A stretch of DNA of 64,000 bases. It comes from Sinorhizobium psoraleae (GTDB taxonomy: Bacteria; Pseudomonadota; Alphaproteobacteria; Rhizobiales; Rhizobiaceae). Position numbers and translations under genes: made by a program. Where the stretch lies: contig NZ_JABEKV010000001.1 of NCBI RefSeq assembly GCF_013283645.1, positions 1,418,577 through 1,482,576 on the forward strand, in the 5' to 3' direction. Below, piece by piece: positions 1-64,000 of this stretch. Every line of letters begins with the position of its first letter. Positions within the stretch are counted from its first letter, which is position 1. Under the pieces are notes generated by a model. It saw nothing but the letters and a program-made list of their open reading frames with translations. It did no database searches and had not been told where the DNA came from.

Positions 1-502
1 GTCCGACGCGGCGATGCCGGCTGTCAGCGAAGTCTACGAGGTGCCGGGAAACAGGGCGATGTCGGCAGCAGAACGGGAGGCGCGGGTCAATGAGATCTAC
101 CGACCGTTCCACGACGCGATATTGCGGTTCGTTTCCGACCGCAAGGCGGCCGGGCGGCACCCGGTCCTTGTTACCATGCACAGTTTCACGCCGGTCTATT
201 TCGGCAAGCCGCGCACTGTCGAAATCGGCATCCTGCACGATGCCGACAGCCGGCTCGCGGACCGCATGCTGGCGATCGCGACGGATGGAGAGGTCGCCTA
301 CGACATACGCCGGAACGAACCCTATGGGCCGGCCGACGGCGTAACGCACAGCCTGGTGGAATACGGCGTGCGAAACGGACTGCCGAACGTGATGATCGAG
401 ATCAGAAACGATCTCATCCGGGACGAGGTCAGCCAAAGGGTCATGGCTGACTATCTGGAGGGGCTGCTCGTGAAGAGCATGGCCGCCCTTCCGGCACGAT
501 AA
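1..502 (+). CDS. N-formylglutamate amidohydrolase-like protein, 5' end outside window
   Basis: The reading frame is open from the first bases of the window, so only the C-terminal part (about 166 residues) of a protein normally near 260 residues is present. An in-frame ATG at 14 is internal, not the start. The segments VLVTMHSFTPVYFG and VEIGILHDADSRLAD match the N-formylglutamate amidohydrolase family, which hydrolyses N-acyl or N-formyl glutamate and related amides with a metal-dependent fold. It is followed by a permease and a gamma-glutamyl-ligase-like gene in the same direction, so it may cleave a gamma-glutamyl or acyl-amide intermediate of that pathway. Family is fairly sure; the substrate is not known from sequence. 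Confidence 0.8.
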   Translation, partial: SDAAMPAVSEVYEVPGNRAMSAAEREARVNEIYRPFHDAILRFVSDRKAAGRHPVLVTMHSFTPVYFGKPRTVEIGILHDADSRLADRMLAIATDGEVAYDIRRNEPYGPADGVTHSLVEYGVRNGLPNVMIEIRNDLIRDEVSQRVMADYLEGLLVKSMAALPAR

Positions 503-516
503 AAAGACCCTGGGGA

Positions 517-555
517 GCGGCAAAGCCGCGGTCCCGTTCCGGAGACCGGAGCGGG
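517..555 (+). other. Intercistronic tandem hairpins
   Basis: Two small inverted repeats lie between the amidohydrolase and the permease. One is GCGGC-aaa-GCCGC at 517-529. The other is a 10-bp stem at 533-542 pairing with 546-555 (one G-T pair) around a 3-nt loop. No T-run follows, so they look more like an mRNA stability or attenuation element than a terminator. Confidence 0.4.
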
Positions 556-612
556 TGTGATGGGGCCTCCTGCAATAGCGCGCGAGGTCAAGGAGAAAAC
601 AGGGGAAAGAAG

Positions 613-2160
613 ATGTCAGACTACACCGATATCGATAAGAAGCAGGACCTGCAGGTCTTGCATTCGATGGGCTACGCCCAGGAACTCGAGCGGCGCATGA
701 GCCAGTTCTCGAACTTCGCCGTGTCATTCTCGATCATTTGCATTCTGTCTGGCGGCATCAACTCGCTGGCGCAGGCGACATCCGGTGCGGGTGGCGCGGC
801 GATCGGCATCGGGTGGCCGCTCGGATGCTTCATCTCGCTGGTCTTCGCCGTCGCCATGGCGCAGATCGGCTCGGCCTATCCGACCGCCGGCGGCCTCTAT
901 CACTGGGGCTCGATCCTCGGCAACCGCTTCACCGGCTGGTTGACGGCCTGGTTCAATCTCCTTGGCCTGGTGACGGTCCTCGGCGCCATCAACGTCGGCA
1001 CCTACTACTTCTTCATGGGGTCGTTCGGCGCACCTTATTTCGGTCTGGAAGACACGACGACCACTCGCATCGTCTTCCTGGCGATCATTACCGGCGCGCA
1101 GGCGCTGGTGAACCATATGGGTATCGGATTGACGGCGAAGCTTACCGACTTTTCCGGCTACCTGATCTTCGCGACATCGATCCTGCTTGCCATCGTTTGC
1201 CTTGCTGCTGCCGACAGCTACGAGATCGGCAGGCTCTTCACCTTCTCCAACTATTCGGGCGAAACGGGCGGCAACGTCTGGCCGCAGACATCCGGAACCT
1301 GGGTCTTCCTGCTCGGCCTCCTGCTGCCGATCTATACGATCACTGGCTACGACGCTTCGGCGCACACGTCGGAGGAAACGGTCAAGGCCGCGCATTCCGT
1401 GCCGCGCGGCATGGTTTCGTCGGTCCTCTGGTCGGCGCTTTTCGGCTACATCATGCTGTGCTCCTTCGTCCTGATGATCCCGAACATGGACGAGGCAGCA
1501 AAGCAGGGCTGGAACGTGTTCTTCTGGGCGATGGACGCGCAGGTGAACCCTGTCATCAAGGACATTCTCTATCTCGCTATCTTCGTCAGCCAGTGGCTGT
1601 GCGGTCTTGCGACGGTGACCTCGGTCTCGCGTATGATCTTCGCCTTCTCGCGTGACGGCGGCCTTCCGGCCTCAAAGGCGCTTGCCAAGGTCAGCCCGAA
1701 CTATCGTACGCCGGTAGCGGCGATCTGGACCGGGTCGATCCTCGCGGTGCTCTTCGTCTGGGGCTCGTCGCTGGTCTCGATCGGCGATACGCCGGTCTAC
1801 ACCATCGTCGTCTCGTGCACGGTCATCTTCCTGTTCTTCTCCTTCGCGATCCCGATCACGCTCGGCTTTTTCGCCTGGGGCACTTCGAAGTGGGACAAGA
1901 TGGGGCCATGGAACCTCGGCGAGGGTACATTCAAGCTCTTTGCCATCCTGTCGCTCATCGCGATGGTGCTGATCTTCGTGCTCGGCATCCAGCCGCCGAA
2001 CGATTGGGCGCTCTACATCACCGTCGGCTTCCTGATCGTGACCGGCATCGTCTGGTTCGGTTTCGAGAGCCGCCGGTTCCGTGGCCCGCCGATCGGCGAG
2101 GAAGTTGCGCGCCGCCAGGCCGAAATCGTCGCTGCCGAAAAGGCTGTCGGCGAAGCTTGA
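613..2160 (+). CDS. APC-superfamily amino acid/amine permease
   Basis: A 515-residue integral membrane protein with about 12 hydrophobic segments. The N-terminal region (ELERRMSQFSNFAVSFSIICILSGG, near residues 20-45) followed by YPTAGGLYHWGS is typical of the amino acid/choline transporter branch of the APC superfamily, which includes fungal choline/ethanolamine and GABA permeases. It imports an amine or amino acid across the inner membrane. A purine-rich ribosome site (GGGGAAAGAAG) sits just before the ATG. It lies between an amidohydrolase and a glutamine-synthetase-like gene, so its cargo is probably the substrate of the following enzymes. Family secure; cargo inferred only. Confidence 0.88.
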   Translation: MSDYTDIDKKQDLQVLHSMGYAQELERRMSQFSNFAVSFSIICILSGGINSLAQATSGAGGAAIGIGWPLGCFISLVFAVAMAQIGSAYPTAGGLYHWGSILGNRFTGWLTAWFNLLGLVTVLGAINVGTYYFFMGSFGAPYFGLEDTTTTRIVFLAIITGAQALVNHMGIGLTAKLTDFSGYLIFATSILLAIVCLAAADSYEIGRLFTFSNYSGETGGNVWPQTSGTWVFLLGLLLPIYTITGYDASAHTSEETVKAAHSVPRGMVSSVLWSALFGYIMLCSFVLMIPNMDEAAKQGWNVFFWAMDAQVNPVIKDILYLAIFVSQWLCGLATVTSVSRMIFAFSRDGGLPASKALAKVSPNYRTPVAAIWTGSILAVLFVWGSSLVSIGDTPVYTIVVSCTVIFLFFSFAIPITLGFFAWGTSKWDKMGPWNLGEGTFKLFAILSLIAMVLIFVLGIQPPNDWALYITVGFLIVTGIVWFGFESRRFRGPPIGEEVARRQAEIVAAEKAVGEA

Positions 2161-2253
2161 CCAACAACAAGAGGGCGGGGCCGCGGCTGCGGCTTCCGCC
2201 TCATTATTTTGCGGCCATGGGAACGGCCGCACCGAACATGGGATGACACTTTC

Positions 2254-3618
2254 ATGAGCTATTCGTTCGAGGAACTGAAAGAGGATGTGGCCGCCGGCCG
2301 CATCGATACCGTGCTCGCCTGCCAGGTGGACATGCAGGGACGTTTGATGGGCAAGCGCTTCCATGCGGAATATTTCGTCGACAGCGCATGGAAGGAAACG
2401 CATAGCTGCAACTATCTGCTTGCGACCGACATGGAGATGGAAACGGTCTCCGGCTACAAGGCGACAAGCTGGGAGAAGGGCTACGGCGACTATACGATGA
2501 AGCCGGACCTTGCGACGCTCCGGCGCATCCCGTGGCTGGAAGGCACGGCGCTGGTCATCTGCGACGTGCTCGATCACCACACGCACGAAGAGGTGCCGCA
2601 TTCACCCCGGGCCATCCTCAAGAAGCAGATTGCACGCCTCGAGGCGATGGGCCTCAAGGCCTTCATGGCAAGCGAGCTCGAATTCTTTCTCTTCGACCAG
2701 TCCTATGACGACGCACGCCAGTCCGGCTATCGCGACCTGCAGCTCGCCAGCGGCTACAACGAGGATTACCACATCTTCCAGACGACGAAGGAAGAGGATG
2801 TGATGCGGGCGATCCGCAACGGCCTTCAGGGCGCCGAGATCCCGGTCGAGAATTCCAAGGGTGAGGCTTCTGCCGGTCAGGAAGAAATCAACGTCCGTTA
2901 CGCCGATGCGCTGACCATGGCCGACCGCCATGCGATCATCAAGAACGGCTGCAAGGAAATCGCCTGGCAGCGCGGCAAGGCCATCACTTTCCTCGCTAAG
3001 TGGAACTATTCGGCTGCCGGCTCTTCCTCGCATATCCATCAGTCGCTCTGGAGTGCCGATGGCGAGACGCCGCTCTTCTTCGACAAGAGCGCGCGTTACG
3101 GCATGTCCGAGCTGATGCGGCATTACGTGGCCGGTCTTCTGACCCATGCGAGCGAGATCACCTATTTCCTCGCGCCTTACATCAACTCCTACAAGCGTTT
3201 CATGGCCGGTACCTTCGCGCCGACCAAGGCGATCTGGAGCAAGGACAACCGCACCGCCGGCTATCGCCTTTGCGGCGAAGACACCAAGGCGATCCGCATC
3301 GAATGCCGCGTCGGGGGTTCCGACCTCAACCCGTATCTTGCCTTTGCCGCTTTGATCGCGGCGGGGATATCCGGTATCGAAGGCAAGATGGAACTCGAAG
3401 CGCCCTTCGTCGGCGATGCCTATCACGGCAAGGACATACGCGAGATCCCGCACACGCTGAGGGACGCGACCGAGGCATTGACCGGCTCGAAAATGCTGCG
3501 CGCCGCCTTCGGCGACGATGTGATCGACCATTACACCCGCGCGGCGCGGTGGGAGCAGGAGGAATATGACCGGCGCGTCACCGACTGGGAGGTCGCGCGC
3601 GGTTTCGAACGGGCATAA
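2254..3618 (+). CDS. Glutamine-synthetase-family gamma-glutamyl amine ligase
   Basis: A 454-residue protein of the glutamine synthetase type I fold. It starts MSYSFEEL; an in-frame ATG at 2209 would add 15 residues not typical of the family. Visible signatures are VDMQGRLMGKRF (about 26-36), the ATP/metal motif ELEFFLF (141-147), a GSSSHIHQS stretch around residue 260 that matches the catalytic histidine loop, and NRTAGYR...RIECRVGGSDLNPYLA for the ATP site near the C terminus. The divergence from housekeeping GlnA and the neighbours (permease, aldehyde and alcohol dehydrogenases, amidohydrolase) fit a PuuA/IpuC-type enzyme that glutamylates an amine with ATP. The exact amine cannot be read from the sequence. 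Confidence 0.85.
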   Translation: MSYSFEELKEDVAAGRIDTVLACQVDMQGRLMGKRFHAEYFVDSAWKETHSCNYLLATDMEMETVSGYKATSWEKGYGDYTMKPDLATLRRIPWLEGTALVICDVLDHHTHEEVPHSPRAILKKQIARLEAMGLKAFMASELEFFLFDQSYDDARQSGYRDLQLASGYNEDYHIFQTTKEEDVMRAIRNGLQGAEIPVENSKGEASAGQEEINVRYADALTMADRHAIIKNGCKEIAWQRGKAITFLAKWNYSAAGSSSHIHQSLWSADGETPLFFDKSARYGMSELMRHYVAGLLTHASEITYFLAPYINSYKRFMAGTFAPTKAIWSKDNRTAGYRLCGEDTKAIRIECRVGGSDLNPYLAFAALIAAGISGIEGKMELEAPFVGDAYHGKDIREIPHTLRDATEALTGSKMLRAAFGDDVIDHYTRAARWEQEEYDRRVTDWEVARGFERA

Positions 3619-3621
3619 GAA

Positions 3622-3760
3622 GTTCCCCTCCTCACGGGCGAGGGCTTCCCGTCGGCAGCCTCCTCACTCAATCTGGGCTGTTGCCAGTTGCGGGGGGCTG
3701 AACTGGCGCCGGGCGGTGACGCCAGCGAGCCCCTTCCTCTTGTGGGGAGGGGACAGTCAA
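3622..3760 (+). repeat. Interspersed repeat with inverted CCCCTCC ends
   Basis: This is the gap between the ligase and aldehyde dehydrogenase genes. It begins TTCCCCTCCTCACGGGCGAG and ends with CCTCTTGTGGGGAGGGGA, so the ends are inverted copies of a C-rich/G-rich motif. The core contains GGCTGTTGCCAGTTG and a GGCGCCgggcggtGACGCC stretch. I recognise this pattern as a common intergenic element of rhizobial chromosomes, but only one copy is in this window. Confidence 0.6.
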
Positions 3761-3776
3761 TTGAAATGAAAACAGG

Positions 3777-5171
3777 ATGACGATCATGACGATGATCAAA
3801 TGCATTTCCCCGGTAAACGGCGAGGTCTACGCCGAACGTCCCGCGATGCCGCTGGAGCTTGCCAAGCAGGCGGTGGCGCACGCGCGTCTGGCGCAGAAGA
3901 ACTGGGCGAGGCGCCCCATCGAAGAGCGGGTCAAGCTGGTGCTCGCCGGCGTTGCGCGACTCAACGAGATGGTCGACGAGGTGGTGCCCGAGCTTGCCTG
4001 GCAGATGGGCCGGCCGGTGCGCTACGGCGGCGAGTTCAAGGGCTTCAACGAGCGTTCGAACTATGTCGCCTCCATCGCCGCCGATGCGCTGAAGCCGATT
4101 ATCGTCGAAGAGAGCGATCGCTTCGAGCGGCGCATTGAGCGCGAGCCGCATGGTGTCGTCTTCGTCATTGCGCCGTGGAACTACCCTTACATGACGGCGA
4201 TCAACACGGTCGCCCCGGCCTTGATGGCCGGCAACACGGTCATCATCAAGCACGCGAGCCAGACGATCCTCGTTGGCGAGCGCATGGTGCGCGCGTTCAT
4301 AGAAGCGGGCGTGCCGGCTGATGTGTTCCAGAACCTTTTCCTGGATCACGACACGACGGCGGCGCTGATCGCTGCGAAGAGCTTCGATTTCATCAATTTC
4401 ACCGGCTCTGTAGAAGGCGGGCGCTCGATCGAGCGTGCAGCGGCCGGCACCTTTACCGGGCTCGGCCTCGAGCTCGGCGGCAAGGACCCCGGCTATGTGA
4501 TGGAGGATGCCGATCTCGACGCCGCCGTCGATACGCTGATGGACGGCGCGACCTACAATTCCGGCCAGTGCTGCTGCGGCATCGAGCGCATCTATGTGCA
4601 TGAATCGCTCTACGATGCCTTCGTCGAAAAATCGGTCGCCTGGGTTTCCAACTACAAGCTCGGCAACCCGCTCGATCCGGAGACGACGCTCGGACCCATG
4701 GCCAACAAGCGCTTCGCCGCCACGGTTCGCCAGCAGGTCGCCGATGCCGTTTCGAAGGGCGCCAAGGCGCTGATCGATCCCAAGCTCTTCCCGCAGGATG
4801 ACGGCGGTGCCTATCTCGCGCCGCAGGTCCTCGTCGACGTCGATCATTCGATGGAGTTCATGCGGGAGGAAACCTTCGGGCCAGCGGTCGGCATTATGAA
4901 GGTGAAGAATGACGCCGAGGCCATCGAGCTGATGAACGATTGCCAGTATGGCCTGACGGTTTCGCTCTGGACGAACGATGCGGACCGCGCGTCGCGCATC
5001 GGCCGCGACCTTGAAACCGGCACCGTCTTCATGAACCGCGCGGATTATCTCGACCCGGCGCTCTGCTGGACGGGTGTCAAGGAAACGGGCCGTGGCGGCT
5101 CGCTTTCGATCCTCGGCTTCCACAATCTCACTCGTCCGAAATCCTATCATCTGAAGAAAGTAACCGCATGA
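3777..5171 (+). CDS. NAD(P)-dependent aldehyde dehydrogenase
   Basis: A 464-residue aldehyde dehydrogenase that oxidises an aldehyde to its acid with NAD(P)+. Seen are the substrate/cofactor loop APWNYPY (132-138), the cofactor loop FTGSVEGG (208-215), the general-base glutamate E232 in LELGGK and the nucleophile region NSGQCCCG (C266 by alignment to GQxC; C265 and C267 flank it). Start is uncertain: ATGs at 3777, 3786 and 3792 are all in frame and no ideal ribosome site decides. Its end overlaps the next gene by 4 nt (ATGA), so the two dehydrogenases are translationally coupled. It probably acts after the alcohol dehydrogenase on the same intermediate. Confidence 0.9.
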   Translation: MTIMTMIKCISPVNGEVYAERPAMPLELAKQAVAHARLAQKNWARRPIEERVKLVLAGVARLNEMVDEVVPELAWQMGRPVRYGGEFKGFNERSNYVASIAADALKPIIVEESDRFERRIEREPHGVVFVIAPWNYPYMTAINTVAPALMAGNTVIIKHASQTILVGERMVRAFIEAGVPADVFQNLFLDHDTTAALIAAKSFDFINFTGSVEGGRSIERAAAGTFTGLGLELGGKDPGYVMEDADLDAAVDTLMDGATYNSGQCCCGIERIYVHESLYDAFVEKSVAWVSNYKLGNPLDPETTLGPMANKRFAATVRQQVADAVSKGAKALIDPKLFPQDDGGAYLAPQVLVDVDHSMEFMREETFGPAVGIMKVKNDAEAIELMNDCQYGLTVSLWTNDADRASRIGRDLETGTVFMNRADYLDPALCWTGVKETGRGGSLSILGFHNLTRPKSYHLKKVTA

Positions 5172-6313
5172 CGATCACCGCCAACTGGAGCTATCCGACC
5201 GCCGTCAAGTTCGGCGCCGGCCGAGTCAAGGAGCTTGCCGACCATTGCAGGGCTCTCGGCATGAGGAAGCCGCTGCTCGTGACCGATCGTGGCCTTGCGC
5301 CGATGGCGATCACGCAGAATGCGCTCGATATCCTGGAAGCAGGCGGCCTTGGCCGCGCCATCTTCGCCGATGTCGATCCGAACCCGAACGACAAGAACCT
5401 GGATGCAGGCGTGAAGGCGTTCAAAGACGGCGGCCATGACGGTGTCGTCGCCTTCGGCGGCGGTTCCGGTCTCGATCTCGGCAAGTGCGTCGCCTTCATG
5501 GTCGGCCAGACGCGGCCGGTCTGGGACTTCGAGGATATCGGCGACTGGTGGACACGCGCGAGCGTCGAAGGCATCGCACCGATCGTTGCGGTGCCGACGA
5601 CCGCCGGCACCGGTTCTGAGGTCGGTCGCGCCAGCGTCATCACCAATTCGGCAAGTCATGTAAAGAAGGTGATCTTCCACCCGAAGTTCCTGCCGGGGGT
5701 AACGATCTGCGATCCGGAGCTGACGGTCGGCATGCCGAAGGTCATCACCGCCGGCACCGGCATGGATGCCTTCGCCCATTGCCTGGAGGCCTATTCCTCG
5801 CCCTTCTATCATCCGATGTCGGCGGGCATTGCGCTCGAGGGCATGCGGCTCGTCAAGGAATATTTGCCGCGCGCCTACAAGGACGGCACGGATATCGAAG
5901 CGCGCGCGAACATGATGAGTGCCGCGGCGATGGGTGCTGTGGCATTCCAGAAGGGGCTCGGCGCAATCCATTCGCTCTCCCACCCGGTCGGCGCGATCTA
6001 CAACACCCATCACGGCATGACCAATGCTGTGGTGATGCCGCCGGTGCTGCGCTTCAACCGCCCGGCGATCGAAGACAAGATCGCGCGTGCTGCGGCCTAT
6101 CTCGGCATCGCCGGAGGTTTCGACGGATTTTATGACTACGTCTTGAAGTTGCGTGAAGCGCTCGGCGTGCCGGACAGGCTTTCCGCACTCGGGGTCGGCA
6201 CCGATCGCATCGATGAAATGTCGGAAATGGCGATCGTCGACCCCACCGCCGGCGGCAACCCGGTGGAGCTGACGCTCGACGCGGCGAAGAAGCTCTTCAG
6301 AGAGTGCATCTGA
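5168..6313 (+). CDS. Iron-containing (group III) alcohol dehydrogenase
   Basis: A 381-residue protein of the iron-dependent alcohol dehydrogenase family. It has the NAD-binding GGGSGLDLGK near residues 97-106, VPTTAGTGSEV, and the metal-ligand region GTGMDAFAHCLEAY (Asp and His ligands near 198-202) followed by the histidine-rich IHSLSHPVGAIYNTHHG near 265-283. The ATG overlaps the stop of the aldehyde dehydrogenase by 4 nt. Together they could oxidise an alcohol group to a carboxylate in two steps, which fits a glutamylated amino-alcohol such as ethanolamine or alaninol. This substrate is inferred from context. A rho-independent terminator follows within 25 nt. Confidence 0.9.
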   Translation: MTITANWSYPTAVKFGAGRVKELADHCRALGMRKPLLVTDRGLAPMAITQNALDILEAGGLGRAIFADVDPNPNDKNLDAGVKAFKDGGHDGVVAFGGGSGLDLGKCVAFMVGQTRPVWDFEDIGDWWTRASVEGIAPIVAVPTTAGTGSEVGRASVITNSASHVKKVIFHPKFLPGVTICDPELTVGMPKVITAGTGMDAFAHCLEAYSSPFYHPMSAGIALEGMRLVKEYLPRAYKDGTDIEARANMMSAAAMGAVAFQKGLGAIHSLSHPVGAIYNTHHGMTNAVVMPPVLRFNRPAIEDKIARAAAYLGIAGGFDGFYDYVLKLREALGVPDRLSALGVGTDRIDEMSEMAIVDPTAGGNPVELTLDAAKKLFRECI

Positions 6314-6336
6314 GCCGGATCGCGTTAATTTTCTGG

Positions 6337-6370
6337 AGCCCGGAAGACCTTGGTTTTTCGGGCTTTTTCA
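6337..6370 (+). terminator. Rho-independent terminator after the alcohol dehydrogenase
   Basis: Inverted repeat 6337-6349 (AGCCCGGAAGACC) pairs with 6352-6364 (GGTTTTTCGGGCT) at 11 of 13 positions around a 2-nt loop, and a T-run follows directly. It closes the amidohydrolase-to-alcohol-dehydrogenase gene group. Confidence 0.8.
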
Positions 6371-6508
6371 TTGATGTGCGGCGCTGCGGTTAATCTTTGC
6401 CTTCCAAAATTTCCATTTCGTTAACCATGTTCTGAAAGGCTTTGTTAAGGGCGCCGCCTGCTGAAGCATCGGTCGGAGCCTCGAAACAATGACGGAATGA
6501 GGTGGAAG

Positions 6509-7228
6509 ATGGCGGTCATCACATTTGCCAACGCAAAGGGCGGCGCCGGCAAGACGACGGCGGCACTGATCCTGTCGACGGAATTGGCGAGACAGGGCAA
6601 CAGGGTGGTGGTGCTCGACGCGGACCCGCAGCGCTGGATCACGCGCTGGTCGGAAGTCTCCGGCCATGTCGCCAATCTCGAAGTGATCTCGCATATCACG
6701 CCCGCGTCGCTGCCCTGCCACATCCGTGAACTGAAAGACGCGGCTGATTTCATCGTGATCGATCTCGCCGGCGCCAAGGATGCAATCGTCGCGCTGGCAC
6801 TGGGCCTGTCCGATCAGGTGCTGATCCCGGTCCAGGGCTGCGCGATGGACGCGCAAGGGGCGGTTCAGATCCTGGAACTGATCCGCCATATCGAACAAAA
6901 GACAACGGTTCGCATCAGGCATTCGGTCGTGCTCACGCGGGTCAACTCGCTGGTGACCACGCGCGCGCTCCAAGCGATCAAGACGCTGCTTGCTTCGCGC
7001 AACGTTTCGATGCTCGATACTCCGATCGTCGAACGCGCCGCCTATCGCGAGATTTTCGAATGCGGCGGAACGCTGCAGACGATGGATGCGGGCCGCGTCA
7101 GTAATCTCGACAAGGCGCGCGAGAACGCCCTTGCGCTCGCTCAGGAGGTTCTGGCGCTCCTGCCCGTTTCCTATCAGCGGTCCTGGGCTGCGCGGGTGCC
7201 GTCCTGGGCGCGGTTGCGCGCCGCGTAG
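6509..7228 (+). CDS. ParA/VirC1-like P-loop ATPase
   Basis: A 239-residue protein with the deviant Walker A box KGGAGKTT at 10-17, a LDADPQ Walker A' segment near residue 40 and VIDLAG as Walker B. This places it in the ParA/MinD/VirC1 family of ATPases that position DNA or protein cargo. It is alone: no parB-like gene or partition site is visible next to it, so it is not the chromosomal parAB pair. The GAGGTGG ribosome site at 6499-6505 supports the ATG at 6509 over the one at 6497. Closest in size and layout to the stand-alone VirC1-like proteins of rhizobia; the cargo is unknown. Confidence 0.8.
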   Translation: MAVITFANAKGGAGKTTAALILSTELARQGNRVVVLDADPQRWITRWSEVSGHVANLEVISHITPASLPCHIRELKDAADFIVIDLAGAKDAIVALALGLSDQVLIPVQGCAMDAQGAVQILELIRHIEQKTTVRIRHSVVLTRVNSLVTTRALQAIKTLLASRNVSMLDTPIVERAAYREIFECGGTLQTMDAGRVSNLDKARENALALAQEVLALLPVSYQRSWAARVPSWARLRAA

Positions 7229-7272
7229 TCGCTTTGCCGGCCGGCGCATTTGATCCGCCTCGGCTCATCGTC

Positions 7273-7316
7273 ATTCAACCGGAATTGACATTCGTCAGTT
7301 CCGGTTGAATCTTTTG
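7273..7316 (+). terminator. Strong hairpin after the ParA-like gene
   Basis: A 17-bp inverted repeat, 7273-7289 (ATTCAACCGGAATTGAC) with 7294-7310, matches at 16 of 17 positions around a 4-nt loop and is followed by CTTTTGT. It is the likely transcription end of the ParA-like gene. Confidence 0.7.
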
Positions 7317-7320
7317 TCGC

Positions 7321-7524
7321 ACCTGCACCAAATGGCTGGTAAACACCGCTATCAGCCAGATGGACCGGATCACCCAGCAGAATGCGGCAATGGTGGAGCA
7401 GGCGAATGCCTCGTGCCAGGCGCTAACGGCCGAAGCCGAGCAGATTGCGCGACGTCTCCGCGCCTTCAAGACGTCTGGCAGCGGCACGGCGGGCGCGACA
7501 TTCGGCTATCAGGTCGCTGCTTAG
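7321..7524 (+). pseudogene. C-terminal remnant of a methyl-accepting chemotaxis protein
   Basis: Read in frame from 7321, the segment encodes LVNTAISQMDRITQQNAAMV followed by EQANASCQALTAEAEQIARR and LRAFKT, ending at a TAG at 7522-7524. This is the conserved tail of the signalling domain of methyl-accepting chemotaxis proteins (the MDQxTQQNAAMVEQ motif). Nothing upstream in this frame provides the ligand-binding, HAMP or kinase-interaction parts, and a hairpin sits directly before it, so it cannot be a working receptor. It is a decayed leftover, probably from recombination or deletion. Confidence 0.75.
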
Positions 7525-7554
7525 TTACCGCCGGAATGACAGCCACACGCTCCT

Positions 7555-7742
7555 CATCCCTGTGCTCGTCACAGGGAACCAGCCACGGCGCGTCCGCGCC
7601 GTGAATGACCTTGGCTTGTCGAGGGGAGCGGTTGCTGAGGCAACAATGCTGGCCCTCGGAGTGGTACAAAGCGCCAGATGGAGTCTCTCGCACTGCCGAC
7701 GCGGTGCGGCTGGATTCCTGTGACAAGCACAGGAATGACGGG
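7555..7742 (+). repeat. RIME-like mosaic repeat, copy 1
   Basis: About 190 bp bounded by inverted ends: CCTGTGCTCGTCACAGG on the left and CCTGTGACAAGCACAGGAAT on the right, with inner palindromes (CGGCGCGTCCGCGCCG). A second element with the same end motifs lies at 19707-19863. The structure resembles the rhizobium-specific intergenic mosaic elements known from Sinorhizobium. It sits between the chemoreceptor remnant and the FAD oxidoreductase. Confidence 0.7.
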
Positions 7743-7784
7743 GGAGAGAACAACCGGCAGGCAGGAGGTGAAGAGCAGCGGAGC

Positions 7785-9074
7785 TCAGAAGCGCCGGTCG
7801 ACAAAATGCTTCGCCTGCGCGCCGGCGTGATAGAAGGCGGATTTTACCGTCCGCCACGGATCCGGCGTAATCGGTGTTTCAGCAAGCGGAATTGCCGAGG
7901 CATCGCCCATGACGTGGTGGGCGAGCGCTCGTCCGAAGACGGTTCCGGGCGCAATGCCACGGCCGTTGTAGCCGCTCACCGACACGACATTCGGCGCGAG
8001 CACGTGCATGGCGGGCAGGTTGTTGGTCGTCATGCCGATGCGGCCATCCCACCAGTATTCGAAGCGGAAATCGCCGATATTCGGGAAGAGTTTGCGCAGC
8101 GAGCGGGCCGCGAAGGCGCGATGCGTGCCCTCGGCCATGGCATCGAGCCGGCCGATCGAACCGAAGATCATCCGGTTCTGCTGATCCATGCGGAAGGAAG
8201 TCATGACGAGCCCCGTATCCCAGGCGCCCTGACGCTCCGGCAGGATCCGCGCTGCGACCTTTTCGGGCAGCGGATTGGTGGCGAACTGGAAATAGGGGAG
8301 AATCGTCAGTTCCTGGGTATGCGCCTTCCACGGCACGTCGGGAACGAGCGCTCCATAGGCGTTGGTCGCTAGAATGATGTGGCGGGCGGTAAGACTGCCG
8401 TGGCCTGCCTTAAGCCTCCACTGATCGCCCTGGCGCTCGGCGGCAAGGAGAGGGGTGTCGGTGAAGATCTTGGCGCCGGCGGCGAGTGCTGCCCGCGCCA
8501 GCCCTCTTGCGTAGGCAAGCGGCTGGATCGTTCCGGCGCGGCGGTCGAGCAACGCGCCGGCAAAGCCCTCGGCGCCGGAGAGCACGTGGGTTCTGTCAGC
8601 CGAGAGCACTTCGACCGGCGCGCCGCGTTTCTTCCACTGCGCCTCGCGATCCCGGATGTCCTTCAGGCCCTCGGCACCGACGGCCATGTGGAGCGTACCG
8701 TTGCGTACGGCCTCGCATTGCATACCGTGTTTCGCGACGAGATCGTAGACGAGAGACGGACCGTCGCCGAGCTCGTTCAACAACCGGTTTCCGGCCTCAG
8801 TGCCGAGGGTTGCGACGAGATCGTCCGGCTTTACCCACATGCCGGCGTTGACGAGGCCGACATTGCGGCCGGAACCGCCGAAGCCGATCATACGCGCTTC
8901 GACCACGGTTGCTTTCACACCCTTTTCCGCAAGATGCAGCGCGGCGGAGAGGCCGGTGAAACCGCCGCCGATGATTGCCACGTCGGTGCTCAGCTCGCCG
9001 GTAAGCGGACCGGTTTCAGGCGCGGCGGGTGCCGTCGCATGCCAGAGGTTGGGGAGAGCACGCTCCGTTGCCAT
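7785..9074 (-). CDS. FAD-dependent amine/amino-acid oxidoreductase (PuuB/DAO family)
   Basis: A 429-residue flavoprotein. The N-terminal dinucleotide-binding motif VAIIGGGFTGLSAALHLAEKG (33-53) and the GFGGSGRNVGLVNAG segment are typical of the DAO superfamily, close to gamma-glutamylputrescine oxidases. Such enzymes oxidise an amine to an aldehyde or imine with O2. Two upstream in-frame ATGs exist (9083, 9197), but the AAGGA at spacing 8 supports the one at 9074. It lies on the other strand from the glutamylation cassette at 1-6.3 kb, and might supply an oxidation step to that pathway; this is only context. Confidence 0.8.
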   Translation of the reverse strand: MATERALPNLWHATAPAAPETGPLTGELSTDVAIIGGGFTGLSAALHLAEKGVKATVVEARMIGFGGSGRNVGLVNAGMWVKPDDLVATLGTEAGNRLLNELGDGPSLVYDLVAKHGMQCEAVRNGTLHMAVGAEGLKDIRDREAQWKKRGAPVEVLSADRTHVLSGAEGFAGALLDRRAGTIQPLAYARGLARAALAAGAKIFTDTPLLAAERQGDQWRLKAGHGSLTARHIILATNAYGALVPDVPWKAHTQELTILPYFQFATNPLPEKVAARILPERQGAWDTGLVMTSFRMDQQNRMIFGSIGRLDAMAEGTHRAFAARSLRKLFPNIGDFRFEYWWDGRIGMTTNNLPAMHVLAPNVVSVSGYNGRGIAPGTVFGRALAHHVMGDASAIPLAETPITPDPWRTVKSAFYHAGAQAKHFVDRRF

Positions 9075-9326
9075 TGCGGACATTCCTTGTCTTCGGTGCG
9101 GATGTGGAAGGCATAGCGCGTCCGCCCATCCTGCGCCGACCGATCGTGATGGAAAATACTTCGTCAGTGATAGAACCATTGCCGCAAAGTTTTTCATGAC
9201 AATGTTTCATGAGGTCATGAAGGCGCGCAATACCGAATGGCCGCCGCAGAAGCGTTCAGGATCGATTGCGGCGCTGTGAAAAACGGGAGCGGCCGCTTGG
9301 CCGGAGGCGCGAGCGGCGGTCCCGGA

Positions 9327-10712
9327 TCAGTCGACGAATTCCACCGTCACGCCCTTGCTCACCATCTTGCCGAGTTCGGTCGCGTCCCAGTTGGTCAGGC
9401 GAATGCAGCCGTGGCTCTGGGTCTTGCCGATCTTCGATGGATCGGGGGTGCCGTGAATGCCGTAGGTCGGCTTCGAAAGTGCGATCCAGACGGTGCCGAC
9501 GGGCCCGTTTGGTCCGGGCTGCAGGGTCAGAATCTTGTCGTTCGCGCCCTGCTGGAAGTTGATCTTCGGATTGTAGGTGTAGCCCGGATCGAAGGCGATC
9601 CGTTCGACCGACACGATGCCCGACGGGGAGGGCGTGTCCGACGAGCCGATCGTAGAAGGATAAGCGGCAATGAGCTTGTCGGCCGCATCGTAGGCGAGCA
9701 CCTGCTTGCGACTCTTGTCGGCCACGATCCGCGCGACCTTGCCCGCCTTGTTCGGGCCCGGATTGATGACCTTGATGATCGTACCCGGAATGGAAAAATC
9801 GACACCGGGGTTGAGTTCGCGCAGGTAGTTCTCGTCCATGTGGAATTTCTCGCCGAGCATCTCGGTGGTGGACGTGAAGGACAGATGCGGAAGCATCGCC
9901 TTGTGGGCATAGTCTTCGGGGATCGAGGCAACATAGGGGCCAGCCGCGTCGGCAGCGGTGATCGTGTAGGTCGTGATCGGCAGCCCGCCGTTGAAACGCA
10001 GCCGTTCGAGGATGTCCTCGGTGTTGTTCGGGTCGAGCGTTTCGCCGGTTGCCTGCTGCCAGGCTTCGATGGCCTTGGTGACATTGGAGCCCATCTTGCC
10101 GTCGATGACGCCCGGCGAGAAACCCTCGCGGTCGAGAAACACCTGCAGCGCGGCGATTTCCGCGCGCGACTTGCCCTTCACCGAGAGCGCCGGAGGCATC
10201 GGCTGCCTGAGCGGCTCGTCATATTGCGGATCGTAGGCCGCCTGCTCGCTGCCATCGATCAGGCCCGGCAGGTTGTCCCGCAGCTCCTCGCGCTCGACCG
10301 GGGCCGGTTCGCGGTAGTCCGGGACCGTGCCCGTAAACTCGCCGGGCTCGGAATAGCCGTAGCCGCGGTCGCCGTAGTCAGCGTAGCCGTCGTTCGAATA
10401 GACGTCGACGTCGCTTTGCCTGCGGCGGGCTCTGCCGTAACCGTCCGACGGCATCACTGTGGCGACGACATTGCCCCAGGGATCGACGAGAACAGTGCGG
10501 CCACGGTGGTCACGCATTGCGCGGACCTCGTCCTGCCCCGGCATATAGTCGAGAATTTCGCCATTCGGCGTAACCAGGATCACGTCGCCGCCGCCGCGAT
10601 AATAGCCTTCCTGCGCGGAAGCAGGGGTAAGCTCCACGGCCAAAAGGCCGGCTGCGGCAAGAAGCGAGAGGCCGGTGCGGGTCGCAGTCGTCACGATAGA
10701 ACCTGTTTTCAT
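9327..10712 (-). CDS. Secreted L,D-transpeptidase with peptidoglycan-binding domain
   Basis: A 461-residue exported protein. The N terminus (MKTGSIV...LLAAAGLLAVELTPASAQE) is a Sec signal peptide with an ASA-Q cleavage site. The middle has a PG_binding_1-type repeat (ALQVFLDREGFSPGVIDGKMG), and the C-terminal catalytic domain ends in GIHGTPDP...SHGCIRLTN, with the nucleophile Cys near residue 436. It forms 3-3 cross-links in peptidoglycan or links protein to it, in the periplasm. An in-frame ATG at 10736 would put eight extra residues before the signal peptide and is less likely. Confidence 0.88.
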   Translation of the reverse strand: MKTGSIVTTATRTGLSLLAAAGLLAVELTPASAQEGYYRGGGDVILVTPNGEILDYMPGQDEVRAMRDHRGRTVLVDPWGNVVATVMPSDGYGRARRRQSDVDVYSNDGYADYGDRGYGYSEPGEFTGTVPDYREPAPVEREELRDNLPGLIDGSEQAAYDPQYDEPLRQPMPPALSVKGKSRAEIAALQVFLDREGFSPGVIDGKMGSNVTKAIEAWQQATGETLDPNNTEDILERLRFNGGLPITTYTITAADAAGPYVASIPEDYAHKAMLPHLSFTSTTEMLGEKFHMDENYLRELNPGVDFSIPGTIIKVINPGPNKAGKVARIVADKSRKQVLAYDAADKLIAAYPSTIGSSDTPSPSGIVSVERIAFDPGYTYNPKINFQQGANDKILTLQPGPNGPVGTVWIALSKPTYGIHGTPDPSKIGKTQSHGCIRLTNWDATELGKMVSKGVTVEFVD

Positions 10713-11119
10713 GGTAGTTGATCCGCGGCGGTACATGCCGATTTCGACGTTAATGTGAAAAAAGTGAATCCATCGTGAACGGTTGGTTAAAATTCATCCT
10801 GACCGATTGGTTAACCGTAGTTAGATCGATCCGGCGTCTGTTTCAACCGGGAGAAGGCCGGGCCGAGGCCTTGGAACAATCCTCGCACCGTATTCCCCGA
10901 CCGTCTACGTCGATAGCGCGCGCGAAAGCCGGATTGTTCGATCGGGATTCGTCGTTCTCGACGCATTTTACTTTGCTTTTCATGCATTTGTGGCCATCTC
11001 GCTTCGCGCATGTTCCCTGCAAGGGAATCGATTTAAGAATGAGCCAAGCGGCAGTTCAATGAATTGCAGCCCACCGTTTGCACCGAAGAGACGCGTGGGG
11101 CCGACTGCGGGAGATACGT
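10713..11119. promoter_or_regulatory. Divergent intergenic region with paired TTGGTTAA boxes
   Basis: The 400-nt gap between the L,D-transpeptidase and the epimerase-like gene holds no convincing gene. It is AT-richer than its surroundings and carries two direct TTGGTTAA boxes at 10783-10790 and 10807-10814, 24 bp apart. Their reverse complement contains TTAACC, a CtrA-type half-site, so control of the transpeptidase gene by CtrA is possible but unproven. Confidence 0.35.
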
Positions 11120-11959
11120 ATGGAAACGACCTTGACCAGCACGCACGACGGCGTCCCCGGTCATCTCCTGTTCGACCGCTCGTCTGCGCTCGACATTGCC
11201 GCCTTCGTGGTCGATGGCACGGATCTTTCTCCCGGCTCCGCTATTCCCTCGGACGGCGACCCGCGGATCGACCGGGCGCTTGCCGGCTTTTTCTTCACCT
11301 GCGGTCCCGATCACATTCGCCATCCCGAGCCGGTCGAAGGTCAAGACGGGAGGCGCTACCCCCTGCATGGTTCGCTTGCAGGCACGCCCGTCGTCCGGAC
11401 GGAGATGTCCGCCGACGCCACCCGTTGTGAGGCTCTGACCGCGGTGGATCTTGCCTGTGGCGGCAAGGCGACGGTCGAGCGTCGGTGGCATATGAGCGAA
11501 GGCGGGCAATGCGTAGTGCTTGAGGACCGCGTGACCAATATCGGCGCGTCGGCCTTCGCGCCGATGATGATGTATCACATGAACATTGGCGGCCGGCTGC
11601 TTGGCCAGGAAACGCGGGTCGTCAGTCCATCGCTCGAAAGCGGATCACTGGAGTGGCGCTTCGGCGAAGGCGAGAGCGCCCACTTGTGCACTCCCGCTCA
11701 CGCAGAGGACGGCTGGTCGGAGGTCGCGCTCGGGCCATTGCCGGGGCTTGGCGGGCGGCGGCTTATCGTTCGGTTTCGCGTGGACACGCTACCGTTCTTG
11801 CAGATGTGGCGCTGCCAGCGCGGCGGCGCCAACGTCATCAGCATCGAACCCGCATCGCACCGTCTGGCGAAGCGAGGAGAACTCGCCGCATCAGGCGAAC
11901 TCAGCCTCATCGAGCCCGGGCAGTCGCGCGGCTACGCGCTCGCCTTTGCCGTTTCCTGA
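11120..11959 (+). CDS. DUF4432/aldose 1-epimerase-like protein
   Basis: A 279-residue protein with the beta-sandwich epimerase-like pattern: LHGSLAGTP (acid/base region), RWHMSEGG, VLEDRVTNIGASAFAPMMMYHMNIG and FLQMWRC...VISIEPASH near the C terminus. It belongs to the DUF4432 group of galactose-mutarotase-like proteins that act on or bind sugars. The ATG at 11120 is preceded by GCGGGAGA; an upstream in-frame ATG at 11078 has no clear site. It is not obviously in an operon, though the next gene follows by 73 nt in the same direction. Confidence 0.7.
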   Translation: METTLTSTHDGVPGHLLFDRSSALDIAAFVVDGTDLSPGSAIPSDGDPRIDRALAGFFFTCGPDHIRHPEPVEGQDGRRYPLHGSLAGTPVVRTEMSADATRCEALTAVDLACGGKATVERRWHMSEGGQCVVLEDRVTNIGASAFAPMMMYHMNIGGRLLGQETRVVSPSLESGSLEWRFGEGESAHLCTPAHAEDGWSEVALGPLPGLGGRRLIVRFRVDTLPFLQMWRCQRGGANVISIEPASHRLAKRGELAASGELSLIEPGQSRGYALAFAVS

Positions 11960-12032
11960 AGGTTGCTTCGCGATTGACGCCGCCTCATGCCCGGCCTACA
12001 TCAGGCCAACGCAGTTCAGAGGAAGCATCATC

Positions 12033-12371
12033 ATGGACATTCGCCAGATCAACGATGAATACTCGGTCTCCGGCCAGATCACGGTCGAGGACCTGGATGA
12101 GATCAAGGCGCTCGGTTTCAAGTCCATCGTCTGCCATCGTCCGGATTTCGAGGCGCCCGATCAACCGACTTTCGATGCGATCGCCGCACGCGCTGCTGAG
12201 CTGGGCCTGGAGATTACCCATATTCCGGTGGGCCCGATGGGCGTGACCGCCGATGCCGTGACGCGCATGGTGGATGCGCTCGACGAATTCCAGCGCCCGA
12301 TGCTCGGCTATTGCCGTTCCGGCGCCCGCTCCACCGCAGTCTATCAGCAGACCCAGCATATCCGCGGCTGA
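12033..12371 (+). CDS. DUF442 (TIGR01244-type) phosphatase/rhodanese-like protein
   Basis: A 112-residue protein matching the small DUF442 family, which is also found fused to metallo-hydrolases in sulfide-linked beta-lactamase-like hydrolases. The key segment is GYCRSGARS (92-100) with Cys94 in a loop resembling the dual-specificity phosphatase and rhodanese active site; the spacing is C-x4-R rather than the classic C-x5-R. AGAGGAAG upstream is a good ribosome site. Function may be sulfur transfer or phosphatase activity; the sequence alone does not decide. Confidence 0.8.
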   Translation: MDIRQINDEYSVSGQITVEDLDEIKALGFKSIVCHRPDFEAPDQPTFDAIAARAAELGLEITHIPVGPMGVTADAVTRMVDALDEFQRPMLGYCRSGARSTAVYQQTQHIRG

Positions 12372-12431
12372 CAGGATCGGTTTGCCGCCTGCCGAGCGAA
12401 CATGCTGTGAGTGCTGGATAGGGAGGTAAGC

Positions 12432-12782
12432 ATGGCCGGACCGCATCTGATCAACCGGGACCAGTGGGCCGCAAGGCCTGACGTTTGGCAGGGCGAGTTC
12501 GAGGGCGGTCATTATGGCGCCGGCGTTTCGGTCATATTCTACACGACCGACCGGATCGGCGGCGGTCCGAAATTGCACCGGCACCCCTATCCGGAAACCT
12601 TCATCGTTCGCACCGGCCGTGCTCTGTTCACCGTCGGCGACGAGACGATCGAAGCGGAGGCGGGGCAGATCGTCGTCGCACCTGCGAACGTTCCGCACAA
12701 GTTCGCCAATCTTGGTCCGGGTCGGCTGGAGACCACGGACCTGCATGCGAGCGATGCCTTTTCGACCGAGTGGCTGGAATAG
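12432..12782 (+). CDS. Cupin-domain protein
   Basis: A 116-residue single-domain cupin. The metal-binding motif is seen as LHRHPYPETFIVRTGRALF and the second motif as AGQIVVAPANVPHKFANLG. GGGAGGT seven bases before the ATG at 12432 decides the start against an earlier ATG at 12411. Small cupins like this bind a metal and may be isomerases, dioxygenases or sensors; the substrate is unknown. Confidence 0.8.
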   Translation: MAGPHLINRDQWAARPDVWQGEFEGGHYGAGVSVIFYTTDRIGGGPKLHRHPYPETFIVRTGRALFTVGDETIEAEAGQIVVAPANVPHKFANLGPGRLETTDLHASDAFSTEWLE

Positions 12783-12880
12783 GGCGGGCGGCCCGAACAA
12801 CCGTATTTCGCTATTCGCCGTCTCTTCAAACGCGCGTAGACTGTCTCCACCGGCAGATTTACCTGGAGCGGAGATCGGCC

Positions 12881-13087
12881 ATGAATCCCTTCAATAACTT
12901 TCGAGATTATCCCATCCTTCCCGGCGACGTGTTGATCCTCGAAGGCGTGCTGAACAAGGCGCTGAAGGAACGCAACTTGTCTATCGCCAGTGAGGAGGCC
13001 GACCAACTCGCTAGAAGGATCATCAAGCTTTACCAGACCGGCGTCAGAGAGCCGGACCAGATTTGGGAGATGATCCGGACAATCTGA
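12881..13087 (+). CDS. Conserved small hypothetical protein, 68 aa
   Basis: A 68-residue soluble protein beginning MNPFNNFRDYPILPGDVLIL, with a helical, charged middle (LNKALKERNLSIASEEADQLARRII). GAGCGGAGA lies 10 nt before the ATG. No known domain was recognised. It resembles small conserved rhizobial proteins of unknown function and is read in the same direction as the cupin gene. The codon use is like that of its neighbours, which favours a real gene. Confidence 0.6.
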   Translation: MNPFNNFRDYPILPGDVLILEGVLNKALKERNLSIASEEADQLARRIIKLYQTGVREPDQIWEMIRTI

Positions 13088-13110
13088 CGAGCGGCCTACT
13101 GCGTGTGTGC

Positions 13111-13198
13111 TTAATCAGGACCGATCTAAGGACAGAAACATGCAGCAATTCAAAGTGCTGCAGCGTGTGCGTCTGGAAAGGCGCCCGGCGCTGCCGGG
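13111..13198 (+). repeat. Mosaic palindromic repeat, copy A
   Basis: Contains ACATGCAGCAATTCAAAGTG followed by CTGCAGCG and GTGCGTCTGG, modules shared with six other copies in this window. It lies between two convergent genes, the 68-residue protein gene and the ThDP enzyme. Confidence 0.75.
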
Positions 13199-13224
13199 AG
13201 CAGAAGCCTTCTCGTTTGCGTCCC

Positions 13225-14874
13225 TCAGCCGTTGCGGATTTCACTGAGCGTGCGCGTTGGCGTGATTGCTTCCGGGTCGAGCTTGATCTCGATGATCGCA
13301 GGCTTGCCGCTGGCGCGTGCTCGGAGGAAAGCATCGGCGAATTCTTCCGTTCGCTCGACTGTTTCGCCGTGGCCGCCATAGGCGCGCGCAAGCGCTGCAA
13401 AATCCGGATTGGTAAGGTCCGTTGCGCTGACACGGCCGGGATACTCGCGTTCCTGGTGCATGCGGATCGTACCGTAGATGCCGTTGTTTATCACGAGCAC
13501 GATGATCGGTAGCTGATAACGGATCGCGGTCGCGAATTCCTGCCCATGCATGAGGAAGCAGCCGTCGCCGGCAAAGCAGATGACTTCGCGTTCCGGGTGG
13601 AGCTGCTTCGCCGCGACGGCCGCCGGCAGGCCGTAGCCCATCGACCCCGAGGCGGGGGCCGCCTGGGTTCCATAACGGCGGAAGCGGTGGAAGCGGTGCA
13701 CCCAGGTGGCGTAGTTGCCGGCGCCGTTCGTGAAGATCGTGTCCGGCGCGGTATTCGCCTCGATCCAGTTCATGATCGGCCCCATCTGCACGTCGCCGGG
13801 TCCCTTCTCGGGCGGCGTCGACCATTTGAGATAGGCTTCGTGCATCGCCGCGGTGCGAGCGGACCACGCGGGTTCGCCGTCCGCGGGCCTGATGTCGTCG
13901 AGTGCGGCAACGAAATCGCGTGGGCTCGCGGCGATCGCCAGATCCGGGCGGTAGACGCGGCCGAGCTCCGCCGGGTCGGGATGGACATGAACCAGCGTCT
14001 GCCTGGGGTAGGGGACGTCGATCAACGTATAGCTGGAGGAGGGCATTTCCGAAAAACGGCCGCCGACGAGAAGGACGAGGTCGGCCTCCTTGATTTCCTT
14101 CGCCAGCGCGGGGTTGATGCCGATGCCGACATCGCCGGCATAAAGCGGGTTGAAGTGATCGAAGAGCATCTGGCGGCGGAAGGAGCAGCCGACCGGCAGT
14201 CTCCAGCGCTCGGCAAAGCGCTGGAACTCCGTTACGCTTTCGGCCGACCAGCGCGTACCGCCGAGAATGGCGATCGGCCGTTTCGCGGCGGCGAGCAGCT
14301 CCTTCAACCGGGCTACCTGGCCACGGCCCGGATGGCTTTCGACCGGCTGGTAGGCGCGCGCGGGGGGCGCCTCGGTGCTCTCGGTCAACATGTCTTCAGG
14401 CAGCGTCAGCACCACCGGCCCCGGACGACCGGAGGTTGCGACGGCAAAGGCGCGGGTGACGAATTCTGGGATGCGCGCCGGATCGTCGATTTCGCCTACC
14501 CACTTGGCGACCTCGGTGAAGGCGCGGCGATACTCGATCTCCTGGAAGGCCTCGCGCTCGCGCGCATCGCGCTGCACCTGGCCGATGAAGAGGATCATCG
14601 GGATCGAATCCTGTCTTGCGACATGAAGGCCCGCGGAGGCATTGGTGGCGCCGGGGCCGCGGGTCACCATGCAAATGCCGGGCTCGCCCGTGAGCCGCCC
14701 CCAGCAATCCGCCATCATCGCCGCGCCGCCTTCCTGGCGGCAGACGACGACGTCGATGTCGGTGTCGTGGAGCGCGTCCAGTACGGCCAGATAGCTTTCT
14801 CCCGGCACGCACGAGATGCGTTTGACGCCGTTTGCGACCAGCGCCTCGACAATCAGTTGACCACCCGTTTTCAT
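13225..14874 (-). CDS. Thiamine-diphosphate enzyme, acetolactate-synthase-like
   Basis: A 549-residue ThDP-dependent enzyme. The N-terminal domain carries the cofactor-activating glutamate in VVCRQEGGAAMMADCWGR (about residue 50), the middle has GRPGPVVLTLPEDML, and the C-terminal ThDP motif is FAGDGCFLMHGQ...VLVINN. The ATG at 14874 follows GGGAGGTGTGTG directly; the earlier ATG at 14889 overlaps that site. No small regulatory subunit gene (ilvH) is adjacent, so it is probably not the biosynthetic acetolactate synthase but a related lyase or decarboxylase of unknown substrate. Confidence 0.85.
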   Translation of the reverse strand: MKTGGQLIVEALVANGVKRISCVPGESYLAVLDALHDTDIDVVVCRQEGGAAMMADCWGRLTGEPGICMVTRGPGATNASAGLHVARQDSIPMILFIGQVQRDAREREAFQEIEYRRAFTEVAKWVGEIDDPARIPEFVTRAFAVATSGRPGPVVLTLPEDMLTESTEAPPARAYQPVESHPGRGQVARLKELLAAAKRPIAILGGTRWSAESVTEFQRFAERWRLPVGCSFRRQMLFDHFNPLYAGDVGIGINPALAKEIKEADLVLLVGGRFSEMPSSSYTLIDVPYPRQTLVHVHPDPAELGRVYRPDLAIAASPRDFVAALDDIRPADGEPAWSARTAAMHEAYLKWSTPPEKGPGDVQMGPIMNWIEANTAPDTIFTNGAGNYATWVHRFHRFRRYGTQAAPASGSMGYGLPAAVAAKQLHPEREVICFAGDGCFLMHGQEFATAIRYQLPIIVLVINNGIYGTIRMHQEREYPGRVSATDLTNPDFAALARAYGGHGETVERTEEFADAFLRARASGKPAIIEIKLDPEAITPTRTLSEIRNG

Positions 14875-14937
14875 CCACACACCTCCCAATGCTCTTTCAT
14901 TCTATCCGCTTGCGGATTTGTTGATTTTACGCACGCC

Positions 14938-15891
14938 TCAGATCGCCGGCGACACCGGGGCGATGCTCGCCGTCTTCTCGACCTTGCGCTCGCGCCAGAT
15001 GATATAGAGGCCCGAAGCGATGATGATCGCGATGCCCAGCCATTTCAGCGCATCCGGCAGATCGCCGAAGACCAGCCAGCCGAAGATCGTCGCCGAGACG
15101 ATCTCGAGATATTGGAGCGGCGCGAGCACCGAGGCCGGGGCGGCGCGATAGGCATAGACGCCGAGCACGCCCGAGATCGTCGCAGTGACGCCGACGCCGA
15201 GCAGGTAGCCCCAGGCGTCGCCTTCCGGCCAGAGCGGATCGAACACGCTCGATCCGCTGCCTTCGCCGAACGACAGCAGGACGAGGCAGAAGAGGCCGCC
15301 CCAGATGCCGGCATGGAACTGCATCGACCAGGGATCCTCGTTCTGCGCGACCATGCGGGTGACCAGCAGGAATACTGCGAGGCCGAAGGCGGCGACGATC
15401 GGCAGAAGCGCAATCAGGCCGACTTCCTGCATGCTCGGCTGGATGACAAGCAATGCGCCGAAGAAGCCGACCGCACAGGCCGTATAACGGCGCCAGCCGA
15501 TCGTCTCCTTCAGGAAGATACTGCCGAGAATCGTGAGGATGATCGGTTCGACGAAGAAGATCGCGATCGCGTCGGCCACCTCCATTACCTTCAACGTGGT
15601 GATGAAGGAGAGCATGGTCAGCACCAGAAGGCCGCCGCGCAGCGCATGCAGCGCAGTCTTGCGCCAGGTAAGGTCAAAGAGGGTACGTCGGACAAGGACG
15701 ACCGGCAGGATGAAGACAACCTGCAGCAGGAAGCGGGCGGCGGTGATTTCCGCCGACGGAACCGTGGCAATCGCCAGCTTGGCAAAAATGTCGATCAGCG
15801 GCGAGATCAGAACGGCGATGACCATCAGCGTCAGGCCGTAGGAGACGCGGCTATGATCGGTGGCGATTTTGGGCAGCGAGAGGTCGGTCAT
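14938..15891 (-). CDS. EamA/DMT-family exporter
   Basis: A 317-residue inner-membrane protein with ten predicted helices in two EamA halves, for example VSYGLTLMVIAVLISPLIDIFAKLA and LGVYAYRAAPASVLAPLQYLEIV. It probably exports a small metabolite. The ATG at 15891 is preceded by ACGGAAG, and it starts 11 nt after the stop of the alpha/beta hydrolase gene, so both are in one operon. Confidence 0.85.
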   Translation of the reverse strand: MTDLSLPKIATDHSRVSYGLTLMVIAVLISPLIDIFAKLAIATVPSAEITAARFLLQVVFILPVVLVRRTLFDLTWRKTALHALRGGLLVLTMLSFITTLKVMEVADAIAIFFVEPIILTILGSIFLKETIGWRRYTACAVGFFGALLVIQPSMQEVGLIALLPIVAAFGLAVFLLVTRMVAQNEDPWSMQFHAGIWGGLFCLVLLSFGEGSGSSVFDPLWPEGDAWGYLLGVGVTATISGVLGVYAYRAAPASVLAPLQYLEIVSATIFGWLVFGDLPDALKWLGIAIIIASGLYIIWRERKVEKTASIAPVSPAI

Positions 15892-15902
15892 GATCTTCCG
15901 TT

Positions 15903-16838
15903 TCAGCGCTTCCTGTCGACGGCCTTGAGGCACCAGGCGGCGAAGTCTTCCGTCGCCTTCTCCCGGCCGATCTCGTTGAGCGTTTCGTGGCGCATGCCGT
16001 CATGGATCCTAACCGTGACATCGGTCATGCCGCGCGCCTTCATCCGCCCGGCCAGCCAGCGAATGGCGGCACCGTTGAAGGTCGAAGGATCGGCGCTGCC
16101 GCCGACGAGATGGACAGGCAGATTTACGTGCAGCCGTGCCAGCCGGTCCGCGCGAGCGCCGGCGAAGGCGAATTTGAACACGTCGATCCAAAGCGACACC
16201 GTCGCATCGAAACCGCAGAGCGGATCGGCGGCATACTTGGCGACTTCACTTTCGTCGCGCGACAGCCAGTCGAAATCGGTCTTCCGATCGGCAATCGCCT
16301 TGCTCCAGGCGCCGAAGGTGAGCTTCGTGAGCAGCGGGCTCGGCACGTCCGAGCCTTTGAGCATCCTCTCGATCGCCAGCACCGCCTGACCGCCTCGGCC
16401 GGCAATGCCGGGGCGGAAATTGGAATTCCAGACGGCGAGAGCGTCGTAGAGCTCGGGATCGCTTTCGGCGGCGTTGAGGGCGATGAGGCCGCCCATCGAA
16501 TGGCCGAAGAGAACGATCGGCAGGCCCGGGTGGCTGGCGGCGGCCATGTGGCGCATTGCCCGCAGGTCCGCTATGACCTTCTCCGTTCCGTCGCGATGCG
16601 CGAAGGTCGCAAGCGGCGCGTCCGGCGCCCGGCTCTCACCGTGGCCGCGGTGGTCATGCGCGTAGACGTGAAATCCGTGTGCCGCCATTGCTTCGGCGAA
16701 GCGCGCATAGCGGCCGGAATGTTCGGCGAGCCCGTGGCTGACGATGAGAATGCCCTTCGGCTCGGCAGAGGTGGCGAAATGGCGCCACCCGAGCGCGGCA
16801 CCCGTCGGGCTCTGATGCGTCCTCACCTGCCCGAACAT
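15903..16838 (-). CDS. Alpha/beta hydrolase, monoglyceride-lipase/lysophospholipase type
   Basis: A 311-residue serine hydrolase. The nucleophile elbow is GHSMGG, the acid appears in VGGSADPST, and the histidine in DGMRHETLNE near the C terminus; ILIVSHGLAEHSGRY and HDHRGHGES are the usual oxyanion and loop motifs of the lysophospholipase/monoacylglycerol lipase family (Hydrolase_4). It hydrolyses a lipid or other ester. A GGGGG tract seven bases before the ATG at 16838 supports that start over the one at 16901. It is upstream of the DMT exporter in a two-gene unit. Confidence 0.85.
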   Translation of the reverse strand: MFGQVRTHQSPTGAALGWRHFATSAEPKGILIVSHGLAEHSGRYARFAEAMAAHGFHVYAHDHRGHGESRAPDAPLATFAHRDGTEKVIADLRAMRHMAAASHPGLPIVLFGHSMGGLIALNAAESDPELYDALAVWNSNFRPGIAGRGGQAVLAIERMLKGSDVPSPLLTKLTFGAWSKAIADRKTDFDWLSRDESEVAKYAADPLCGFDATVSLWIDVFKFAFAGARADRLARLHVNLPVHLVGGSADPSTFNGAAIRWLAGRMKARGMTDVTVRIHDGMRHETLNEIGREKATEDFAAWCLKAVDRKR

Positions 16839-17095
16839 GCATGCCCCCGGAACATTCGTCAGACTCTTGTATGCGCCCAACAGAGGACGCCGGTTGCGCA
16901 AAAACCGGAAACACTTTCCAGCGGGAAAATGCTCCGCCGGATATCAAATCGATTTGGGCCGCAAAGGCAATCGCTGCTTGTTGCTTGTTGCGCATGAGGT
17001 CACAACGAATCCGGAAATGAGGATTAGGGGTTGCAATTTTCGCGTTTTTGTCGATATTTGTTCTCGTTTTGTTTTCTTGTAGGAGGCTATCTGAA

Positions 17096-17869
17096 ATGCG
17101 GGCGAAGGCGGTAACGAATCTTACGAGGGTTGCGACGCTCATTCTGGGGCTGGGACTGTCGTCCCTTGCCGCAGCCGAGGACGTGTCGACGGACGAAACT
17201 GCAGGGGCGACAAGCTCCGACAAGACGCAATATGTGCTGGCGGTGAGCTGGCAGCCGGGATTTTGCGAGACGCGACCCACCCGCAAGGAATGCGTGGACC
17301 AGACGGCCGACCGTTTCGATGCGACGCATTTCTCGCTGCACGGGCTTTGGCCGCTGAAGAAAAGCTACTGCGGCGTCGAAGCGGAGCTTAAGGCGCGCGA
17401 CCGCAAGGGCGATTGGCTGGACCTGCCGAAGCTTGCGATGGCCGACGAGACTGCAGCCCGTCTGCTTGTCGCCATGCCCGGCGTCAAATCCGGCCTCGAT
17501 CGCCACCAGTGGCTGCAGAGCGGCACCTGTCAGGCGGCAAAGGCCGAGGATTACTTCAAGCTGCAACTGCGTCTTCTCGATGAACTGAACTCGTCCGCCG
17601 TGCAGGCCCTTTTTGCTGAAAAGGTCGGTTCCGAGATCGGCGAAAGTGAGATCAAGCAGGCTTTTGACCGGAGCTTCGGCGCCGGTGCTGGTGACCGGGT
17701 GCGCATGCGTTGTCAGACGGTGGAGGGCCGCAGCGTCATCACCGGCCTCACCATCGGGCTTTCCGGAGATCTCGCGGGCAAGGACGCCCTTAAAAGCCTG
17801 ATCCAGGCGGCCGGACCGACAGAGTTCAAATGCGCCAAGGGGATCGCCGACGCTGCCGGTCGTGGCTGA
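17096..17869 (+). CDS. Secreted ribonuclease T2-family protein with altered active site
   Basis: A 257-residue protein starting after a strong AGGAGG at spacing 9. Residues 1-27 form a Sec signal peptide. The first RNase T2 motif is intact (FSLHGLWP, His82). The second, normally HEWxxHGTC, reads HQWLQSGTC at 137-145: the catalytic Glu is Gln138 and the catalytic His is Ser142. Six or more cysteines (57, 66, 92, 145 and others) fit the disulfide-rich fold. The family cleaves RNA without base specificity in the periplasm or outside the cell; this copy may be weak, inactive or repurposed. Confidence 0.8.
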   Translation: MRAKAVTNLTRVATLILGLGLSSLAAAEDVSTDETAGATSSDKTQYVLAVSWQPGFCETRPTRKECVDQTADRFDATHFSLHGLWPLKKSYCGVEAELKARDRKGDWLDLPKLAMADETAARLLVAMPGVKSGLDRHQWLQSGTCQAAKAEDYFKLQLRLLDELNSSAVQALFAEKVGSEIGESEIKQAFDRSFGAGAGDRVRMRCQTVEGRSVITGLTIGLSGDLAGKDALKSLIQAAGPTEFKCAKGIADAAGRG

Positions 17870-17988
17870 TCCGTGACGGGTAGCCTATGGGGAGGGAATG
17901 GCGAGGCGGGGCCTTTGGCGGATTGCCCCGCCACCATAATTCGCCTACATAGCGGGCAAATTTCCCTTCCGATGCGGAGCATTCCTTT

Positions 17989-19638
17989 ATGGCACGTCAG
18001 TTCATCTATCACATGGCCGGGCTCAACAAGGCCTACGGCAACAAGAAGGTCCTGGAGAACATCCACCTGTCGTTCTATCCGGACGCGAAGATCGGTATTC
18101 TCGGCCCCAACGGCGCCGGTAAGTCGACGGTTCTCAGGATCATGGCCGGCCTCGACCATGAATATACCGGCGAAGCCTGGGTCGCCGAGGGCGCGACCGT
18201 CGGCTATCTGCCGCAGGAACCGCAGCTCGATGCACAGAAGACGGTGCTCGAGAACGTCATGGAAGGCGTTGCCGCCAAGAAGGCTATCCTCGACCGCTAC
18301 AACGAGCTGATGATGAACTATTCCGACGAGACGGCGGAAGAAGGCGCAAAGCTCCAGGACGTCATCGACAGCCAGAATCTCTGGGATCTGGACAGCCAGG
18401 TGGAAATGGCGATGGACGCGTTGCGCTGCCCGCCGGGCGATGCGGAGGTCACCAATCTCTCGGGCGGTGAGAAGCGCCGCGTCGCGCTCTGCAAGCTGCT
18501 GCTCTCGCAGCCGGATCTCCTTCTGCTCGACGAACCGACCAACCATCTCGACGCCGAGACGATCGCCTGGCTCGAAAAGCACCTGCGCGAATATCCCGGC
18601 GCCGTGCTGATGATCACCCACGACCGCTACTTCCTCGACAACGTCACCGGCTGGATCCTCGAACTCGACCGCGGCCGCGGCATTCCCTACGAGGGCAATT
18701 ATTCCGCTTATCTGCAGGCGAAGTCCAAGCGCATGGCGCAGGAGGGTCGCGAAGAGGCCACTCGCCAGAAGGCAATCAGCCGCGAGCAGGAGTGGATCGC
18801 TTCGAGCCCGAAGGCCCGCCAGGCAAAGTCGAAGGCGCGTATCCGTGCTTATGACGAGCTGGTCAAGGCGGCGGCCGACCGGCGTCCAGGCGACGCGCAG
18901 ATCATCATTCCGGTCGGCGAGCGTCTCGGCCAGGTGGTGATCGAGGCGGAAAACATCTCCAAGGGCTATGACGACCAGTTGCTGATCGAAGGCCTGAACT
19001 TCAAACTGCCGCCCGGCGGCATCGTCGGTGTCATCGGTCCGAACGGCGCCGGCAAGACGACACTCTTCCGCATGATCACCGGCCAGGAACAGCCCGACGA
19101 AGGCGCGGTCCGCATCGGCGACAGCGTCCAGCTCGGCTATGTCGACCAGAGCCGCGACGCGCTCGACGGAAGCAAGACTGTCTGGGAGGAAATCTCCGGC
19201 GGCAACGACGTCATCAAGCTCGGCAAGCACGAGGTCAACTCGCGCGCCTACTGCTCGTCCTTCAACTTCAAGGGCGGCGACCAGCAGCAGAAGGTCGGTA
19301 CGCTCTCCGGCGGCCAGCGCAACCGCGTGCACCTCGCCAAGATGCTGAAGGCCGGCGGCAACGTCATCCTGCTCGACGAACCGACCAACGACCTCGATAC
19401 CGAAACGCTGGCGGCGCTCGAGGACGCGCTCGAAAACTTCGCCGGCTGCGCCGTCATCATCAGCCACGACCGCATGTTCCTCGACCGTCTTGCGACCCAT
19501 ATCCTCGCCTTTGAGGGCGACAGCCATGTCGAATGGTTCGAAGGCAATTTCGAGGACTACGAAAAGGACAAGATCCGGCGCCTCGGCCCGGATTCGGTCA
19601 ATCCGAAGCGGGTGACCTATAAGCGCCTGACGCGCTGA
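17989..19638 (+). CDS. ettA: Energy-dependent translational throttle protein EttA (ABC-F)
   Basis: A 549-residue ABC-F protein with two nucleotide-binding domains and no membrane segments. Walker A boxes are GPNGAGKST at 39-47 and GPNGAGKTT near 350. The signatures are LSGGEKRR (about 156) and LSGGQRNR, with [15 protein letters not shown] and [14 protein letters not shown] as Walker B. The length and the linker ([22 protein letters not shown]) fit EttA, which binds the ribosomal E site and gates entry into elongation according to ATP/ADP. Confidence 0.95.
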
Positions 19639-19706
19639 GGCCTGAGCGGTCGAGGAGAGCGCAGACGGGGCAGGTTCCCGCGCAACGGATCGTTGCGCTT
19701 TCGCCT

Positions 19707-19863
19707 GCTCATTCCGTGCTCGTCACAGGAATACAGCACGCCCAAGTCCTGGGCGCAGAAAACGCGTTGCTGTTCCGTACCGCTCTCCTAGGCTCAGCCC
19801 GCTTGAAGCCAGCCACAGCGCCGACGCGCCGTGGCTGGCTTCCTGTGACGTGCACGGGAATGA
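19707..19863 (+). repeat. RIME-like mosaic repeat, copy 2
   Basis: Bounded by ATTCCGTGCTCGTCACAGGA on the left and CTTCCTGTGACGTGCACGGG on the right, with inner GCCCAAGTCCTGGGC and AGCCACAGCGCCGACGCGCC palindromes. The end motifs match copy 1 at 7555-7742, while the core differs, as expected for a mosaic element. Confidence 0.7.
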
Positions 19864-20004
19864 GCGTGGATGGCCCGGCTTGGGTCCCGACAGGCGTTCT
19901 GCCTGGCAGCATCCGTCGGCTGAGATTCTCCGCCCGCCCGGCTATCTCCCGCGCGCCATTCCATTGCCTTTCCGCGCAAATTCGCTTGCACGCGTCTCGC
20001 AAAT

Positions 20005-20026
20005 CACATAAAGATATCTTTATGTG
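20005..20026. promoter_or_regulatory. 22-bp perfect palindrome, likely operator of the ArsR-type regulator
   Basis: The sequence CATAAAGATATCTTTATG, extended by one or two bases on each side, is perfectly symmetric and ends 18 nt before the GTG start of the ArsR-methyltransferase gene. It lies where transcription or translation would be blocked. It is typical of an autoregulatory operator. It resembles the palindromes assigned to SAH-sensing SahR regulators of methionine metabolism, as far as I recall them. Confidence 0.75.
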
Positions 20027-20043
20027 TTGATGAGGAGACGATA

Positions 20044-21063
20044 GTGAGCCGAGGAACGCTTGGGTTGGACGCGTTGGTCGACGTTTTGAAGGCGGCGGGT
20101 GAGCCGACGCGAATGCGCCTTCTCGCGCTGCTTTCCGCCAGCGACCTCACCGTTACCGATCTTACCGAAATTCTCGGCCAATCGCAGCCGCGGATCTCTC
20201 GGCATCTGAAGCTGCTGGCCGAAGTGGCGCTCATTGATCGCTATCAGGAAGGGGCATGGGCCTATTTCCGCCTGCGGCAGGAGGGGGGGCGCGTCGCTCT
20301 GGTGCGCGATCTCCTGGCAGCAGCCGCGGCTGAAGACGCCATTCTCGCCAAGGATGCGGCGCGGCTCGCCGTCCTGAAGCGGCAGCGTGCCGAGAAGGCG
20401 CAGGCCTATTTCAGCCGCAACGCCGCCGGATGGGATGAACTGAGGCGGCTGCACGTCAGCGAAGGCGACGTCGAAGCTACGCTGAAGGCGATGGTCGGCG
20501 ACGAGCCGGTCGAGAGCCTGCTCGATCTTGGCACCGGCACGGGGCGCATCCTGCAGCTTTTCGAGGGTATCTACCGGCGCGGCATCGGCGTCGACGCCAG
20601 CCGCGACATGCTCGCCGTGGCGCGGTCCAATCTCGATAAAGCCGGGATCACGAAGGCGTCCATCCGCCACGGCGACATTTTCAATCTGCCGCTGGATGGC
20701 CAGGCTTTCGATCTCGTGACGATCCATCAGGTGCTGCATTTCCTGGAGGAGCCGGAAGCGGCGATCACCGAGGCCGCGCGTATGCTCGCGCCTGGCGGCC
20801 GGCTCGTCATCATCGATTTCGCGCCGCACGGGCTTGAGTATCTGCGCGACGAGCACGCCCATGCGCGCCTCGGCTTCTCCCATCAGGCGATGGCCGACTG
20901 GCTGCAGAAGGCAGGCCTTGCGCTGGAGAAAACAACCGACCTCGCGCCGGAAGGTGCGGACGAGGGCAAACTGACAGTGACGATCTGGCTGGCGCGCGAT
21001 CAGCGCGTCGCCGATCACATCGCCGATATGCCGCGTCAGCGCGTTCAGGCAGGGGGAGTTTGA
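20044..21063 (+). CDS. ArsR-family regulator fused to a SAM-dependent methyltransferase domain (SahR-like)
   Basis: A 339-residue protein with a GTG start after GAGGAGA. Residues 1-100 form an ArsR winged helix (LKAAGEPTRMRLLALLSASDLTVTDL; LGQSQPRISRHLKLL). Residues about 150-270 form a class I methyltransferase domain with the SAM-binding motif LLDLGTGTGRILQL. In proteobacteria, this fusion is associated with sensing of S-adenosylhomocysteine/SAM and control of methionine-cycle genes. The adjacent metF, 2 nt downstream, fits exactly. Whether the methyltransferase domain is catalytic or only a sensor cannot be told from sequence. Confidence 0.88.
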   Translation: MSRGTLGLDALVDVLKAAGEPTRMRLLALLSASDLTVTDLTEILGQSQPRISRHLKLLAEVALIDRYQEGAWAYFRLRQEGGRVALVRDLLAAAAAEDAILAKDAARLAVLKRQRAEKAQAYFSRNAAGWDELRRLHVSEGDVEATLKAMVGDEPVESLLDLGTGTGRILQLFEGIYRRGIGVDASRDMLAVARSNLDKAGITKASIRHGDIFNLPLDGQAFDLVTIHQVLHFLEEPEAAITEAARMLAPGGRLVIIDFAPHGLEYLRDEHAHARLGFSHQAMADWLQKAGLALEKTTDLAPEGADEGKLTVTIWLARDQRVADHIADMPRQRVQAGGV

Positions 21064-21065
21064 GA

Positions 21066-22001
21066 ATGGCCACACGCACGCTTTATCCGGCCGAGCGCGG
21101 CAATCTCAGGCTGTCATTCGAGTATTTTCCCCCGAAGACGGACGAGATGGAGGCACAGCTCTTCCAGACGATTGCCGATCTCTCCGTTTTCAACCCGGCC
21201 TTCGTCACCATGACCTATGGCGCCGGCGGCTCGACCAAGGCCCGTTCGCTGACGGCGGTCAGGCGGATGATTGGGGAGATGGGTCTTGGAAACACAGCGG
21301 CGCATCTGACCTGCGTCGGCGCCCCGAAGGCCGAAGTCGATGCGGTGATCGACGAGTTTCTGGCCTTCGGCATCCGGCATTTCGTGGCGCTGCGGGGCGA
21401 TCCGCAGGGCGGCATCGGCAGCGCCTACCAGCCGTTTCCGGGCGGTTATGAAAACGCCGCCGCCCTCGTGAAGGCCTTGCGTGCCCGAGGCGACTTCGAA
21501 ATCTCGGTCTCGGCCTATCCGGAAAAGCACCCGGAGAGCCCGGATGTCGCCGCCGACATCGACATGCTGAAGCGCAAGGTCGACAACGGCGCGACGCGGG
21601 CGATCACCCAGTTCTTTTTCGACAACGATGATTTCGAGCGCTATCTGGAGCGGGTGCGGCGGGCTGGCGTCCAGGTCCCGATCGTGCCGGGAATCCTGCC
21701 GATCAACAATCTCACGCAAGTGCAGAGATTCGCCGGCCTGTGCGGAGCGCGGATTCCGCAGGCGATAATTTCGCGGCTCGCCCATCTTGAAGAGCAGCCG
21801 GCCGAGCGGTTCAAGGAAGCGACCCACATTGCCGCCGAGCAGATTGTCGATCTTGCGCGGCGCGGCGTGCGCGACTTCCATCTCTACACGATGAACCGTT
21901 CGCCGCTTGTCACGGCGGTTTGCGACCTCGTCGGCTATGCGCGTGCACCGGCACAGGAGCCCGCCGTCGAACTCCCGATCAAGGCGGTCGCAAGGGCATA
22001 G
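21066..22001 (+). CDS. metF: 5,10-methylenetetrahydrofolate reductase
   Basis: A 311-residue TIM-barrel flavoprotein. LRLSFEYFPPKTDEMEAQLF near the N terminus holds the catalytic glutamate, followed by FVTMTYGAGGSTKARSL, HFVALRGDP, and TRAITQFFFDNDDFERY. It reduces methylene-THF to methyl-THF for methionine synthesis. Its ATG is 2 nt after the regulator stop, with GGGGGAG as ribosome site, so both genes form one operon under the palindromic operator upstream. Confidence 0.95.
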   Translation: MATRTLYPAERGNLRLSFEYFPPKTDEMEAQLFQTIADLSVFNPAFVTMTYGAGGSTKARSLTAVRRMIGEMGLGNTAAHLTCVGAPKAEVDAVIDEFLAFGIRHFVALRGDPQGGIGSAYQPFPGGYENAAALVKALRARGDFEISVSAYPEKHPESPDVAADIDMLKRKVDNGATRAITQFFFDNDDFERYLERVRRAGVQVPIVPGILPINNLTQVQRFAGLCGARIPQAIISRLAHLEEQPAERFKEATHIAAEQIVDLARRGVRDFHLYTMNRSPLVTAVCDLVGYARAPAQEPAVELPIKAVARA

Positions 22002-22043
22002 ATATAGATAGTGCCGGCGGGCGCGCAGTGTCGGAACAGAGAG

Positions 22044-22080
22044 AAAGCCTATGAACGGATCAACGTTCATGGGCTTTGGT
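22044..22080 (+). terminator. Hairpin after metF
   Basis: Stem 22044-22056 (AAAGCCTATGAAC) pairs with 22065-22077 (GTTCATGGGCTTT) at 12 of 13 positions with an 8-nt loop. It lies 43 nt after the metF stop. The following T-run is short, so it is a probable rather than certain terminator. Confidence 0.65.
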
Positions 22081-22197
22081 CATTATCGCAGCCTATTGAC
22101 CGGTACTCTATGAGAGGCCTGCCTGACTAATCTTGCTGCAAATGGATTTTCCGGAATTAAAGTCCCCGTCTCCGTTTGGACTTGTCAGCGGCCCTGC

Positions 22198-22275
22198 TCA
22201 GACAAAAAGCATTACGGCCACGAATGCAAACGCTGCACTGATCATGAGGACATTCAACGAATGTGTAAGTCCCAT
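22198..22275 (-). CDS. Putative 25-residue single-pass membrane peptide
   Basis: An ATG at 22275 on the minus strand opens a 25-codon frame to a TGA at 22198. The peptide begins MGLTHSLNVLMISAAFAF and continues with a hydrophobic run ending LFV, so nearly all of it is one membrane helix. GGGAGGA lies eight bases before the ATG, and a promoter-like pair is just upstream. It lies in a 520-nt gap with no other gene. Very short membrane proteins like this are common but often missed in annotation. Coding potential is supported by the ribosome site and the hydrophobic pattern only. Confidence 0.5.
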   Translation of the reverse strand: MGLTHSLNVLMISAAFAFVAVMLFV

Positions 22276-22305
22276 AAGCTGATCCTCCCTGCGTTGACGG
22301 GTAAA

Positions 22306-22334
22306 ACATAGGGCGAAAAAGCGGCGCGTGAAAG
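22306..22334 (-). promoter_or_regulatory. Candidate housekeeping promoter for the 25-residue ORF
   Basis: On the minus strand, CTTTCA at 22334-22329 and CTATGT at 22311-22306 are separated by 17 bp, close to the rhizobial CTTGAC/CTATAT pair. The start codon is 31 nt downstream of the -10. Confidence 0.4.
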
Positions 22335-22523
22335 CGAAACTTGTGCTGCGCTGCGAAATGCGCCTAATCGAGAAACCATATTCACAGGTCTAACTGCTCG
22401 AAACCGCTCAACAATTTCCGTTGCCACATTTTTTTCACAATTGCTTCGCAGCGGTTAATATGAACGTTTGTAATGCTGCGTGAGCGGGGCGTGGCGTGGC
22501 GGCGCGAGCCGTTTTGATTCTGT

Positions 22524-23453
22524 TCAAGCCGAATATCGAAGTCTCAGGATGCGTCCGTCGAGGACGATGAGACCGGTCGCGATCAGGGCCATGCCGGCGA
22601 CGTCCATCGCCTGCAGCGTTTCGCCGAGGAAGAGATAGCCAAGCAGGATGGCGCTCGGCGGCACCAGGAGAGTGACAAGCGAAGCATTCGTCGCGCCGGC
22701 TTCCGCCATGACCCGGAAATAAAGAATGTAGCCGTAGGCGGTGGAGACAAGGGCAAGCCCGAGGATCGCGAGCACAGCGGTCATCGGCGGCATGTGCAGT
22801 ATCCAGGGCGTATCCGCAAGGGCAGCGATCGGCAACATCATGAGTGTCGATGCCGTCAGTTGTCCTGCTGCCGTGACGGGCGGCGCCAGATTGCGGAAGC
22901 GCTTGCCGTAGGTTGCCGCGAGACCGTAGCTCACGGCAGCGAGCACGGGCAGGACGAGCGCCCAAAGCGGGATCGTGGTGGAATGGCCGACAAGACCCGC
23001 GAGCGCGCTCGGCCCGACAAGCACGATGGTGCCCGCCAGTCCCAGCAGGCAGCCGCTGATCTTGGAGGCGCTCAGTTTCTCGTCGTCCGTTGCCATGTTG
23101 GCGATCAACACGGTCCAGACCGGCGTCGTCGCGTTCAGGATCGCGGCGAGCCCTGCGCCGATTTGGGTCTGGCCGAGGAAAATGAAGGCGTGCGGAATGG
23201 CGTTGTTGATTAGCCCCATCAACAGGAACTCGGGCCAGCGTTCCTTCAGCGCCGGATAGATGTCGTAGCGGCCGCGAATGTAGATGTGGAGAGCAAGTGC
23301 GGCGAGACCGAGGCGCAGGAGAACCAGCGTGAAGGGCGGCACATGGGCGACAGCCACCCGCGCGAAGAAAAACGAACCACCCCAGATGAGACCGAGCAGG
23401 GCCAGGAGCGCCCAGTTGCGCATCGTCATCTGTGTGTTGATTGGTGAATTCAT
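22524..23453 (-). CDS. EamA/DMT-family transporter
   Basis: A 309-residue membrane protein with ten predicted helices in two EamA repeats; ALLGLIWGGSFFFARVAVAH opens the first and TAYGYILYFRVMAEAGATNASLVTLL is in the second. It probably exports amino acids or other metabolites. The start at 23453 (MNSPINTQMTMRN) is chosen over an ATG 36 nt upstream that would add a polar extension. It stands alone. Confidence 0.85.
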   Translation of the reverse strand: MNSPINTQMTMRNWALLALLGLIWGGSFFFARVAVAHVPPFTLVLLRLGLAALALHIYIRGRYDIYPALKERWPEFLLMGLINNAIPHAFIFLGQTQIGAGLAAILNATTPVWTVLIANMATDDEKLSASKISGCLLGLAGTIVLVGPSALAGLVGHSTTIPLWALVLPVLAAVSYGLAATYGKRFRNLAPPVTAAGQLTASTLMMLPIAALADTPWILHMPPMTAVLAILGLALVSTAYGYILYFRVMAEAGATNASLVTLLVPPSAILLGYLFLGETLQAMDVAGMALIATGLIVLDGRILRLRYSA

Positions 23454-23589
23454 GATCGTGCCTGCGCCGTTCTGCAAATTGACGCGCAAGCCCTAATACG
23501 GCGAAGCGGGTGGTGCCACCCGCTTCTTGCTCGCGTTCGACTGTTTTCGAGCCCGTCCCGGCTTGTCCGATGACGAGCGTAGTTCTTGA

Positions 23590-23690
23590 GCGCCGTGCGT
23601 CTTTTCAGACGCACAAAGATCGCCATTGCACTTCGAGTTGCTGCTTGTTTTTGTCCTTAACTCGGCTTCGACCTAAGGGAACATGCAGCA
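23590..23690 (+). repeat. Mosaic palindromic repeat, copy B
   Basis: Reads CGCCGTGCGTCTTTTCAGAC ... GCACTTCGAGTTGCTGC ... TTGTCCTTAACTCGG ... GGGAACATGCAGCAG, the same modules as the other copies, between the DMT transporter start and the transglycosylase end. Confidence 0.75.
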
Positions 23691-23692
23691 GA

Positions 23693-24904
23693 TCAGAGCG
23701 CGCCCAGGAGCTCCGGCGTGGCCCAGCCGTCCGCGGGCAACCCCAGCTTCAGCTGCTCCTTCTGCAGCGCAGTGCGCGTGCCGGAGCCGAGAATGCCGTC
23801 GATCTTGCCGACGTCATGGCCGAGGGCCTGGAGCCGCGTTTGCAGCGCCTTCATCTCGACATCGCCGAGGCCCGGTTCCGGATTGCCGCCCTGGTAGGGC
23901 GGGGCGCCGGCAAGGCGGGTGGCAAAATAGGCTGCGGAAGTCGTATAAATGAACGACTGATTCCACTCGAGATAGATGTTGAAGTTCGGATAGGTCAGGA
24001 AGGCGACGCCCTTGCGACCTTGCGGCACCACGAGGGATGCTTCAAGGCCGCTGTTGGCGGTGTTGCCGTCGCGCGGCGTGACGCCGAGCGCGAACCAGTC
24101 TCCCGCCGTCATGCCGGATTGCAGCCCGGTCTTCTCCCATGGCAGGTTCTCCGGGACGCTGACTTCCTGAATCCAGGGCTGGCCGGCCTTGAAGCCGAGG
24201 CTCTGGATGAATTTTGCCGCCGTGAGGATGGCATCCGGTGAACTTTTCTTCAGATTGACGTGGCCGTCGCCGTCGCCATCGACGCCATAGGCGATGATGT
24301 CTTCCGGCAGCATCTGCACCTGACCGATCTCGCCGGCCCAGGCGCCGGTGGTCGTCGCCGGGTCGAGGTCGCCGTGCTGCACCATTTCGATCGCAGCCAG
24401 CAGCTGCGGGCGGAACATTTCCGGGCGGCGGCAATCATGCGCCAGCGTCACCAGCGCATTACGCGTGTTGAAATCGCCCTGGACCGCGCCGAAATCCGTC
24501 TCCATCGCCCAGAAGGCAGTGATGACCGGCGCCGGCACGCCGAATTCGCTCTCCGCCCGAGCGAAGACGTCGGCATATTCCCTCATCTTCTGCGCGCCGA
24601 TATCAAGCCGGGCCTTGCTGACGGTGCGCTTGGAAAATTCGGTGAACGTCTGCTTGAACACGCCCTGAGCGCGGTCGCGGCTCAGAACCTTCTGGTCGAT
24701 CGCGGCGCCGGCGAGAGCGCGGTCGGCGCCATCGGCCGGAATACCCTTGGCAACTGCCTCAGCCTTGACGCCCTCGAGAAACGTGGCGAGATCGCCGCCG
24801 CAGGCCACGGCCGGCGTCTGCGGTTGGGTCTGCGCCAGCGCCGAGGTGCCGGTCAGCGCGAGCAGTCCGAGAGTGAGAAGGGCTTTTTGGGCTGCGCCAG
24901 TCAT
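23693..24904 (-). CDS. Lytic murein transglycosylase (MltB family) with peptidoglycan-binding domain
   Basis: A 403-residue exported protein. A Sec signal peptide (LLTLGLLALTGTSALA) is followed by the SLT_2/MltB domain: AFWAMETDFGAVQGDFNTRNALVTLA holds the catalytic Glu, and GEIGQVQMLPEDIIAYGVDGDGDG is characteristic. The C-terminal 60 residues are a PG_binding_1 domain (LQALGHDVGKIDGILGSGTRTAL). It cleaves the glycan strand, forming anhydro-muramic acid ends. Two adjacent ATGs (24907 and 24904) are possible; AAGGA spacing favours 24904. Confidence 0.9.
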   Translation of the reverse strand: MTGAAQKALLTLGLLALTGTSALAQTQPQTPAVACGGDLATFLEGVKAEAVAKGIPADGADRALAGAAIDQKVLSRDRAQGVFKQTFTEFSKRTVSKARLDIGAQKMREYADVFARAESEFGVPAPVITAFWAMETDFGAVQGDFNTRNALVTLAHDCRRPEMFRPQLLAAIEMVQHGDLDPATTTGAWAGEIGQVQMLPEDIIAYGVDGDGDGHVNLKKSSPDAILTAAKFIQSLGFKAGQPWIQEVSVPENLPWEKTGLQSGMTAGDWFALGVTPRDGNTANSGLEASLVVPQGRKGVAFLTYPNFNIYLEWNQSFIYTTSAAYFATRLAGAPPYQGGNPEPGLGDVEMKALQTRLQALGHDVGKIDGILGSGTRTALQKEQLKLGLPADGWATPELLGAL

Positions 24905-24960
24905 CATAGTTCCTTTCTGTCGCCGGTCGGTCTCAGTCGGCCGGCGAGCCTGCAATCTGT

Positions 24961-25062
24961 CTACTGCATGTTTCCTTGGACCGGCGGCGATCCAAGGAAA
25001 CATGCAGCCATTCCGAGTGCTACAGCAACCGTTGCGCGTCTGAACACCGCACAGCGCTGTAG
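24961..25062 (+). repeat. Mosaic palindromic repeat, copy C
   Basis: TACTGCATGTTTCCTTGGA and TCCAAGGAAACATGCAG form a 17-bp stem around CCGGCGGCGA, followed by GAGTGCTACAGC and TGCGCGTCTG. It precedes the transglycosylase gene and could lie in its leader region. Confidence 0.8.
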
Positions 25063-25152
25063 GGATCAAATCTGCCCAAGCTCTCTCAGAGCATTATGAC
25101 CGAATGAAGAAATGCGGGGTTTCCACGACCAAATCCGAACAGCAATTCCCGT

Positions 25153-25938
25153 CTATCTCGCCCGGGAAACCGCCGCGACCCACTTCTGCCAGTTTTTCGC
25201 GGACCCGGCGAAGGCATTGATGTCCGTGCTTCCCTGGATGCCGGGGATGACGCCGGTGCTGGTGTATTGCCAAAAGGCCCAGCGGCGCTCCACGTAGACC
25301 TCGCCCGGATGCTTGGCAACGGAGCGGACCCAGAAGTGATAGTCCTTGAACTGGTCGACGAGATTGTCGCGATGGAAGTCAACGGACGTATAGATGATCG
25401 GCCGCTTGCCGTAATGCGCTTCCAGCCGGTCCATGAAGCGCTTCATTTCGGCGCGCACGGTCTCGGGCGAGGGGCGATAGCGGCAGGTCTTCGATTCGCC
25501 GTTCCATTCGACATCGAGCACCGGCGGCAGATAGACCGCGGTCTTTGGCACGTTGGAGATGAACCAGTCGGCCTGGGCGTCAGCGGTCGAGCAGAAGTAA
25601 TAGAAGTGGTAGGGCGCGTAGGGAATCCCGGCGGCGCGCGCCTGCTGCCAATATTCGTTGAAGCGGGTATCGACCCTGTCCTTGCCTTCGGTCGCCTTGA
25701 TGAAGGCGAAGGAGACGCCTGAATTCTTCACCCTCGCCCAGTCGATGTCGCCGTTCCACTTGGACACGTCGATGCCGTGAACGTGATGACCATGCGGCGT
25801 GCGACCGCCGAAATCCTGCGGGTCGGTATCCCGGAACCGCGGCGATATCGAAGCGGTCTGGACCAGGTCGTAGTCGGTTGAGGTGCAGGCGGAAAGAATG
25901 GTTGCGATAGGCAGCAAAGCCAGGAGAAGCCGGCGCAT
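25153..25938 (-). CDS. GH25-family lysozyme, lipoprotein
   Basis: A 261-residue protein beginning MRRLLLALLPIATILSACTS; LSAC is a lipobox, so it is probably anchored to a membrane via Cys18. The catalytic domain shows HGIDVSKWNGDIDW, FAFIKATEG, and the LDVEWNG segment with the acidic catalytic pair of GH25 (1,4-beta-N-acetylmuramidases). It would cut between MurNAc and GlcNAc in the periplasm. A much longer frame upstream lacks a ribosome site, so the short start is chosen. Confidence 0.87.
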   Translation of the reverse strand: MRRLLLALLPIATILSACTSTDYDLVQTASISPRFRDTDPQDFGGRTPHGHHVHGIDVSKWNGDIDWARVKNSGVSFAFIKATEGKDRVDTRFNEYWQQARAAGIPYAPYHFYYFCSTADAQADWFISNVPKTAVYLPPVLDVEWNGESKTCRYRPSPETVRAEMKRFMDRLEAHYGKRPIIYTSVDFHRDNLVDQFKDYHFWVRSVAKHPGEVYVERRWAFWQYTSTGVIPGIQGSTDINAFAGSAKNWQKWVAAVSRAR

Positions 25939-26137
25939 GAGTTTCCCGTTTCGAGACGATCGACGATCCTGCCTCACGCGATGGCTTCCATGATGATGAT
26001 TTTCCCCTCGGAGGCGTGCCCCATTTTCACCATAACATCGTAAAAATTGAGTTAGCTCAAGTGGGGATTGCGACGGGACGAACGCTTCGGTGTCGCTGGC
26101 GCGAGCGCTTGCCTCGCCGGCGATGCGTCGAGTGTTA

Positions 26138-26812
26138 TCAGGCCCCGTTCCGGTCCGGGCGGCGGTAGACGGCCAGCCAGGCATATCCCCGACCGATCGA
26201 CTTCAGTTCGAGCACCGCTCCGTTTCTGTCGGCCTTGTCATGCAGGACGTCGAAAAGCGCTTCACGAGGCGTCACGTGAAAGCGCCGGAGCCACGCCTGG
26301 AGCAGGCGGCGGAAGCCGCCGGGCCAACCCTCCTGCTGGCCGAAGTCGGCGATGTGAAGCGAGCCGCCTGGGTTGAGCGCCGCGATCGCGGCATCGAGCG
26401 ACCGTTCCCATTCGGGGATCATCGAGAGCGCATAGGAAATGACGATCCGGTCGAAACCCGGCAGGTCGAAAGCGGCGGGTGTAAAATTCGTCGCATCGGC
26501 GACGCGCAAGGTCACGTCCGACCGGCCCTGCCGCCGAAGCTTTGTCCTCGCGGTGGCAAGCATTTCTGCAGAAATATCGAGACCGAACAGCCGGGCGTCC
26601 GGATAGAGCTCGCCGATCATGGCGAGGTTGCGGCCCGTGCCGCAGCCGACTTCGAGCACGGAGGCGCCCGGCGGCGGGTTGAGCTCACGGATCAGCGTGT
26701 CGCGCCCGAAGAGATAATATTTCCGCGTAAAATCATAGATGTACCGCTGATAGCGGTACATCTGGTCCATAAGGCGGGCGTGATTGTTTTCCAAGGGCTG
26801 GGCGGCGCTCAT
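26138..26812 (-). CDS. btaB: Diacylglyceryl-homoserine N-methyltransferase BtaB
   Basis: A 224-residue class I methyltransferase; SAM motif SVLEVGCGTGRNLAMIGELYP, then LFGLDISAEMLATARTKL. The N terminus (RLMDQMYRYQRYIYDFTRKYYLFGRD) is characteristic of BtaB. It methylates diacylglyceryl-homoserine three times to give the betaine lipid DGTS. Its ATG overlaps the btaA stop by 4 nt (26809-26812), so translation is coupled. Gene order btaA-btaB matches Sinorhizobium and Rhodobacter. Confidence 0.92.
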   Translation of the reverse strand: MSAAQPLENNHARLMDQMYRYQRYIYDFTRKYYLFGRDTLIRELNPPPGASVLEVGCGTGRNLAMIGELYPDARLFGLDISAEMLATARTKLRRQGRSDVTLRVADATNFTPAAFDLPGFDRIVISYALSMIPEWERSLDAAIAALNPGGSLHIADFGQQEGWPGGFRRLLQAWLRRFHVTPREALFDVLHDKADRNGAVLELKSIGRGYAWLAVYRRPDRNGA

Positions 26813-28059
26813 GCTTTCTTCCGGTAGACGTGGAAGCCGCCGTAGATGGCCGAACGGTCCTCGGCGCCGAGCTTGACGGACGTCTCGGCATCGTAGTGCC
26901 ACTGGTCAAGCAGTGCGGCGGAGACGCGGCCCGGCAGGATGCTTGCTTCCGCGGCCGTGCGGAAGATCACCATGGCGCCGGCATCGGCGGTGCGCGTGAT
27001 CTCCGTCCAGAGATCGTTCAACTGGCGATCGGTCATCCAGTCCTGCGCGTCGAGCAGGACGTAGCGATCGACGGACGAAGCGGCCTTGCCGGCAAGCAGC
27101 TCGGTGAAGCTTGCGTGGTGCACTTCGACGCGTTCGGCATGGTTGCGGATCGCCTCATGGTTCTCGACTTGCAGATAGGTCGGCAGCTCACCTTCGTGCG
27201 GCTGCGGATAGCGTCGGGCGAATGCCTGCCAGGCGAAATAGTTCTCGCGAAGCGGGAAATGGCAGGTGAGCTTCTCAAGACGGTGGCGCAGCACCGCGGC
27301 CAGCGATTTCTCCTCGCTCAGGCTCGCGAGTTCGTCGAACTGCTGCGGGGGGATGCCGAGGCCGAAAAGCGAGCTCTTGCGGCTGGTGATCCAGCGGATG
27401 ACGGGACGGTCGAACAGGGGCGCGAGCTTGTCGTCGAAGAACTGACGCTGTTCGCGCATGGAGCGCGCCTTGACGAAGTCTTGCGGGTTGATGCCGTGAA
27501 GACGGGCGAGCAGATGGCTGGCGGCAATGAAGCGGCCGAGCAGGCCGGTGCGATAGATGTTGCGGCCGAAGACGCCGATGCGGCGGCGTCCGTTGAGTGC
27601 GCGGCCGTTCCAGTAGGCGCGGCTCGCCGCATCGAGTTTCGGGGCGAGGAAGAGGTCAAAGGCCTGTACGTTCGACCGCGTGCCGGTTTCGCCGAGAAAC
27701 CGTACGACATCCTTGTGGCTCGGCAGGTGGCGGAAGGCCGCGAGTTTCAGCCGGTTCAGTGCGATGTGGTGTGGATTGAGATCGACGACATCGATACGAG
27801 CGGGGCCGGCAGAGAGATAGGTCAGCATGTTGCAGCCGCCGGAGCCGATCGTCACGATGCGGTGTCCAGGGCGGATCTGCATTGCCGTCATGTCGACGAT
27901 CGGGTCTTCCCAGATCTGCGGATAGACGAGCCCGGAGAAGAGCAGCCCGAACAGGCGTTCCGACAGGCCGGCGAGGGAGAGGGGCTTGTGCTGCAGCAGC
28001 GCGCTTTTCAGCTTCGGGTTCTTCCTACCAAAGCCGGCATCGGGAGCGAGTTCGGTCAT
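26809..28059 (-). CDS. btaA: S-adenosylmethionine:diacylglycerol 3-amino-3-carboxypropyl transferase BtaA
   Basis: A 416-residue DUF3419 protein. Motifs LVYPQIWEDPIVDMTAM and RIVTIGSGGCNMLTYLSAGPARIDVVDLNPHHI form the SAM-binding fold, and the C-terminal half contains YVLLDAQDWMTDRQLNDLW. It transfers the aminocarboxypropyl group of SAM to diacylglycerol to make diacylglyceryl-homoserine, the first step to DGTS, a phosphorus-free membrane lipid made under phosphate limitation. Confidence 0.95.
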   Translation of the reverse strand: MTELAPDAGFGRKNPKLKSALLQHKPLSLAGLSERLFGLLFSGLVYPQIWEDPIVDMTAMQIRPGHRIVTIGSGGCNMLTYLSAGPARIDVVDLNPHHIALNRLKLAAFRHLPSHKDVVRFLGETGTRSNVQAFDLFLAPKLDAASRAYWNGRALNGRRRIGVFGRNIYRTGLLGRFIAASHLLARLHGINPQDFVKARSMREQRQFFDDKLAPLFDRPVIRWITSRKSSLFGLGIPPQQFDELASLSEEKSLAAVLRHRLEKLTCHFPLRENYFAWQAFARRYPQPHEGELPTYLQVENHEAIRNHAERVEVHHASFTELLAGKAASSVDRYVLLDAQDWMTDRQLNDLWTEITRTADAGAMVIFRTAAEASILPGRVSAALLDQWHYDAETSVKLGAEDRSAIYGGFHVYRKKA

Positions 28060-28106
28060 CTTTGCCTGTCATCCAGTTGAAACTTAGCCGCTTCTAAAGT
28101 GACTCC

Positions 28107-28124
28107 GCTACACTTTGATGACGG
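28107..28124 (-). promoter_or_regulatory. Candidate Pho box upstream of btaA
   Basis: On the minus strand, CCGTCATCAAAGTGTAGC, 48 bp before the btaA start, resembles the PhoB direct repeat (CTGTCAT-N4-CTGTCAT): the first half matches 6 of 7, the second is weaker. Control of btaAB by phosphate limitation is established in rhizobia. Confidence 0.45.
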
Positions 28125-28238
28125 GGTTTCGCACAGGCGCGAGCTTTCCAAAGGGCTTTTCCTTTCGCCGGAATCCTGTTTCTCTCAAGGCTGTTGCGTG
28201 CCATGCGCGTGCATGCAGTAGAGCCCGGGAGGATGCGA

Positions 28239-29606
28239 ATGAGACGTTTGCTGAAGACGATCGCCGGGGCGGTGGTCGTCGGTCTTGCGGGTATCGGCGG
28301 CTGGCTGGCGCTGTTTCCGCCGGACCTTCTGAAGGTCGGTGACGGCTATGCCGCCAAGATCGTCTGCTCCAACGTCTTCATTGCCAAACGCGATCCGCAG
28401 GCCGTCCTTGCGGAAGACGTGCAGGCACCGGGCCATCCGCTCCTGAAGTTCGTACGTGTCTCTGTTGACCGGGACCGGGAGACCGTGACGGCGCGCATAT
28501 TCGGCTTTGCCGCGCCTGGCCGAGCGGTCCATAGACCGGGATTTGGCTGCACCAACGTCGACGACGGCGGCGCGCATGCGCTTGCAGGCTCCGCAAGCGA
28601 GACAACGGGTGCGGCCGGGGCATCGGCCGCTCACGATCCGGCGCTCGGCTGGCCCGACGGCAGCAAGGCCGATATAGATCCGGCAATTCAGAGCGTCATC
28701 GAGGATGCCGGCCTGGCGGGGCCCGGCATAAGGGCGATCGCCGTCGTGCACGACGGCCGGCTGGTGGCCGAGACCTATGGCCCCGGCTTTGACCGGGCGA
28801 CGCCTCTGCTCGGCTGGTCGATGACGAAATCCGTGACCGCGGCGCTGATCGGTCTGCGGATCGGCGAGGGGAAGATGGACGCTGCGCGCGGCGACCTGCT
28901 GCCCGCATGGAGCGGCGACGATCGATCGCAAATCAAGCTTGCGGACCTGCTGGCGATGCAGAGCGGGCTCGCGTTCAACGAGGACTATGGCGACGTCACC
29001 GACGTCACGCGCATGCTCTATCTCGAATCTGATATGGCCGGTTTCGTTGCATCCAAGCTGCTGGAGGTGCCGCCGGGCACGAAATTCCGCTATTCGAGCG
29101 GTACCAGCAACCTTCTGTCGCGGCTCTGGATGCAGACGTTCGACGATCCGGCCGAAGCACTTGCCTATCCGCGAAAGGCGCTCTTCGCCCCACTCGGTAT
29201 GACTAGCGCGGTCATGGAGACCGATGCGAACGGCACTTTCGTCGGCTCTTCCTACATGTATGCGACGGCGCAGGACTGGGCGCGCTTCGCCCAGTTTCTG
29301 CTCGAGGACGGAAGCTGGAAGGGCAGGAGGCTTCTGCCCGAGGGCTATGTGTCCTTCATGCGGACGCCATCGCCGGCTTCCGGCGGCGATTATGGTTCGG
29401 CCCAGGTCTGGCTGCAGGAAAACGGTATTCGCGCCGGGACGGGCAGCTTCCCGCTAGACACGTTCTGGATGCTCGGGCACGACGGACAGGCGATCATGAT
29501 CGTCCCCTCGCTGCGGCTGGCGGTCGTCCGTCTCGGCCTTACACCATCGCGACTCGGTTACGATGTGCAGAAGCTGAACGCCAAAATAATAGAGGCGCTC
29601 GATTGA
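28239..29606 (+). CDS. Serine hydrolase, class C beta-lactamase/PBP-like
   Basis: A 455-residue protein with an N-terminal membrane anchor (KTIAGAVVVGLAGIGGWLALF). The penicillin-binding fold shows GWSMTKSVTA (SxxK, Ser near 194), FRYSSGTSN (Tyr-x-Ser/Asn) and MLGHDGQAIMI at the third motif. It is more likely an esterase or amidase than a true beta-lactamase. GGGAGG six bases before the ATG at 28239 supports that start over the ATG at 28233. It is transcribed divergently from btaAB. Confidence 0.85.
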   Translation: MRRLLKTIAGAVVVGLAGIGGWLALFPPDLLKVGDGYAAKIVCSNVFIAKRDPQAVLAEDVQAPGHPLLKFVRVSVDRDRETVTARIFGFAAPGRAVHRPGFGCTNVDDGGAHALAGSASETTGAAGASAAHDPALGWPDGSKADIDPAIQSVIEDAGLAGPGIRAIAVVHDGRLVAETYGPGFDRATPLLGWSMTKSVTAALIGLRIGEGKMDAARGDLLPAWSGDDRSQIKLADLLAMQSGLAFNEDYGDVTDVTRMLYLESDMAGFVASKLLEVPPGTKFRYSSGTSNLLSRLWMQTFDDPAEALAYPRKALFAPLGMTSAVMETDANGTFVGSSYMYATAQDWARFAQFLLEDGSWKGRRLLPEGYVSFMRTPSPASGGDYGSAQVWLQENGIRAGTGSFPLDTFWMLGHDGQAIMIVPSLRLAVVRLGLTPSRLGYDVQKLNAKIIEALD

Positions 29607-29653
29607 GCGCCTCGGATGTCGAAGCCGTGTTGCTTGCGGAAGGCGCCCTGGCC

Positions 29654-29730
29654 ACGCAAAAGACGCAGTAGCACTTTGAATTGCTGCATGTTCCTTGAAC
29701 CGCTTACGATTTAGGAAACATGCAGTAGCG
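29654..29730 (+). repeat. Mosaic palindromic repeat, copy D
   Basis: GACGCAGTAGCACTTTGAATTGCTGCATGTTCCTTGAACC.. pairs with TTTAGGAAACATGCAGTAGC (read as separate modules). It lies between two convergent genes and could serve as a transcription barrier. Confidence 0.75.
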
Positions 29731-29731
29731 C

Positions 29732-30739
29732 TTACCGCATGTCGAGCTCGTCGAGCATGCCCTTGCGTTTGGCGTGGTAATAATAGCCGCTGGCGTAGAG
29801 CTTCACCGCGCCATCATGCTGGTTGTCGGCCACCATCCAGGCGCCGCGCAGATACTTGGTCGCGTATTTGAGATTGGTTTCCGCGTCGAAGAGGCCCTCG
29901 GCCGGTCCTTCATAACCAAGGCCCTTGGCGGTGTTGTAGCGGATCTGCATCAGGCCGTAGTTGCCCTTGCTGTATGCGCGGGGATTGTAGTTGCTCTCGC
30001 GCTTGACCACCCGATGCACCAGCTCCAGCGGGATACCGTTCAGCTCGGCATAGTATTTGATCAGCCGGTCGAGCTCGGGCCGCGAGCTGGTCGGCGTTTT
30101 CGAGAACTTCATCGAATCGGGAATGACACTTGCGACTGCGCCGACGGCCGAGCCGATCATGCCTGTGTTCGGCCGCGCGGTCGGAACGATCATCCTCCTT
30201 GCGACCAGCGTTTCCAGACCGACCGGCTCGCCCGTGTCGAAATCGGATTCCATGGCGGCAGCGACACCCAGGAAGGGCACGGCCGAGGGCCCGGCGTCCG
30301 CCGGCTTTTCGGCAAGCTCGGCCGATGCAAGGGGCTGTGCGGCGGGCGCCGCCATCGCCACCTCGAATGCCTGGCCCGGTTTGGCCACGGGAACGGCGAC
30401 CCGCTGAGGTGCCGCAAAGGCCAATGTCGTGTCCGTTGCCGGAGTGACGCCTGCCGCGGTTTCCGTCGCGGCCGACAGCGTTGCCGTCGTCGTGGCGGCG
30501 ACTGGGATCGCCTGTGCTGCGAGCGCGCTCGAAGCGGTGGTCGCCACCCCGTCCGGCGTCGGCAGCGCATAGGCCGTCATTTCCGTTCCGGGCTTCGCTA
30601 TGGGCGTGACAGTCTGCACGGCGGTCAGTTCTTCAAGCGACGTATGCTCTACCGTGGAGCACCCCGAGGCAATGGCCACCGATGCCAGGGCAACGGCAGC
30701 AAATGCCCGTTTTGAAAGGGAGATACGGAATATCGCCAT
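29732..30739 (-). CDS. Lytic transglycosylase (SLT domain), lipoprotein
   Basis: A 335-residue protein. The N terminus ends in VAIASGCSTVE, a lipobox-like site, so it is probably a lipoprotein. Residues about 30-200 are low-complexity, Ala/Thr/Pro-rich linker. The C-terminal SLT domain has LVHRVVKRESNYNP with the catalytic Glu, then KGNYGLMQIRYNTAKGLGY and ETNLKYATKYLRGAW. It cleaves peptidoglycan strands in the periplasm. Confidence 0.88.
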   Translation of the reverse strand: MAIFRISLSKRAFAAVALASVAIASGCSTVEHTSLEELTAVQTVTPIAKPGTEMTAYALPTPDGVATTASSALAAQAIPVAATTTATLSAATETAAGVTPATDTTLAFAAPQRVAVPVAKPGQAFEVAMAAPAAQPLASAELAEKPADAGPSAVPFLGVAAAMESDFDTGEPVGLETLVARRMIVPTARPNTGMIGSAVGAVASVIPDSMKFSKTPTSSRPELDRLIKYYAELNGIPLELVHRVVKRESNYNPRAYSKGNYGLMQIRYNTAKGLGYEGPAEGLFDAETNLKYATKYLRGAWMVADNQHDGAVKLYASGYYYHAKRKGMLDELDMR

Positions 30740-30856
30740 AGTGTCACTTTCGTGCTTCTGGGCCCCGTAGCCCCCCGCAAATCAGTGGATGCCAACCACC
30801 GCGCTTGAATCTCCATTAACCGATGCCGTTGGTTGCGGCAAGCGTGGGGGCGATTT

Positions 30857-31492
30857 TCACGACGCAGTCCGCTTCAGGCCGGCCGTCAGCAACCCGGCGC
30901 CGATGAGCAGCGAACCGCCGGTGCGGTTGACCACGCGGCGAACATTTGGCCTGCGGATCGAGTTCCGCGCAGCCGAAGCGAGAAAGGCATAAAGCGCTGC
31001 ATTAAGCGTTGCGAGCACGAGGAACGTGGCCTCGAAAATCGCCATCTGGGCAAAAAGCGGCCGCGACAGATCAAGGAACTGCGGCAGGAAAGCGACGAAA
31101 AAGATGATGCTTTTCGGGTTGAGCGCGGTGACGGCATAGGCGTGCAGGAAGATGCGCAACGGCCGTTCCGTCGAGGCTGTGCCGTCGGCATCCTGATCTT
31201 CACTGCCGACCGGTGCCTTCCAGAGCTTGATGCCGAGCCAAACGAGGTATGCGGCGCCGACCCATTTCAAGAGGGTGAAGATGGCGGCCGATGTGGCGAG
31301 CAGCGCGCCAAGGCCGAGCATCGAGGCGGTCATGGCGGTGAAGTCGCCAAGGGCGACGCCGGCGACCGTCGCGCCGGCGGTCTTCCGGCCATGGCCGAGG
31401 GAATAGGAGATCACAAGCAGAATGGTGGGGCCGGGGATGGCGAGCAGCACCGCCGAGGCGGCGGCAAAGGCAAACCAGTTTTCGAAGGACAT
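30857..31492 (-). CDS. LysE/RhtB-family amino acid exporter
   Basis: A 211-residue membrane protein with six predicted helices. The opening FAAASAVLLAIPGPTILLVISYSLGHG is the signature of the LysE/RhtB family, exporters of amino acids or homoserine lactones. GGAG at spacing 8 supports the ATG at 31492. Confidence 0.88.
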   Translation of the reverse strand: MSFENWFAFAAASAVLLAIPGPTILLVISYSLGHGRKTAGATVAGVALGDFTAMTASMLGLGALLATSAAIFTLLKWVGAAYLVWLGIKLWKAPVGSEDQDADGTASTERPLRIFLHAYAVTALNPKSIIFFVAFLPQFLDLSRPLFAQMAIFEATFLVLATLNAALYAFLASAARNSIRRPNVRRVVNRTGGSLLIGAGLLTAGLKRTAS

Positions 31493-31587
31493 GAAAAGAC
31501 TCCGCGCTTGAATGGCTCTCTTTCCTGGGTAGAACCCGGAGGGAGCCACGCAAGCGCGGAGCCGTCAACTGATATTGCGGGCGCTGC

Positions 31588-31640
31588 TTAGCGCGGGATG
31601 AGGAAAAGCGTGTGCGCTTTCCGCCCGCATCCCGCGCTAA
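31588..31640 (-). terminator. Long hairpin after the phosphofructokinase gene
   Basis: TTAGCGCGGGATG at 31588-31600 pairs with CATCCCGCGCTAA at 31628-31640, with an inner AAAAGCG/CGCTTT stem. It lies 15 nt past the end of the phosphofructokinase gene on the minus strand and before the exporter gene. It is also a familiar palindromic type in Sinorhizobium. Confidence 0.6.
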
Positions 31641-31654
31641 CTTCTTATCGTGAT

Positions 31655-32869
31655 CTAGTCGGCCGCTTGCCACTTTTGGCCGATGACATCCATGACATCG
31701 CCGAACCACTTGGCCGACGTGTCGAAATGCTTGCCACCCTTGATGCGCGGGAACTCGATCGTGCGCAGCTTGCCGCCCTGGTCCTCGTCATGGCCGGTGA
31801 CGCCGGAGACCTTGTTGAGGGCGCTTTCGACCGCGAGGTCGACCATGCTCTGGATCAGGCGCAGGTCGTCGCCATTGGCGGGCGCGGAGCGGGCATAATA
31901 GCCGGACTTCTGCACCATCGAGCGTTCGGCGCCGAGAAGGGCGGCGAACTGCTTGGAAAACCAATTGCCGACGTTGATCGTATCGATCTTCACATGGCCG
32001 AAAGCATCACGCTTGACCGTCTCGCCGGCCGCCTCGCGCTCGGCGACGATCGCGTCGAGGCAAGCGCCTTCGCTGACGAACAGGGTGACGAAGCCGGCGC
32101 GGTCCATGACTTCGCGCAGACGCTCGGCCTCGGCCTCCAGGTCGAACTTCATCTCCGGCAGATACAGCCCGTCGATGTTCTTCAATTGCGCGTTCATCAT
32201 AAAGCCGTCGACATAGTCCTTGTCTCCGGCCATCTGGATATAGGAGCGTGCGGTCGCCGCCGTGAGCCACCCGCAGTGGCGGCCCATGACTTCGTGGACG
32301 ACGAGGGTGCGCGGCGCCGCGCTCTGCTCGTTGCTGACATGGTCGAAGAAGCGCGCACCGTATTCGGCCGCGGTCCAGGCGCCGAGCGTCTGGCGAATAG
32401 GCACCACGTCGTTGTCGACCGTCTTCGGCAGGCCGACCACCGTCAGGTCGTAGCCGTTGGCGCCGAGATAGGCGGCAAGATCGGCCGCCGTCGTATTGGT
32501 GTCGTCGCCGCCGATCGTGTGCAGGATCGTCACGCCGTCGGAAGCCAGCCTTTCGGCGGCAACACGAAGCGGGTTCTGACCTTCCTTGACCAGGCCGCGC
32601 TTCACGCAGTCGGCGGTATTGGTGAGCTTCACGCGGCTGTTGCCGATCGGCGATCCGCCATGGCGATGAAGCACATGCGCCTTCTCGCGCATTTCCGGGG
32701 TAATTTCGATACGGTCGGCGAGAAGCAGGCCCTGGTAGCCGGAGCGGTAGGCGACGAGTTCGTAGTCGGGCGCGATGTCCGTGTACCGTTCGATCAGGCC
32801 GCCGACAGCGGATGAAAGGCAGGGGGCAAGCCCGCCCGCCGTCAGCATTGCGACTTTCTTCTTGGCCAT
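31655..32869 (-). CDS. pfp: Pyrophosphate--fructose 6-phosphate 1-phosphotransferase
   Basis: A 404-residue phosphofructokinase. IGGDDTNTTAADLA near residue 120 has Asp where ATP-dependent enzymes have Gly (GGDGS), and GLPKTVDND carries the lysine typical of PPi enzymes, so the phosphoryl donor is inferred to be pyrophosphate. It interconverts fructose 6-phosphate and fructose 1,6-bisphosphate reversibly. CCGAGGAGGAACC before the ATG at 32869 is a strong ribosome site. Confidence 0.9.
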   Translation of the reverse strand: MAKKKVAMLTAGGLAPCLSSAVGGLIERYTDIAPDYELVAYRSGYQGLLLADRIEITPEMREKAHVLHRHGGSPIGNSRVKLTNTADCVKRGLVKEGQNPLRVAAERLASDGVTILHTIGGDDTNTTAADLAAYLGANGYDLTVVGLPKTVDNDVVPIRQTLGAWTAAEYGARFFDHVSNEQSAAPRTLVVHEVMGRHCGWLTAATARSYIQMAGDKDYVDGFMMNAQLKNIDGLYLPEMKFDLEAEAERLREVMDRAGFVTLFVSEGACLDAIVAEREAAGETVKRDAFGHVKIDTINVGNWFSKQFAALLGAERSMVQKSGYYARSAPANGDDLRLIQSMVDLAVESALNKVSGVTGHDEDQGGKLRTIEFPRIKGGKHFDTSAKWFGDVMDVIGQKWQAAD

Positions 32870-33270
32870 GGTTCCTCCTCGGCGATTCGGCACTGGCTGG
32901 CGGCTCATCAGAGCCAATCACATTCATGATCCTTGCTTATTCAAGGACACCGTGGTCTAGCGCAAATCCGATGGAAGTTAAATGACAGGCCTGTGGATGC
33001 GCGAAAAGTTCGGACATGGCTGCGGCGTAAACCGCGCCGCGTTGCCTTGGCGATGCGGGCTTTCAGTCGCGCCGGATTTTTTTGCCTGATCGCAATTTCA
33101 CCGGAATCGAACGCGTTTATGCCGCACCGAAATCGGTTGAGATTTACGGCGATATGATTTATTGAGGGGCCATCACAACTCCGTCATCCAGGACATTTCC
33201 GGCTGCCGGCCGCTTGCAATTTGCCACCACATCGGGTCATGCTGCTGGTGGACAGGGAAAAATCGCACAT
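32870..33270. other. Divergent intergenic region, no feature recognised
   Basis: A 400-nt gap between the divergent pfp and DjlA-like genes. It must hold both promoters, but I see no clear -35/-10 pair, operator, repeat or convincing small gene. Confidence 0.5.
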
Positions 33271-33975
33271 ATGTCATTCTGGGACAGCCTGCTGAAAATC
33301 GTCACGGCCACCGGCAACGCGCTTGCAGGCGTGGTGGAGGCTGTTCGCACCCTCTTTGAAGGAGATCCGGAAACCCGGCGCAAGGTCGCGTTCTCGGTCG
33401 CCATGATCGCCCTTTCGGCGAAGATGGCGAAGGCCGACGGGATCGTCAGCGAGAACGAGGTTGCCGCTTTCCGCGATATCTTCAAATTTCCCGCCGATCA
33501 GGCGCGGAACGTTGCGCGTCTCTACAACCTCGCGCGTCAGGACGTCGCGGGCTACGAGGCCTATGCCGAAAAGATGGCGTCGCTGTGCTCCTCCTGCGAG
33601 AAGAACTGCCCGATCCTCGAGGACATTATCGACGGACTCTTCCACATCGCGAAGTCCGATGGCGCTGTCCACGAGAAGGAACTGACCTTCCTCATGCGCG
33701 TCGCCGAGATCTTCAAGATGGACGAGGAGCATTTCCAGCGCATCATGGCGCGTCATGTTCATCTCTCAGGCGACCCCTATGAGGTGCTGGGCGTATCGCC
33801 GAAGGACGACTTCGCCAAGATCCGCAGGCGCTATCGCGTGCTCGTGTCCGAGAACCATCCGGACATGCTGGTGGCTCGTGGCGTTCCGGAAGAATTTCAC
33901 GCGATCGCCAACGATCGCATGGCCGCGCTCAATGCGGCCTACGAGGCGATCGAGAAAGAACGCCGCGCCGCATGA
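33271..33975 (+). CDS. DjlA-like protein with TerB and J domains
   Basis: A 234-residue protein. Residues about 30-160 form a TerB-like helical domain (VAMIALSAKMAKADGIVSENEVAAF; LFHIAKSDGAVHEKEL), and the C-terminal 65 residues are a J domain (DPYEVLGVSPKDDFAKIRRRYRVLVSENHPDML) with the HPD motif at about 196-198. It is a co-chaperone for DnaK. There is no N-terminal membrane helix as in enterobacterial DjlA. It overlaps the amidase gene by 4 nt. Confidence 0.87.
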   Translation: MSFWDSLLKIVTATGNALAGVVEAVRTLFEGDPETRRKVAFSVAMIALSAKMAKADGIVSENEVAAFRDIFKFPADQARNVARLYNLARQDVAGYEAYAEKMASLCSSCEKNCPILEDIIDGLFHIAKSDGAVHEKELTFLMRVAEIFKMDEEHFQRIMARHVHLSGDPYEVLGVSPKDDFAKIRRRYRVLVSENHPDMLVARGVPEEFHAIANDRMAALNAAYEAIEKERRAA

Positions 33976-34736
33976 CAGCGAAGACATGCAATTTTCCCGG
34001 TGCGCGTCTCGTGCCGTCGCCGAACCACGGCGAGCGGGCGGGCGGTCGTAAGCCGGATATGATCCTGCTGCACTATACCGGTATGGAGACGGCGGTCTCG
34101 GCGCTCGACTGGCTTTGCCGCGAGGAAAGCCAGGTTTCCAGCCACTACTTCATCCACGAGGACGGGCGCGTCGACCAACTTGTCGCGGAGGAGCGGCGGG
34201 CCTGGCATGCGGGAAAAAGCTTCTGGAAAGGCGAGACGGACATCAACTCGTGCTCGATCGGCATCGAGATCGCCAATGCCGGCCATCCGGGCGGCCTGCC
34301 GGAGTTCCCTGAAGCGCAGATCGAAGCGGTCGTCGAATTGTGTCGGGACTGTGGCCGACGCTGGTCTATCGCCCCGGAAAGGGTGCTTGCGCATAGCGAT
34401 GTCGCGCCGATTCGCAAGGTCGATCCGGGAGAAAAATTTCCCTGGGATGTGCTGCATGCCAAGGGGGTCGGTCACTGGGTGGAACCGACGCCGGTCGGCG
34501 GCGGCCGGTTTTTCCAGCGCGGCGACCGTGGGCAACCCGTCGAGGCAATCCAGTCGCTCTTGTCACTCTACGGCTATGGCATTGAAGTAACAGGCGATTT
34601 CTGTGAAAAAACCGAGGGCGCGGTGGCGGCTTTCCAGCGACATTTCCGTCAGGCGAGGGTGGACGGAATCGCCGATGTTTCGACCATCGACACCCTTCAC
34701 AGGCTGCTTTCCGCGCTCCCGAATCTCAGCGTTTAG
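33972..34736 (+). CDS. N-acetylmuramoyl-L-alanine amidase (Amidase_2) with peptidoglycan-binding domain
   Basis: A 254-residue protein of the AmpD/AmiD type. Zinc ligands appear in MILLHYTGM (His34) and VLAHSDVAPIRKVDPG, with SSHYFIHEDG and WHAGKSFW between them. The C-terminal 65 residues form a PG_binding_1 domain (PVEAIQSLLSLYGYGIEVTGDF). No signal peptide is evident, so a cytoplasmic AmpD-like recycling role is possible. Translation is coupled to the DjlA-like gene. Confidence 0.88.
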   Translation: MTAKTCNFPGARLVPSPNHGERAGGRKPDMILLHYTGMETAVSALDWLCREESQVSSHYFIHEDGRVDQLVAEERRAWHAGKSFWKGETDINSCSIGIEIANAGHPGGLPEFPEAQIEAVVELCRDCGRRWSIAPERVLAHSDVAPIRKVDPGEKFPWDVLHAKGVGHWVEPTPVGGGRFFQRGDRGQPVEAIQSLLSLYGYGIEVTGDFCEKTEGAVAAFQRHFRQARVDGIADVSTIDTLHRLLSALPNLSV

Positions 34737-34962
34737 GCAGCGATTTTTGGGTGCGCTAATTTAGCGCGCTCTTCACTTTCCTGCGCGATTTTTTTGTGTT
34801 GCCACATGTTTACCATGATGGCCCCTTCATTTTCCCTGCATCAACTGCAGGGGATGCGGCGCGACCGCGCGGCTCTTTTGTCAATGAAAACGATCGGGAA
34901 ATTCGGTCGGGTGGCGGGGTGCGCCGCCCGGGCGGTTCCCCAGACCGGAGACTTCAAACTAC

Positions 34963-35502
34963 ATGAGAATATCGTCTGTTGCTGCGGTGGCGGCATGCCT
35001 TGGCATGTTCTTCACCGGGATGGGTACGTCGTACGCGGGGGGCGTCGACAAGACCATCAAGACCTCTGCCCTTCCGTCGGCCACCAGAACGACAGGCTAT
35101 CCGAAACCAGACCTGACACTATCGCCCGTCTCCCAATACACCATTCTCATCCAATCCTACGCAAAACAATATGGCGTCCCCGCCGGTCTCGCCCATGCCG
35201 TCGTGCAGGTCGAAAGCAACTTCGACGCCAGCGCGCGCGGCAGTTCCGGCGAAATCGGCCTCATGCAGATCAAGCCCGCCACCGCCCGCATGATGGGCTA
35301 TTCCGGTTCCGCCAAGGACCTCTACGATCCGGAAACCAACATCAAGTTCGGCATGATGTACCTCGCGAAGGCGCGCGAGCTTTCGGACGGCACCACCTGC
35401 GGAACCATCCTGAAATACAACGCCGGTCATGCCGCCAAGCGGATGAATCCGGTATCGAAGCGCTATTGCGGCAAGGTCCGGACGATCCTGAACGAGACCT
35501 GA
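34963..35502 (+). CDS. Small secreted lytic transglycosylase (SLT domain)
   Basis: A 179-residue protein with a signal peptide (MRISSVAAVAACLGMFFTGMGTSYA) and an SLT domain: GLAHAVVQVESNFDASARGSSG with the catalytic Glu, then IGLMQIKPATARMMGY and YDPETNIKFGMMYLAKA. It resembles the compact transglycosylases often used to open the wall locally. The ribosome site is weak (CGGAGA at about 12 nt). Confidence 0.85.
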   Translation: MRISSVAAVAACLGMFFTGMGTSYAGGVDKTIKTSALPSATRTTGYPKPDLTLSPVSQYTILIQSYAKQYGVPAGLAHAVVQVESNFDASARGSSGEIGLMQIKPATARMMGYSGSAKDLYDPETNIKFGMMYLAKARELSDGTTCGTILKYNAGHAAKRMNPVSKRYCGKVRTILNET

Positions 35503-35505
35503 TCC

Positions 35506-35542
35506 TCGGTCCCGGGGGGGGGCGGCTTCGTCCCCGAACCGA
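35506..35542 (+). terminator. GC-rich hairpin after the small transglycosylase
   Basis: TCGGT at 35506-35510 pairs with ACCGA at 35538-35542, and an inner G-run (35514-35522) pairs with CCCC at 35532-35535. It begins 3 nt past the stop codon. No T-run follows. Confidence 0.45.
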
Positions 35543-35688
35543 CATATGACTTGCCTTGGAGCGGTTCCGATCCGAGGCTTGGCCGGATAGGTCTCGCGTT
35601 CCGGCATACCGTTAATTCCCGATGGAATTCGGTGCCATTGTTAGTGCGGTATGTTATCCCCGGCGGAAGCGAACAGTCGGGAAGTGGC

Positions 35689-36876
35689 ATGTCGGAAAAC
35701 ATTGATTTCGCCGTCGTCGGCAAGGGCATGATGGGTGCTGCGGCCGCGCGGCATCTGAGTGGTGCCGGTGCAAGCGTTGCGCTCATCGGCCCCGACGAGC
35801 CGGAAGATTGGGCCAACCACGGCGGCGTTTTCGCCAGCCACTACGACAATGCCCGCATTACCCGCACGATCGACGGCGATCCGGTCTGGGCCCGTCTTGC
35901 CCGCCGTTCGATCGATCGCTACGCGGAGATCGCCGGCGAGAGCGGCGTCGACTTCTACGCGGAGGTCGGTTGCCTGATCGCCGCGCCGGCGCCAGGCGGC
36001 GAATTCGACTATCTGGAGAACGTCGGACACGCCCGTGACAGGCTCGGCGTCGAGGCGCCGCTGATTTTGGGCGATGATCTCGCTCAGCGCTTTCCCTGGT
36101 TTCGTTTCCCCAAGGGCTACGGCGGTATTCATGAGGCGCGGGGCGCGGGCCACATCAATCCTCGGGCGCTGGTGCTGGCGCAGACGATCCTTGCCGAAAG
36201 ATCGGGCGCACGCGTCATCCGTTCCGAGGTGACTGCCGTCGAGGAGAATTCGGATCATGCCGCCGTTACGACTGCCGACGGTCAAACGGTTCGGGCGGGG
36301 CGTGTCCTTGTCGCTGCCGGCGGCTTTTCGCTGTCGAAGGCACTGCTGCCGCGGCCGATCGATCTCGCCGTGAAGGCGCGCACGGTGCTTTTTGCCGAGG
36401 TCGCTGCCGAAGATCTCGTGAACTTCGAGCGCATGCCATCGCTGATCGGCGCGGCTCCGGAGCAGGAGCGAAGCTATTATCTGCTGCCGCCGGTTGCCTA
36501 TGCCGACGGCAAACACTACATCAAGATCGGCGGCGACCCGACCGACCGGCTGCTCGCGAGCGAACCGGCGGTGAGGGAGTGGTTCCGCAGCGGCGGTAAT
36601 GCGCCCGCGGCCGATCATTTGCGTGGCTTGCTTGCCGGAGTGATGCCGGGCTTCCAGCCTGTTTCGACGCATTTTGCGCCTTGCGTCACGTCGTTCACGC
36701 GCCACGGCTATCCCTATATCGGCTTTGCCAGCGATCGCCTCGCCGTCGTCACCGGCGGCAACGGTCAGGCCGCGAAGAGTTCCGACGAGATCGGCCGACT
36801 CGGTGCCGTGCTCGTCCTGAACGGGCATCTCGATGCCCCCGAATACGAGACCGATTTTGCGGTTTCGTACCGCTGA
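35689..36876 (+). CDS. FAD-dependent oxidoreductase (DAO family)
   Basis: A 395-residue flavoprotein. The FAD motif is FAVVGKGMMGAAAARHLSGAGASVALIG at the N terminus, and C-terminal YIGFASDRLAVVTGGNGQAAKSS closes the cofactor site. It resembles sarcosine/amino-acid oxidases of the DAO superfamily; the substrate is unknown. GGGAAGTGGC before the ATG at 35689 supports this start over a frame extending 46 codons upstream. Confidence 0.8.
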   Translation: MSENIDFAVVGKGMMGAAAARHLSGAGASVALIGPDEPEDWANHGGVFASHYDNARITRTIDGDPVWARLARRSIDRYAEIAGESGVDFYAEVGCLIAAPAPGGEFDYLENVGHARDRLGVEAPLILGDDLAQRFPWFRFPKGYGGIHEARGAGHINPRALVLAQTILAERSGARVIRSEVTAVEENSDHAAVTTADGQTVRAGRVLVAAGGFSLSKALLPRPIDLAVKARTVLFAEVAAEDLVNFERMPSLIGAAPEQERSYYLLPPVAYADGKHYIKIGGDPTDRLLASEPAVREWFRSGGNAPAADHLRGLLAGVMPGFQPVSTHFAPCVTSFTRHGYPYIGFASDRLAVVTGGNGQAAKSSDEIGRLGAVLVLNGHLDAPEYETDFAVSYR

Positions 36877-36881
36877 CCGAT

Positions 36882-36988
36882 CTACAGCGCCGCGCGTCCG
36901 ATCGGACGCGCTAAGATCGCTGTAGCACTTTGAAGTGGTGCATGATTTTGTCCTTAAATCGATTCCGATTGAAGGAATCATGCGGTAG
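36882..36988 (+). repeat. Mosaic palindromic repeat, copy E
   Basis: CAGCGCCGCGCGTCCGATCG and GTAGCACTTTGAAGTGGTGC modules, then TGATTTTGTCCTTAAATCGA pairing with GATTGAAGGAATCATG. Lies between the FAD oxidoreductase and rnpB. Confidence 0.8.
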
Positions 36989-37063
36989 GCAAGGGGATCC
37001 GGGCAAGCGAAAGTGAAATCGCCGATTTCTCTGGCGCTTGCCGCTTTGGTCAGTTAATGACCC

Positions 37064-37475
37064 CTCTGCCAGTTGGCCGGGCAGCCGCGCCCCGCAAGCG
37101 CCGAAAGGCCGCGGGGGGAGGAAAGTCCGGGCTCCACGGAGACACGGTGCCGGATAACGTCCGGCGGGGGCGACCCCAGGGAAAGTGCCACAGAAAGCAA
37201 ACCGCTTCGCTTCGCGGAGTAAGGGTGAAAGGGTGGGGTAAGAGCCCACCGCGGACATGGCAACATGGACGGCACGGCAAACCCCACCGGGAGCAAGACC
37301 GAATAGGGATGACACGGGCGCGCGAGCGTCCAGCCGGTTTCCAGGCGCGTCATCCGGGTGGGTTGCAAGAGGCTGCGCGCAAGCGCAGTCCCAGATGAAT
37401 GGCTGCCACGTTCCGTTCCTTCGGGGGCGGGGCCATACAGAACCCGGCTTACAGGCCAACTGGCAATTTTTCTTC
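37064..37475 (+). ncRNA. rnpB: RNase P RNA, bacterial class A
   Basis: The ends pair: GCCAGTTGGCC at 37068-37078 with GGCCAACTGGC at 37454-37464 (helix P1). The conserved 5' block GGGGAGGAAAGTCCGGGCTC, the central GGGTAAGAGCCCACCG and GCAAACCCCACCGGGAGCAA, and the 3' TACAGAACCCGGCTTACAGG are all hallmarks of alpha-proteobacterial RNase P RNA. It is the catalytic part of RNase P, which matures tRNA 5' ends. A T-rich stretch (CAATTTTTCTT) after P1 fits the end of transcription. The exact ends are approximate. Confidence 0.95.
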
Positions 37476-37680
37476 CATACCTTTTCGCGCGTCGACGTCG
37501 CGCGTCGCGTCGACCCTTTCCTTCTCCTTGAACGAATCAACTGGCAAAGGCCGTATGGCTGGCCCCGTCCCGGGCGGTTTCGCGCGGGATTCCAATGGAT
37601 TAGGGTTCCGATCGTAACCCTTTGTTAAACTTAACAACCTATCAATATTTGATCATCCGCGAGGCTTATTACGAGCTTCT

Positions 37681-37714
37681 CCCATTGACGCCCATATGGT
37701 CCCATGTTATCCCA
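37681..37714 (+). promoter_or_regulatory. MraZ operator: four CCCA boxes at 10-bp intervals
   Basis: CCCA occurs at 37681, 37691, 37701 and 37711, each separated by six bases (TGGG on the other strand). This matches the known MraZ-binding arrangement of TGGGN repeats with one-helical-turn spacing. It lies about 180 bp before mraZ, and should autoregulate the dcw cluster. Confidence 0.85.
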
Positions 37715-37890
37715 TAATGGTACTGCGCAAGGGCCGCGTCGTGGCCCATCATCGCAAAATTCCAAGGTTCCTTCCTCGGAAGGATTAGGCGGGCGCGCTT
37801 GTGTCCGGCGGGGGTCTTTTGCGCGCGCAGGCAGGTGTTCGCGCGGGTCGATGATCATGGCCCGTCAGTCGGAGGCGGCCGTTTCGCGTC

Positions 37891-38331
37891 ATGAACCGCT
37901 TCTTGTCACATGCAACGAACCGGATCGATGCAAAGGGGCGGGTCTCCGTGCCTTCCGCGTTCCGTGCCGTGCTTTCGGATGGAGGCGTCCGGGAGTTATA
38001 CTGCTTTCAGGACTTCGTCTTTCCGGCGATCAGCGTCGGCGGGCCGGAGCTTCTGGACCGGTTCGAGAAGCAGATGGCGGCCGAGGATCCGTTTTCGGAT
38101 GCCGCCAACCAGATGTCGCTCCTCGTTCATGGGGGCGGCGTCTTTGTGAAGCTCGACCCGGAGGGCCGGTTGATGGTGACGGATTTCATTCGCGACTTCA
38201 CCGGCATCTCGACCGACGTGACTTTTGTCGGCCGGGGCGATCATTTTCAGCTCTGGGAGCCGCAGGCGTTTGCGAGGGCGCAGGCGGAGGCCCGGGAAGG
38301 GCGCAAATCACGGGGGTTGCGTCCGGAATAG
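37891..38331 (+). CDS. mraZ: Transcriptional regulator MraZ
   Basis: A 146-residue protein with two SpoVT/AbrB-type domains: [21 protein letters not shown] and [21 protein letters not shown]. MraZ binds TGGG repeats upstream of its own gene and controls the dcw cluster. The ribosome site (GGAGG) is unusually far, about 15 nt before the ATG, but the conserved N terminus supports this start. The next gene follows by 14 nt. Confidence 0.95.
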
Positions 38332-38345
38332 AATGGAGAGGCGGA

Positions 38346-39371
38346 ATGGTGACGGATCAAGGCGGCGGAGTTTCTGAAGCCGACGGCGGACCGGTTCGTC
38401 ACATTCCCGTCCTGTTGAGCGAAGTGCTCGCCGCCCTCGATCCCGCGCCCGGCAAGATCGTTCTCGACGGCACTTTCGGTGCCGGCGGCTACACGTCCGC
38501 CATCCTGAAAGCGGGCGCCGACGTGATCGCGCTCGATCGCGATCCGACGGCGATTGCCGCCGGCCAGCCGCTCGCCGCTGCCTCCGAAGGGCGGCTCACG
38601 CTCGTTCATTCCCGTTTTTCCGATCTCGCCGAGCACGCGCCGGCAGAGGGGCTCGATGGCGTCGTGCTCGATATCGGCGTCTCGTCCATGCAGATCGACG
38701 AGGCGGAGCGCGGCTTCTCGTTCCAGAAAAAGGGCCCGCTCGATATGCGCATGTCGGCCGCCGGCGTCTCCGCAGCCGATGTCGTCAACCGCGCCAAGGT
38801 CTCCGATCTCATTCGCATCTTCGGGTTCCTCGGCGAAGAGAAGCAGGCAGGCCGCATTGCCCGCGCCATCGAGAAGCGCCGCGCCGACGCGCCGTTCGAA
38901 ACGACGCGCGATCTCGCCAATCTCATCGAGGCGGTGACGCCGCGCAAGGCCAAGGACAAGATTCATCCCGCGACCCGCGTCTTCCAGGCGCTTCGCATCT
39001 TCGTCAACGACGAGCTCGGCGAACTTGCCAATGCGCTTTTCGCGGCCGAGCGGGTGTTGAAGCCCGGCGGGCGCCTCGTCGTGGTCACGTTTCATTCTCT
39101 CGAAGACAGGATCGTCAAGACATTCTTCCAGGACCGATCCGGCAAGGCGGCAGGATCCCGCCACCTGCCGATGGTTGCTGCCCGCGCCGCAACCTTCACG
39201 CCAGTTGGCAAGCCTATGATTGCAGCCAGCGAGGAAGAAGCGTCCCGCAATCCGCGCGCCCGGTCCGCCAAGCTCAGGGCCGGCATCCGCACGGAGGCCC
39301 CGTCGCCGGGAGACGATCTGTCCATTTTCAATCTGCCGGAACTGGCGAGCCTTGCGAAACTGGGGGGCTGA
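38346..39371 (+). CDS. rsmH: 16S rRNA (cytosine-1402 N4)-methyltransferase RsmH (MraW)
   Basis: A 341-residue methyltransferase. [13 protein letters not shown] and [15 protein letters not shown] hold the SAM site; [20 protein letters not shown] and [16 protein letters not shown] are family signatures. It methylates C1402 of 16S rRNA in the ribosomal P site. The frame is open further upstream through mraZ, but GAGAGG before the ATG at 38346 and the conserved length decide this start. Confidence 0.95.
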
Positions 39372-39376
39372 GAAAG

Positions 39377-39760
39377 ATGCTGCGAACGCTCGACATTGTC
39401 CTGATCGTCGTCATGACGGCAGCCGCCACGGTGACCTATACGATCAAGCACCAGGCCGAGAACAAGCGCGAGGAGGTCCGCCGGCTCGATGCGGCCATCA
39501 AGCTTGAGGAAGACACGATCGATCTGCTGAGGGCAGACTGGGCGCTGCTGACCCAGCCGAACCGGCTGGAGCGCCTCGTCGCCGCCTTCGCCGTCGACCT
39601 GCAACTCGCGCCGACCCCTTCGACCCAGCTCGCCCGGCCCGAGGAGCTTCCGATGTTGAAGGCGGATCTGCCGCAGCCGGAAAATGACAAGGCGGCTGAA
39701 GACGGCGTCGCTGCCGTCATCAAGACGGATGATATCGCAACAGGTTCGGTGGCGCGCTGA
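39377..39760 (+). CDS. ftsL: Cell division protein FtsL
   Basis: A 127-residue bitopic protein: one membrane helix (LDIVLIVVMTAAATVTYTI, about 5-23) followed by a coiled-coil region (HQAENKREEVRRLDAAIKLEEDTIDLLRADW). FtsL forms the divisome subcomplex with FtsB and FtsQ. Position between rsmH and ftsI is canonical, and its stop overlaps the ftsI start (TGATG). Confidence 0.92.
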   Translation: MLRTLDIVLIVVMTAAATVTYTIKHQAENKREEVRRLDAAIKLEEDTIDLLRADWALLTQPNRLERLVAAFAVDLQLAPTPSTQLARPEELPMLKADLPQPENDKAAEDGVAAVIKTDDIATGSVAR

Positions 39761-41505
39761 TGTCGTTTCTCTCCCGTATCATGGTGCTGAAGAGCAAGGC
39801 GCATTTTTCGGCGGGCGGCAATAACCGCCCGTCCGATGGGGTCAACGTCACAATCCAGGGGACGCGCAAGAAGAGCGCCAGCCAGGCGAAGAACCGGGTC
39901 GCGATCGTCATTGCCAGCTTCGGCATCGTTTATGCGGTGATCGGCGGGCGGCTGGTGCAATACGGCATGGCGCAGCCGGAGACCGTCTCCTCGATCGGGC
40001 GCGCCGACAACCTTATGGCTTCGCGCCCCGACATTCTCGACCGCAACGGTGAGATCCTCGCAACCGACATCCGCACCGTGTCGCTCTATGCCGAGCCGCA
40101 CAAGATCGTCGATGCCGACGAAGCGGTGGAGCGCCTGGCGACGGTCCTGCCCGATCTCAACGCCCGCGAGATCTACAACAAGCTCAAGTCGAAATCGCGC
40201 TTCCAATGGCTGCGCCGGCAGCTGACGCCGAAGCAGCAGAGCGAAATCCTGGCGCTCGGGATTCCCGGCGTCGGCTTCCGCCCGGAAAAGCGGCGCTTCT
40301 ATCCCGGAGGTCCGACCGCCGCCCACATCCTCGGCCATGTCAATATCGACAACCGGGGCGTCGCGGGCATGGAGCGCTACATCGACAGCCAGGGCCTCGC
40401 CGATCTCGCCGCCATCGGCATGACAAGCGACGCGAAACTCGAGCCGGTCAAGCTTTCAATCGATGTGCGCGTCCAGAACATCGTGCGTGACGTCATTGAC
40501 GCGGGCATGAAGAATTTCCAGGCGATTGCCGCCGGCGCGGTCGTGCTCGACGTCAACACCGGCGAAGTGCTGGCGATGGCCTCGGTTCCGGACTACGACC
40601 CGAACAAGCCGGTGGAAGGCGCCGAGGAAGGCTGGATGAACCGCATGTCGAACGGCACGTTCGAGATGGGCTCGACCTTCAAGACCTTCACGATCGCGAT
40701 GGGGCTCGACTCCGGCAAGGTGACGCTCAACGACAGCTTCGATGCGACTGCGCCGATCCGCATCGGCGGCTTCACCATCAAGGATTTTCACGGCAAGCGT
40801 CGCGTGCTGACCGTTCCGGAGATCTTCCAGTACTCCTCGAACATCGGCACGGCCAAGATCGCCGATCTGGTCGGCATTCCCGGGCACAAGGAGTTCCTGA
40901 CGCGCATCGGGCTCCTGTCGAAGCTGCCGACGGAGCTTCCGGAGGTCAAGACACCGAGCCAGCCGCGCGAATGGAAGAAGATTAATTCGATCACCATCTC
41001 CTTCGGCCACGGCGTTTCGACGACGCCATTGCAGACGGCGGTTGCCGGAGCCGCGTTGGTCAATGGCGGCAAGCTCATCCCGCCGACCTTCCTTCCGCGC
41101 ACAGAGGAGCAGGCAAGCGAGCTTGCGACCGCGGTCGTCAAGAAGAGCACCAGCGAAGATATGCGCTTCCTGCTCCGCTGGAACGGCATCGCCGGCTCCG
41201 GCAAGCGTGCGCTCGTTCCCGGCTTCAACGTCGGCGGCAAGACCGGCACGGCCGACAAGGTGGTCAACGGCCGTTACGCCAGCGACCTGAACTTCAACGC
41301 CTTCCTCGCCGCGTTCCCGATCGACAATCCCAAATACATCGTGCTGACCTTCATCGATGCACCCAAGACCGGCGAAGGTGGCGGGCGGACCGCGGGTTCC
41401 AACGCAGCGCCCATGGTGCGCGATATCATCAGCCGCTCCGCGCCTCTTCTCGGCGTCGAACCGAAATTTGGAGAAGACGGTTCTGCCTTGCTTGTGTCTT
41501 ATTGA
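39760..41505 (+). CDS. ftsI: Septal peptidoglycan transpeptidase FtsI (PBP3)
   Basis: A 581-residue class B penicillin-binding protein. One membrane helix (VAIVIASFGIVYAVIGGRLV, about 47-66) precedes the dimerisation domain. The active site shows MGSTFKTF (Ser near 305), YSSNIGT and GGKTGTADK (Lys near 492). It cross-links peptidoglycan at the septum with FtsW as partner. The overlap with ftsL implies coupled translation. Confidence 0.95.
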   Translation: MSFLSRIMVLKSKAHFSAGGNNRPSDGVNVTIQGTRKKSASQAKNRVAIVIASFGIVYAVIGGRLVQYGMAQPETVSSIGRADNLMASRPDILDRNGEILATDIRTVSLYAEPHKIVDADEAVERLATVLPDLNAREIYNKLKSKSRFQWLRRQLTPKQQSEILALGIPGVGFRPEKRRFYPGGPTAAHILGHVNIDNRGVAGMERYIDSQGLADLAAIGMTSDAKLEPVKLSIDVRVQNIVRDVIDAGMKNFQAIAAGAVVLDVNTGEVLAMASVPDYDPNKPVEGAEEGWMNRMSNGTFEMGSTFKTFTIAMGLDSGKVTLNDSFDATAPIRIGGFTIKDFHGKRRVLTVPEIFQYSSNIGTAKIADLVGIPGHKEFLTRIGLLSKLPTELPEVKTPSQPREWKKINSITISFGHGVSTTPLQTAVAGAALVNGGKLIPPTFLPRTEEQASELATAVVKKSTSEDMRFLLRWNGIAGSGKRALVPGFNVGGKTGTADKVVNGRYASDLNFNAFLAAFPIDNPKYIVLTFIDAPKTGEGGGRTAGSNAAPMVRDIISRSAPLLGVEPKFGEDGSALLVSY

Positions 41506-41571
41506 CCGTGAAATGAGAATGCGGACGATTCGTCATCGGGCGGATCGATATCGATGCGAGACATGCAGTTC

Positions 41572-43032
41572 ATGAAGATCAAGGACCTGGCGGGAAAAAG
41601 CTTCCCGGAACTCTCGGCGCAACTGAAGGGCGTTTCCTCGGATATCGAGATCGCCGGCATCACGGCCGACAGCCGGCAGGTCAAGCCGGGCGATCTTTTC
41701 GTCGCCGTCGCCGGGACAAAGGCGAACGGCACCGCATATATCGCTGATGCCCTTTCGCGCGGCGCCGCGGCCGTGATTACAGCGGCCGGCACCGCTGCCG
41801 AGGCCGGGGTGCCGGTATTCGGGTTGTCGGAGCCGCGCCGTTTCCTGGCGAAGGCGGCGGCAGCCTTCTACGCGCGCCAACCGGAGACCATGGTGGCTGT
41901 GACCGGAACGGCGGGCAAGACTTCCGTCGCCTCCTTCACCCGGCAGATCTGGGCGCATTCTGGTCTTTCCGCCGCGATGATCGGAACGACCGGCGTCGTG
42001 GCGCCGGGCCGCAACGATTATGGATCGCTGACCACGCCGGATCCGGTTTCCCTGCACAAGCTGCTTAAAGAGCTCGCCGATGCCGGCGTGACCCATGCGG
42101 CAATGGAAGCCTCCAGCCACGGCCTCGATCAGAGCCGGCTCGACGGCGTTCGGCTTGCCGCTGCGGCCTTCACCAATCTCGGCCGCGACCACATGGACTA
42201 TCATCCGACGGTCGAACACTACATGGCCTCGAAGATGCGTCTGTTCTCGGCGCTCCTGCCCAAGGGCGCGCCGGCGGTGATCTTCGCCGACGACCAATGG
42301 TCGGACCAGGCGATCGCCGCTGCCCGCAAAGCCGGGCAGGATGTGCGCACAGTCGGACGCAAGGGCGAATTCATCACGTTGAAGCGCGTCGAACATTTCC
42401 GCCACAAGCAGTCGGCGGAGGTGCATGTCGGCGACGATATTTTTGAAATCCACGTGCCGCTTGCCGGCGACTTCCAGGTTGCCAACGCGCTGGTTGCCGC
42501 CGGCCTTGCCATGTCCACCGGCATCAGCGCCAAGGTGGCATTCTCGGCGCTCGAGAAATTGCAGGGCGCGTCCGGGCGCCTGGAACTCGTCGGACACACC
42601 AAGGACGGCGCGCTCGCCTATGTGGACTACGCCCACAAACCGGACGCGCTGGAAAACGTCCTGACCTCGGTTCGTCCCTTCACCACCGGCCGCATCATCC
42701 TTGTCTTCGGCTGCGGCGGCGATCGCGACAAAGGCAAGCGGCCGATCATGGGCGAGATCGCCACGCGGCTTGCTGATGTCGTTATCGTCACTGACGATAA
42801 TCCGCGTTCGGAAGTGCCGGAAGTCATCCGCGCCGAGATCATGGCTGCGGCCAAGGGCGCGACCGAAATCGGCGACCGCGCCGAGGCGATCCGCGCCGCC
42901 GCCGGTATGCTCAAGAGCGGCGACACCCTGATCGTCGCCGGCAAGGGACATGAGGAAGGGCAGACGATCGGGTCCGTGACCCTGCCGTTCTCGGACCATG
43001 AGGAAGTGCGCAAGGCATTGGGAGGGCTATGA
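41572..43032 (+). CDS. murE: UDP-N-acetylmuramoyl-tripeptide synthetase MurE
   Basis: A 486-residue Mur ligase. The ATP loop is [22 protein letters not shown] and the LGRDHMDYH metal region follow, and DDNPRSE near 408-414 is the DNPR motif that selects meso-diaminopimelate. It adds mDAP to UDP-MurNAc-L-Ala-D-Glu. ATGs at 41554, 41563 and 41572 are in frame; the last matches the conserved MKIKDLAG start but the ribosome site does not decide. The gap to ftsI is about 66 nt. Confidence 0.94.
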
Positions 43033-43033
43033 T

Positions 43034-44467
43034 TTGAACTGGCTCTGGACAAGCAGCGATCTTCTGGCTGCGATGAACGGCCGTCCGGTCGGAAACCTGC
43101 CAGAGGGAATTGCCGGCATCTCGATCGACAGCCGAACGATCAACAAGGGCGAGGCATTTTTCGCGATCAAGGGCGATCGCGTCGACGGCCATGACTATGC
43201 CGGGATCGCACTTGCCAATGGAGCTGCCCTTCTTGTCGTCAGCGAAGGCAAGATTCCTGCGCTCGGCCGACTGATCGCACCGATGATCGTGGTCGACGAC
43301 GTGCTGGAGGCATTGATCCGCCTCGGCTGCGCCGCGCGCGACCGCAGCGCTGCGAAGGTCATTGCCGTCACCGGTTCGGTCGGCAAGACCACGACGAAGG
43401 AAATGCTGAGGCACGTGCTTTCGCCGCTCGGCCGCGTGCACGCCTCCGTTGCCTCCTTCAACAATCACTGGGGCGTGCCGCTCACCCTTGCGCGCATGCC
43501 GGAAGCGACGGACTTCGGCATCTTCGAGATCGGCATGAACCATCCGGGCGAGATCCGGCCGCTGACGAAGATGGTTCGCCCGCATGTGGCCGTCGTCACC
43601 AGTATCGCTCCCGCCCATCTGGGCAATTTCGCGAGTCTCGACGAGATCGCAACGGCAAAGGCCGAGATCTTCGAAGGCGTCGTCAACGGCGGTCATGCCG
43701 TCCTCAATCTCGACAGCCCGCAATACAACCTGCTGGAGCGGGCCGCCGGTGCGGCCGGGGTGAGCTACATCCATTCCTTCGGCGCCAATCCGAAAGCGGA
43801 GTTCCGGCTGGTCGAGTTCGCCGGCGGATCGGAAGGGTCGGTGCTTTGGGCGGGGATCGGCGGCAGGACGCTGGAAGTCGCGATCGGCGCTCCCGGGCGC
43901 CATATCGCCGAAAACGCGCTGGCCGTGATCGCTGCGGCGAAGCTTGCAGGCGCCGATCTCGATCAGGTCCTGGCGTCGCTTGCGACCATGCGGCCGGAAA
44001 AGGGCAGGGGACTGCAGCACCGCCTGAAGGTCGGCGCGGGTCACCTGACGCTGATCGACGAGAGCTACAATGCCAACCCGGCCTCGATGCGCGCTGCGAT
44101 CTCGTTGCTCGGCGATGCCGAACCACCGGTCGGCGGTCGCCGGATCGCGATCCTCGGCGACATGCTGGAGATGGGCGAGCACGCGGCCGATGTCCATGCC
44201 GCCCTTGCAGAACCGGTCGTCGAGGCGGGAATTGCGGACGTCTGGTTAGCCGGGCCCGAGATGGCGCATCTGCGCGACGCGCTGCCGCCGGAGGTTTCGG
44301 TCGTCTATCGGCAGGTCGTCGACGATCTCACGGATTACGCACTCGCGGCGGTTGCCGCCGGCGATGTCGTGATGGTCAAATCATCCAAGGGAACCGGCTG
44401 CGCGAAGATCGTCCAGGCTCTTCTCGATGCCTATCCGGAAGAGGCGGTGAGGCGCGGGGAAGTATAA
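43034..44467 (+). CDS. murF: UDP-MurNAc-tripeptide--D-Ala-D-Ala ligase MurF
   Basis: A 477-residue Mur ligase; ATP loop VIAVTGSVGKTTTKEML, NHWGVPLTLARMP, EIGMNHPGEIRPL, and DESYNANPASMRAA. It adds D-Ala-D-Ala to finish UDP-MurNAc-pentapeptide. The start is a TTG: GGAGGG at 43021-43026 lies 7 nt before it, and the protein then begins in the conserved NWLWTSSDLL segment. The upstream ATG at 42998 lies inside murE and has no such site. Confidence 0.93.
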   Translation: MNWLWTSSDLLAAMNGRPVGNLPEGIAGISIDSRTINKGEAFFAIKGDRVDGHDYAGIALANGAALLVVSEGKIPALGRLIAPMIVVDDVLEALIRLGCAARDRSAAKVIAVTGSVGKTTTKEMLRHVLSPLGRVHASVASFNNHWGVPLTLARMPEATDFGIFEIGMNHPGEIRPLTKMVRPHVAVVTSIAPAHLGNFASLDEIATAKAEIFEGVVNGGHAVLNLDSPQYNLLERAAGAAGVSYIHSFGANPKAEFRLVEFAGGSEGSVLWAGIGGRTLEVAIGAPGRHIAENALAVIAAAKLAGADLDQVLASLATMRPEKGRGLQHRLKVGAGHLTLIDESYNANPASMRAAISLLGDAEPPVGGRRIAILGDMLEMGEHAADVHAALAEPVVEAGIADVWLAGPEMAHLRDALPPEVSVVYRQVVDDLTDYALAAVAAGDVVMVKSSKGTGCAKIVQALLDAYPEEAVRRGEV

Positions 44468-44479
44468 CGGGCGTTGCCA

Positions 44480-44583
44480 CTACTGCATGTTTCCTGATCG
44501 GAACCGATTTAAGGAAAGAACATGCGGCAATTGAAAGTGCGACAGCGAGCTTTGTGCGTCTGAAAGGATGCACGGCGCTGTGG
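44480..44583 (+). repeat. Mosaic palindromic repeat, copy F, inside the dcw cluster
   Basis: TACTGCATGTTTCCTGATCG / AACCGATTTAAGG / AACATGCGGCAATTGAAAGT modules, then CGACAGCG and GTGCGTCTG. It occupies the only sizeable gap (about 240 nt) in the murF-mraY part of the cluster. Confidence 0.8.
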
Positions 44584-44709
44584 TGCTGGTGGATACCGCC
44601 CTTCGGCCAGGGGATATGGCCTAACATAGTCGACCACAAGCGGGTAACGTCTATCAGATGATTCTGTTGGACAATGTCCGATTCTAAAACCTTTGGGGAA
44701 AGGTCCCTT

Positions 44710-45810
44710 ATGCTGATCTGGCTCGTGGAACTGGCGGACCACTTTCAATTCTTCAACCTCTTTCGCTACATCACTTTCCGCACGGGTGCAGCTCTCTTTA
44801 CTTCCGCCTTGATCGTCTTCCTGTTCGGCCCGGCGATGATCGCATCGCTTCGCATCCGCCAGGGCAAGGGCCAGCCGATCCGCGCCGATGGCCCACAGAC
44901 CCACTTCAAGAAGGCCGGAACGCCGACCATGGGCGGCCTGATGATCCTTGCCGGCATCGTCGTCTCGTCGCTGCTTTGGGCCGACCTGTCCAGCGTCTAT
45001 GTCGTTTCGACCCTTCTCGTGACGCTCGGCTTCGGCGCGATCGGCTTCTACGACGATTACCTCAAGGTGACGAAGCAGTCGGACAAGGGCTTTTCCGGCA
45101 AGGCGCGTCTCGGCATCGAATTCGTGATCGCGGCGATCGCCGTCTTCTTCATGATGCGGGCCGCGCTTTCGGCGGGGACCGCGGGCTCCACCTTCGGTTC
45201 CTCGGTTACTTTCCCCTTCTTCAAGGACCTGATGCTCAATCTCGGCTATTTCTTCGTGCTTTTCGGCGGTTTCGTCATCGTCGGGGCGGGCAATGCCGTG
45301 AACCTGACCGACGGTCTCGACGGGCTTGCCATCGTGCCCGTGATGATCGCGTCCGCCGCCTTCGGGCTGATCGCCTATCTCGCCGGTAACGCCGTTTTCG
45401 CCAACTATCTGCAGATCCATTTCGTACCGGGCACCGGTGAACTCGCCGTGATCCTCGGCGCCGTCATTGGCGCGGGTCTCGGCTTCCTCTGGTTCAACGC
45501 GCCACCCGCCGCAATCTTCATGGGCGATACCGGCTCGCTGGCGCTGGGTGGCCTCATCGGCACGGTTGCCGTTGCCACGAAGCATGAAGTCGTGATGATC
45601 ATCGTCGGCGGCCTCTTCGTCATTGAGACGTTGTCGGTGATTATCCAGGTCTTCTGGTTCAAGCGGACCGGCCGCCGCGTCTTCCTGATGGCGCCGATCC
45701 ACCATCACTTCGAAAAGAAGGGCTGGACGGAAAGCCAGGTGGTGATCCGCTTCTGGATCATCGCCGTCATCCTAGCGATGATCGGCCTTTCAACGCTCAA
45801 GCTGCGGTGA
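44710..45810 (+). CDS. mraY: Phospho-N-acetylmuramoyl-pentapeptide transferase MraY
   Basis: A 366-residue protein with about ten membrane helices. [49 protein letters not shown] and [13 protein letters not shown] are the MraY active-site motifs. It moves phospho-MurNAc-pentapeptide to undecaprenyl phosphate, making lipid I. AAAGGT six bases before the ATG at 44710 supports this start over the ATG at 44674. Confidence 0.95.
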
Positions 45811-45817
45811 GTGTGCG

Positions 45818-47209
45818 ATGATCCCGGTCACCACATTCAAGGACAGGAAGGTCGCACTCTTCGGGCTCGGCGGTTCCGGCCTCGCGACGGCGCAAGCGCT
45901 GGTCGCGGGCGGGGCGGACGTCGTCGGCTGGGACGACAATCCCGACAGCGTCGCCAAGGCCGCCGCAGCGGGGCTTTCGACGGCCGATCTGCGCGGCGTC
46001 GACTGGTCCGGCTTTGCCGCTTTCGTACTCTCTCCCGGCGTGCCGCTGACGCATCCGAAGCCGCATTGGACCGTCGATCTTGCCCATCAGGCGGGTGTCG
46101 AGATCATCGGCGACGTGGAACTTTTCGTGCGCGAGCGCCGGGCGCACGCGCCCGACTGCCCTTTCATCGCCATCACCGGCACCAACGGCAAGTCGACGAC
46201 GACGGCGCTTATCGCCCACATCCTGAGAGAAAGCGGGCGAGACACCCAGCTTGGCGGCAATATCGGCACCGCGGTACTGACGCTCGATCCGCCGAAGGCC
46301 GGACGGTTCTACGTGGTGGAATGCTCCTCCTACCAAATCGATCTTGCGCCGACGCTTGAGGCGACGGCCGGCATCCTGCTCAACCTGACCCCGGATCATT
46401 TGGACCGGCATGGCACGATGCAGAACTATGCCAATATCAAGGAGCGCCTGGTGGCGGGAAGCGACACCGCGATCGTCGGCGTCGACGACAGCTTCTCGAC
46501 ACTGATCGCCGATCGGGTGGAGCGTGCCGGAACCAGGGTCGTTCGCATTTCGCGCCGGCACGTGCTTGCCGACGGGCTTTACGCCGAAGGCTCGCGGTTG
46601 ATGCGCGCCCGTGGTGGCACGTCTTCGCTCTTCACCGATCTTGCCGGCATCCAGACGTTGCGGGGCGGGCATAACGCCCAGAATGCGGCTGCGGCGATTG
46701 CCGCCTGCCTCGCGGTCGGCGTCGAGGAGAAGGACATCGTCGACAGTCTTCGCAGCTTCCCGGGGCTGAAGCACCGCATGCAGCCGGTCGGGAAAAAGGG
46801 TGATGTCGTCTTCGTCAACGACAGCAAGGCGACCAATGCGGATGCCGCGGCGCCGGCGCTGTCGAGCTACGATCGGATCTACTGGATCGCCGGCGGTCTG
46901 CCGAAGGAAGGCGGCATCGCCTCGCTAACGCTGTTCTTCCCGAAGATCGTCAAGGCCTATCTGATCGGCGAGGCGGCTCCCGCCTTTGCAGCGACGCTCG
47001 GCGAGGCCGTGCCCTACGAGATTTCGGGAACGCTGGAGAATGCCGTGGCGCATGCGGCGGCGGATGCAGCACGGGACGAGGGCGGACCGTCGGCCGTGAT
47101 GCTCTCACCGGCTTGCGCAAGCTTCGACCAGTACAAGAATTTCGAGGTGCGCGGAGATGCCTTCGTCGGGCATGTGGCGGCGCTCGAAGGCGTGACCATG
47201 CTCATCTGA
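45818..47209 (+). CDS. murD: UDP-N-acetylmuramoyl-L-alanine--D-glutamate ligase MurD
   Basis: A 463-residue Mur ligase. [15 protein letters not shown] is the substrate-binding Rossmann loop, [15 protein letters not shown] is the ATP loop and [13 protein letters not shown] is the D-Glu region. It adds D-glutamate to UDP-MurNAc-L-Ala. It begins 7 nt after mraY. Confidence 0.95.
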
Positions 47210-47272
47210 CGGGCGGAGTTGGGCTGAACTATTGACGTGGCGCACATGTGCGCCAGAAAAGGGGACAGACAG

Positions 47273-48427
47273 ATGGTAAGCCGAGCCGAACGTGGCCCTG
47301 TGGCCGACTGGTTCTGGACGATCGACAGGTTTTTTCTGGCAACCTTCGTCCTCCTGATGGGCGTCGGCTTCATGCTCTCCTTCGCGGCGAGCCCGCCGGT
47401 CGCCGAACGGCTCGGCCTCGACAGCTTCCACTTCGTCAAGCGTCACGCGCTCTTCCTCCTGCCGTCGCTTGCGGTGATGGTCGGCATCTCCTTTCTTTCG
47501 CCGCGCCAGGTCAGGCGCGCAGCGATCATCCTGCTTGCAATTTCTCTCGGGATGATGGTGCTGGTTCTCTTCGTCGGTCAGGAGGTCAAGGGCTCGCTGC
47601 GCTGGATTTCGATCGCCGGCATTTCCATTCAGCCTTCGGAATTCATGAAGCCGGCCTTTGTGGTCGTCTGCGCCTGGCTTTTCTCCGAGCACGCAAGGCA
47701 GCCGGAGATCCCGGGCAATCTTTTCGCCATCCTGCTTTTCGGTATCGTCGGCGCGCTTCTCGTCGCCCAGCCCGACCTCGGCCAGACAATCCTGACGACG
47801 GCGGTCTGGGGCGGCATGTTCTTCATGGCCGGCATGCCGTGGCTGTGGATCATCGTGCTCGCGGGCGCGGCGGTCGGCGGCTTCTTCGTCGCCTATACCA
47901 TGCTGCCGCACGTCGCCGGCCGTATCGACCGCTTCCTGACCGGCGAGGGCGACACGTTCCAGGTGGACACCGCGCGCGAGGCGATCATCCGCGGCGACTG
48001 GTTCGGCCGCGGCCCGGGCGAGGGCGTGGTCAAGCGCATCATTCCCGACAGCCACACCGACTTCGTCTTCTCGGTGGCCGCCGAAGAGTTCGGCATCGTC
48101 TTCTGCATGGCCATCGTGCTGATCTTTTCGTTCCTCGTCATGCGCGGCCTCAGCCATGCCTTCCGCGAGCGCAACGATTTCAACCGCTTCGCCGTTGCCG
48201 GGCTGGTCCTGCAGATCGGCATCCAGTCGCTGATCAATATCGGTGTGAACCTCGAACTGCTTCCGGCCAAGGGCATGACCCTGCCCCTGATCTCCTACGG
48301 CGGCTCGTCGATGGTGGCGATCTGCGTGACGGCCGGATTCATCCTGGCATTGACCCGTCACCGGCCGGAAAAGCGCGCCGTGGAGCGTAGCCTCTTTCGA
48401 TCCGGCGTCGGCGTGCCGGCGGAGTAA
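47273..48427 (+). CDS. ftsW: Septal peptidoglycan glycosyltransferase FtsW
   Basis: A 384-residue SEDS protein with about ten helices; KGSLRWISIAGISIQPSEFMKPAF, ARPDLGQT-like VAQPDLGQTIL, DSHTDFVFSVAAEEFG and LPLISYGGSSM are SEDS signatures. It polymerises lipid II at the septum together with FtsI. GGGGACAG before the ATG at 47273 decides the start. Confidence 0.95.
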   Translation: MVSRAERGPVADWFWTIDRFFLATFVLLMGVGFMLSFAASPPVAERLGLDSFHFVKRHALFLLPSLAVMVGISFLSPRQVRRAAIILLAISLGMMVLVLFVGQEVKGSLRWISIAGISIQPSEFMKPAFVVVCAWLFSEHARQPEIPGNLFAILLFGIVGALLVAQPDLGQTILTTAVWGGMFFMAGMPWLWIIVLAGAAVGGFFVAYTMLPHVAGRIDRFLTGEGDTFQVDTAREAIIRGDWFGRGPGEGVVKRIIPDSHTDFVFSVAAEEFGIVFCMAIVLIFSFLVMRGLSHAFRERNDFNRFAVAGLVLQIGIQSLINIGVNLELLPAKGMTLPLISYGGSSMVAICVTAGFILALTRHRPEKRAVERSLFRSGVGVPAE

Positions 48428-48430
48428 GTC

Positions 48431-49555
48431 ATGAGCAAAGGCATCATTCTTCTTGCCGCCGGCGGCACCGGCGGTCACCTTTTTCCCGCGGAAGCGCTGG
48501 CACATGAGTTGAGGGCGTCCGGCTATTCCGTGCATCTGGTGACGGACAGCCGCGCCGAGCGCTTTGCCGGCAGGTTTCCGGCGGACGACATCCACGTCGT
48601 GCCGTCGGCGACGATCGGCTCGAAGAACCCGATCAAACTGGCGCAATCGGTCTGGAAGCTCTGGACAGGCCTGCGCGCGGCGCGGCGCCTAATCGCGCGC
48701 CTGAAGCCGAAGGCGGTGATCGGTTTCGGGGGTTACCCGACCGTGCCGCCGCTGCTGGCGGCAACCGGCATGGGTGTCCCCTCGATGATCCACGAGCAGA
48801 ACGCCGTGATGGGACGAGCCAACAAGATGCTGGCATCGCGCGTTCAGGCAATCGCGGGAGGCTTTTTGCCCGAGGGCACCGGGGGGTTCGCGACGAAAAC
48901 GGTGGCCACCGGCAATCCCGTTCGTCCCGCCGTGCTCCAGGCGGCGGGCGTGCCCTATGCGATTTCGGCGAGCGATGCGCCGTTCCACCTGGTCGTCTTC
49001 GGGGGCAGCCAGGGCGCACAATATTTCTCGCAGGCGGTCCCACAGGCGGTCTGCCGTCTCGACGACACCGCGCGCCAGCGGGTGCGGGTCACACAGCAGG
49101 CGCGCCCCGAGGATCGGGAAGGTGTCATCGCGGCATACCAGAAACTCGGCGTCCCGGCCGAGGTTGCCCCCTTCTTCAACGACATGGCGGCGCGGATCGC
49201 GGCGGCCCAACTCGTCATCTGCCGTTCGGGCGCGTCGACCGTTTCCGAGCTTGCCGTCATCGGCCGGCCGGCAGTCCTTGTGCCTTATCCTTATGCGCTC
49301 GATCACGATCAGGCGGCGAATGCGGCCGCGCTTGCGGCCAAGGGCGGCGCCCGTGTGATCGCACAGGCCGAACTCAGCGCTGAACGGCTCTCGGGCATCC
49401 TCGCCGACGCCATGAACAATCCGCAATCCCTGGCGCAGATGGCCACCAATGCCCGCGAAACCGGCAAACCGGACGCTGCGCGCTTGCTTGCGTCCCTCGT
49501 AGAGGCTATTGCCAGCGGTTTGACAGTCGAGAAATTCAAGGAAACACGCTCATGA
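48431..49555 (+). CDS. murG: UDP-GlcNAc:lipid I N-acetylglucosaminyltransferase MurG
   Basis: A 374-residue GT28 enzyme; [18 protein letters not shown] (N-terminal G-loop), [38 protein letters not shown] and [23 protein letters not shown]. It turns lipid I into lipid II at the inner face of the membrane. Its stop overlaps the murC start (ATGA). Confidence 0.95.
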
Positions 49556-50961
49556 AAATGCCGAAGACGATCGGGCTCGTACATTTCATCGGTATCGGCG
49601 GCATTGGCATGAGCGGCATCGCGGAGGTTCTGCACAATCTCGGTCACCGGGTGCAGGGTTCGGATCAGTCGGACAGCGCCAACGTGCAGCGCCTGCGCGA
49701 CAAGGGCATCAGGATCTCCGTCGGCCACAAGGCTGAAAACCTCGGCGATGCCGAGGTTGTCGTCGTCTCGACCGCGATCAAGAAGGACAATCCCGAGTTG
49801 ATCGCCGCGCGCGAAAAATTCCTGCCCGTCGTGCGCCGCGCCGAAATGCTGGCCGAGTTGATGCGTTTCCGCAATGCGATCGCCATCGGCGGCACGCACG
49901 GAAAGACGACGACGACCTCGATGGTCGCAGCGCTGCTCGATGCAGGCGGGCTCGATCCGACCGTCATCAATGGCGGCATCATCAACGCCTACGGCACCAA
50001 CGCGCGCATGGGCGCCGGCGAATGGATGGTGGTCGAGGCGGACGAGTCCGACGGCACCTTCCTGAAGCTGCCGGCCGACATCGCCGTCGTCACCAATATC
50101 GACCCGGAGCATCTCGACCACTACGGCAATTTCGACGCCGTGAGGGCGGCCTTCCGGCAGTTCGTCGAGAACGTGCCCTTCTATGGTTTCGGCGTGCTCT
50201 GCCTCGATCATCCCGAGGTCCAGTCGATGGTCGCCAAGATCGAGGACCGCAAGGTCGTCAGCTATGGCGAGAACCCGCAGGCGGACGTGCGTTACCACAA
50301 TATACGCATGGACGGCGCGACCTCGATCTTCGATATCGAGATCCGCCGCCGCCGCACCGGGCAGGTGATCACGATGAAGGATCTGCGGCTGCCGATGCCC
50401 GGCCGCCACAACGTTTCCAATGCCACGGCCGCTATCGCAGTCGCCCAGCGTCTCGGCATCAAGCCGGAGGATATCGCGAAGGGGCTCGCCGCCTTCGGTG
50501 GCGTCAAGCGGCGTTTCACGCTTACCGGCGAGTGGAATGGCGCGCGCATCTTCGACGACTACGGCCATCACCCTGTCGAGATCAAGGCGGTCCTTAAGGC
50601 GGCGCGCGAGGCCTGCCAGGGACGGATCATCGCTGTCCACCAGCCGCATCGCTACAGCCGCCTGTCGACCCTCTTCGAGGACTTCTCTTCCTGCTTCAAC
50701 GATGCCGATACGATCCTGATCGCGCCCGTTTACGCGGCCGGCGAAGACGCGATCGACGGCGTGAATTCGGAAGCACTGGTCAATCGCATCAAAGCGGCGG
50801 GCCACCGTGACGCGCGCTATGTCGCCGGGCAGGAGGAAATCGCACCAATCGTCTCGAAGATTGCGCAGGCGGGCGATTTTGTGGTTCTCTTGGGGGCTGG
50901 CAGCATTACCTATTGGGCTGCAGCCCTGCCCAAGGAACTCGCGAATATTTCAGGAATTTGA
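49552..50961 (+). CDS. murC: UDP-N-acetylmuramate--L-alanine ligase MurC
   Basis: A 469-residue Mur ligase. [34 protein letters not shown] (ATP loop), [14 protein letters not shown] and [15 protein letters not shown]. It attaches L-alanine to UDP-MurNAc, the first peptide step. It overlaps murG by 4 nt. Confidence 0.95.
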
Positions 50962-50963
50962 GC

Positions 50964-51938
50964 ATGAAACAGGTCAACGGTCAGAAACTTTTCGAAGCGC
51001 TCGGAAGCGGCGTCAGTGCAGTTCGCGGACGCATCACGCCCGATGCCCCGATGGACCGCGTGACCTGGTTTCGCGCCGGTGGGCTTGCCGAGCTCATGTT
51101 CCAGCCGCACGACACCGACGATCTCGTCACGTTTCTGAAACTCGTGCCGGAGAACGTGCCGGTCATGGTCATCGGCGTCGGTTCCAACCTGCTCGTGCGC
51201 GACGGCGGCATACCGGGCGTCGTTATCCGCCTTTCGGCCAAGGGCTTCGGCGATCTTGAGATCGTCGGCGAAAACCGCATCAAGGCGGGTGCCATCTGCC
51301 CGGACAAGAATATCGCCGCGATGGCGCTCGACCACGGCATTGGCGGCTTCTATTTCTACTACGGCATCCCGGGTTCGATCGGCGGTGCGCTCCGGATGAA
51401 CGCCGGCGCGAATGGCGGCGAGACGCGCGAGCGCGTCGTGGAGGTCCATGCGGTCGACCGCAAGGGCAAAAAGCATGTTCTGAGCAATGCCGACATGGGC
51501 TATTCCTATCGTCACACTGCAGCGGCGAAGGACCTGATCTTCACGCATGCGATTTTCGAAGGCTATCCGGAAGACAAGAACAAGATCCGCACCGACATGG
51601 ATGCGGTGCGCCAGCATCGCGAGACGGTGCAGCCGATCCGCGAGAAGACCGGCGGCTCGACCTTCAAGAATCCGGAAGGCCACTCCGCCTGGAAGCTCAT
51701 CGACGAGGCGGGTTGCCGCGGCATGATGATCGGCAGCGCGCAAATGTCTCCGCTCCACTGCAACTTCATGATCAACACGGGGCAGGCGACCGGCTACGAG
51801 CTCGAATATCTCGGCGAGACCGTGCGCCAGCGCGTGATGGAACATTCCGGCGTGAAGCTGGAGTGGGAGATCAAGCGCGTCGGCAATTTCATGCCAGGTT
51901 ACGAGATCAAGGAATTCCTCGGCCGCGGCATAGCCTAA
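50964..51938 (+). CDS. murB: UDP-N-acetylenolpyruvoylglucosamine reductase MurB
   Basis: A 324-residue flavoprotein of the short (type II) MurB class. [28 protein letters not shown] (FAD), [36 protein letters not shown] with the catalytic Ser, and a C-terminal Glu region. It reduces UDP-GlcNAc-enolpyruvate to UDP-MurNAc. It begins 2 nt after murC with AGGAA as ribosome site. Confidence 0.95.
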
Positions 51939-51957
51939 GCCGGAAAATAGCAACGGA

Positions 51958-51995
51958 AAGGGCCGCGACGGTTGCCGTCGCGGCCCTTCCTGCTT
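51958..51995. terminator. Strong bidirectional terminator between murB and the MFS gene
   Basis: A 14-bp stem, AAGGGCCGCGACGG at 51958-51971 with CCGTCGCGGCCCTT at 51975-51988 around a 3-nt loop. It lies 20 nt past murB and 26 nt past the end of the convergent MFS gene. It probably ends both transcripts. Confidence 0.8.
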
Positions 51996-52013
51996 TTCAA
52001 TTCGGTGTTGTCG

Positions 52014-53324
52014 TCAGCCGGAAACTTCCTCTTCCTTCGAGAGCAGCAGGCAGACAAGCGTGATCAGCGCGGCGGCCAGCAGGTAATAGCCGACGTGGCC
52101 GAGGCTGTAATTGGTTGCAAGCCAGGTGGCGATGTAGGGCGCCAGCGACGCGCCGAAGATGCCGGCGAGGTTGAAGGTCATCGAGGCACCGGTATAGCGC
52201 ACCGCCGTCGGGAAGGGGGCGGCGAGTGCTGCGCCGATCGGCCCGTAAGTGAGTCCCATCAGACCAAGGCCGATGATCGAAGAGGCGAAGGCGCCGCCTA
52301 GGCCGCTCGTCATCAGCGGAGCCATGACGAGACCGAAGATGCCGATGCCGATCGTCGTCAGCACCAGAACGAGACGCCGACCGAAGCGATCCGAAAGAAT
52401 GCCCGAGACCGGGATCATCAGGCCGAAGAATACGACGCCGGCCATCTGGACGACCAGGAACTGCTCGCGCGAATAACCGAGCTTCGCCGTGCCCCAGGAG
52501 AGCGAGAAGACGGTCATCAGGTAGAACAGAACAAAGGTCGCGAGCGCCACGAAAGTGCCGAGCACGAGACTGCGCTTGTGTGAGCGGAAGATTGCCGCGA
52601 CCGGAACCTCGACGCGCTCATGCTTGTCGATCGCCTTCTGGAATTCCGGCGTCTCGGTGATCTTCAGGCGGACATAGAGGCCGACGATGACGAGGAGCAC
52701 GCTGGCGATGAAGGGGATGCGCCAGCCCCAGGCGAGGAAGGCTTCCTCGCTCATCACTTCGCCGAGCACGAGGAAGGTGCCGGCGGAAAGGATGAAGCCG
52801 ATCGGCGCACCGAGCTGCGGGAACATCGCGTACCAGCTCCGCTTGCCTTCCGGGGCGTTCTCGGTGGCGAGCAGCACGGCGCCGCCCCATTCGCCGCCGA
52901 GCCCGAGACCCTGGCCAAAGCGGCAGAGCGCCAGCAGCAGCGGCGCGGCAATGCCGATCGTCGCATAGGTCGGCAGAAGACCGATGACGACGGTCGAAAT
53001 GCCCATGGTCATGAGCGCCGCGACGAGTGTCGCCTTGCGGCCGACCTTGTCACCGAAATGGCCGAAGACCACCGCGCCGAAGGGGCGGGCGAAAAAGGCG
53101 ATCGAGAAGGTGGCGAAGGACTGCAGCATCGCCGAGGTCGGATCGGCCGAGGGGAAGAAGAGATGCGGGAAAATGATCACCGCCGCCGTCGCATAAACGT
53201 AGAAGTCGAAGAATTCGATGGTCGTGCCGACGAGGCTGGCGAACAGCACCCGTGCAGGCGAGTTCACTGCCGGCTGATGCAACGCACTATCCTTTGGCGA
53301 CAGCGAGGTTGTCGCGTCTGTCAT
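52014..53324 (-). CDS. MFS metabolite:H+ symporter (MHS family, ProP/KgtP-like)
   Basis: A 436-residue transporter with 12 predicted helices. GTTIEFFDFYVYATAA at the first helix, GHFGDKVGRKATLVAALMTMG between helices 2 and 3 and GLGLGGEWGGAVLLATENAP are the signatures of the metabolite:H+ symporter family, carriers of organic acids and osmolytes. AGGAAC at spacing 6 precedes the ATG. It sits in reverse orientation between murB and ddl, interrupting the cluster. Confidence 0.9.
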   Translation of the reverse strand: MTDATTSLSPKDSALHQPAVNSPARVLFASLVGTTIEFFDFYVYATAAVIIFPHLFFPSADPTSAMLQSFATFSIAFFARPFGAVVFGHFGDKVGRKATLVAALMTMGISTVVIGLLPTYATIGIAAPLLLALCRFGQGLGLGGEWGGAVLLATENAPEGKRSWYAMFPQLGAPIGFILSAGTFLVLGEVMSEEAFLAWGWRIPFIASVLLVIVGLYVRLKITETPEFQKAIDKHERVEVPVAAIFRSHKRSLVLGTFVALATFVLFYLMTVFSLSWGTAKLGYSREQFLVVQMAGVVFFGLMIPVSGILSDRFGRRLVLVLTTIGIGIFGLVMAPLMTSGLGGAFASSIIGLGLMGLTYGPIGAALAAPFPTAVRYTGASMTFNLAGIFGASLAPYIATWLATNYSLGHVGYYLLAAALITLVCLLLSKEEEVSG

Positions 53325-53903
53325 TGTCTTGTTCCTGATATGATTGCCATGCCGTCTTGGCAGGCGGTCGGCGGGTCTTAGCGCAAGTTTCCGTCGGGAG
53401 AAACCCCGATATAGTAAGAAATGCGAACTAAATTTGCGGCGAGCGCAGCATTATTCCGCCGGCGCGCGGCTCGGCATGATCTACCCGCTCGAGGCCTCGA
53501 TTTTCGGCAAGGGCCAGGTCCCGGCAGCATTCCTTTGCGGTAGTCACCGCCGTTCGCAAGATTGTCGAAGTGATGGTGTCCCAGGTGAGCGGCGCGCTTA
53601 GGCAAGCGACGAGAGCCTTGCCAGGAGCCGCGACGGATATCCAGGGGCTTCATTTTTCGCCGTCCGCACTCATTTTCTTAACATAGCCGTACAAACCACT
53701 GATTTCTCGTCTGATTGCCTTGTTTAGGCAGGCGTTTTCGGCGGCAAAGCTGACGCGCTTCATGAGAAGAGTTAACCAAAGTAAACGATTCATTAACCAT
53801 AATGCCGTTCTAGTGGCGCTGTTCGGGCGCCGGCGACTCGGCAGCCGGAATCAGCCAGACGCAAGCAAGAATAGTGATAGTGGCGTATTGTTTGGGGGTT
53901 TTG
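53325..53903. promoter_or_regulatory. Promoter region of ddl-ftsQAZ with paired TTAACC half-sites
   Basis: This 580-nt gap must hold the divergent promoters of the MFS gene and of ddl. Two TTAACC boxes, 53772-53777 and 53793-53798, are 21 bp (two helical turns) apart; TTAACC is the CtrA half-site in alpha-proteobacteria, where CtrA controls division genes. The part 53450-53660 shows protein-like reading in two frames (LGMIYPLEASIFGKGQ; then VRKIVEVMVSQVSGAL) but no intact gene, and may be a decayed one. Confidence 0.45.
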
Positions 53904-54830
53904 ATGAGCGGCAGGCATGTTGCTGTCCTGATGGGCGGATTTTCCTCGGAGAGGCCGGTGAGCCTGTCTTCCGGGGCTGCTTGCGCCGATGCCCTTGAAG
54001 CCGAAGGCTATCGCGTTACGCGCGTGGACGTCGGGCGCGATGTGGCCGCAGTTCTTGCGGACCTGCGTCCGGAGATTGCCTTCAACGCCCTCCACGGCCC
54101 CTTCGGCGAAGACGGCACGATCCAGGGCATCCTGGAATATCTCGAGATTCCCTATACCCATTCCGGCGTGCTTGCCTCCGCGCTCGCCATGGACAAGGCG
54201 CAGGCCAAGCATGTCGCCAAGGCTGCCGGCATTCCGGTCGCCGATGCGTTGATCATGGATCGGCGGACATTCGGCAACCGGCACCCGATGAAGCCGCCCT
54301 ACGTGGTCAAGCCGGTTCGCGAAGGTTCGAGCTTCGGCGTCGTCATCGTCAAGGAGGATCAGTCGCATCCGCCGCAGGTGATCACGTCCAGCGAATGGCG
54401 CTACGGCGACCGTGTCATGGTCGAGCGCTATATCGCCGGCCGCGAGCTGACATGCGGCGTCATGGGCGATGTCGCGCTCGGCGTCACCGAGATCATTCCC
54501 CAGGGGCATGCCTTCTACGATTATGATTCAAAATACGTAAAAGGTGGTTCAAGCCACGTCATTCCGGCGCAGATTTCACCAAATATTTACCAAAAAATAC
54601 AAACACTCGCTTTGAAGGCGCATCAGGCAATCGGTTGCCGCGGCGTCAGCCGATCCGACTTCCGCTTCGACGATCGCGGTCCCGGCGAGGGCGAGTTGAT
54701 CTGGCTGGAAATCAATACCCAGCCCGGCATGACCCCGACCTCCCTGGTGCCCGAGATGGCGCAGCATGCGGGCCTTCAGTTTGGTGAGTTTCTCAGGTGG
54801 ATGGTGGAGGACGCATCGTGTTTGCGTTGA
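53904..54830 (+). CDS. ddl: D-alanine--D-alanine ligase
   Basis: A 308-residue ATP-grasp enzyme. [16 protein letters not shown] (N-terminal substrate loop), [31 protein letters not shown] (ATP) and [20 protein letters not shown] (metal/product site). It makes the D-Ala-D-Ala that MurF uses. GGGGG six bases before the ATG at 53904 decides the start against an earlier ATG at 53874. Confidence 0.95.
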
Positions 54831-55747
54831 GGGGCAGAAGGGGCAGAAGGGTGCGTCACCCGCTCGGCGTCGCCGGCGAGGCGGATGAGACGTTCGTGCT
54901 GCCGCGTCCACTGCGCAAGGTCGTGCGCTTCCTGGTCAGCCTTGGCACGGGCCGCATCCGCTTTCCCGCGCACACCGGTACTGTGTCGGCCGCCGCCTTC
55001 CTTGCGGCGACGGGCTTCTACGGCATGTCGCTTGGGGGCCACACGCAGAACTTCGCGCAGGCCTCGACGACGGCAGCCGGCTTCGCCATCGAGGACGTCC
55101 GGGTTTCCGGCAACGAGCAAACCTCCGAGATCGATATTCTCCAGCAGCTCGGGCTCGATGGCGCGACGTCGCTCGTCGCTCTCGACATCGCCGAGGCGCG
55201 CAGGCTGATCAGCGAATTGCCCTGGGTGCAGAACGTGACCGTGCGCAAGGTCTATCCGGGCACGATCGAGGTCAATCTTGAGGAACGCAAGGCCTTCGGT
55301 ATCTGGCAGCATGGCTCCGACCTGTCACTGATCGAGCGCAGCGGCAGTGTCATCGCGCCGCTTCGCGACAACAAGTTCGCCGCTTTGCCGCTGTTCGTCG
55401 GTCGCGATGCAGAGACGGCGGCGGCCGGGTTCTACGACGAATTCTCGCGCTGGCCGGAGTTCCGCTCCCGCGTGAAGGCTTTCGTGCGGGTTTCCGGCAG
55501 GCGGTGGGACCTGCGCCTCGACAACGGCATCATCGTCAAGCTTCCGGAGAACGACGTCGCCAGGGCGATGAAGGTTCTCGCCGAGATGGAGGAGAGGCAC
55601 CAGCTTCTCGAGCGCGACATCGCCGCCGTCGATCTGAGGCTTGAAGACCGCACCACGGTACAATTGACGCCGGAAGCCGTTGCCCGGCGAGAGGTCGCGT
55701 TGAAGGCGAGGGAGAAGATGCTGAAAGCCCAGGAGAAGCGGATATGA
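54818..55747 (+). CDS. ftsQ: Cell division protein FtsQ
   Basis: A 309-residue bitopic membrane protein. The N terminus is basic ([11 protein letters not shown]), a membrane helix lies near residues 55-75 ([17 protein letters not shown]), then a POTRA domain ([24 protein letters not shown]) and the FtsQ domain ([27 protein letters not shown]). It links FtsL/FtsB to the divisome. The start is a GTG: GGAGG lies 7 nt before it, inside the end of ddl, with a 13-nt overlap. Confidence 0.93.
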
Positions 55748-57075
55748 GTTTGTTCGGGTCCGCCAATTTTGGCCTTCCGCGTCTGAAGCCGCTTTCGTCC
55801 AAGCGGTCGCACGTCGTCTCGGTGCTCGACATCGGCTCGACCAAGATCGTCTGCATGATCGGCCGGCTGACGCCGCGCGCCGAAAGCCAGATCCTGCCCG
55901 GTCGCACCCACAACATCGAAATCATCGGCATAGGCCATCAGAAGTCACGCGGTGTGAAGAACGGCGTCATCGCCGATCTCGACGCGGCGGAAGGCGTCGT
56001 CAGGCTCGCGGTCGATGCCGCGGAGCGGATGGCGGGGCTGACGATCGACAGCCTGATCGTCAATGTTTCCGCCGGCCGCCTGCAGAGCGACGTCTACACG
56101 GCGACGATCGATCTCGGCGGGCAGGAGGTCGATGCAAGCGATCTCAAGAAGGTGCTGGCCGCCGCCGGCCAGCAGTCGCAGCGCTCCGATCGGGCAATCC
56201 TGCATTCGCTGCCCACCGGCTTCTCGCTCGATGGCGAGCGCGGCATTCGCGATCCACTGGCGATGTTCGGCGATGTCCTTGGCGTGGATATGCACGTGCT
56301 AACGGTCGAGCGGGCCGCTCTCAAGAATCTCGAGCTCTGCGTCAACCGCGCTCATCTCTCGGTCGAGGGCATCGTTGCGACGCCTTATGCCAGCGGTCTT
56401 GCCGCACTCGTCGACGACGAGGTGGAGCTTGGCTGCGCGGCCATCGACATGGGCGGCGGCACGACGACGATTTCCGTCTTCGCCGAAGGCAAGCTGGTTC
56501 ATGCCGACGCCGTCAGCCTCGGCGGCCATCATGTCACCACCGATCTTGCACGCGGGCTATCGACGCGCATCGAGGATGCCGAACGGCTGAAGGTCGTGCA
56601 CGGTTCGGCGCTGCCGAACAGCGCCGACGAGCGCGACATCGTATCCGTCCCGCCGATCGGCGAAGACGATCGCGATCAGCCGACCCATGTGCCGCGTGCG
56701 CTGGTGTCGCGCATCGTTCGCGCCCGCATCGAGGAGACGCTGGAACTCATTCGCGATCGCATCCAGCGTTCGGGCTTCAGCCCGATCGTCGGCAAGCGCA
56801 TCGTGCTGACGGGCGGCGCCAGCCAGCTGACCGGTCTGCCGGAAGCGGCGCGGCGCATTCTCGCCCGCAATGTCCGCATTGGTCGCCCGCTCGGCGTGTC
56901 CGGTCTGCCGGCCGCGGCGAAGGGGCCTGCCTTTTCCACGGCTGTCGGGCTGATGATCTATCCGCAGGTCGCCGATCTCGAGACCCATGCTGCCCACGGT
57001 GGCATGTTCTCCACCTTCGGCGGCGGCAACAGCCGCATCGCCCGCATGGGACAGTGGTTGAAAGAGAGTTTCTGA
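55744..57075 (+). CDS. ftsA: Cell division protein FtsA
   Basis: A 443-residue actin-like ATPase. VVSVLDIGSTKIVCMIGRL is the phosphate-1 loop, AAIDMGGGTTTISVF the phosphate-2 loop, and VLTGGASQLTGLPEAA the adenosine motif. The C-terminal RIARMGQWLKESF is the amphipathic membrane-targeting helix. It tethers FtsZ to the membrane. The ATG overlaps the ftsQ stop by 4 nt. Confidence 0.95.
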   Translation: MSLFGSANFGLPRLKPLSSKRSHVVSVLDIGSTKIVCMIGRLTPRAESQILPGRTHNIEIIGIGHQKSRGVKNGVIADLDAAEGVVRLAVDAAERMAGLTIDSLIVNVSAGRLQSDVYTATIDLGGQEVDASDLKKVLAAAGQQSQRSDRAILHSLPTGFSLDGERGIRDPLAMFGDVLGVDMHVLTVERAALKNLELCVNRAHLSVEGIVATPYASGLAALVDDEVELGCAAIDMGGGTTTISVFAEGKLVHADAVSLGGHHVTTDLARGLSTRIEDAERLKVVHGSALPNSADERDIVSVPPIGEDDRDQPTHVPRALVSRIVRARIEETLELIRDRIQRSGFSPIVGKRIVLTGGASQLTGLPEAARRILARNVRIGRPLGVSGLPAAAKGPAFSTAVGLMIYPQVADLETHAAHGGMFSTFGGGNSRIARMGQWLKESF

Positions 57076-57077
57076 GC

Positions 57078-57106
57078 TTCGCCGGCGTCGCAGGGCGCCG
57101 GGCGAA
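57078..57106 (+). other. Hairpin between ftsA and ftsZ
   Basis: TTCGCCGGCG and CGCCGGGCGAA form a bulged stem 3 nt after the ftsA stop. No T-run follows. It may be an mRNA processing or partial attenuation site that sets the FtsA:FtsZ ratio. Confidence 0.4.
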
Positions 57107-57176
57107 ACAGGTGTTTGAGTTTTGAAGGATTTGGTCGGCTCGGCAAGGCGGCCAGAAAACGAGAAGGAACAGTGAT

Positions 57177-58970
57177 ATGACCATCAACTTGCAAAAGCCG
57201 GATATCACCGAGCTGAAGCCCCGCATCACGGTCTTCGGCGTCGGTGGCGGCGGCGGCAACGCCGTCAACAACATGATCACCGCGGGCCTGCAGGGCGTCG
57301 ACTTCGTTGTCGCCAACACGGACGCGCAGGCGCTCACCATGACCAAGGCTGAACGGATCATCCAGATGGGTGTGGCAGTCACCGAAGGTCTCGGCGCCGG
57401 CTCGCAGCCGGAAGTCGGCCGCGCAGCCGCCGAAGAGTGCATCGACGAGATCATCGATCATCTGAACGGCACGCATATGTGCTTCGTCACCGCCGGCATG
57501 GGCGGCGGCACCGGCACCGGCGCGGCCCCGATCGTCGCCCAGGCCGCCCGCAACAAGGGCATCCTGACTGTCGGCGTCGTGACCAAGCCCTTCCACTTCG
57601 AAGGCCAGCGCCGCATGCGCCTCGCCGATCAGGGTATCGCCGAACTGCAGAAGTCGGTCGACACGCTGATCGTCATACCGAACCAGAACCTCTTCCGCAT
57701 CGCCAATGACAAGACGACCTTCGCGGACGCCTTCGCGATGGCCGACCAGGTCCTCTATTCGGGCGTTGCCTGCATCACCGACCTCATGGTCAAGGAAGGC
57801 CTGATCAACCTCGACTTCGCCGACGTCCGCTCGGTGATGCGCGAAATGGGCCGCGCCATGATGGGCACCGGCGAAGCATCGGGCGAAGGCCGCGCAATGG
57901 CTGCCGCCGAGGCTGCAATCGCCAACCCGCTGCTCGACGAAACCTCGATGAAGGGCGCTCAAGGGTTGCTCATCTCCATCACCGGCGGTCGCGACCTCAC
58001 GCTGTTCGAGGTCGACGAGGCTGCAACGCGCATCCGCGAGGAAGTGGATCCCGACGCCAACATCATCCTTGGCGCCACCTTCGACGAAGAACTCGAAGGC
58101 CTGATCCGCGTTTCCGTCGTTGCAACCGGTATCGATCGCACGGCCGCGGAGGTGGCCGGTCGCACGGTTGACTTTCGTCCGGTAGCGCCGAAGCCGGTCG
58201 TTCGCGCGTCCGCAGCAATCCCGACCCAGCCTCAGCCGGTCGCCCAGCACCACCAGCCGGCACCACAGCCGCAGCCGGTTGCCCAACCCGTGCAGCAGCA
58301 AAACACGGTCGACCAGATCGCGCTCGCAATCCGCGAAGCCGAAATGGAGCGCGAGCTCGATATCGCCACCCGCACCCAGGTCGCCGCGCCTGTGCAGCAG
58401 GTACAGCAGGTGCAGGAAGAAGCCTTTCGGCCCCAAAGCAAGCTTTTCGCCGGCGCCGCCCCGGTGGAGGCCGCTCCCGTAGTGCGTCAGGCCCCGCCGG
58501 TGCAGCGTCCGGTCGAAATGCCGGTGCAGGCACAGGTCCAGCCGCAAATGCAGCCGCAAATGCAGCCGCAGCCGGTCCGTCACGAGCCTGCTCCGGTCGT
58601 GCGCCAGCAGGCCGAACCGGTGCGCATGCCGAAGGTCGAGGACTTTCCGCCAGTCGTGAAGGCCGAGATTGATCACCGCGCGCATGCCGCACCCGCTCAC
58701 CAGGAAGAGCGCGGCCCGATGGGGCTCCTGAAGCGAATCACCAATTCGCTTTCCCGTCGCGACGATGACGATCATGGCGTCTCGGCCGACATGACGGCCG
58801 CAGCACCGAGTGCTGCCTCCCAGCAGCGCCGCCCGCTTTCGCCGGAAGCGAGCCTTTACGCGCCGCGTCGCGGCCAGCTTGACGATCACGGCCGCGTCTC
58901 GCCGCAGGCGCGCTCGCACGAAGATGATCAGCTCGAAATCCCGGCGTTCCTTCGCCGGCAATCGAACTGA
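57177..58970 (+). CDS. ftsZ: Cell division protein FtsZ with long C-terminal linker
   Basis: A 597-residue tubulin-like GTPase. The tubulin signature [12 protein letters not shown] is at about 107-118, with [14 protein letters not shown] before it and the T7 loop [11 protein letters not shown] after it. The globular part ends near 320; then comes a roughly 260-residue Pro/Gln-rich linker with a short tandem QPQM repeat, and the conserved tail [12 protein letters not shown] that binds FtsA. This long form is the usual main FtsZ (FtsZ1) of Sinorhizobium. AAGGAACA precedes the ATG. Confidence 0.96.
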
Positions 58971-58998
58971 TTTTGAAGGACTGTTCCTTCACCTTGCC

Positions 58999-59030
58999 GA
59001 ATGCCCGGGCGACTGCCCGGGCATTTTTCC
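58999..59030 (+). terminator. Rho-independent terminator after ftsZ
   Basis: AATGCCCGGGC at 59000-59010 pairs with GCCCGGGCATT at 59015-59025 around a 4-nt loop, then TTTT. It lies 29 nt past ftsZ and ends the division operon; lpxC therefore needs its own promoter in the following 280 nt, where I see no other feature. Confidence 0.88.
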
Positions 59031-59311
59031 ATTTTCGTCGTTCTTTCAACGGCTTGCCACTTATGTTGCGCGCATGACAATTGCGTAACAATGCGAAACG
59101 AACAGTGATTTGGAATGGTGCCTCCAAAATCTTATTTTCAGCATCGGAATTGGGGACGCATACGATTCGATCGGGCGCTGTTAGTTCAAGAGATCGAGGT
59201 TTCGGCCGACAGACGCGAATCCTCGGGGGTCTTACTTTGTGCCTTTGAACATCGTTGCATCCTTCGTGCGTTTGGCCCAGGCGGCCTCATTGAGTGAAAG
59301 TGACGACGAGA

Positions 59312-60265
59312 ATGGGAATTGAACTCCTCGGGTTTCAGACAACGATTGCAAGCCCGGTAACGCTGAAGGGAATTGGCGTCCATTCAGGCGCGGAAGTGTC
59401 GATCACCTTCCATCCGGCCGAGGCCGACGCCGGCATCGTCTTCCAGCGGGTTCTCGCCGGCGGCCGCGTCGCCGAGTTCCGGGCCGTCTCGTCGCAGGTC
59501 GGCAACACCGATCTCTGCACGGTTCTCGGTTTCTCGCCGGCGACCTCTGTCGCGACGGTCGAGCACGTGATGGCTGCGATTTATGCGCTCGGTCTCGACA
59601 ACTTGCTCGTCGAAGTTCACGGTGCCGAAATGCCGATCATGGACGGCAGCTCCGAGCCCTTCATCGACGCGATCGAACAGGTCGGCCTGAGGGCGCTTGC
59701 GGTGAAGCGGCGCTATATCCGCATCATCAAGCCGGTGCGCATCGAATCGGGGGCCTCCTGGTCGGAGTTCACGCCCTATGACGGCATGCGCTTCGAGGTC
59801 GAGATCGACTTCGACTGCCCGCTGATCGGCCGTCAGGCCTGGAAGGGCGATATGACGCCTTCGGTCTTCAAGCGGGAGCTGTCGCGCGCGCGCACCTTCG
59901 GCTTCATGCGTGATGTCGAGCGGCTGTGGGCCGGTGGCTTCGCGCTCGGCTCGTCGCTCGAAAATTCGGTGGTGATCTCGGACGGCAACACGGTGATCAA
60001 TATCGAGGGCCTGCGCTATACGGACGAATTCGTTCGCCACAAGACCCTTGACGCAGTCGGCGATCTTTCACTGGCCGGCGCTCCCTTCATCGGCTGCTAT
60101 CGTTCCTATCGCGGCGGCCACAAGATGAACGCCAATGCACTGAAAGCCCTGTTGAGCGACAACAGCGCTTACGAGGTCGTCGAAACGGCAACGCCGCGCC
60201 AGCGCACCCGCTCGCGCGATTTGGTCGCCGTCGCCGCCCCGGGTTTCGCGCCTTGGTCCGCATAA
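59312..60265 (+). CDS. lpxC: UDP-3-O-acyl-N-acetylglucosamine deacetylase LpxC
   Basis: A 317-residue zinc deacetylase. QTTIASPVTLKGIGVHSG, ATVEHVMAAIYALGLDN (zinc His), EMPIMDGSSEPFIDAI and FVRHKTLDAVGDLSLAG (zinc His and Asp). It carries out the first committed step of lipid A synthesis. The ATG at 59312 gives the conserved N terminus; an ATG at 59294 would add six residues. Confidence 0.95.
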   Translation: MGIELLGFQTTIASPVTLKGIGVHSGAEVSITFHPAEADAGIVFQRVLAGGRVAEFRAVSSQVGNTDLCTVLGFSPATSVATVEHVMAAIYALGLDNLLVEVHGAEMPIMDGSSEPFIDAIEQVGLRALAVKRRYIRIIKPVRIESGASWSEFTPYDGMRFEVEIDFDCPLIGRQAWKGDMTPSVFKRELSRARTFGFMRDVERLWAGGFALGSSLENSVVISDGNTVINIEGLRYTDEFVRHKTLDAVGDLSLAGAPFIGCYRSYRGGHKMNANALKALLSDNSAYEVVETATPRQRTRSRDLVAVAAPGFAPWSA

Positions 60266-60290
60266 CAACAAGAGTGAGTTCTTCTCCAGT

Positions 60291-60316
60291 CGCCGGCCGA
60301 AAGGCCGGCTTTTTCA
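60291..60316 (+). terminator. Rho-independent terminator after lpxC
   Basis: GCCGGCC at 60292-60298 pairs with GGCCGGC at 60303-60309 around a GAAA tetraloop, then TTTTT. It lies 26 nt past lpxC. Confidence 0.9.
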
Positions 60317-60532
60317 TTGCGTCGGATGATTCCCCGAAGCGGAATCGAGGCTGGGAATATGCTTTCACGCAAAGTATTGGGCGGCCTTCATCGGTGGAAA
60401 ACGCGTAAAGCACTGCATACCGCCACAAATTTGCATGAATTGCTGATCATGACGTTGCGATCTTGAGGCAACTTGCTCTAAAACGCGCAGGTCTGGCGGG
60501 ATGCGGTCCGCCGAGTGAAACGGGAATATTCG

Positions 60533-61399
60533 ATGGTTCTTGCAGTTTCGGTCGACATAAGAAAATCGGTGCGCGTCGCCGCGGTCGTTATTGCGGCTGT
60601 GGCTGGCAGCAGCCTGATCACAGCCTGCCAGAACGATCCGGATATCGACATCACCAAGCTTGCGGCGGAAACCGATCCGCCGGAGGTGCTCTACAACCAG
60701 GGCCTTGCCAACCTCAATGCTGGCAAGACGACCGAAGCGGCGCGCAAGTTCGAAGCGCTCGACCGCCAGCATCCGTTCTCCGAATACGCCCGCAAGGCGC
60801 TGGTGATGAACGCCTTCGTCGCCTACCGCAATGGCCAATATCAGGACGCGATTAACGCGACGAGCCGCTATCTGAACCTCTACCCGCAGTCGGAAGACGC
60901 GGCCTATGCGCAATACATTCAGGGCCTCGCCTATACGAAGCAGATTCCCTCGGTGACCCAGGACCAGAAGGCGGCCGCCAAGGCGATCGATGCGATGCAG
61001 GCCGTCGTCGATAAATATCCGGACTCCGATTATGTCGAGGACGCGCAGTCGAAGATCCGCTTTGCCCGCGACCAGCTCGCCGGCAAGGAAATGCAGGTCG
61101 GCCGCTACTACCTCGAGCGCAAGGAATATCTTGCCGCCGTTTCCCGCTTCCGCGTCGTCGTCGAACAGTATCCGAATACGAACCAGGTCGAGGAAGCGCT
61201 TGCCCGACTCGTCGAGGCCTATTACGCCATGGGTGTAACCACGGAAGCGCAGACTGCGGCGGCAGTGCTCGGGCACAATTATCCGGACAGCCAGTGGTAT
61301 GCCGATTCCTTCAAGCTGCTGCAGTCGGGCGGGCTTGAGCCGCGCGAAACCGGCACGTCCTGGATCGCGCGCGCGGGTAAGAGGCTCATCGGCGCCTGA
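60533..61399 (+). CDS. bamD: Outer membrane assembly lipoprotein BamD (ComL)
   Basis: A 288-residue lipoprotein with lipobox LITAC (Cys near residue 33) after a signal region, then TPR repeats: [47 protein letters not shown] and following units. It is part of the BAM complex that inserts beta-barrel proteins. CGGGAAT at spacing 8 favours the ATG at 60533; a GTG at 60515 is possible. Confidence 0.92.
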
Positions 61400-61435
61400 T
61401 AGGCTCGGCGCTCGACAAGGAAGATATGAAACCGG

Positions 61436-63109
61436 ATGCTCGCCCAGCTCTCGATCCGCGATATCGTCCTGATCGAACGGCTTGACCTCACCTTCGATGC
61501 CGGGCTCTCCGTGCTGACCGGCGAAACCGGCGCGGGCAAATCCATCCTTCTCGACAGCCTGTCGCTGGCGCTCGGCGGCCGCGGCGACGGCTCGCTCGTG
61601 CGCCACGGCGAGGACAAGGGGCAGGTCACGGCTGTTTTTGACGTGCCTGCCGGCCACGCGGCGCGGCTGATGCTGCGCGAAAACAGCATCGATGACGACG
61701 GCGATCTGATTTTCCGCCGCGTGCAGTCGACGGACGGCCGCACCAAGGCTTTCGTCAACGACCAGCCGGTGAGCGTACAACTGATGCGGCAGCTCGGCCA
61801 GACACTGGTCGAAATCCATGGCCAGCACGACGACCGGGCGCTGGTCGATACTGACGCGCATCGCGCACTGCTCGACGCTTTCGGCGGCACCTCGGAAGCG
61901 GCGGATGAGGTGGCCGCGCTTTACCGCGGCTGGCGCGACGCGGAACGCAATCTCAAGAAACACCGCGAAAAGGTAGAGGCGGCGGCGCGCGAAGCCGATT
62001 ATCTGCGCTCCTCCGTCGAAGAGCTGGAGACGCTTTCGCCGCGTGACGGCGAAGAGGAGGAGCTTGCCGAAGCCCGCGCACGGATGATGAAGGCCGAGCG
62101 GATCGCCGGCGACATCAACGAGGCTTCGGAGTTCCTCAACGGCAATACGTCGCCGGTTCCGCTGATCGCCTCGCTTGTCCGGCGTCTCGAACGCAAGAGC
62201 CACGAGGCCCCCGGCCTGCTCGAAGAGACCGTGGAGCTTTTGGACGGGGCGCTGAACCAGCTTTCGGACGCGCAGATGGCGGTGGAGCGGGCGCTGCGCA
62301 ACACGGAATTCGACCCGAAGGAGCTGGAGCGCGCCGAGGAGCGGCTGTTCGCACTGCGTGCCGCAAGCCGCAAATATTCCGTTCCGGTCACGGAGCTCCC
62401 GGCGCTTGCCGTTCGCATGATCGCCGACCTCGCCGATCTGGATGCCGGCGGGGAGAAGCTGAAGCAGCTGGAAGTGCAGGTAGGAGAGGCGAGGGCGGCT
62501 TTCGACGCAACGGCCCGGTCGCTTTCCGAGAAGCGCCAGCATACGGCGGACGCGCTTTCGGCCGCGGTGATGGCGGAGCTGCCGGCGCTGAAGCTCGAAC
62601 GGGCGCGTTTCATGGTGGAGGTCGCGAGCGATCCGTCGTCACCGACCGCCGATGGCATCGATATCGTCGAATTCCATGTGCAGACCAACCCCGGCACCCG
62701 GCCGGGGCCGATCATGAAGGTAGCTTCCGGCGGCGAACTTTCGCGTTTCCTGTTGGCGCTGAAAGTGGCGCTTGCCGATCGGGGCTCGGCGCCAACGCTG
62801 GTCTTCGACGAAATCGACACCGGCGTCGGCGGGGCGGTCGCCGATGCCATTGGCCAGCGGCTGAAGCGGCTTTCCAAGAATGTCCAGGTGCTCTCCGTCA
62901 CCCACGCGCCGCAGGTGGCCGCGCGCGCTGCGACCCATCTCCTGATTTCCAAAGGGCCGTCGGCGGAAAAGGCAGAGACAATCGCAACCCGCGTTGCCCG
63001 TATGGACGACGAAGCGCGCACCGAGGAAATCGCCCGCATGCTCGCCGGCGCCTCAATCACCGAGGAGGCGAGGGCGGCGGCGGCGCGGCTGCTCGCCGGC
63101 AACGGCTGA
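61436..63109 (+). CDS. recN: DNA repair protein RecN
   Basis: A 557-residue SMC-like ATPase. Walker A GETGAGKSILLDSL is at about 28-41, long coiled-coil arms follow (about 165-360), then the signature ASGGELSRFLLALK and Walker B TLVFDEIDTGVGG near the C terminus. It acts in recombinational repair of double-strand breaks. It starts 36 nt after bamD. Confidence 0.94.
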   Translation: MLAQLSIRDIVLIERLDLTFDAGLSVLTGETGAGKSILLDSLSLALGGRGDGSLVRHGEDKGQVTAVFDVPAGHAARLMLRENSIDDDGDLIFRRVQSTDGRTKAFVNDQPVSVQLMRQLGQTLVEIHGQHDDRALVDTDAHRALLDAFGGTSEAADEVAALYRGWRDAERNLKKHREKVEAAAREADYLRSSVEELETLSPRDGEEEELAEARARMMKAERIAGDINEASEFLNGNTSPVPLIASLVRRLERKSHEAPGLLEETVELLDGALNQLSDAQMAVERALRNTEFDPKELERAEERLFALRAASRKYSVPVTELPALAVRMIADLADLDAGGEKLKQLEVQVGEARAAFDATARSLSEKRQHTADALSAAVMAELPALKLERARFMVEVASDPSSPTADGIDIVEFHVQTNPGTRPGPIMKVASGGELSRFLLALKVALADRGSAPTLVFDEIDTGVGGAVADAIGQRLKRLSKNVQVLSVTHAPQVAARAATHLLISKGPSAEKAETIATRVARMDDEARTEEIARMLAGASITEEARAAAARLLAGNG

Positions 63110-63145
63110 GCGCAGCGACTTCAGCTTCCCGGCTATGCACCATGG

Positions 63146-63241
63146 CGCGGCGCTTCTCTCGAGACGCGCAAAGGTCGTTGTAGCACTTGGAATCGCTGCA
63201 TGATTTTGTCCTCAAATCGATTCCGATTTGGAGAATCATGA
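63146..63241 (+). repeat. Mosaic palindromic repeat, copy G
   Basis: GTAGCACTTGGAATCGCTGC, then ATGATTTTGTCCTCAAATCG and GATTTGGAGAATCATGAAG. The same modules as copy E, between recN and ligA; its right end is only 36 nt before the ligA start. Confidence 0.8.
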
Positions 63242-63277
63242 AGTACAAAACGACTCGCGAATCCGGAGTCGTCGCCC

Positions 63278-64000
63278 ATGTCGAATGAAAGAAAACCAGT
63301 CGAGCAGTTGACCGAAACGGAGGCCGCCGAGGAACTGGCCTTTCTCGCGAGCGAGCTTGCCCGCCATGACGCGCTCTATCATGGGCAGGACGCACCGGAA
63401 ATCTCGGATGCCGATTACGACGCGCTGAAGCGGCGCAACGACCTGATCGAGGCGCGGTTTCCCGCACTCATCCGTGAGGACAGCCCCTCGCGGAAGGTCG
63501 GTGCTGCACCCTCGCTCACCTTCCAGCCGGTCATCCATGCGCGGCCGATGCTTTCCCTCGACAACACCTTTTCTGACGAGGACGCCCGCGATTTCCTCGC
63601 CGCCATCTATCGCTTCCTCGGACGACTTCCGGATCATTCGATCGACTTTACGGCCGAGCCGAAGATCGACGGGCTTTCGATGTCGCTGCGCTATGAAAAC
63701 CGCCGGCTGGTGACGGCTGCGACACGCGGCGACGGCACGACCGGCGAAAACGTCACCGCCAATGTCCGCACCATCGGCATGATCCCCAAGACGCTTCCAG
63801 CGGACGCACCGGATGTGGTCGAAGTCCGCGGCGAGATCTACATGGCGAAGTCGGACTTCGCTGCGCTTAATGCCGAGATGGCGGCGCAGGGCAGGCCGCT
63901 TTACGTCAATCCGCGCAACACGGCATCCGGCTCGCTCCGTCAGCTCGACGCCAAGGTGACGGCGAGCCGAAAGCTCCGGTTCTTCGCCTATGCCTGGGGC
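63278..64000 (+). CDS. ligA: NAD-dependent DNA ligase, N-terminal part (3' end outside window)
   Basis: 241 codons of LigA are present. [25 protein letters not shown] is the NAD-binding Ia domain, and [14 protein letters not shown] holds the adenylated lysine (Lys129) in the KxDG motif; [18 protein letters not shown] and VRGEIYM continue the nucleotidyltransferase domain. It seals nicks in DNA during replication and repair. GGAG nine bases before the ATG supports the start. Confidence 0.95.

Follow-up and report, generated by a model that had tools for sequence, protein, structure and literature searches.

A probable ethanolamine-catabolism operon with an apparently exchangeable transporter slot in a Sinorhizobium/Ensifer-like bacterium

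The five genes that open the window (the whole 64,000-nucleotide stretch of DNA analysed here) appear to form an inducible operon with which a Sinorhizobium/Ensifer-like bacterium would catabolize ethanolamine by the glutamylation route, a reading to which we give a probability of roughly 0.87. Ethanolamine, a lipid head group, is a common product of membrane-lipid breakdown, and the pathway itself is not new: if the reading is right, rhizobia carry a route that has been described in print for other Proteobacteria. The chances also seem somewhat better than even that this operon has an exchangeable slot, in which TRAP, ethanolamine-permease-like and TIGR00907-type transporters swap in place (well-supported branches force about ten label changes) and around which the enzymes, together with the operator in the nearest relatives, stay. 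Should this hold, the permease encoded in the window would be an unrecognised ethanolamine uptake carrier, and the slot type may mirror the ethanolamine supply of each niche.

In the open reading frame list of the window, all five genes lie on the plus strand in the order amidohydrolase, permease, ligase, aldehyde dehydrogenase, alcohol dehydrogenase. The amidohydrolase gene is cut by the window edge, its 5' end lying about 290 bases before the window; the whole gene is found at 9714-10502 of L006, the organism's own locus with the DNA upstream of the window, where the end of the gene corresponds to window position 502. The features are as follows.

1..502 (3' part of the gene), plus strand: amidohydrolase of the FGase family, similar to gamma-glutamylglycine amidohydrolase (PF05013, 152 bits)
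613..2160, plus strand: permease of the APC superfamily (AA_permease_2, 171 bits)
2254..3618, plus strand: ligase resembling glutamine synthetase (GS-like), predicted gamma-glutamylethanolamide synthetase, ETAGA (PF00120, Gln-synt_C, 341 bits)
3777..5171, plus strand: aldehyde dehydrogenase, predicted to convert the aldehyde to gamma-glutamylglycine (PF00171, Aldedh, 404 bits)
5168..6313, plus strand: iron alcohol dehydrogenase, predicted gamma-glutamylethanolamide dehydrogenase (PF00465, 158 bits; conserved beside the ligase)
6337..6368, plus strand: likely intrinsic terminator, a 12-pair hairpin with TTTT after it (from fold energy)
L006:8676-9548, minus strand: divergent RpiR-type regulator just outside the window (HTH_6 and SIS domains)

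The five cassette proteins all score well over the cut-offs of their Pfam families (FGase, AA_permease_2, Gln-synt_C, Aldedh, Fe-ADH), and the five genes in one direction of the preliminary description are borne out by order, strand and Pfam. The two dehydrogenase genes share 4 bases, and the remaining gaps measure 110, 93 and 158 bases; the start of the ligase was set by our choice at the ATG at 2254, the open reading frame list having TTG at 2209. No repeats of 12 or more bases were found in window 3600-3800, the region of the gap between the ligase and aldehyde dehydrogenase genes. Among the matches listed, the nearest named ligases, both 98% identical, are those of Sinorhizobium terangae USDA4894 and Ensifer sp. 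IC4062. For the segment 6311-6375, a 12-pair hairpin with UUUU after it is predicted, at a fold energy of -22.9 kcal/mol (z -2.24) that 7 of 200 shuffles reach as well. This fold speaks for the terminator with which the cassette had been said to end, and a simple terminator scan does not, finding 8 sites in 1-9000, both strands counted, where shuffles give 7.0 +/- 2.9, and so no excess; the terminator after the alcohol dehydrogenase gene is credible, not proven. A promoter scan found no sigma-70-type promoter in the first 9 kb of the window, and the operon promoter is likely to lie before the window start.

In the proposed pathway, the permease would take up ethanolamine and the GS-like ligase would join it, with ATP, to the gamma-carboxyl of glutamate. 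The iron alcohol dehydrogenase would oxidize the alcohol of the resulting gamma-glutamylethanolamide to the aldehyde, the aldehyde dehydrogenase would convert the aldehyde to gamma-glutamylglycine, and the FGase-family enzyme would split the latter into glutamate and glycine; glutamate would be recycled and the ethanolamine nitrogen would exit in glycine. The scheme suggested previously for this DNA, in which an amino alcohol is glutamylated, oxidized twice and released by hydrolysis of the amide, fits the evidence. The additional suggestion that the combination with this amidohydrolase is undescribed has to be withdrawn, as the pathway is already given in PMC10132767 and PMC6529630, both of which are cited here and below from excerpts.

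Among PDB chains, 11zs and 5dm3 stand out as matches of the ligase, with scores of about 680 bits; no other chain exceeds 175 bits. The ligase is identical at 295 of 447 positions (66%) to 5dm3, which we take to be the C. salexigens enzyme. The sole PDB match of the amidohydrolase is 2odf (named Atu2144), with 142 of 250 positions identical (57%); an identity as HutG was rejected for this protein, TIGR02017 giving 19 bits against a cut-off of 278.75. The aldehyde and alcohol dehydrogenases cannot be assigned by family models, because no model listed reaches its cut-off (none among the 25 of 44 NCBIfam matches listed for the former, and 0 of 14 models for the latter).

In a search of genome contigs for relatives of the ligase, at least 593 of the 596 pattern matches listed encode relatives; the best 80, which to judge by record titles all belong to rhizobia or their kin, were kept as named loci. 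The full set of amidohydrolase, recognised transporter, aldehyde dehydrogenase and alcohol dehydrogenase stands beside the ligase in 78 of these 81 loci (own locus included), two of the three others being cut upstream and the third, L075, having no recognised transporter. Both dehydrogenases are found downstream of the ligase in every one of the 81 loci, and the amidohydrolase and an RpiR-type regulator lie near it in 79, the other two ending at contig ends. Since the 80 named loci are nearest relatives, a second search was made in evenly drawn genomes, where the ligase was found at E <= 1e-140 in 42 of 385 genomes of the class and 43 of 398 of the phylum (own genome in each count). These searches supplied a wider sample of 77 further loci (upstream DNA shorter than 5500 bases in 6, downstream DNA shorter than 3500 in 2), which overlaps the named loci in that L136, L137 and L138 repeat L075, L067 and L077. 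Here the ligase has the alcohol dehydrogenase nearby in 68 loci, the aldehyde dehydrogenase in 52, the amidohydrolase in 36 and the RpiR-type regulator in 35; 33 loci show the full set. The co-occurrence in other genomes that the preliminary description had proposed to look for is evident in both samples, and the conservation of the cassette is far beyond chance. Because the wider sample counts 68 alcohol dehydrogenases versus 33 full sets, the ligase and the alcohol dehydrogenase travel together widely and the complete operon is more frequent among nearer kin.

Of the 81 own and named loci, 67 have a permease of the window type in the slot before the ligase, 10 a TRAP transporter (DctM and/or binding protein) and 3 a third type of permease; in the remaining locus no transporter is recognised there. 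The wider sample has 11 window-type permeases, 24 TRAP transporters, one binding protein only and 4 permeases of the third type upstream; the other 37 of the 77 loci are without a recognised upstream transporter, one of them having a permease and another a weak DctM match downstream. Window-type permeases form a broad group, 49-96% identical to the permease of the window, whose best NCBIfam model is TIGR00907 at 199 bits, below the cut-off of 598; the three models listed for this permease do not include TIGR00908, the ethanolamine permease model. For the third type (L052, L059 and L063), TIGR00908 is the best model, at 365-374 bits versus a cut-off of 381.75, so that these permeases fall 8-17 bits short. 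A search with Atu2144 recovered 17 of 394 family genomes at E <= 1e-100, 7 of them in a group designated g471, and the third permease type is present, by tblastn only, in 7 of 7 g471 genomes. We infer that g471 is Agrobacterium, because the two g471 amidohydrolases nearest 2odf are 91% and 89% identical to it. The ligase of L009 is 97% identical to that of the window, yet a TRAP set stands in place of the permease; the TRAP binding protein is identical at 231 of 330 positions (70%) to 4uab, presumably the ethanolamine-binding protein of C. salexigens. This presumed identity agrees with the TRAP binding protein Csal_0678 that excerpts of PMC10132767 name for C. salexigens.

On a tree of 113 loci, no fewer than 14 changes of the slot label are needed, against a shuffled mean of 32.6, and on the 79 own and named rows no fewer than 11; the figure of 14 is a parsimony minimum, and the trees were made by FastTree without bootstrap from loci with an upstream amidohydrolase only, L096 and L171 being left out for want of open aldehyde and alcohol dehydrogenases. 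Well-supported (starred) branches force at least 10 changes of each of two labels, permease and TRAP. The own locus L006, with its permease, and L009, with its TRAP set, are 90% identical up to 30 bases beyond the amidohydrolase, and 94% identity resumes 12 bases inside the ligase. As the flanks match on both sides, the transporter appears to have been exchanged in place; the same pattern is seen in L044 and L056, with flanks at 80-86%.

Three unlike transporters share the slot and two of them are tied to ethanolamine, and for this reason we argue that the window permease is a predicted ethanolamine carrier, an argument that presupposes a single substrate for all slot types. In the literature searched, we did not find this permease described as an ethanolamine carrier, nor an exchange of transporters; judged mostly by titles, there was no paper on a rhizobial cassette with a permease. 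The form with this transporter seems to be undescribed, and its repeated exchange is supported by the trees and the flanks. The cassette suggests a substrate for an uncharacterised permease group.

The intergenic region between the RpiR-type and amidohydrolase genes contains TGAAGAGATCGTTTCA and TGAAGAATTCTTTTCA at L006:9633 and 9675, 42 bases start to start, with TTGACA standing between them. At least two copies of TGAA-N8-TTC are present in 75 of 78 own and named intergenic regions (base shuffles give a mean of 0.015), a proportion that overstates independence, these regions being related by descent; the spacing of the sites is 42 in 70 of the 75, 41 in 3 and 43 in 2. Paired sites also occur in 8 of 35 intergenic regions of the wider sample. 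In a search of the own genome that covered the exact spacing of 42, the pair was found in one place. The simplest reading is that the paired sites are a candidate RpiR operator of one operon: the regulator probably represses through the two TGAA-N8-TTCA palindromes, which are spaced by 42 bp and enclose the TTGACA box, and repression would last until an inducer frees the operon.

Ethanolamine is better supported as the substrate than alaninol or putrescine. The same chemistry could have L-alaninol (2-amino-1-propanol) as its main substrate, which would be converted through gamma-glutamylalanine to alanine, or could belong to a broad system; sequence cannot separate ethanolamine from its methyl homologue, and the 4uab sequence has a further PDB entry, 4xf5, which we take to be the 2-amino-1-propanol complex and count in favour of alaninol. 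We nevertheless consider this improbable, as one alternative permease of the slot scores best with the ethanolamine-permease model and studies of operons with this gene order, in excerpts of PMC10132767, indicate ethanolamine. On these two grounds, the original alternative of ethanolamine or alaninol can be narrowed to ethanolamine as the likely substrate, with alaninol less supported. This genome also encodes a homologue of ethanolamine ammonia-lyase, by way of which it may have a second ethanolamine route.

The Puu pathway of putrescine follows the same logic of ligase, aldehyde dehydrogenase and hydrolase, but it employs an amine oxidase, not an alcohol dehydrogenase, and a hydrolase of a different family. 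A route of this kind, with putrescine or some other diamine as its substrate, would resemble the cassette in outline, with its GS-like ligase, aldehyde dehydrogenase and amide hydrolase. We rejected it as very improbable, since the gamma-glutamylputrescine synthetase model NF045547 gives the ligase 200 bits against a cut-off of 650 and, as had been pointed out for this DNA before, an alcohol dehydrogenase replaces the amine oxidase, none of which is found among the cassette genes. Moreover, two other GS-like genes of the genome adjoin genes that in our reading look like FAD oxidases, the layout expected of Puu.

Residues of the ligase were compared by alignment with L090, a protein of the same genome called GlnA-like by its FDGSS motif, with positions and roles (ammonium site D50, S53 and flap E327) presumed from GlnA in Salmonella numbering. 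In the window ligase the ammonium site is lost, D50 falling in a gap, S53 being replaced by T and E327 by F; the three further GS-like proteins that the genome contributes to this alignment have lost it as well. Retained are the metal-ligand residues E129, E131, E212, E220, H269 and E357 and the substrate arginines R321, R344 and R359 (the last reading X in L052), with the R339 column, which landed on a neighbouring N, outside the comparison. Since it lacks the ammonium-site residues of GlnA, the ligase fits an amine other than ammonia as substrate and is unlikely to act only on ammonia. That the enzyme is an ordinary glutamine synthetase for ammonia assimilation whose neighbours are unrelated, a view for which the catalytic domain of the ligase would speak, is hardly credible and was rejected on the loss of these residues and on the models for type I and type III glutamine synthetases (260 and 242 bits versus cut-offs of 429 and 470), the more so as the operon is conserved and the GlnA-like protein is encoded elsewhere in the genome.

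The ethanolamine cassette has the ligase, the aldehyde and alcohol dehydrogenases, the non-HutG amidohydrolase and the upstream RpiR-type regulator of the type found in Phaeobacter, C. salexigens and Agrobacterium. Its ligase and amidohydrolase are homologous to those of the C. salexigens/A. tumefaciens type (5dm3, 66%; 2odf = Atu2144, 57%). According to excerpts of PMC10132767, closely related genes have been demonstrated to function in both C. salexigens and A. tumefaciens C58 (its ref. 32), whereas in those of PMC6529630 the pathway of C. salexigens is a prediction made in silico; C. salexigens has the TRAP binding protein Csal_0678 where the window has an APC permease. On the Agrobacterium side, the comparison covers the seven g471 genomes with a TIGR00908-like permease, in two of which the identity to 2odf is 89-91%, with C58 itself outside it.

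Streptomyces coelicolor GlnA4 shares the gamma-glutamylethanolamide route. In the excerpts of PMC6529630 the same steps are proposed, the last by a member of the formylglutamate-amidohydrolase family with glycine and glutamate as products; a short-chain dehydrogenase appears in the legend of Fig. 2 together with a glutamine amidotransferase, the steps after the ligase being proposed ones. The same pathway steps are repeated in excerpts of PMC9397018.

In Phaeobacter sp. MED193 (MED193_10021-10056), the excerpts of PMC10132767 give RpiR, GGAH, the TRAP transporter EtoVWX, ETAGA, GAADDH and GETADH, so that regulator, amidohydrolase, transporter, ligase and dehydrogenases stand, by locus tags alone, in the same order as here. 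Five of these proteins are raised on phosphorylethanolamine, and EtoX binds ethanolamine (7.9 uM); the pathway in Phaeobacter is labelled predicted by its authors (Fig. 5). The Phaeobacter slot holds the TRAP transporter EtoVWX, whereas that of the window holds a single APC permease and TRAP transporters occupy the slot in 10 of the 81 own and named loci. Three transporter types before one pathway offer a natural comparison.

Within the operon, the gap between the glutamine-synthetase-like ligase and the aldehyde dehydrogenase holds two genes that resemble a toxin-antitoxin pair, one for a small HTH protein and the other for a PIN-domain protein, in 17 of the 81 own and named loci (the window's own locus and the 80 best of 593 relatives among the matches listed). 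Across all the samples compared, insertions of this kind lie at these places among others, in coordinates local to each locus:

L042:10404-10889, HTH/PIN insertion
L049:10909-11331, HTH/PIN insertion
L176:6969-7824, HTH/PIN insertion

Within the set of 81, the HTH match of loci with the insertion lies 45-87 bases beyond the ligase match. On a tree with 81 rows, the insertion must have come or gone a minimum of 8 times. The window has no such pair; it recurs in one of seven loci of genome group g471, and 4/77 loci of the wider sample have a PIN match there, some of them accompanied by HTH and some not.

At L075:8029-10356 the transporter slot is empty: roughly 210 bases separate the amidohydrolase from the ligase, and neither permease nor TRAP gene is recognised around them. 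L150:5615-8900 (orientation of the ligase) carries a tandem pair of window-type permeases, 49% and 75% identical to that of the window. Past the likely terminator lies:

window:6497-7228, ParA-like ATPase

A relative is found no more than 1.7 kb downstream of the alcohol dehydrogenase in 63 of the same 81 own and named loci.

Elsewhere in the own genome, the ethanolamine ammonia-lyase components EutB and EutC both match one and the same frame of 784 residues:

L175:7430-9784, EutB/EutC-matching frame, contig C56

Its neighbours encode a GH94 enzyme and a phosphoketolase, and it may derive from assembly contamination (4.03% for this genome). Its start, read by eye, is twin-arginine-like (TRRDLLVMAGA). 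The frame is possibly a fused B12 enzyme, perhaps exported, which would be odd.
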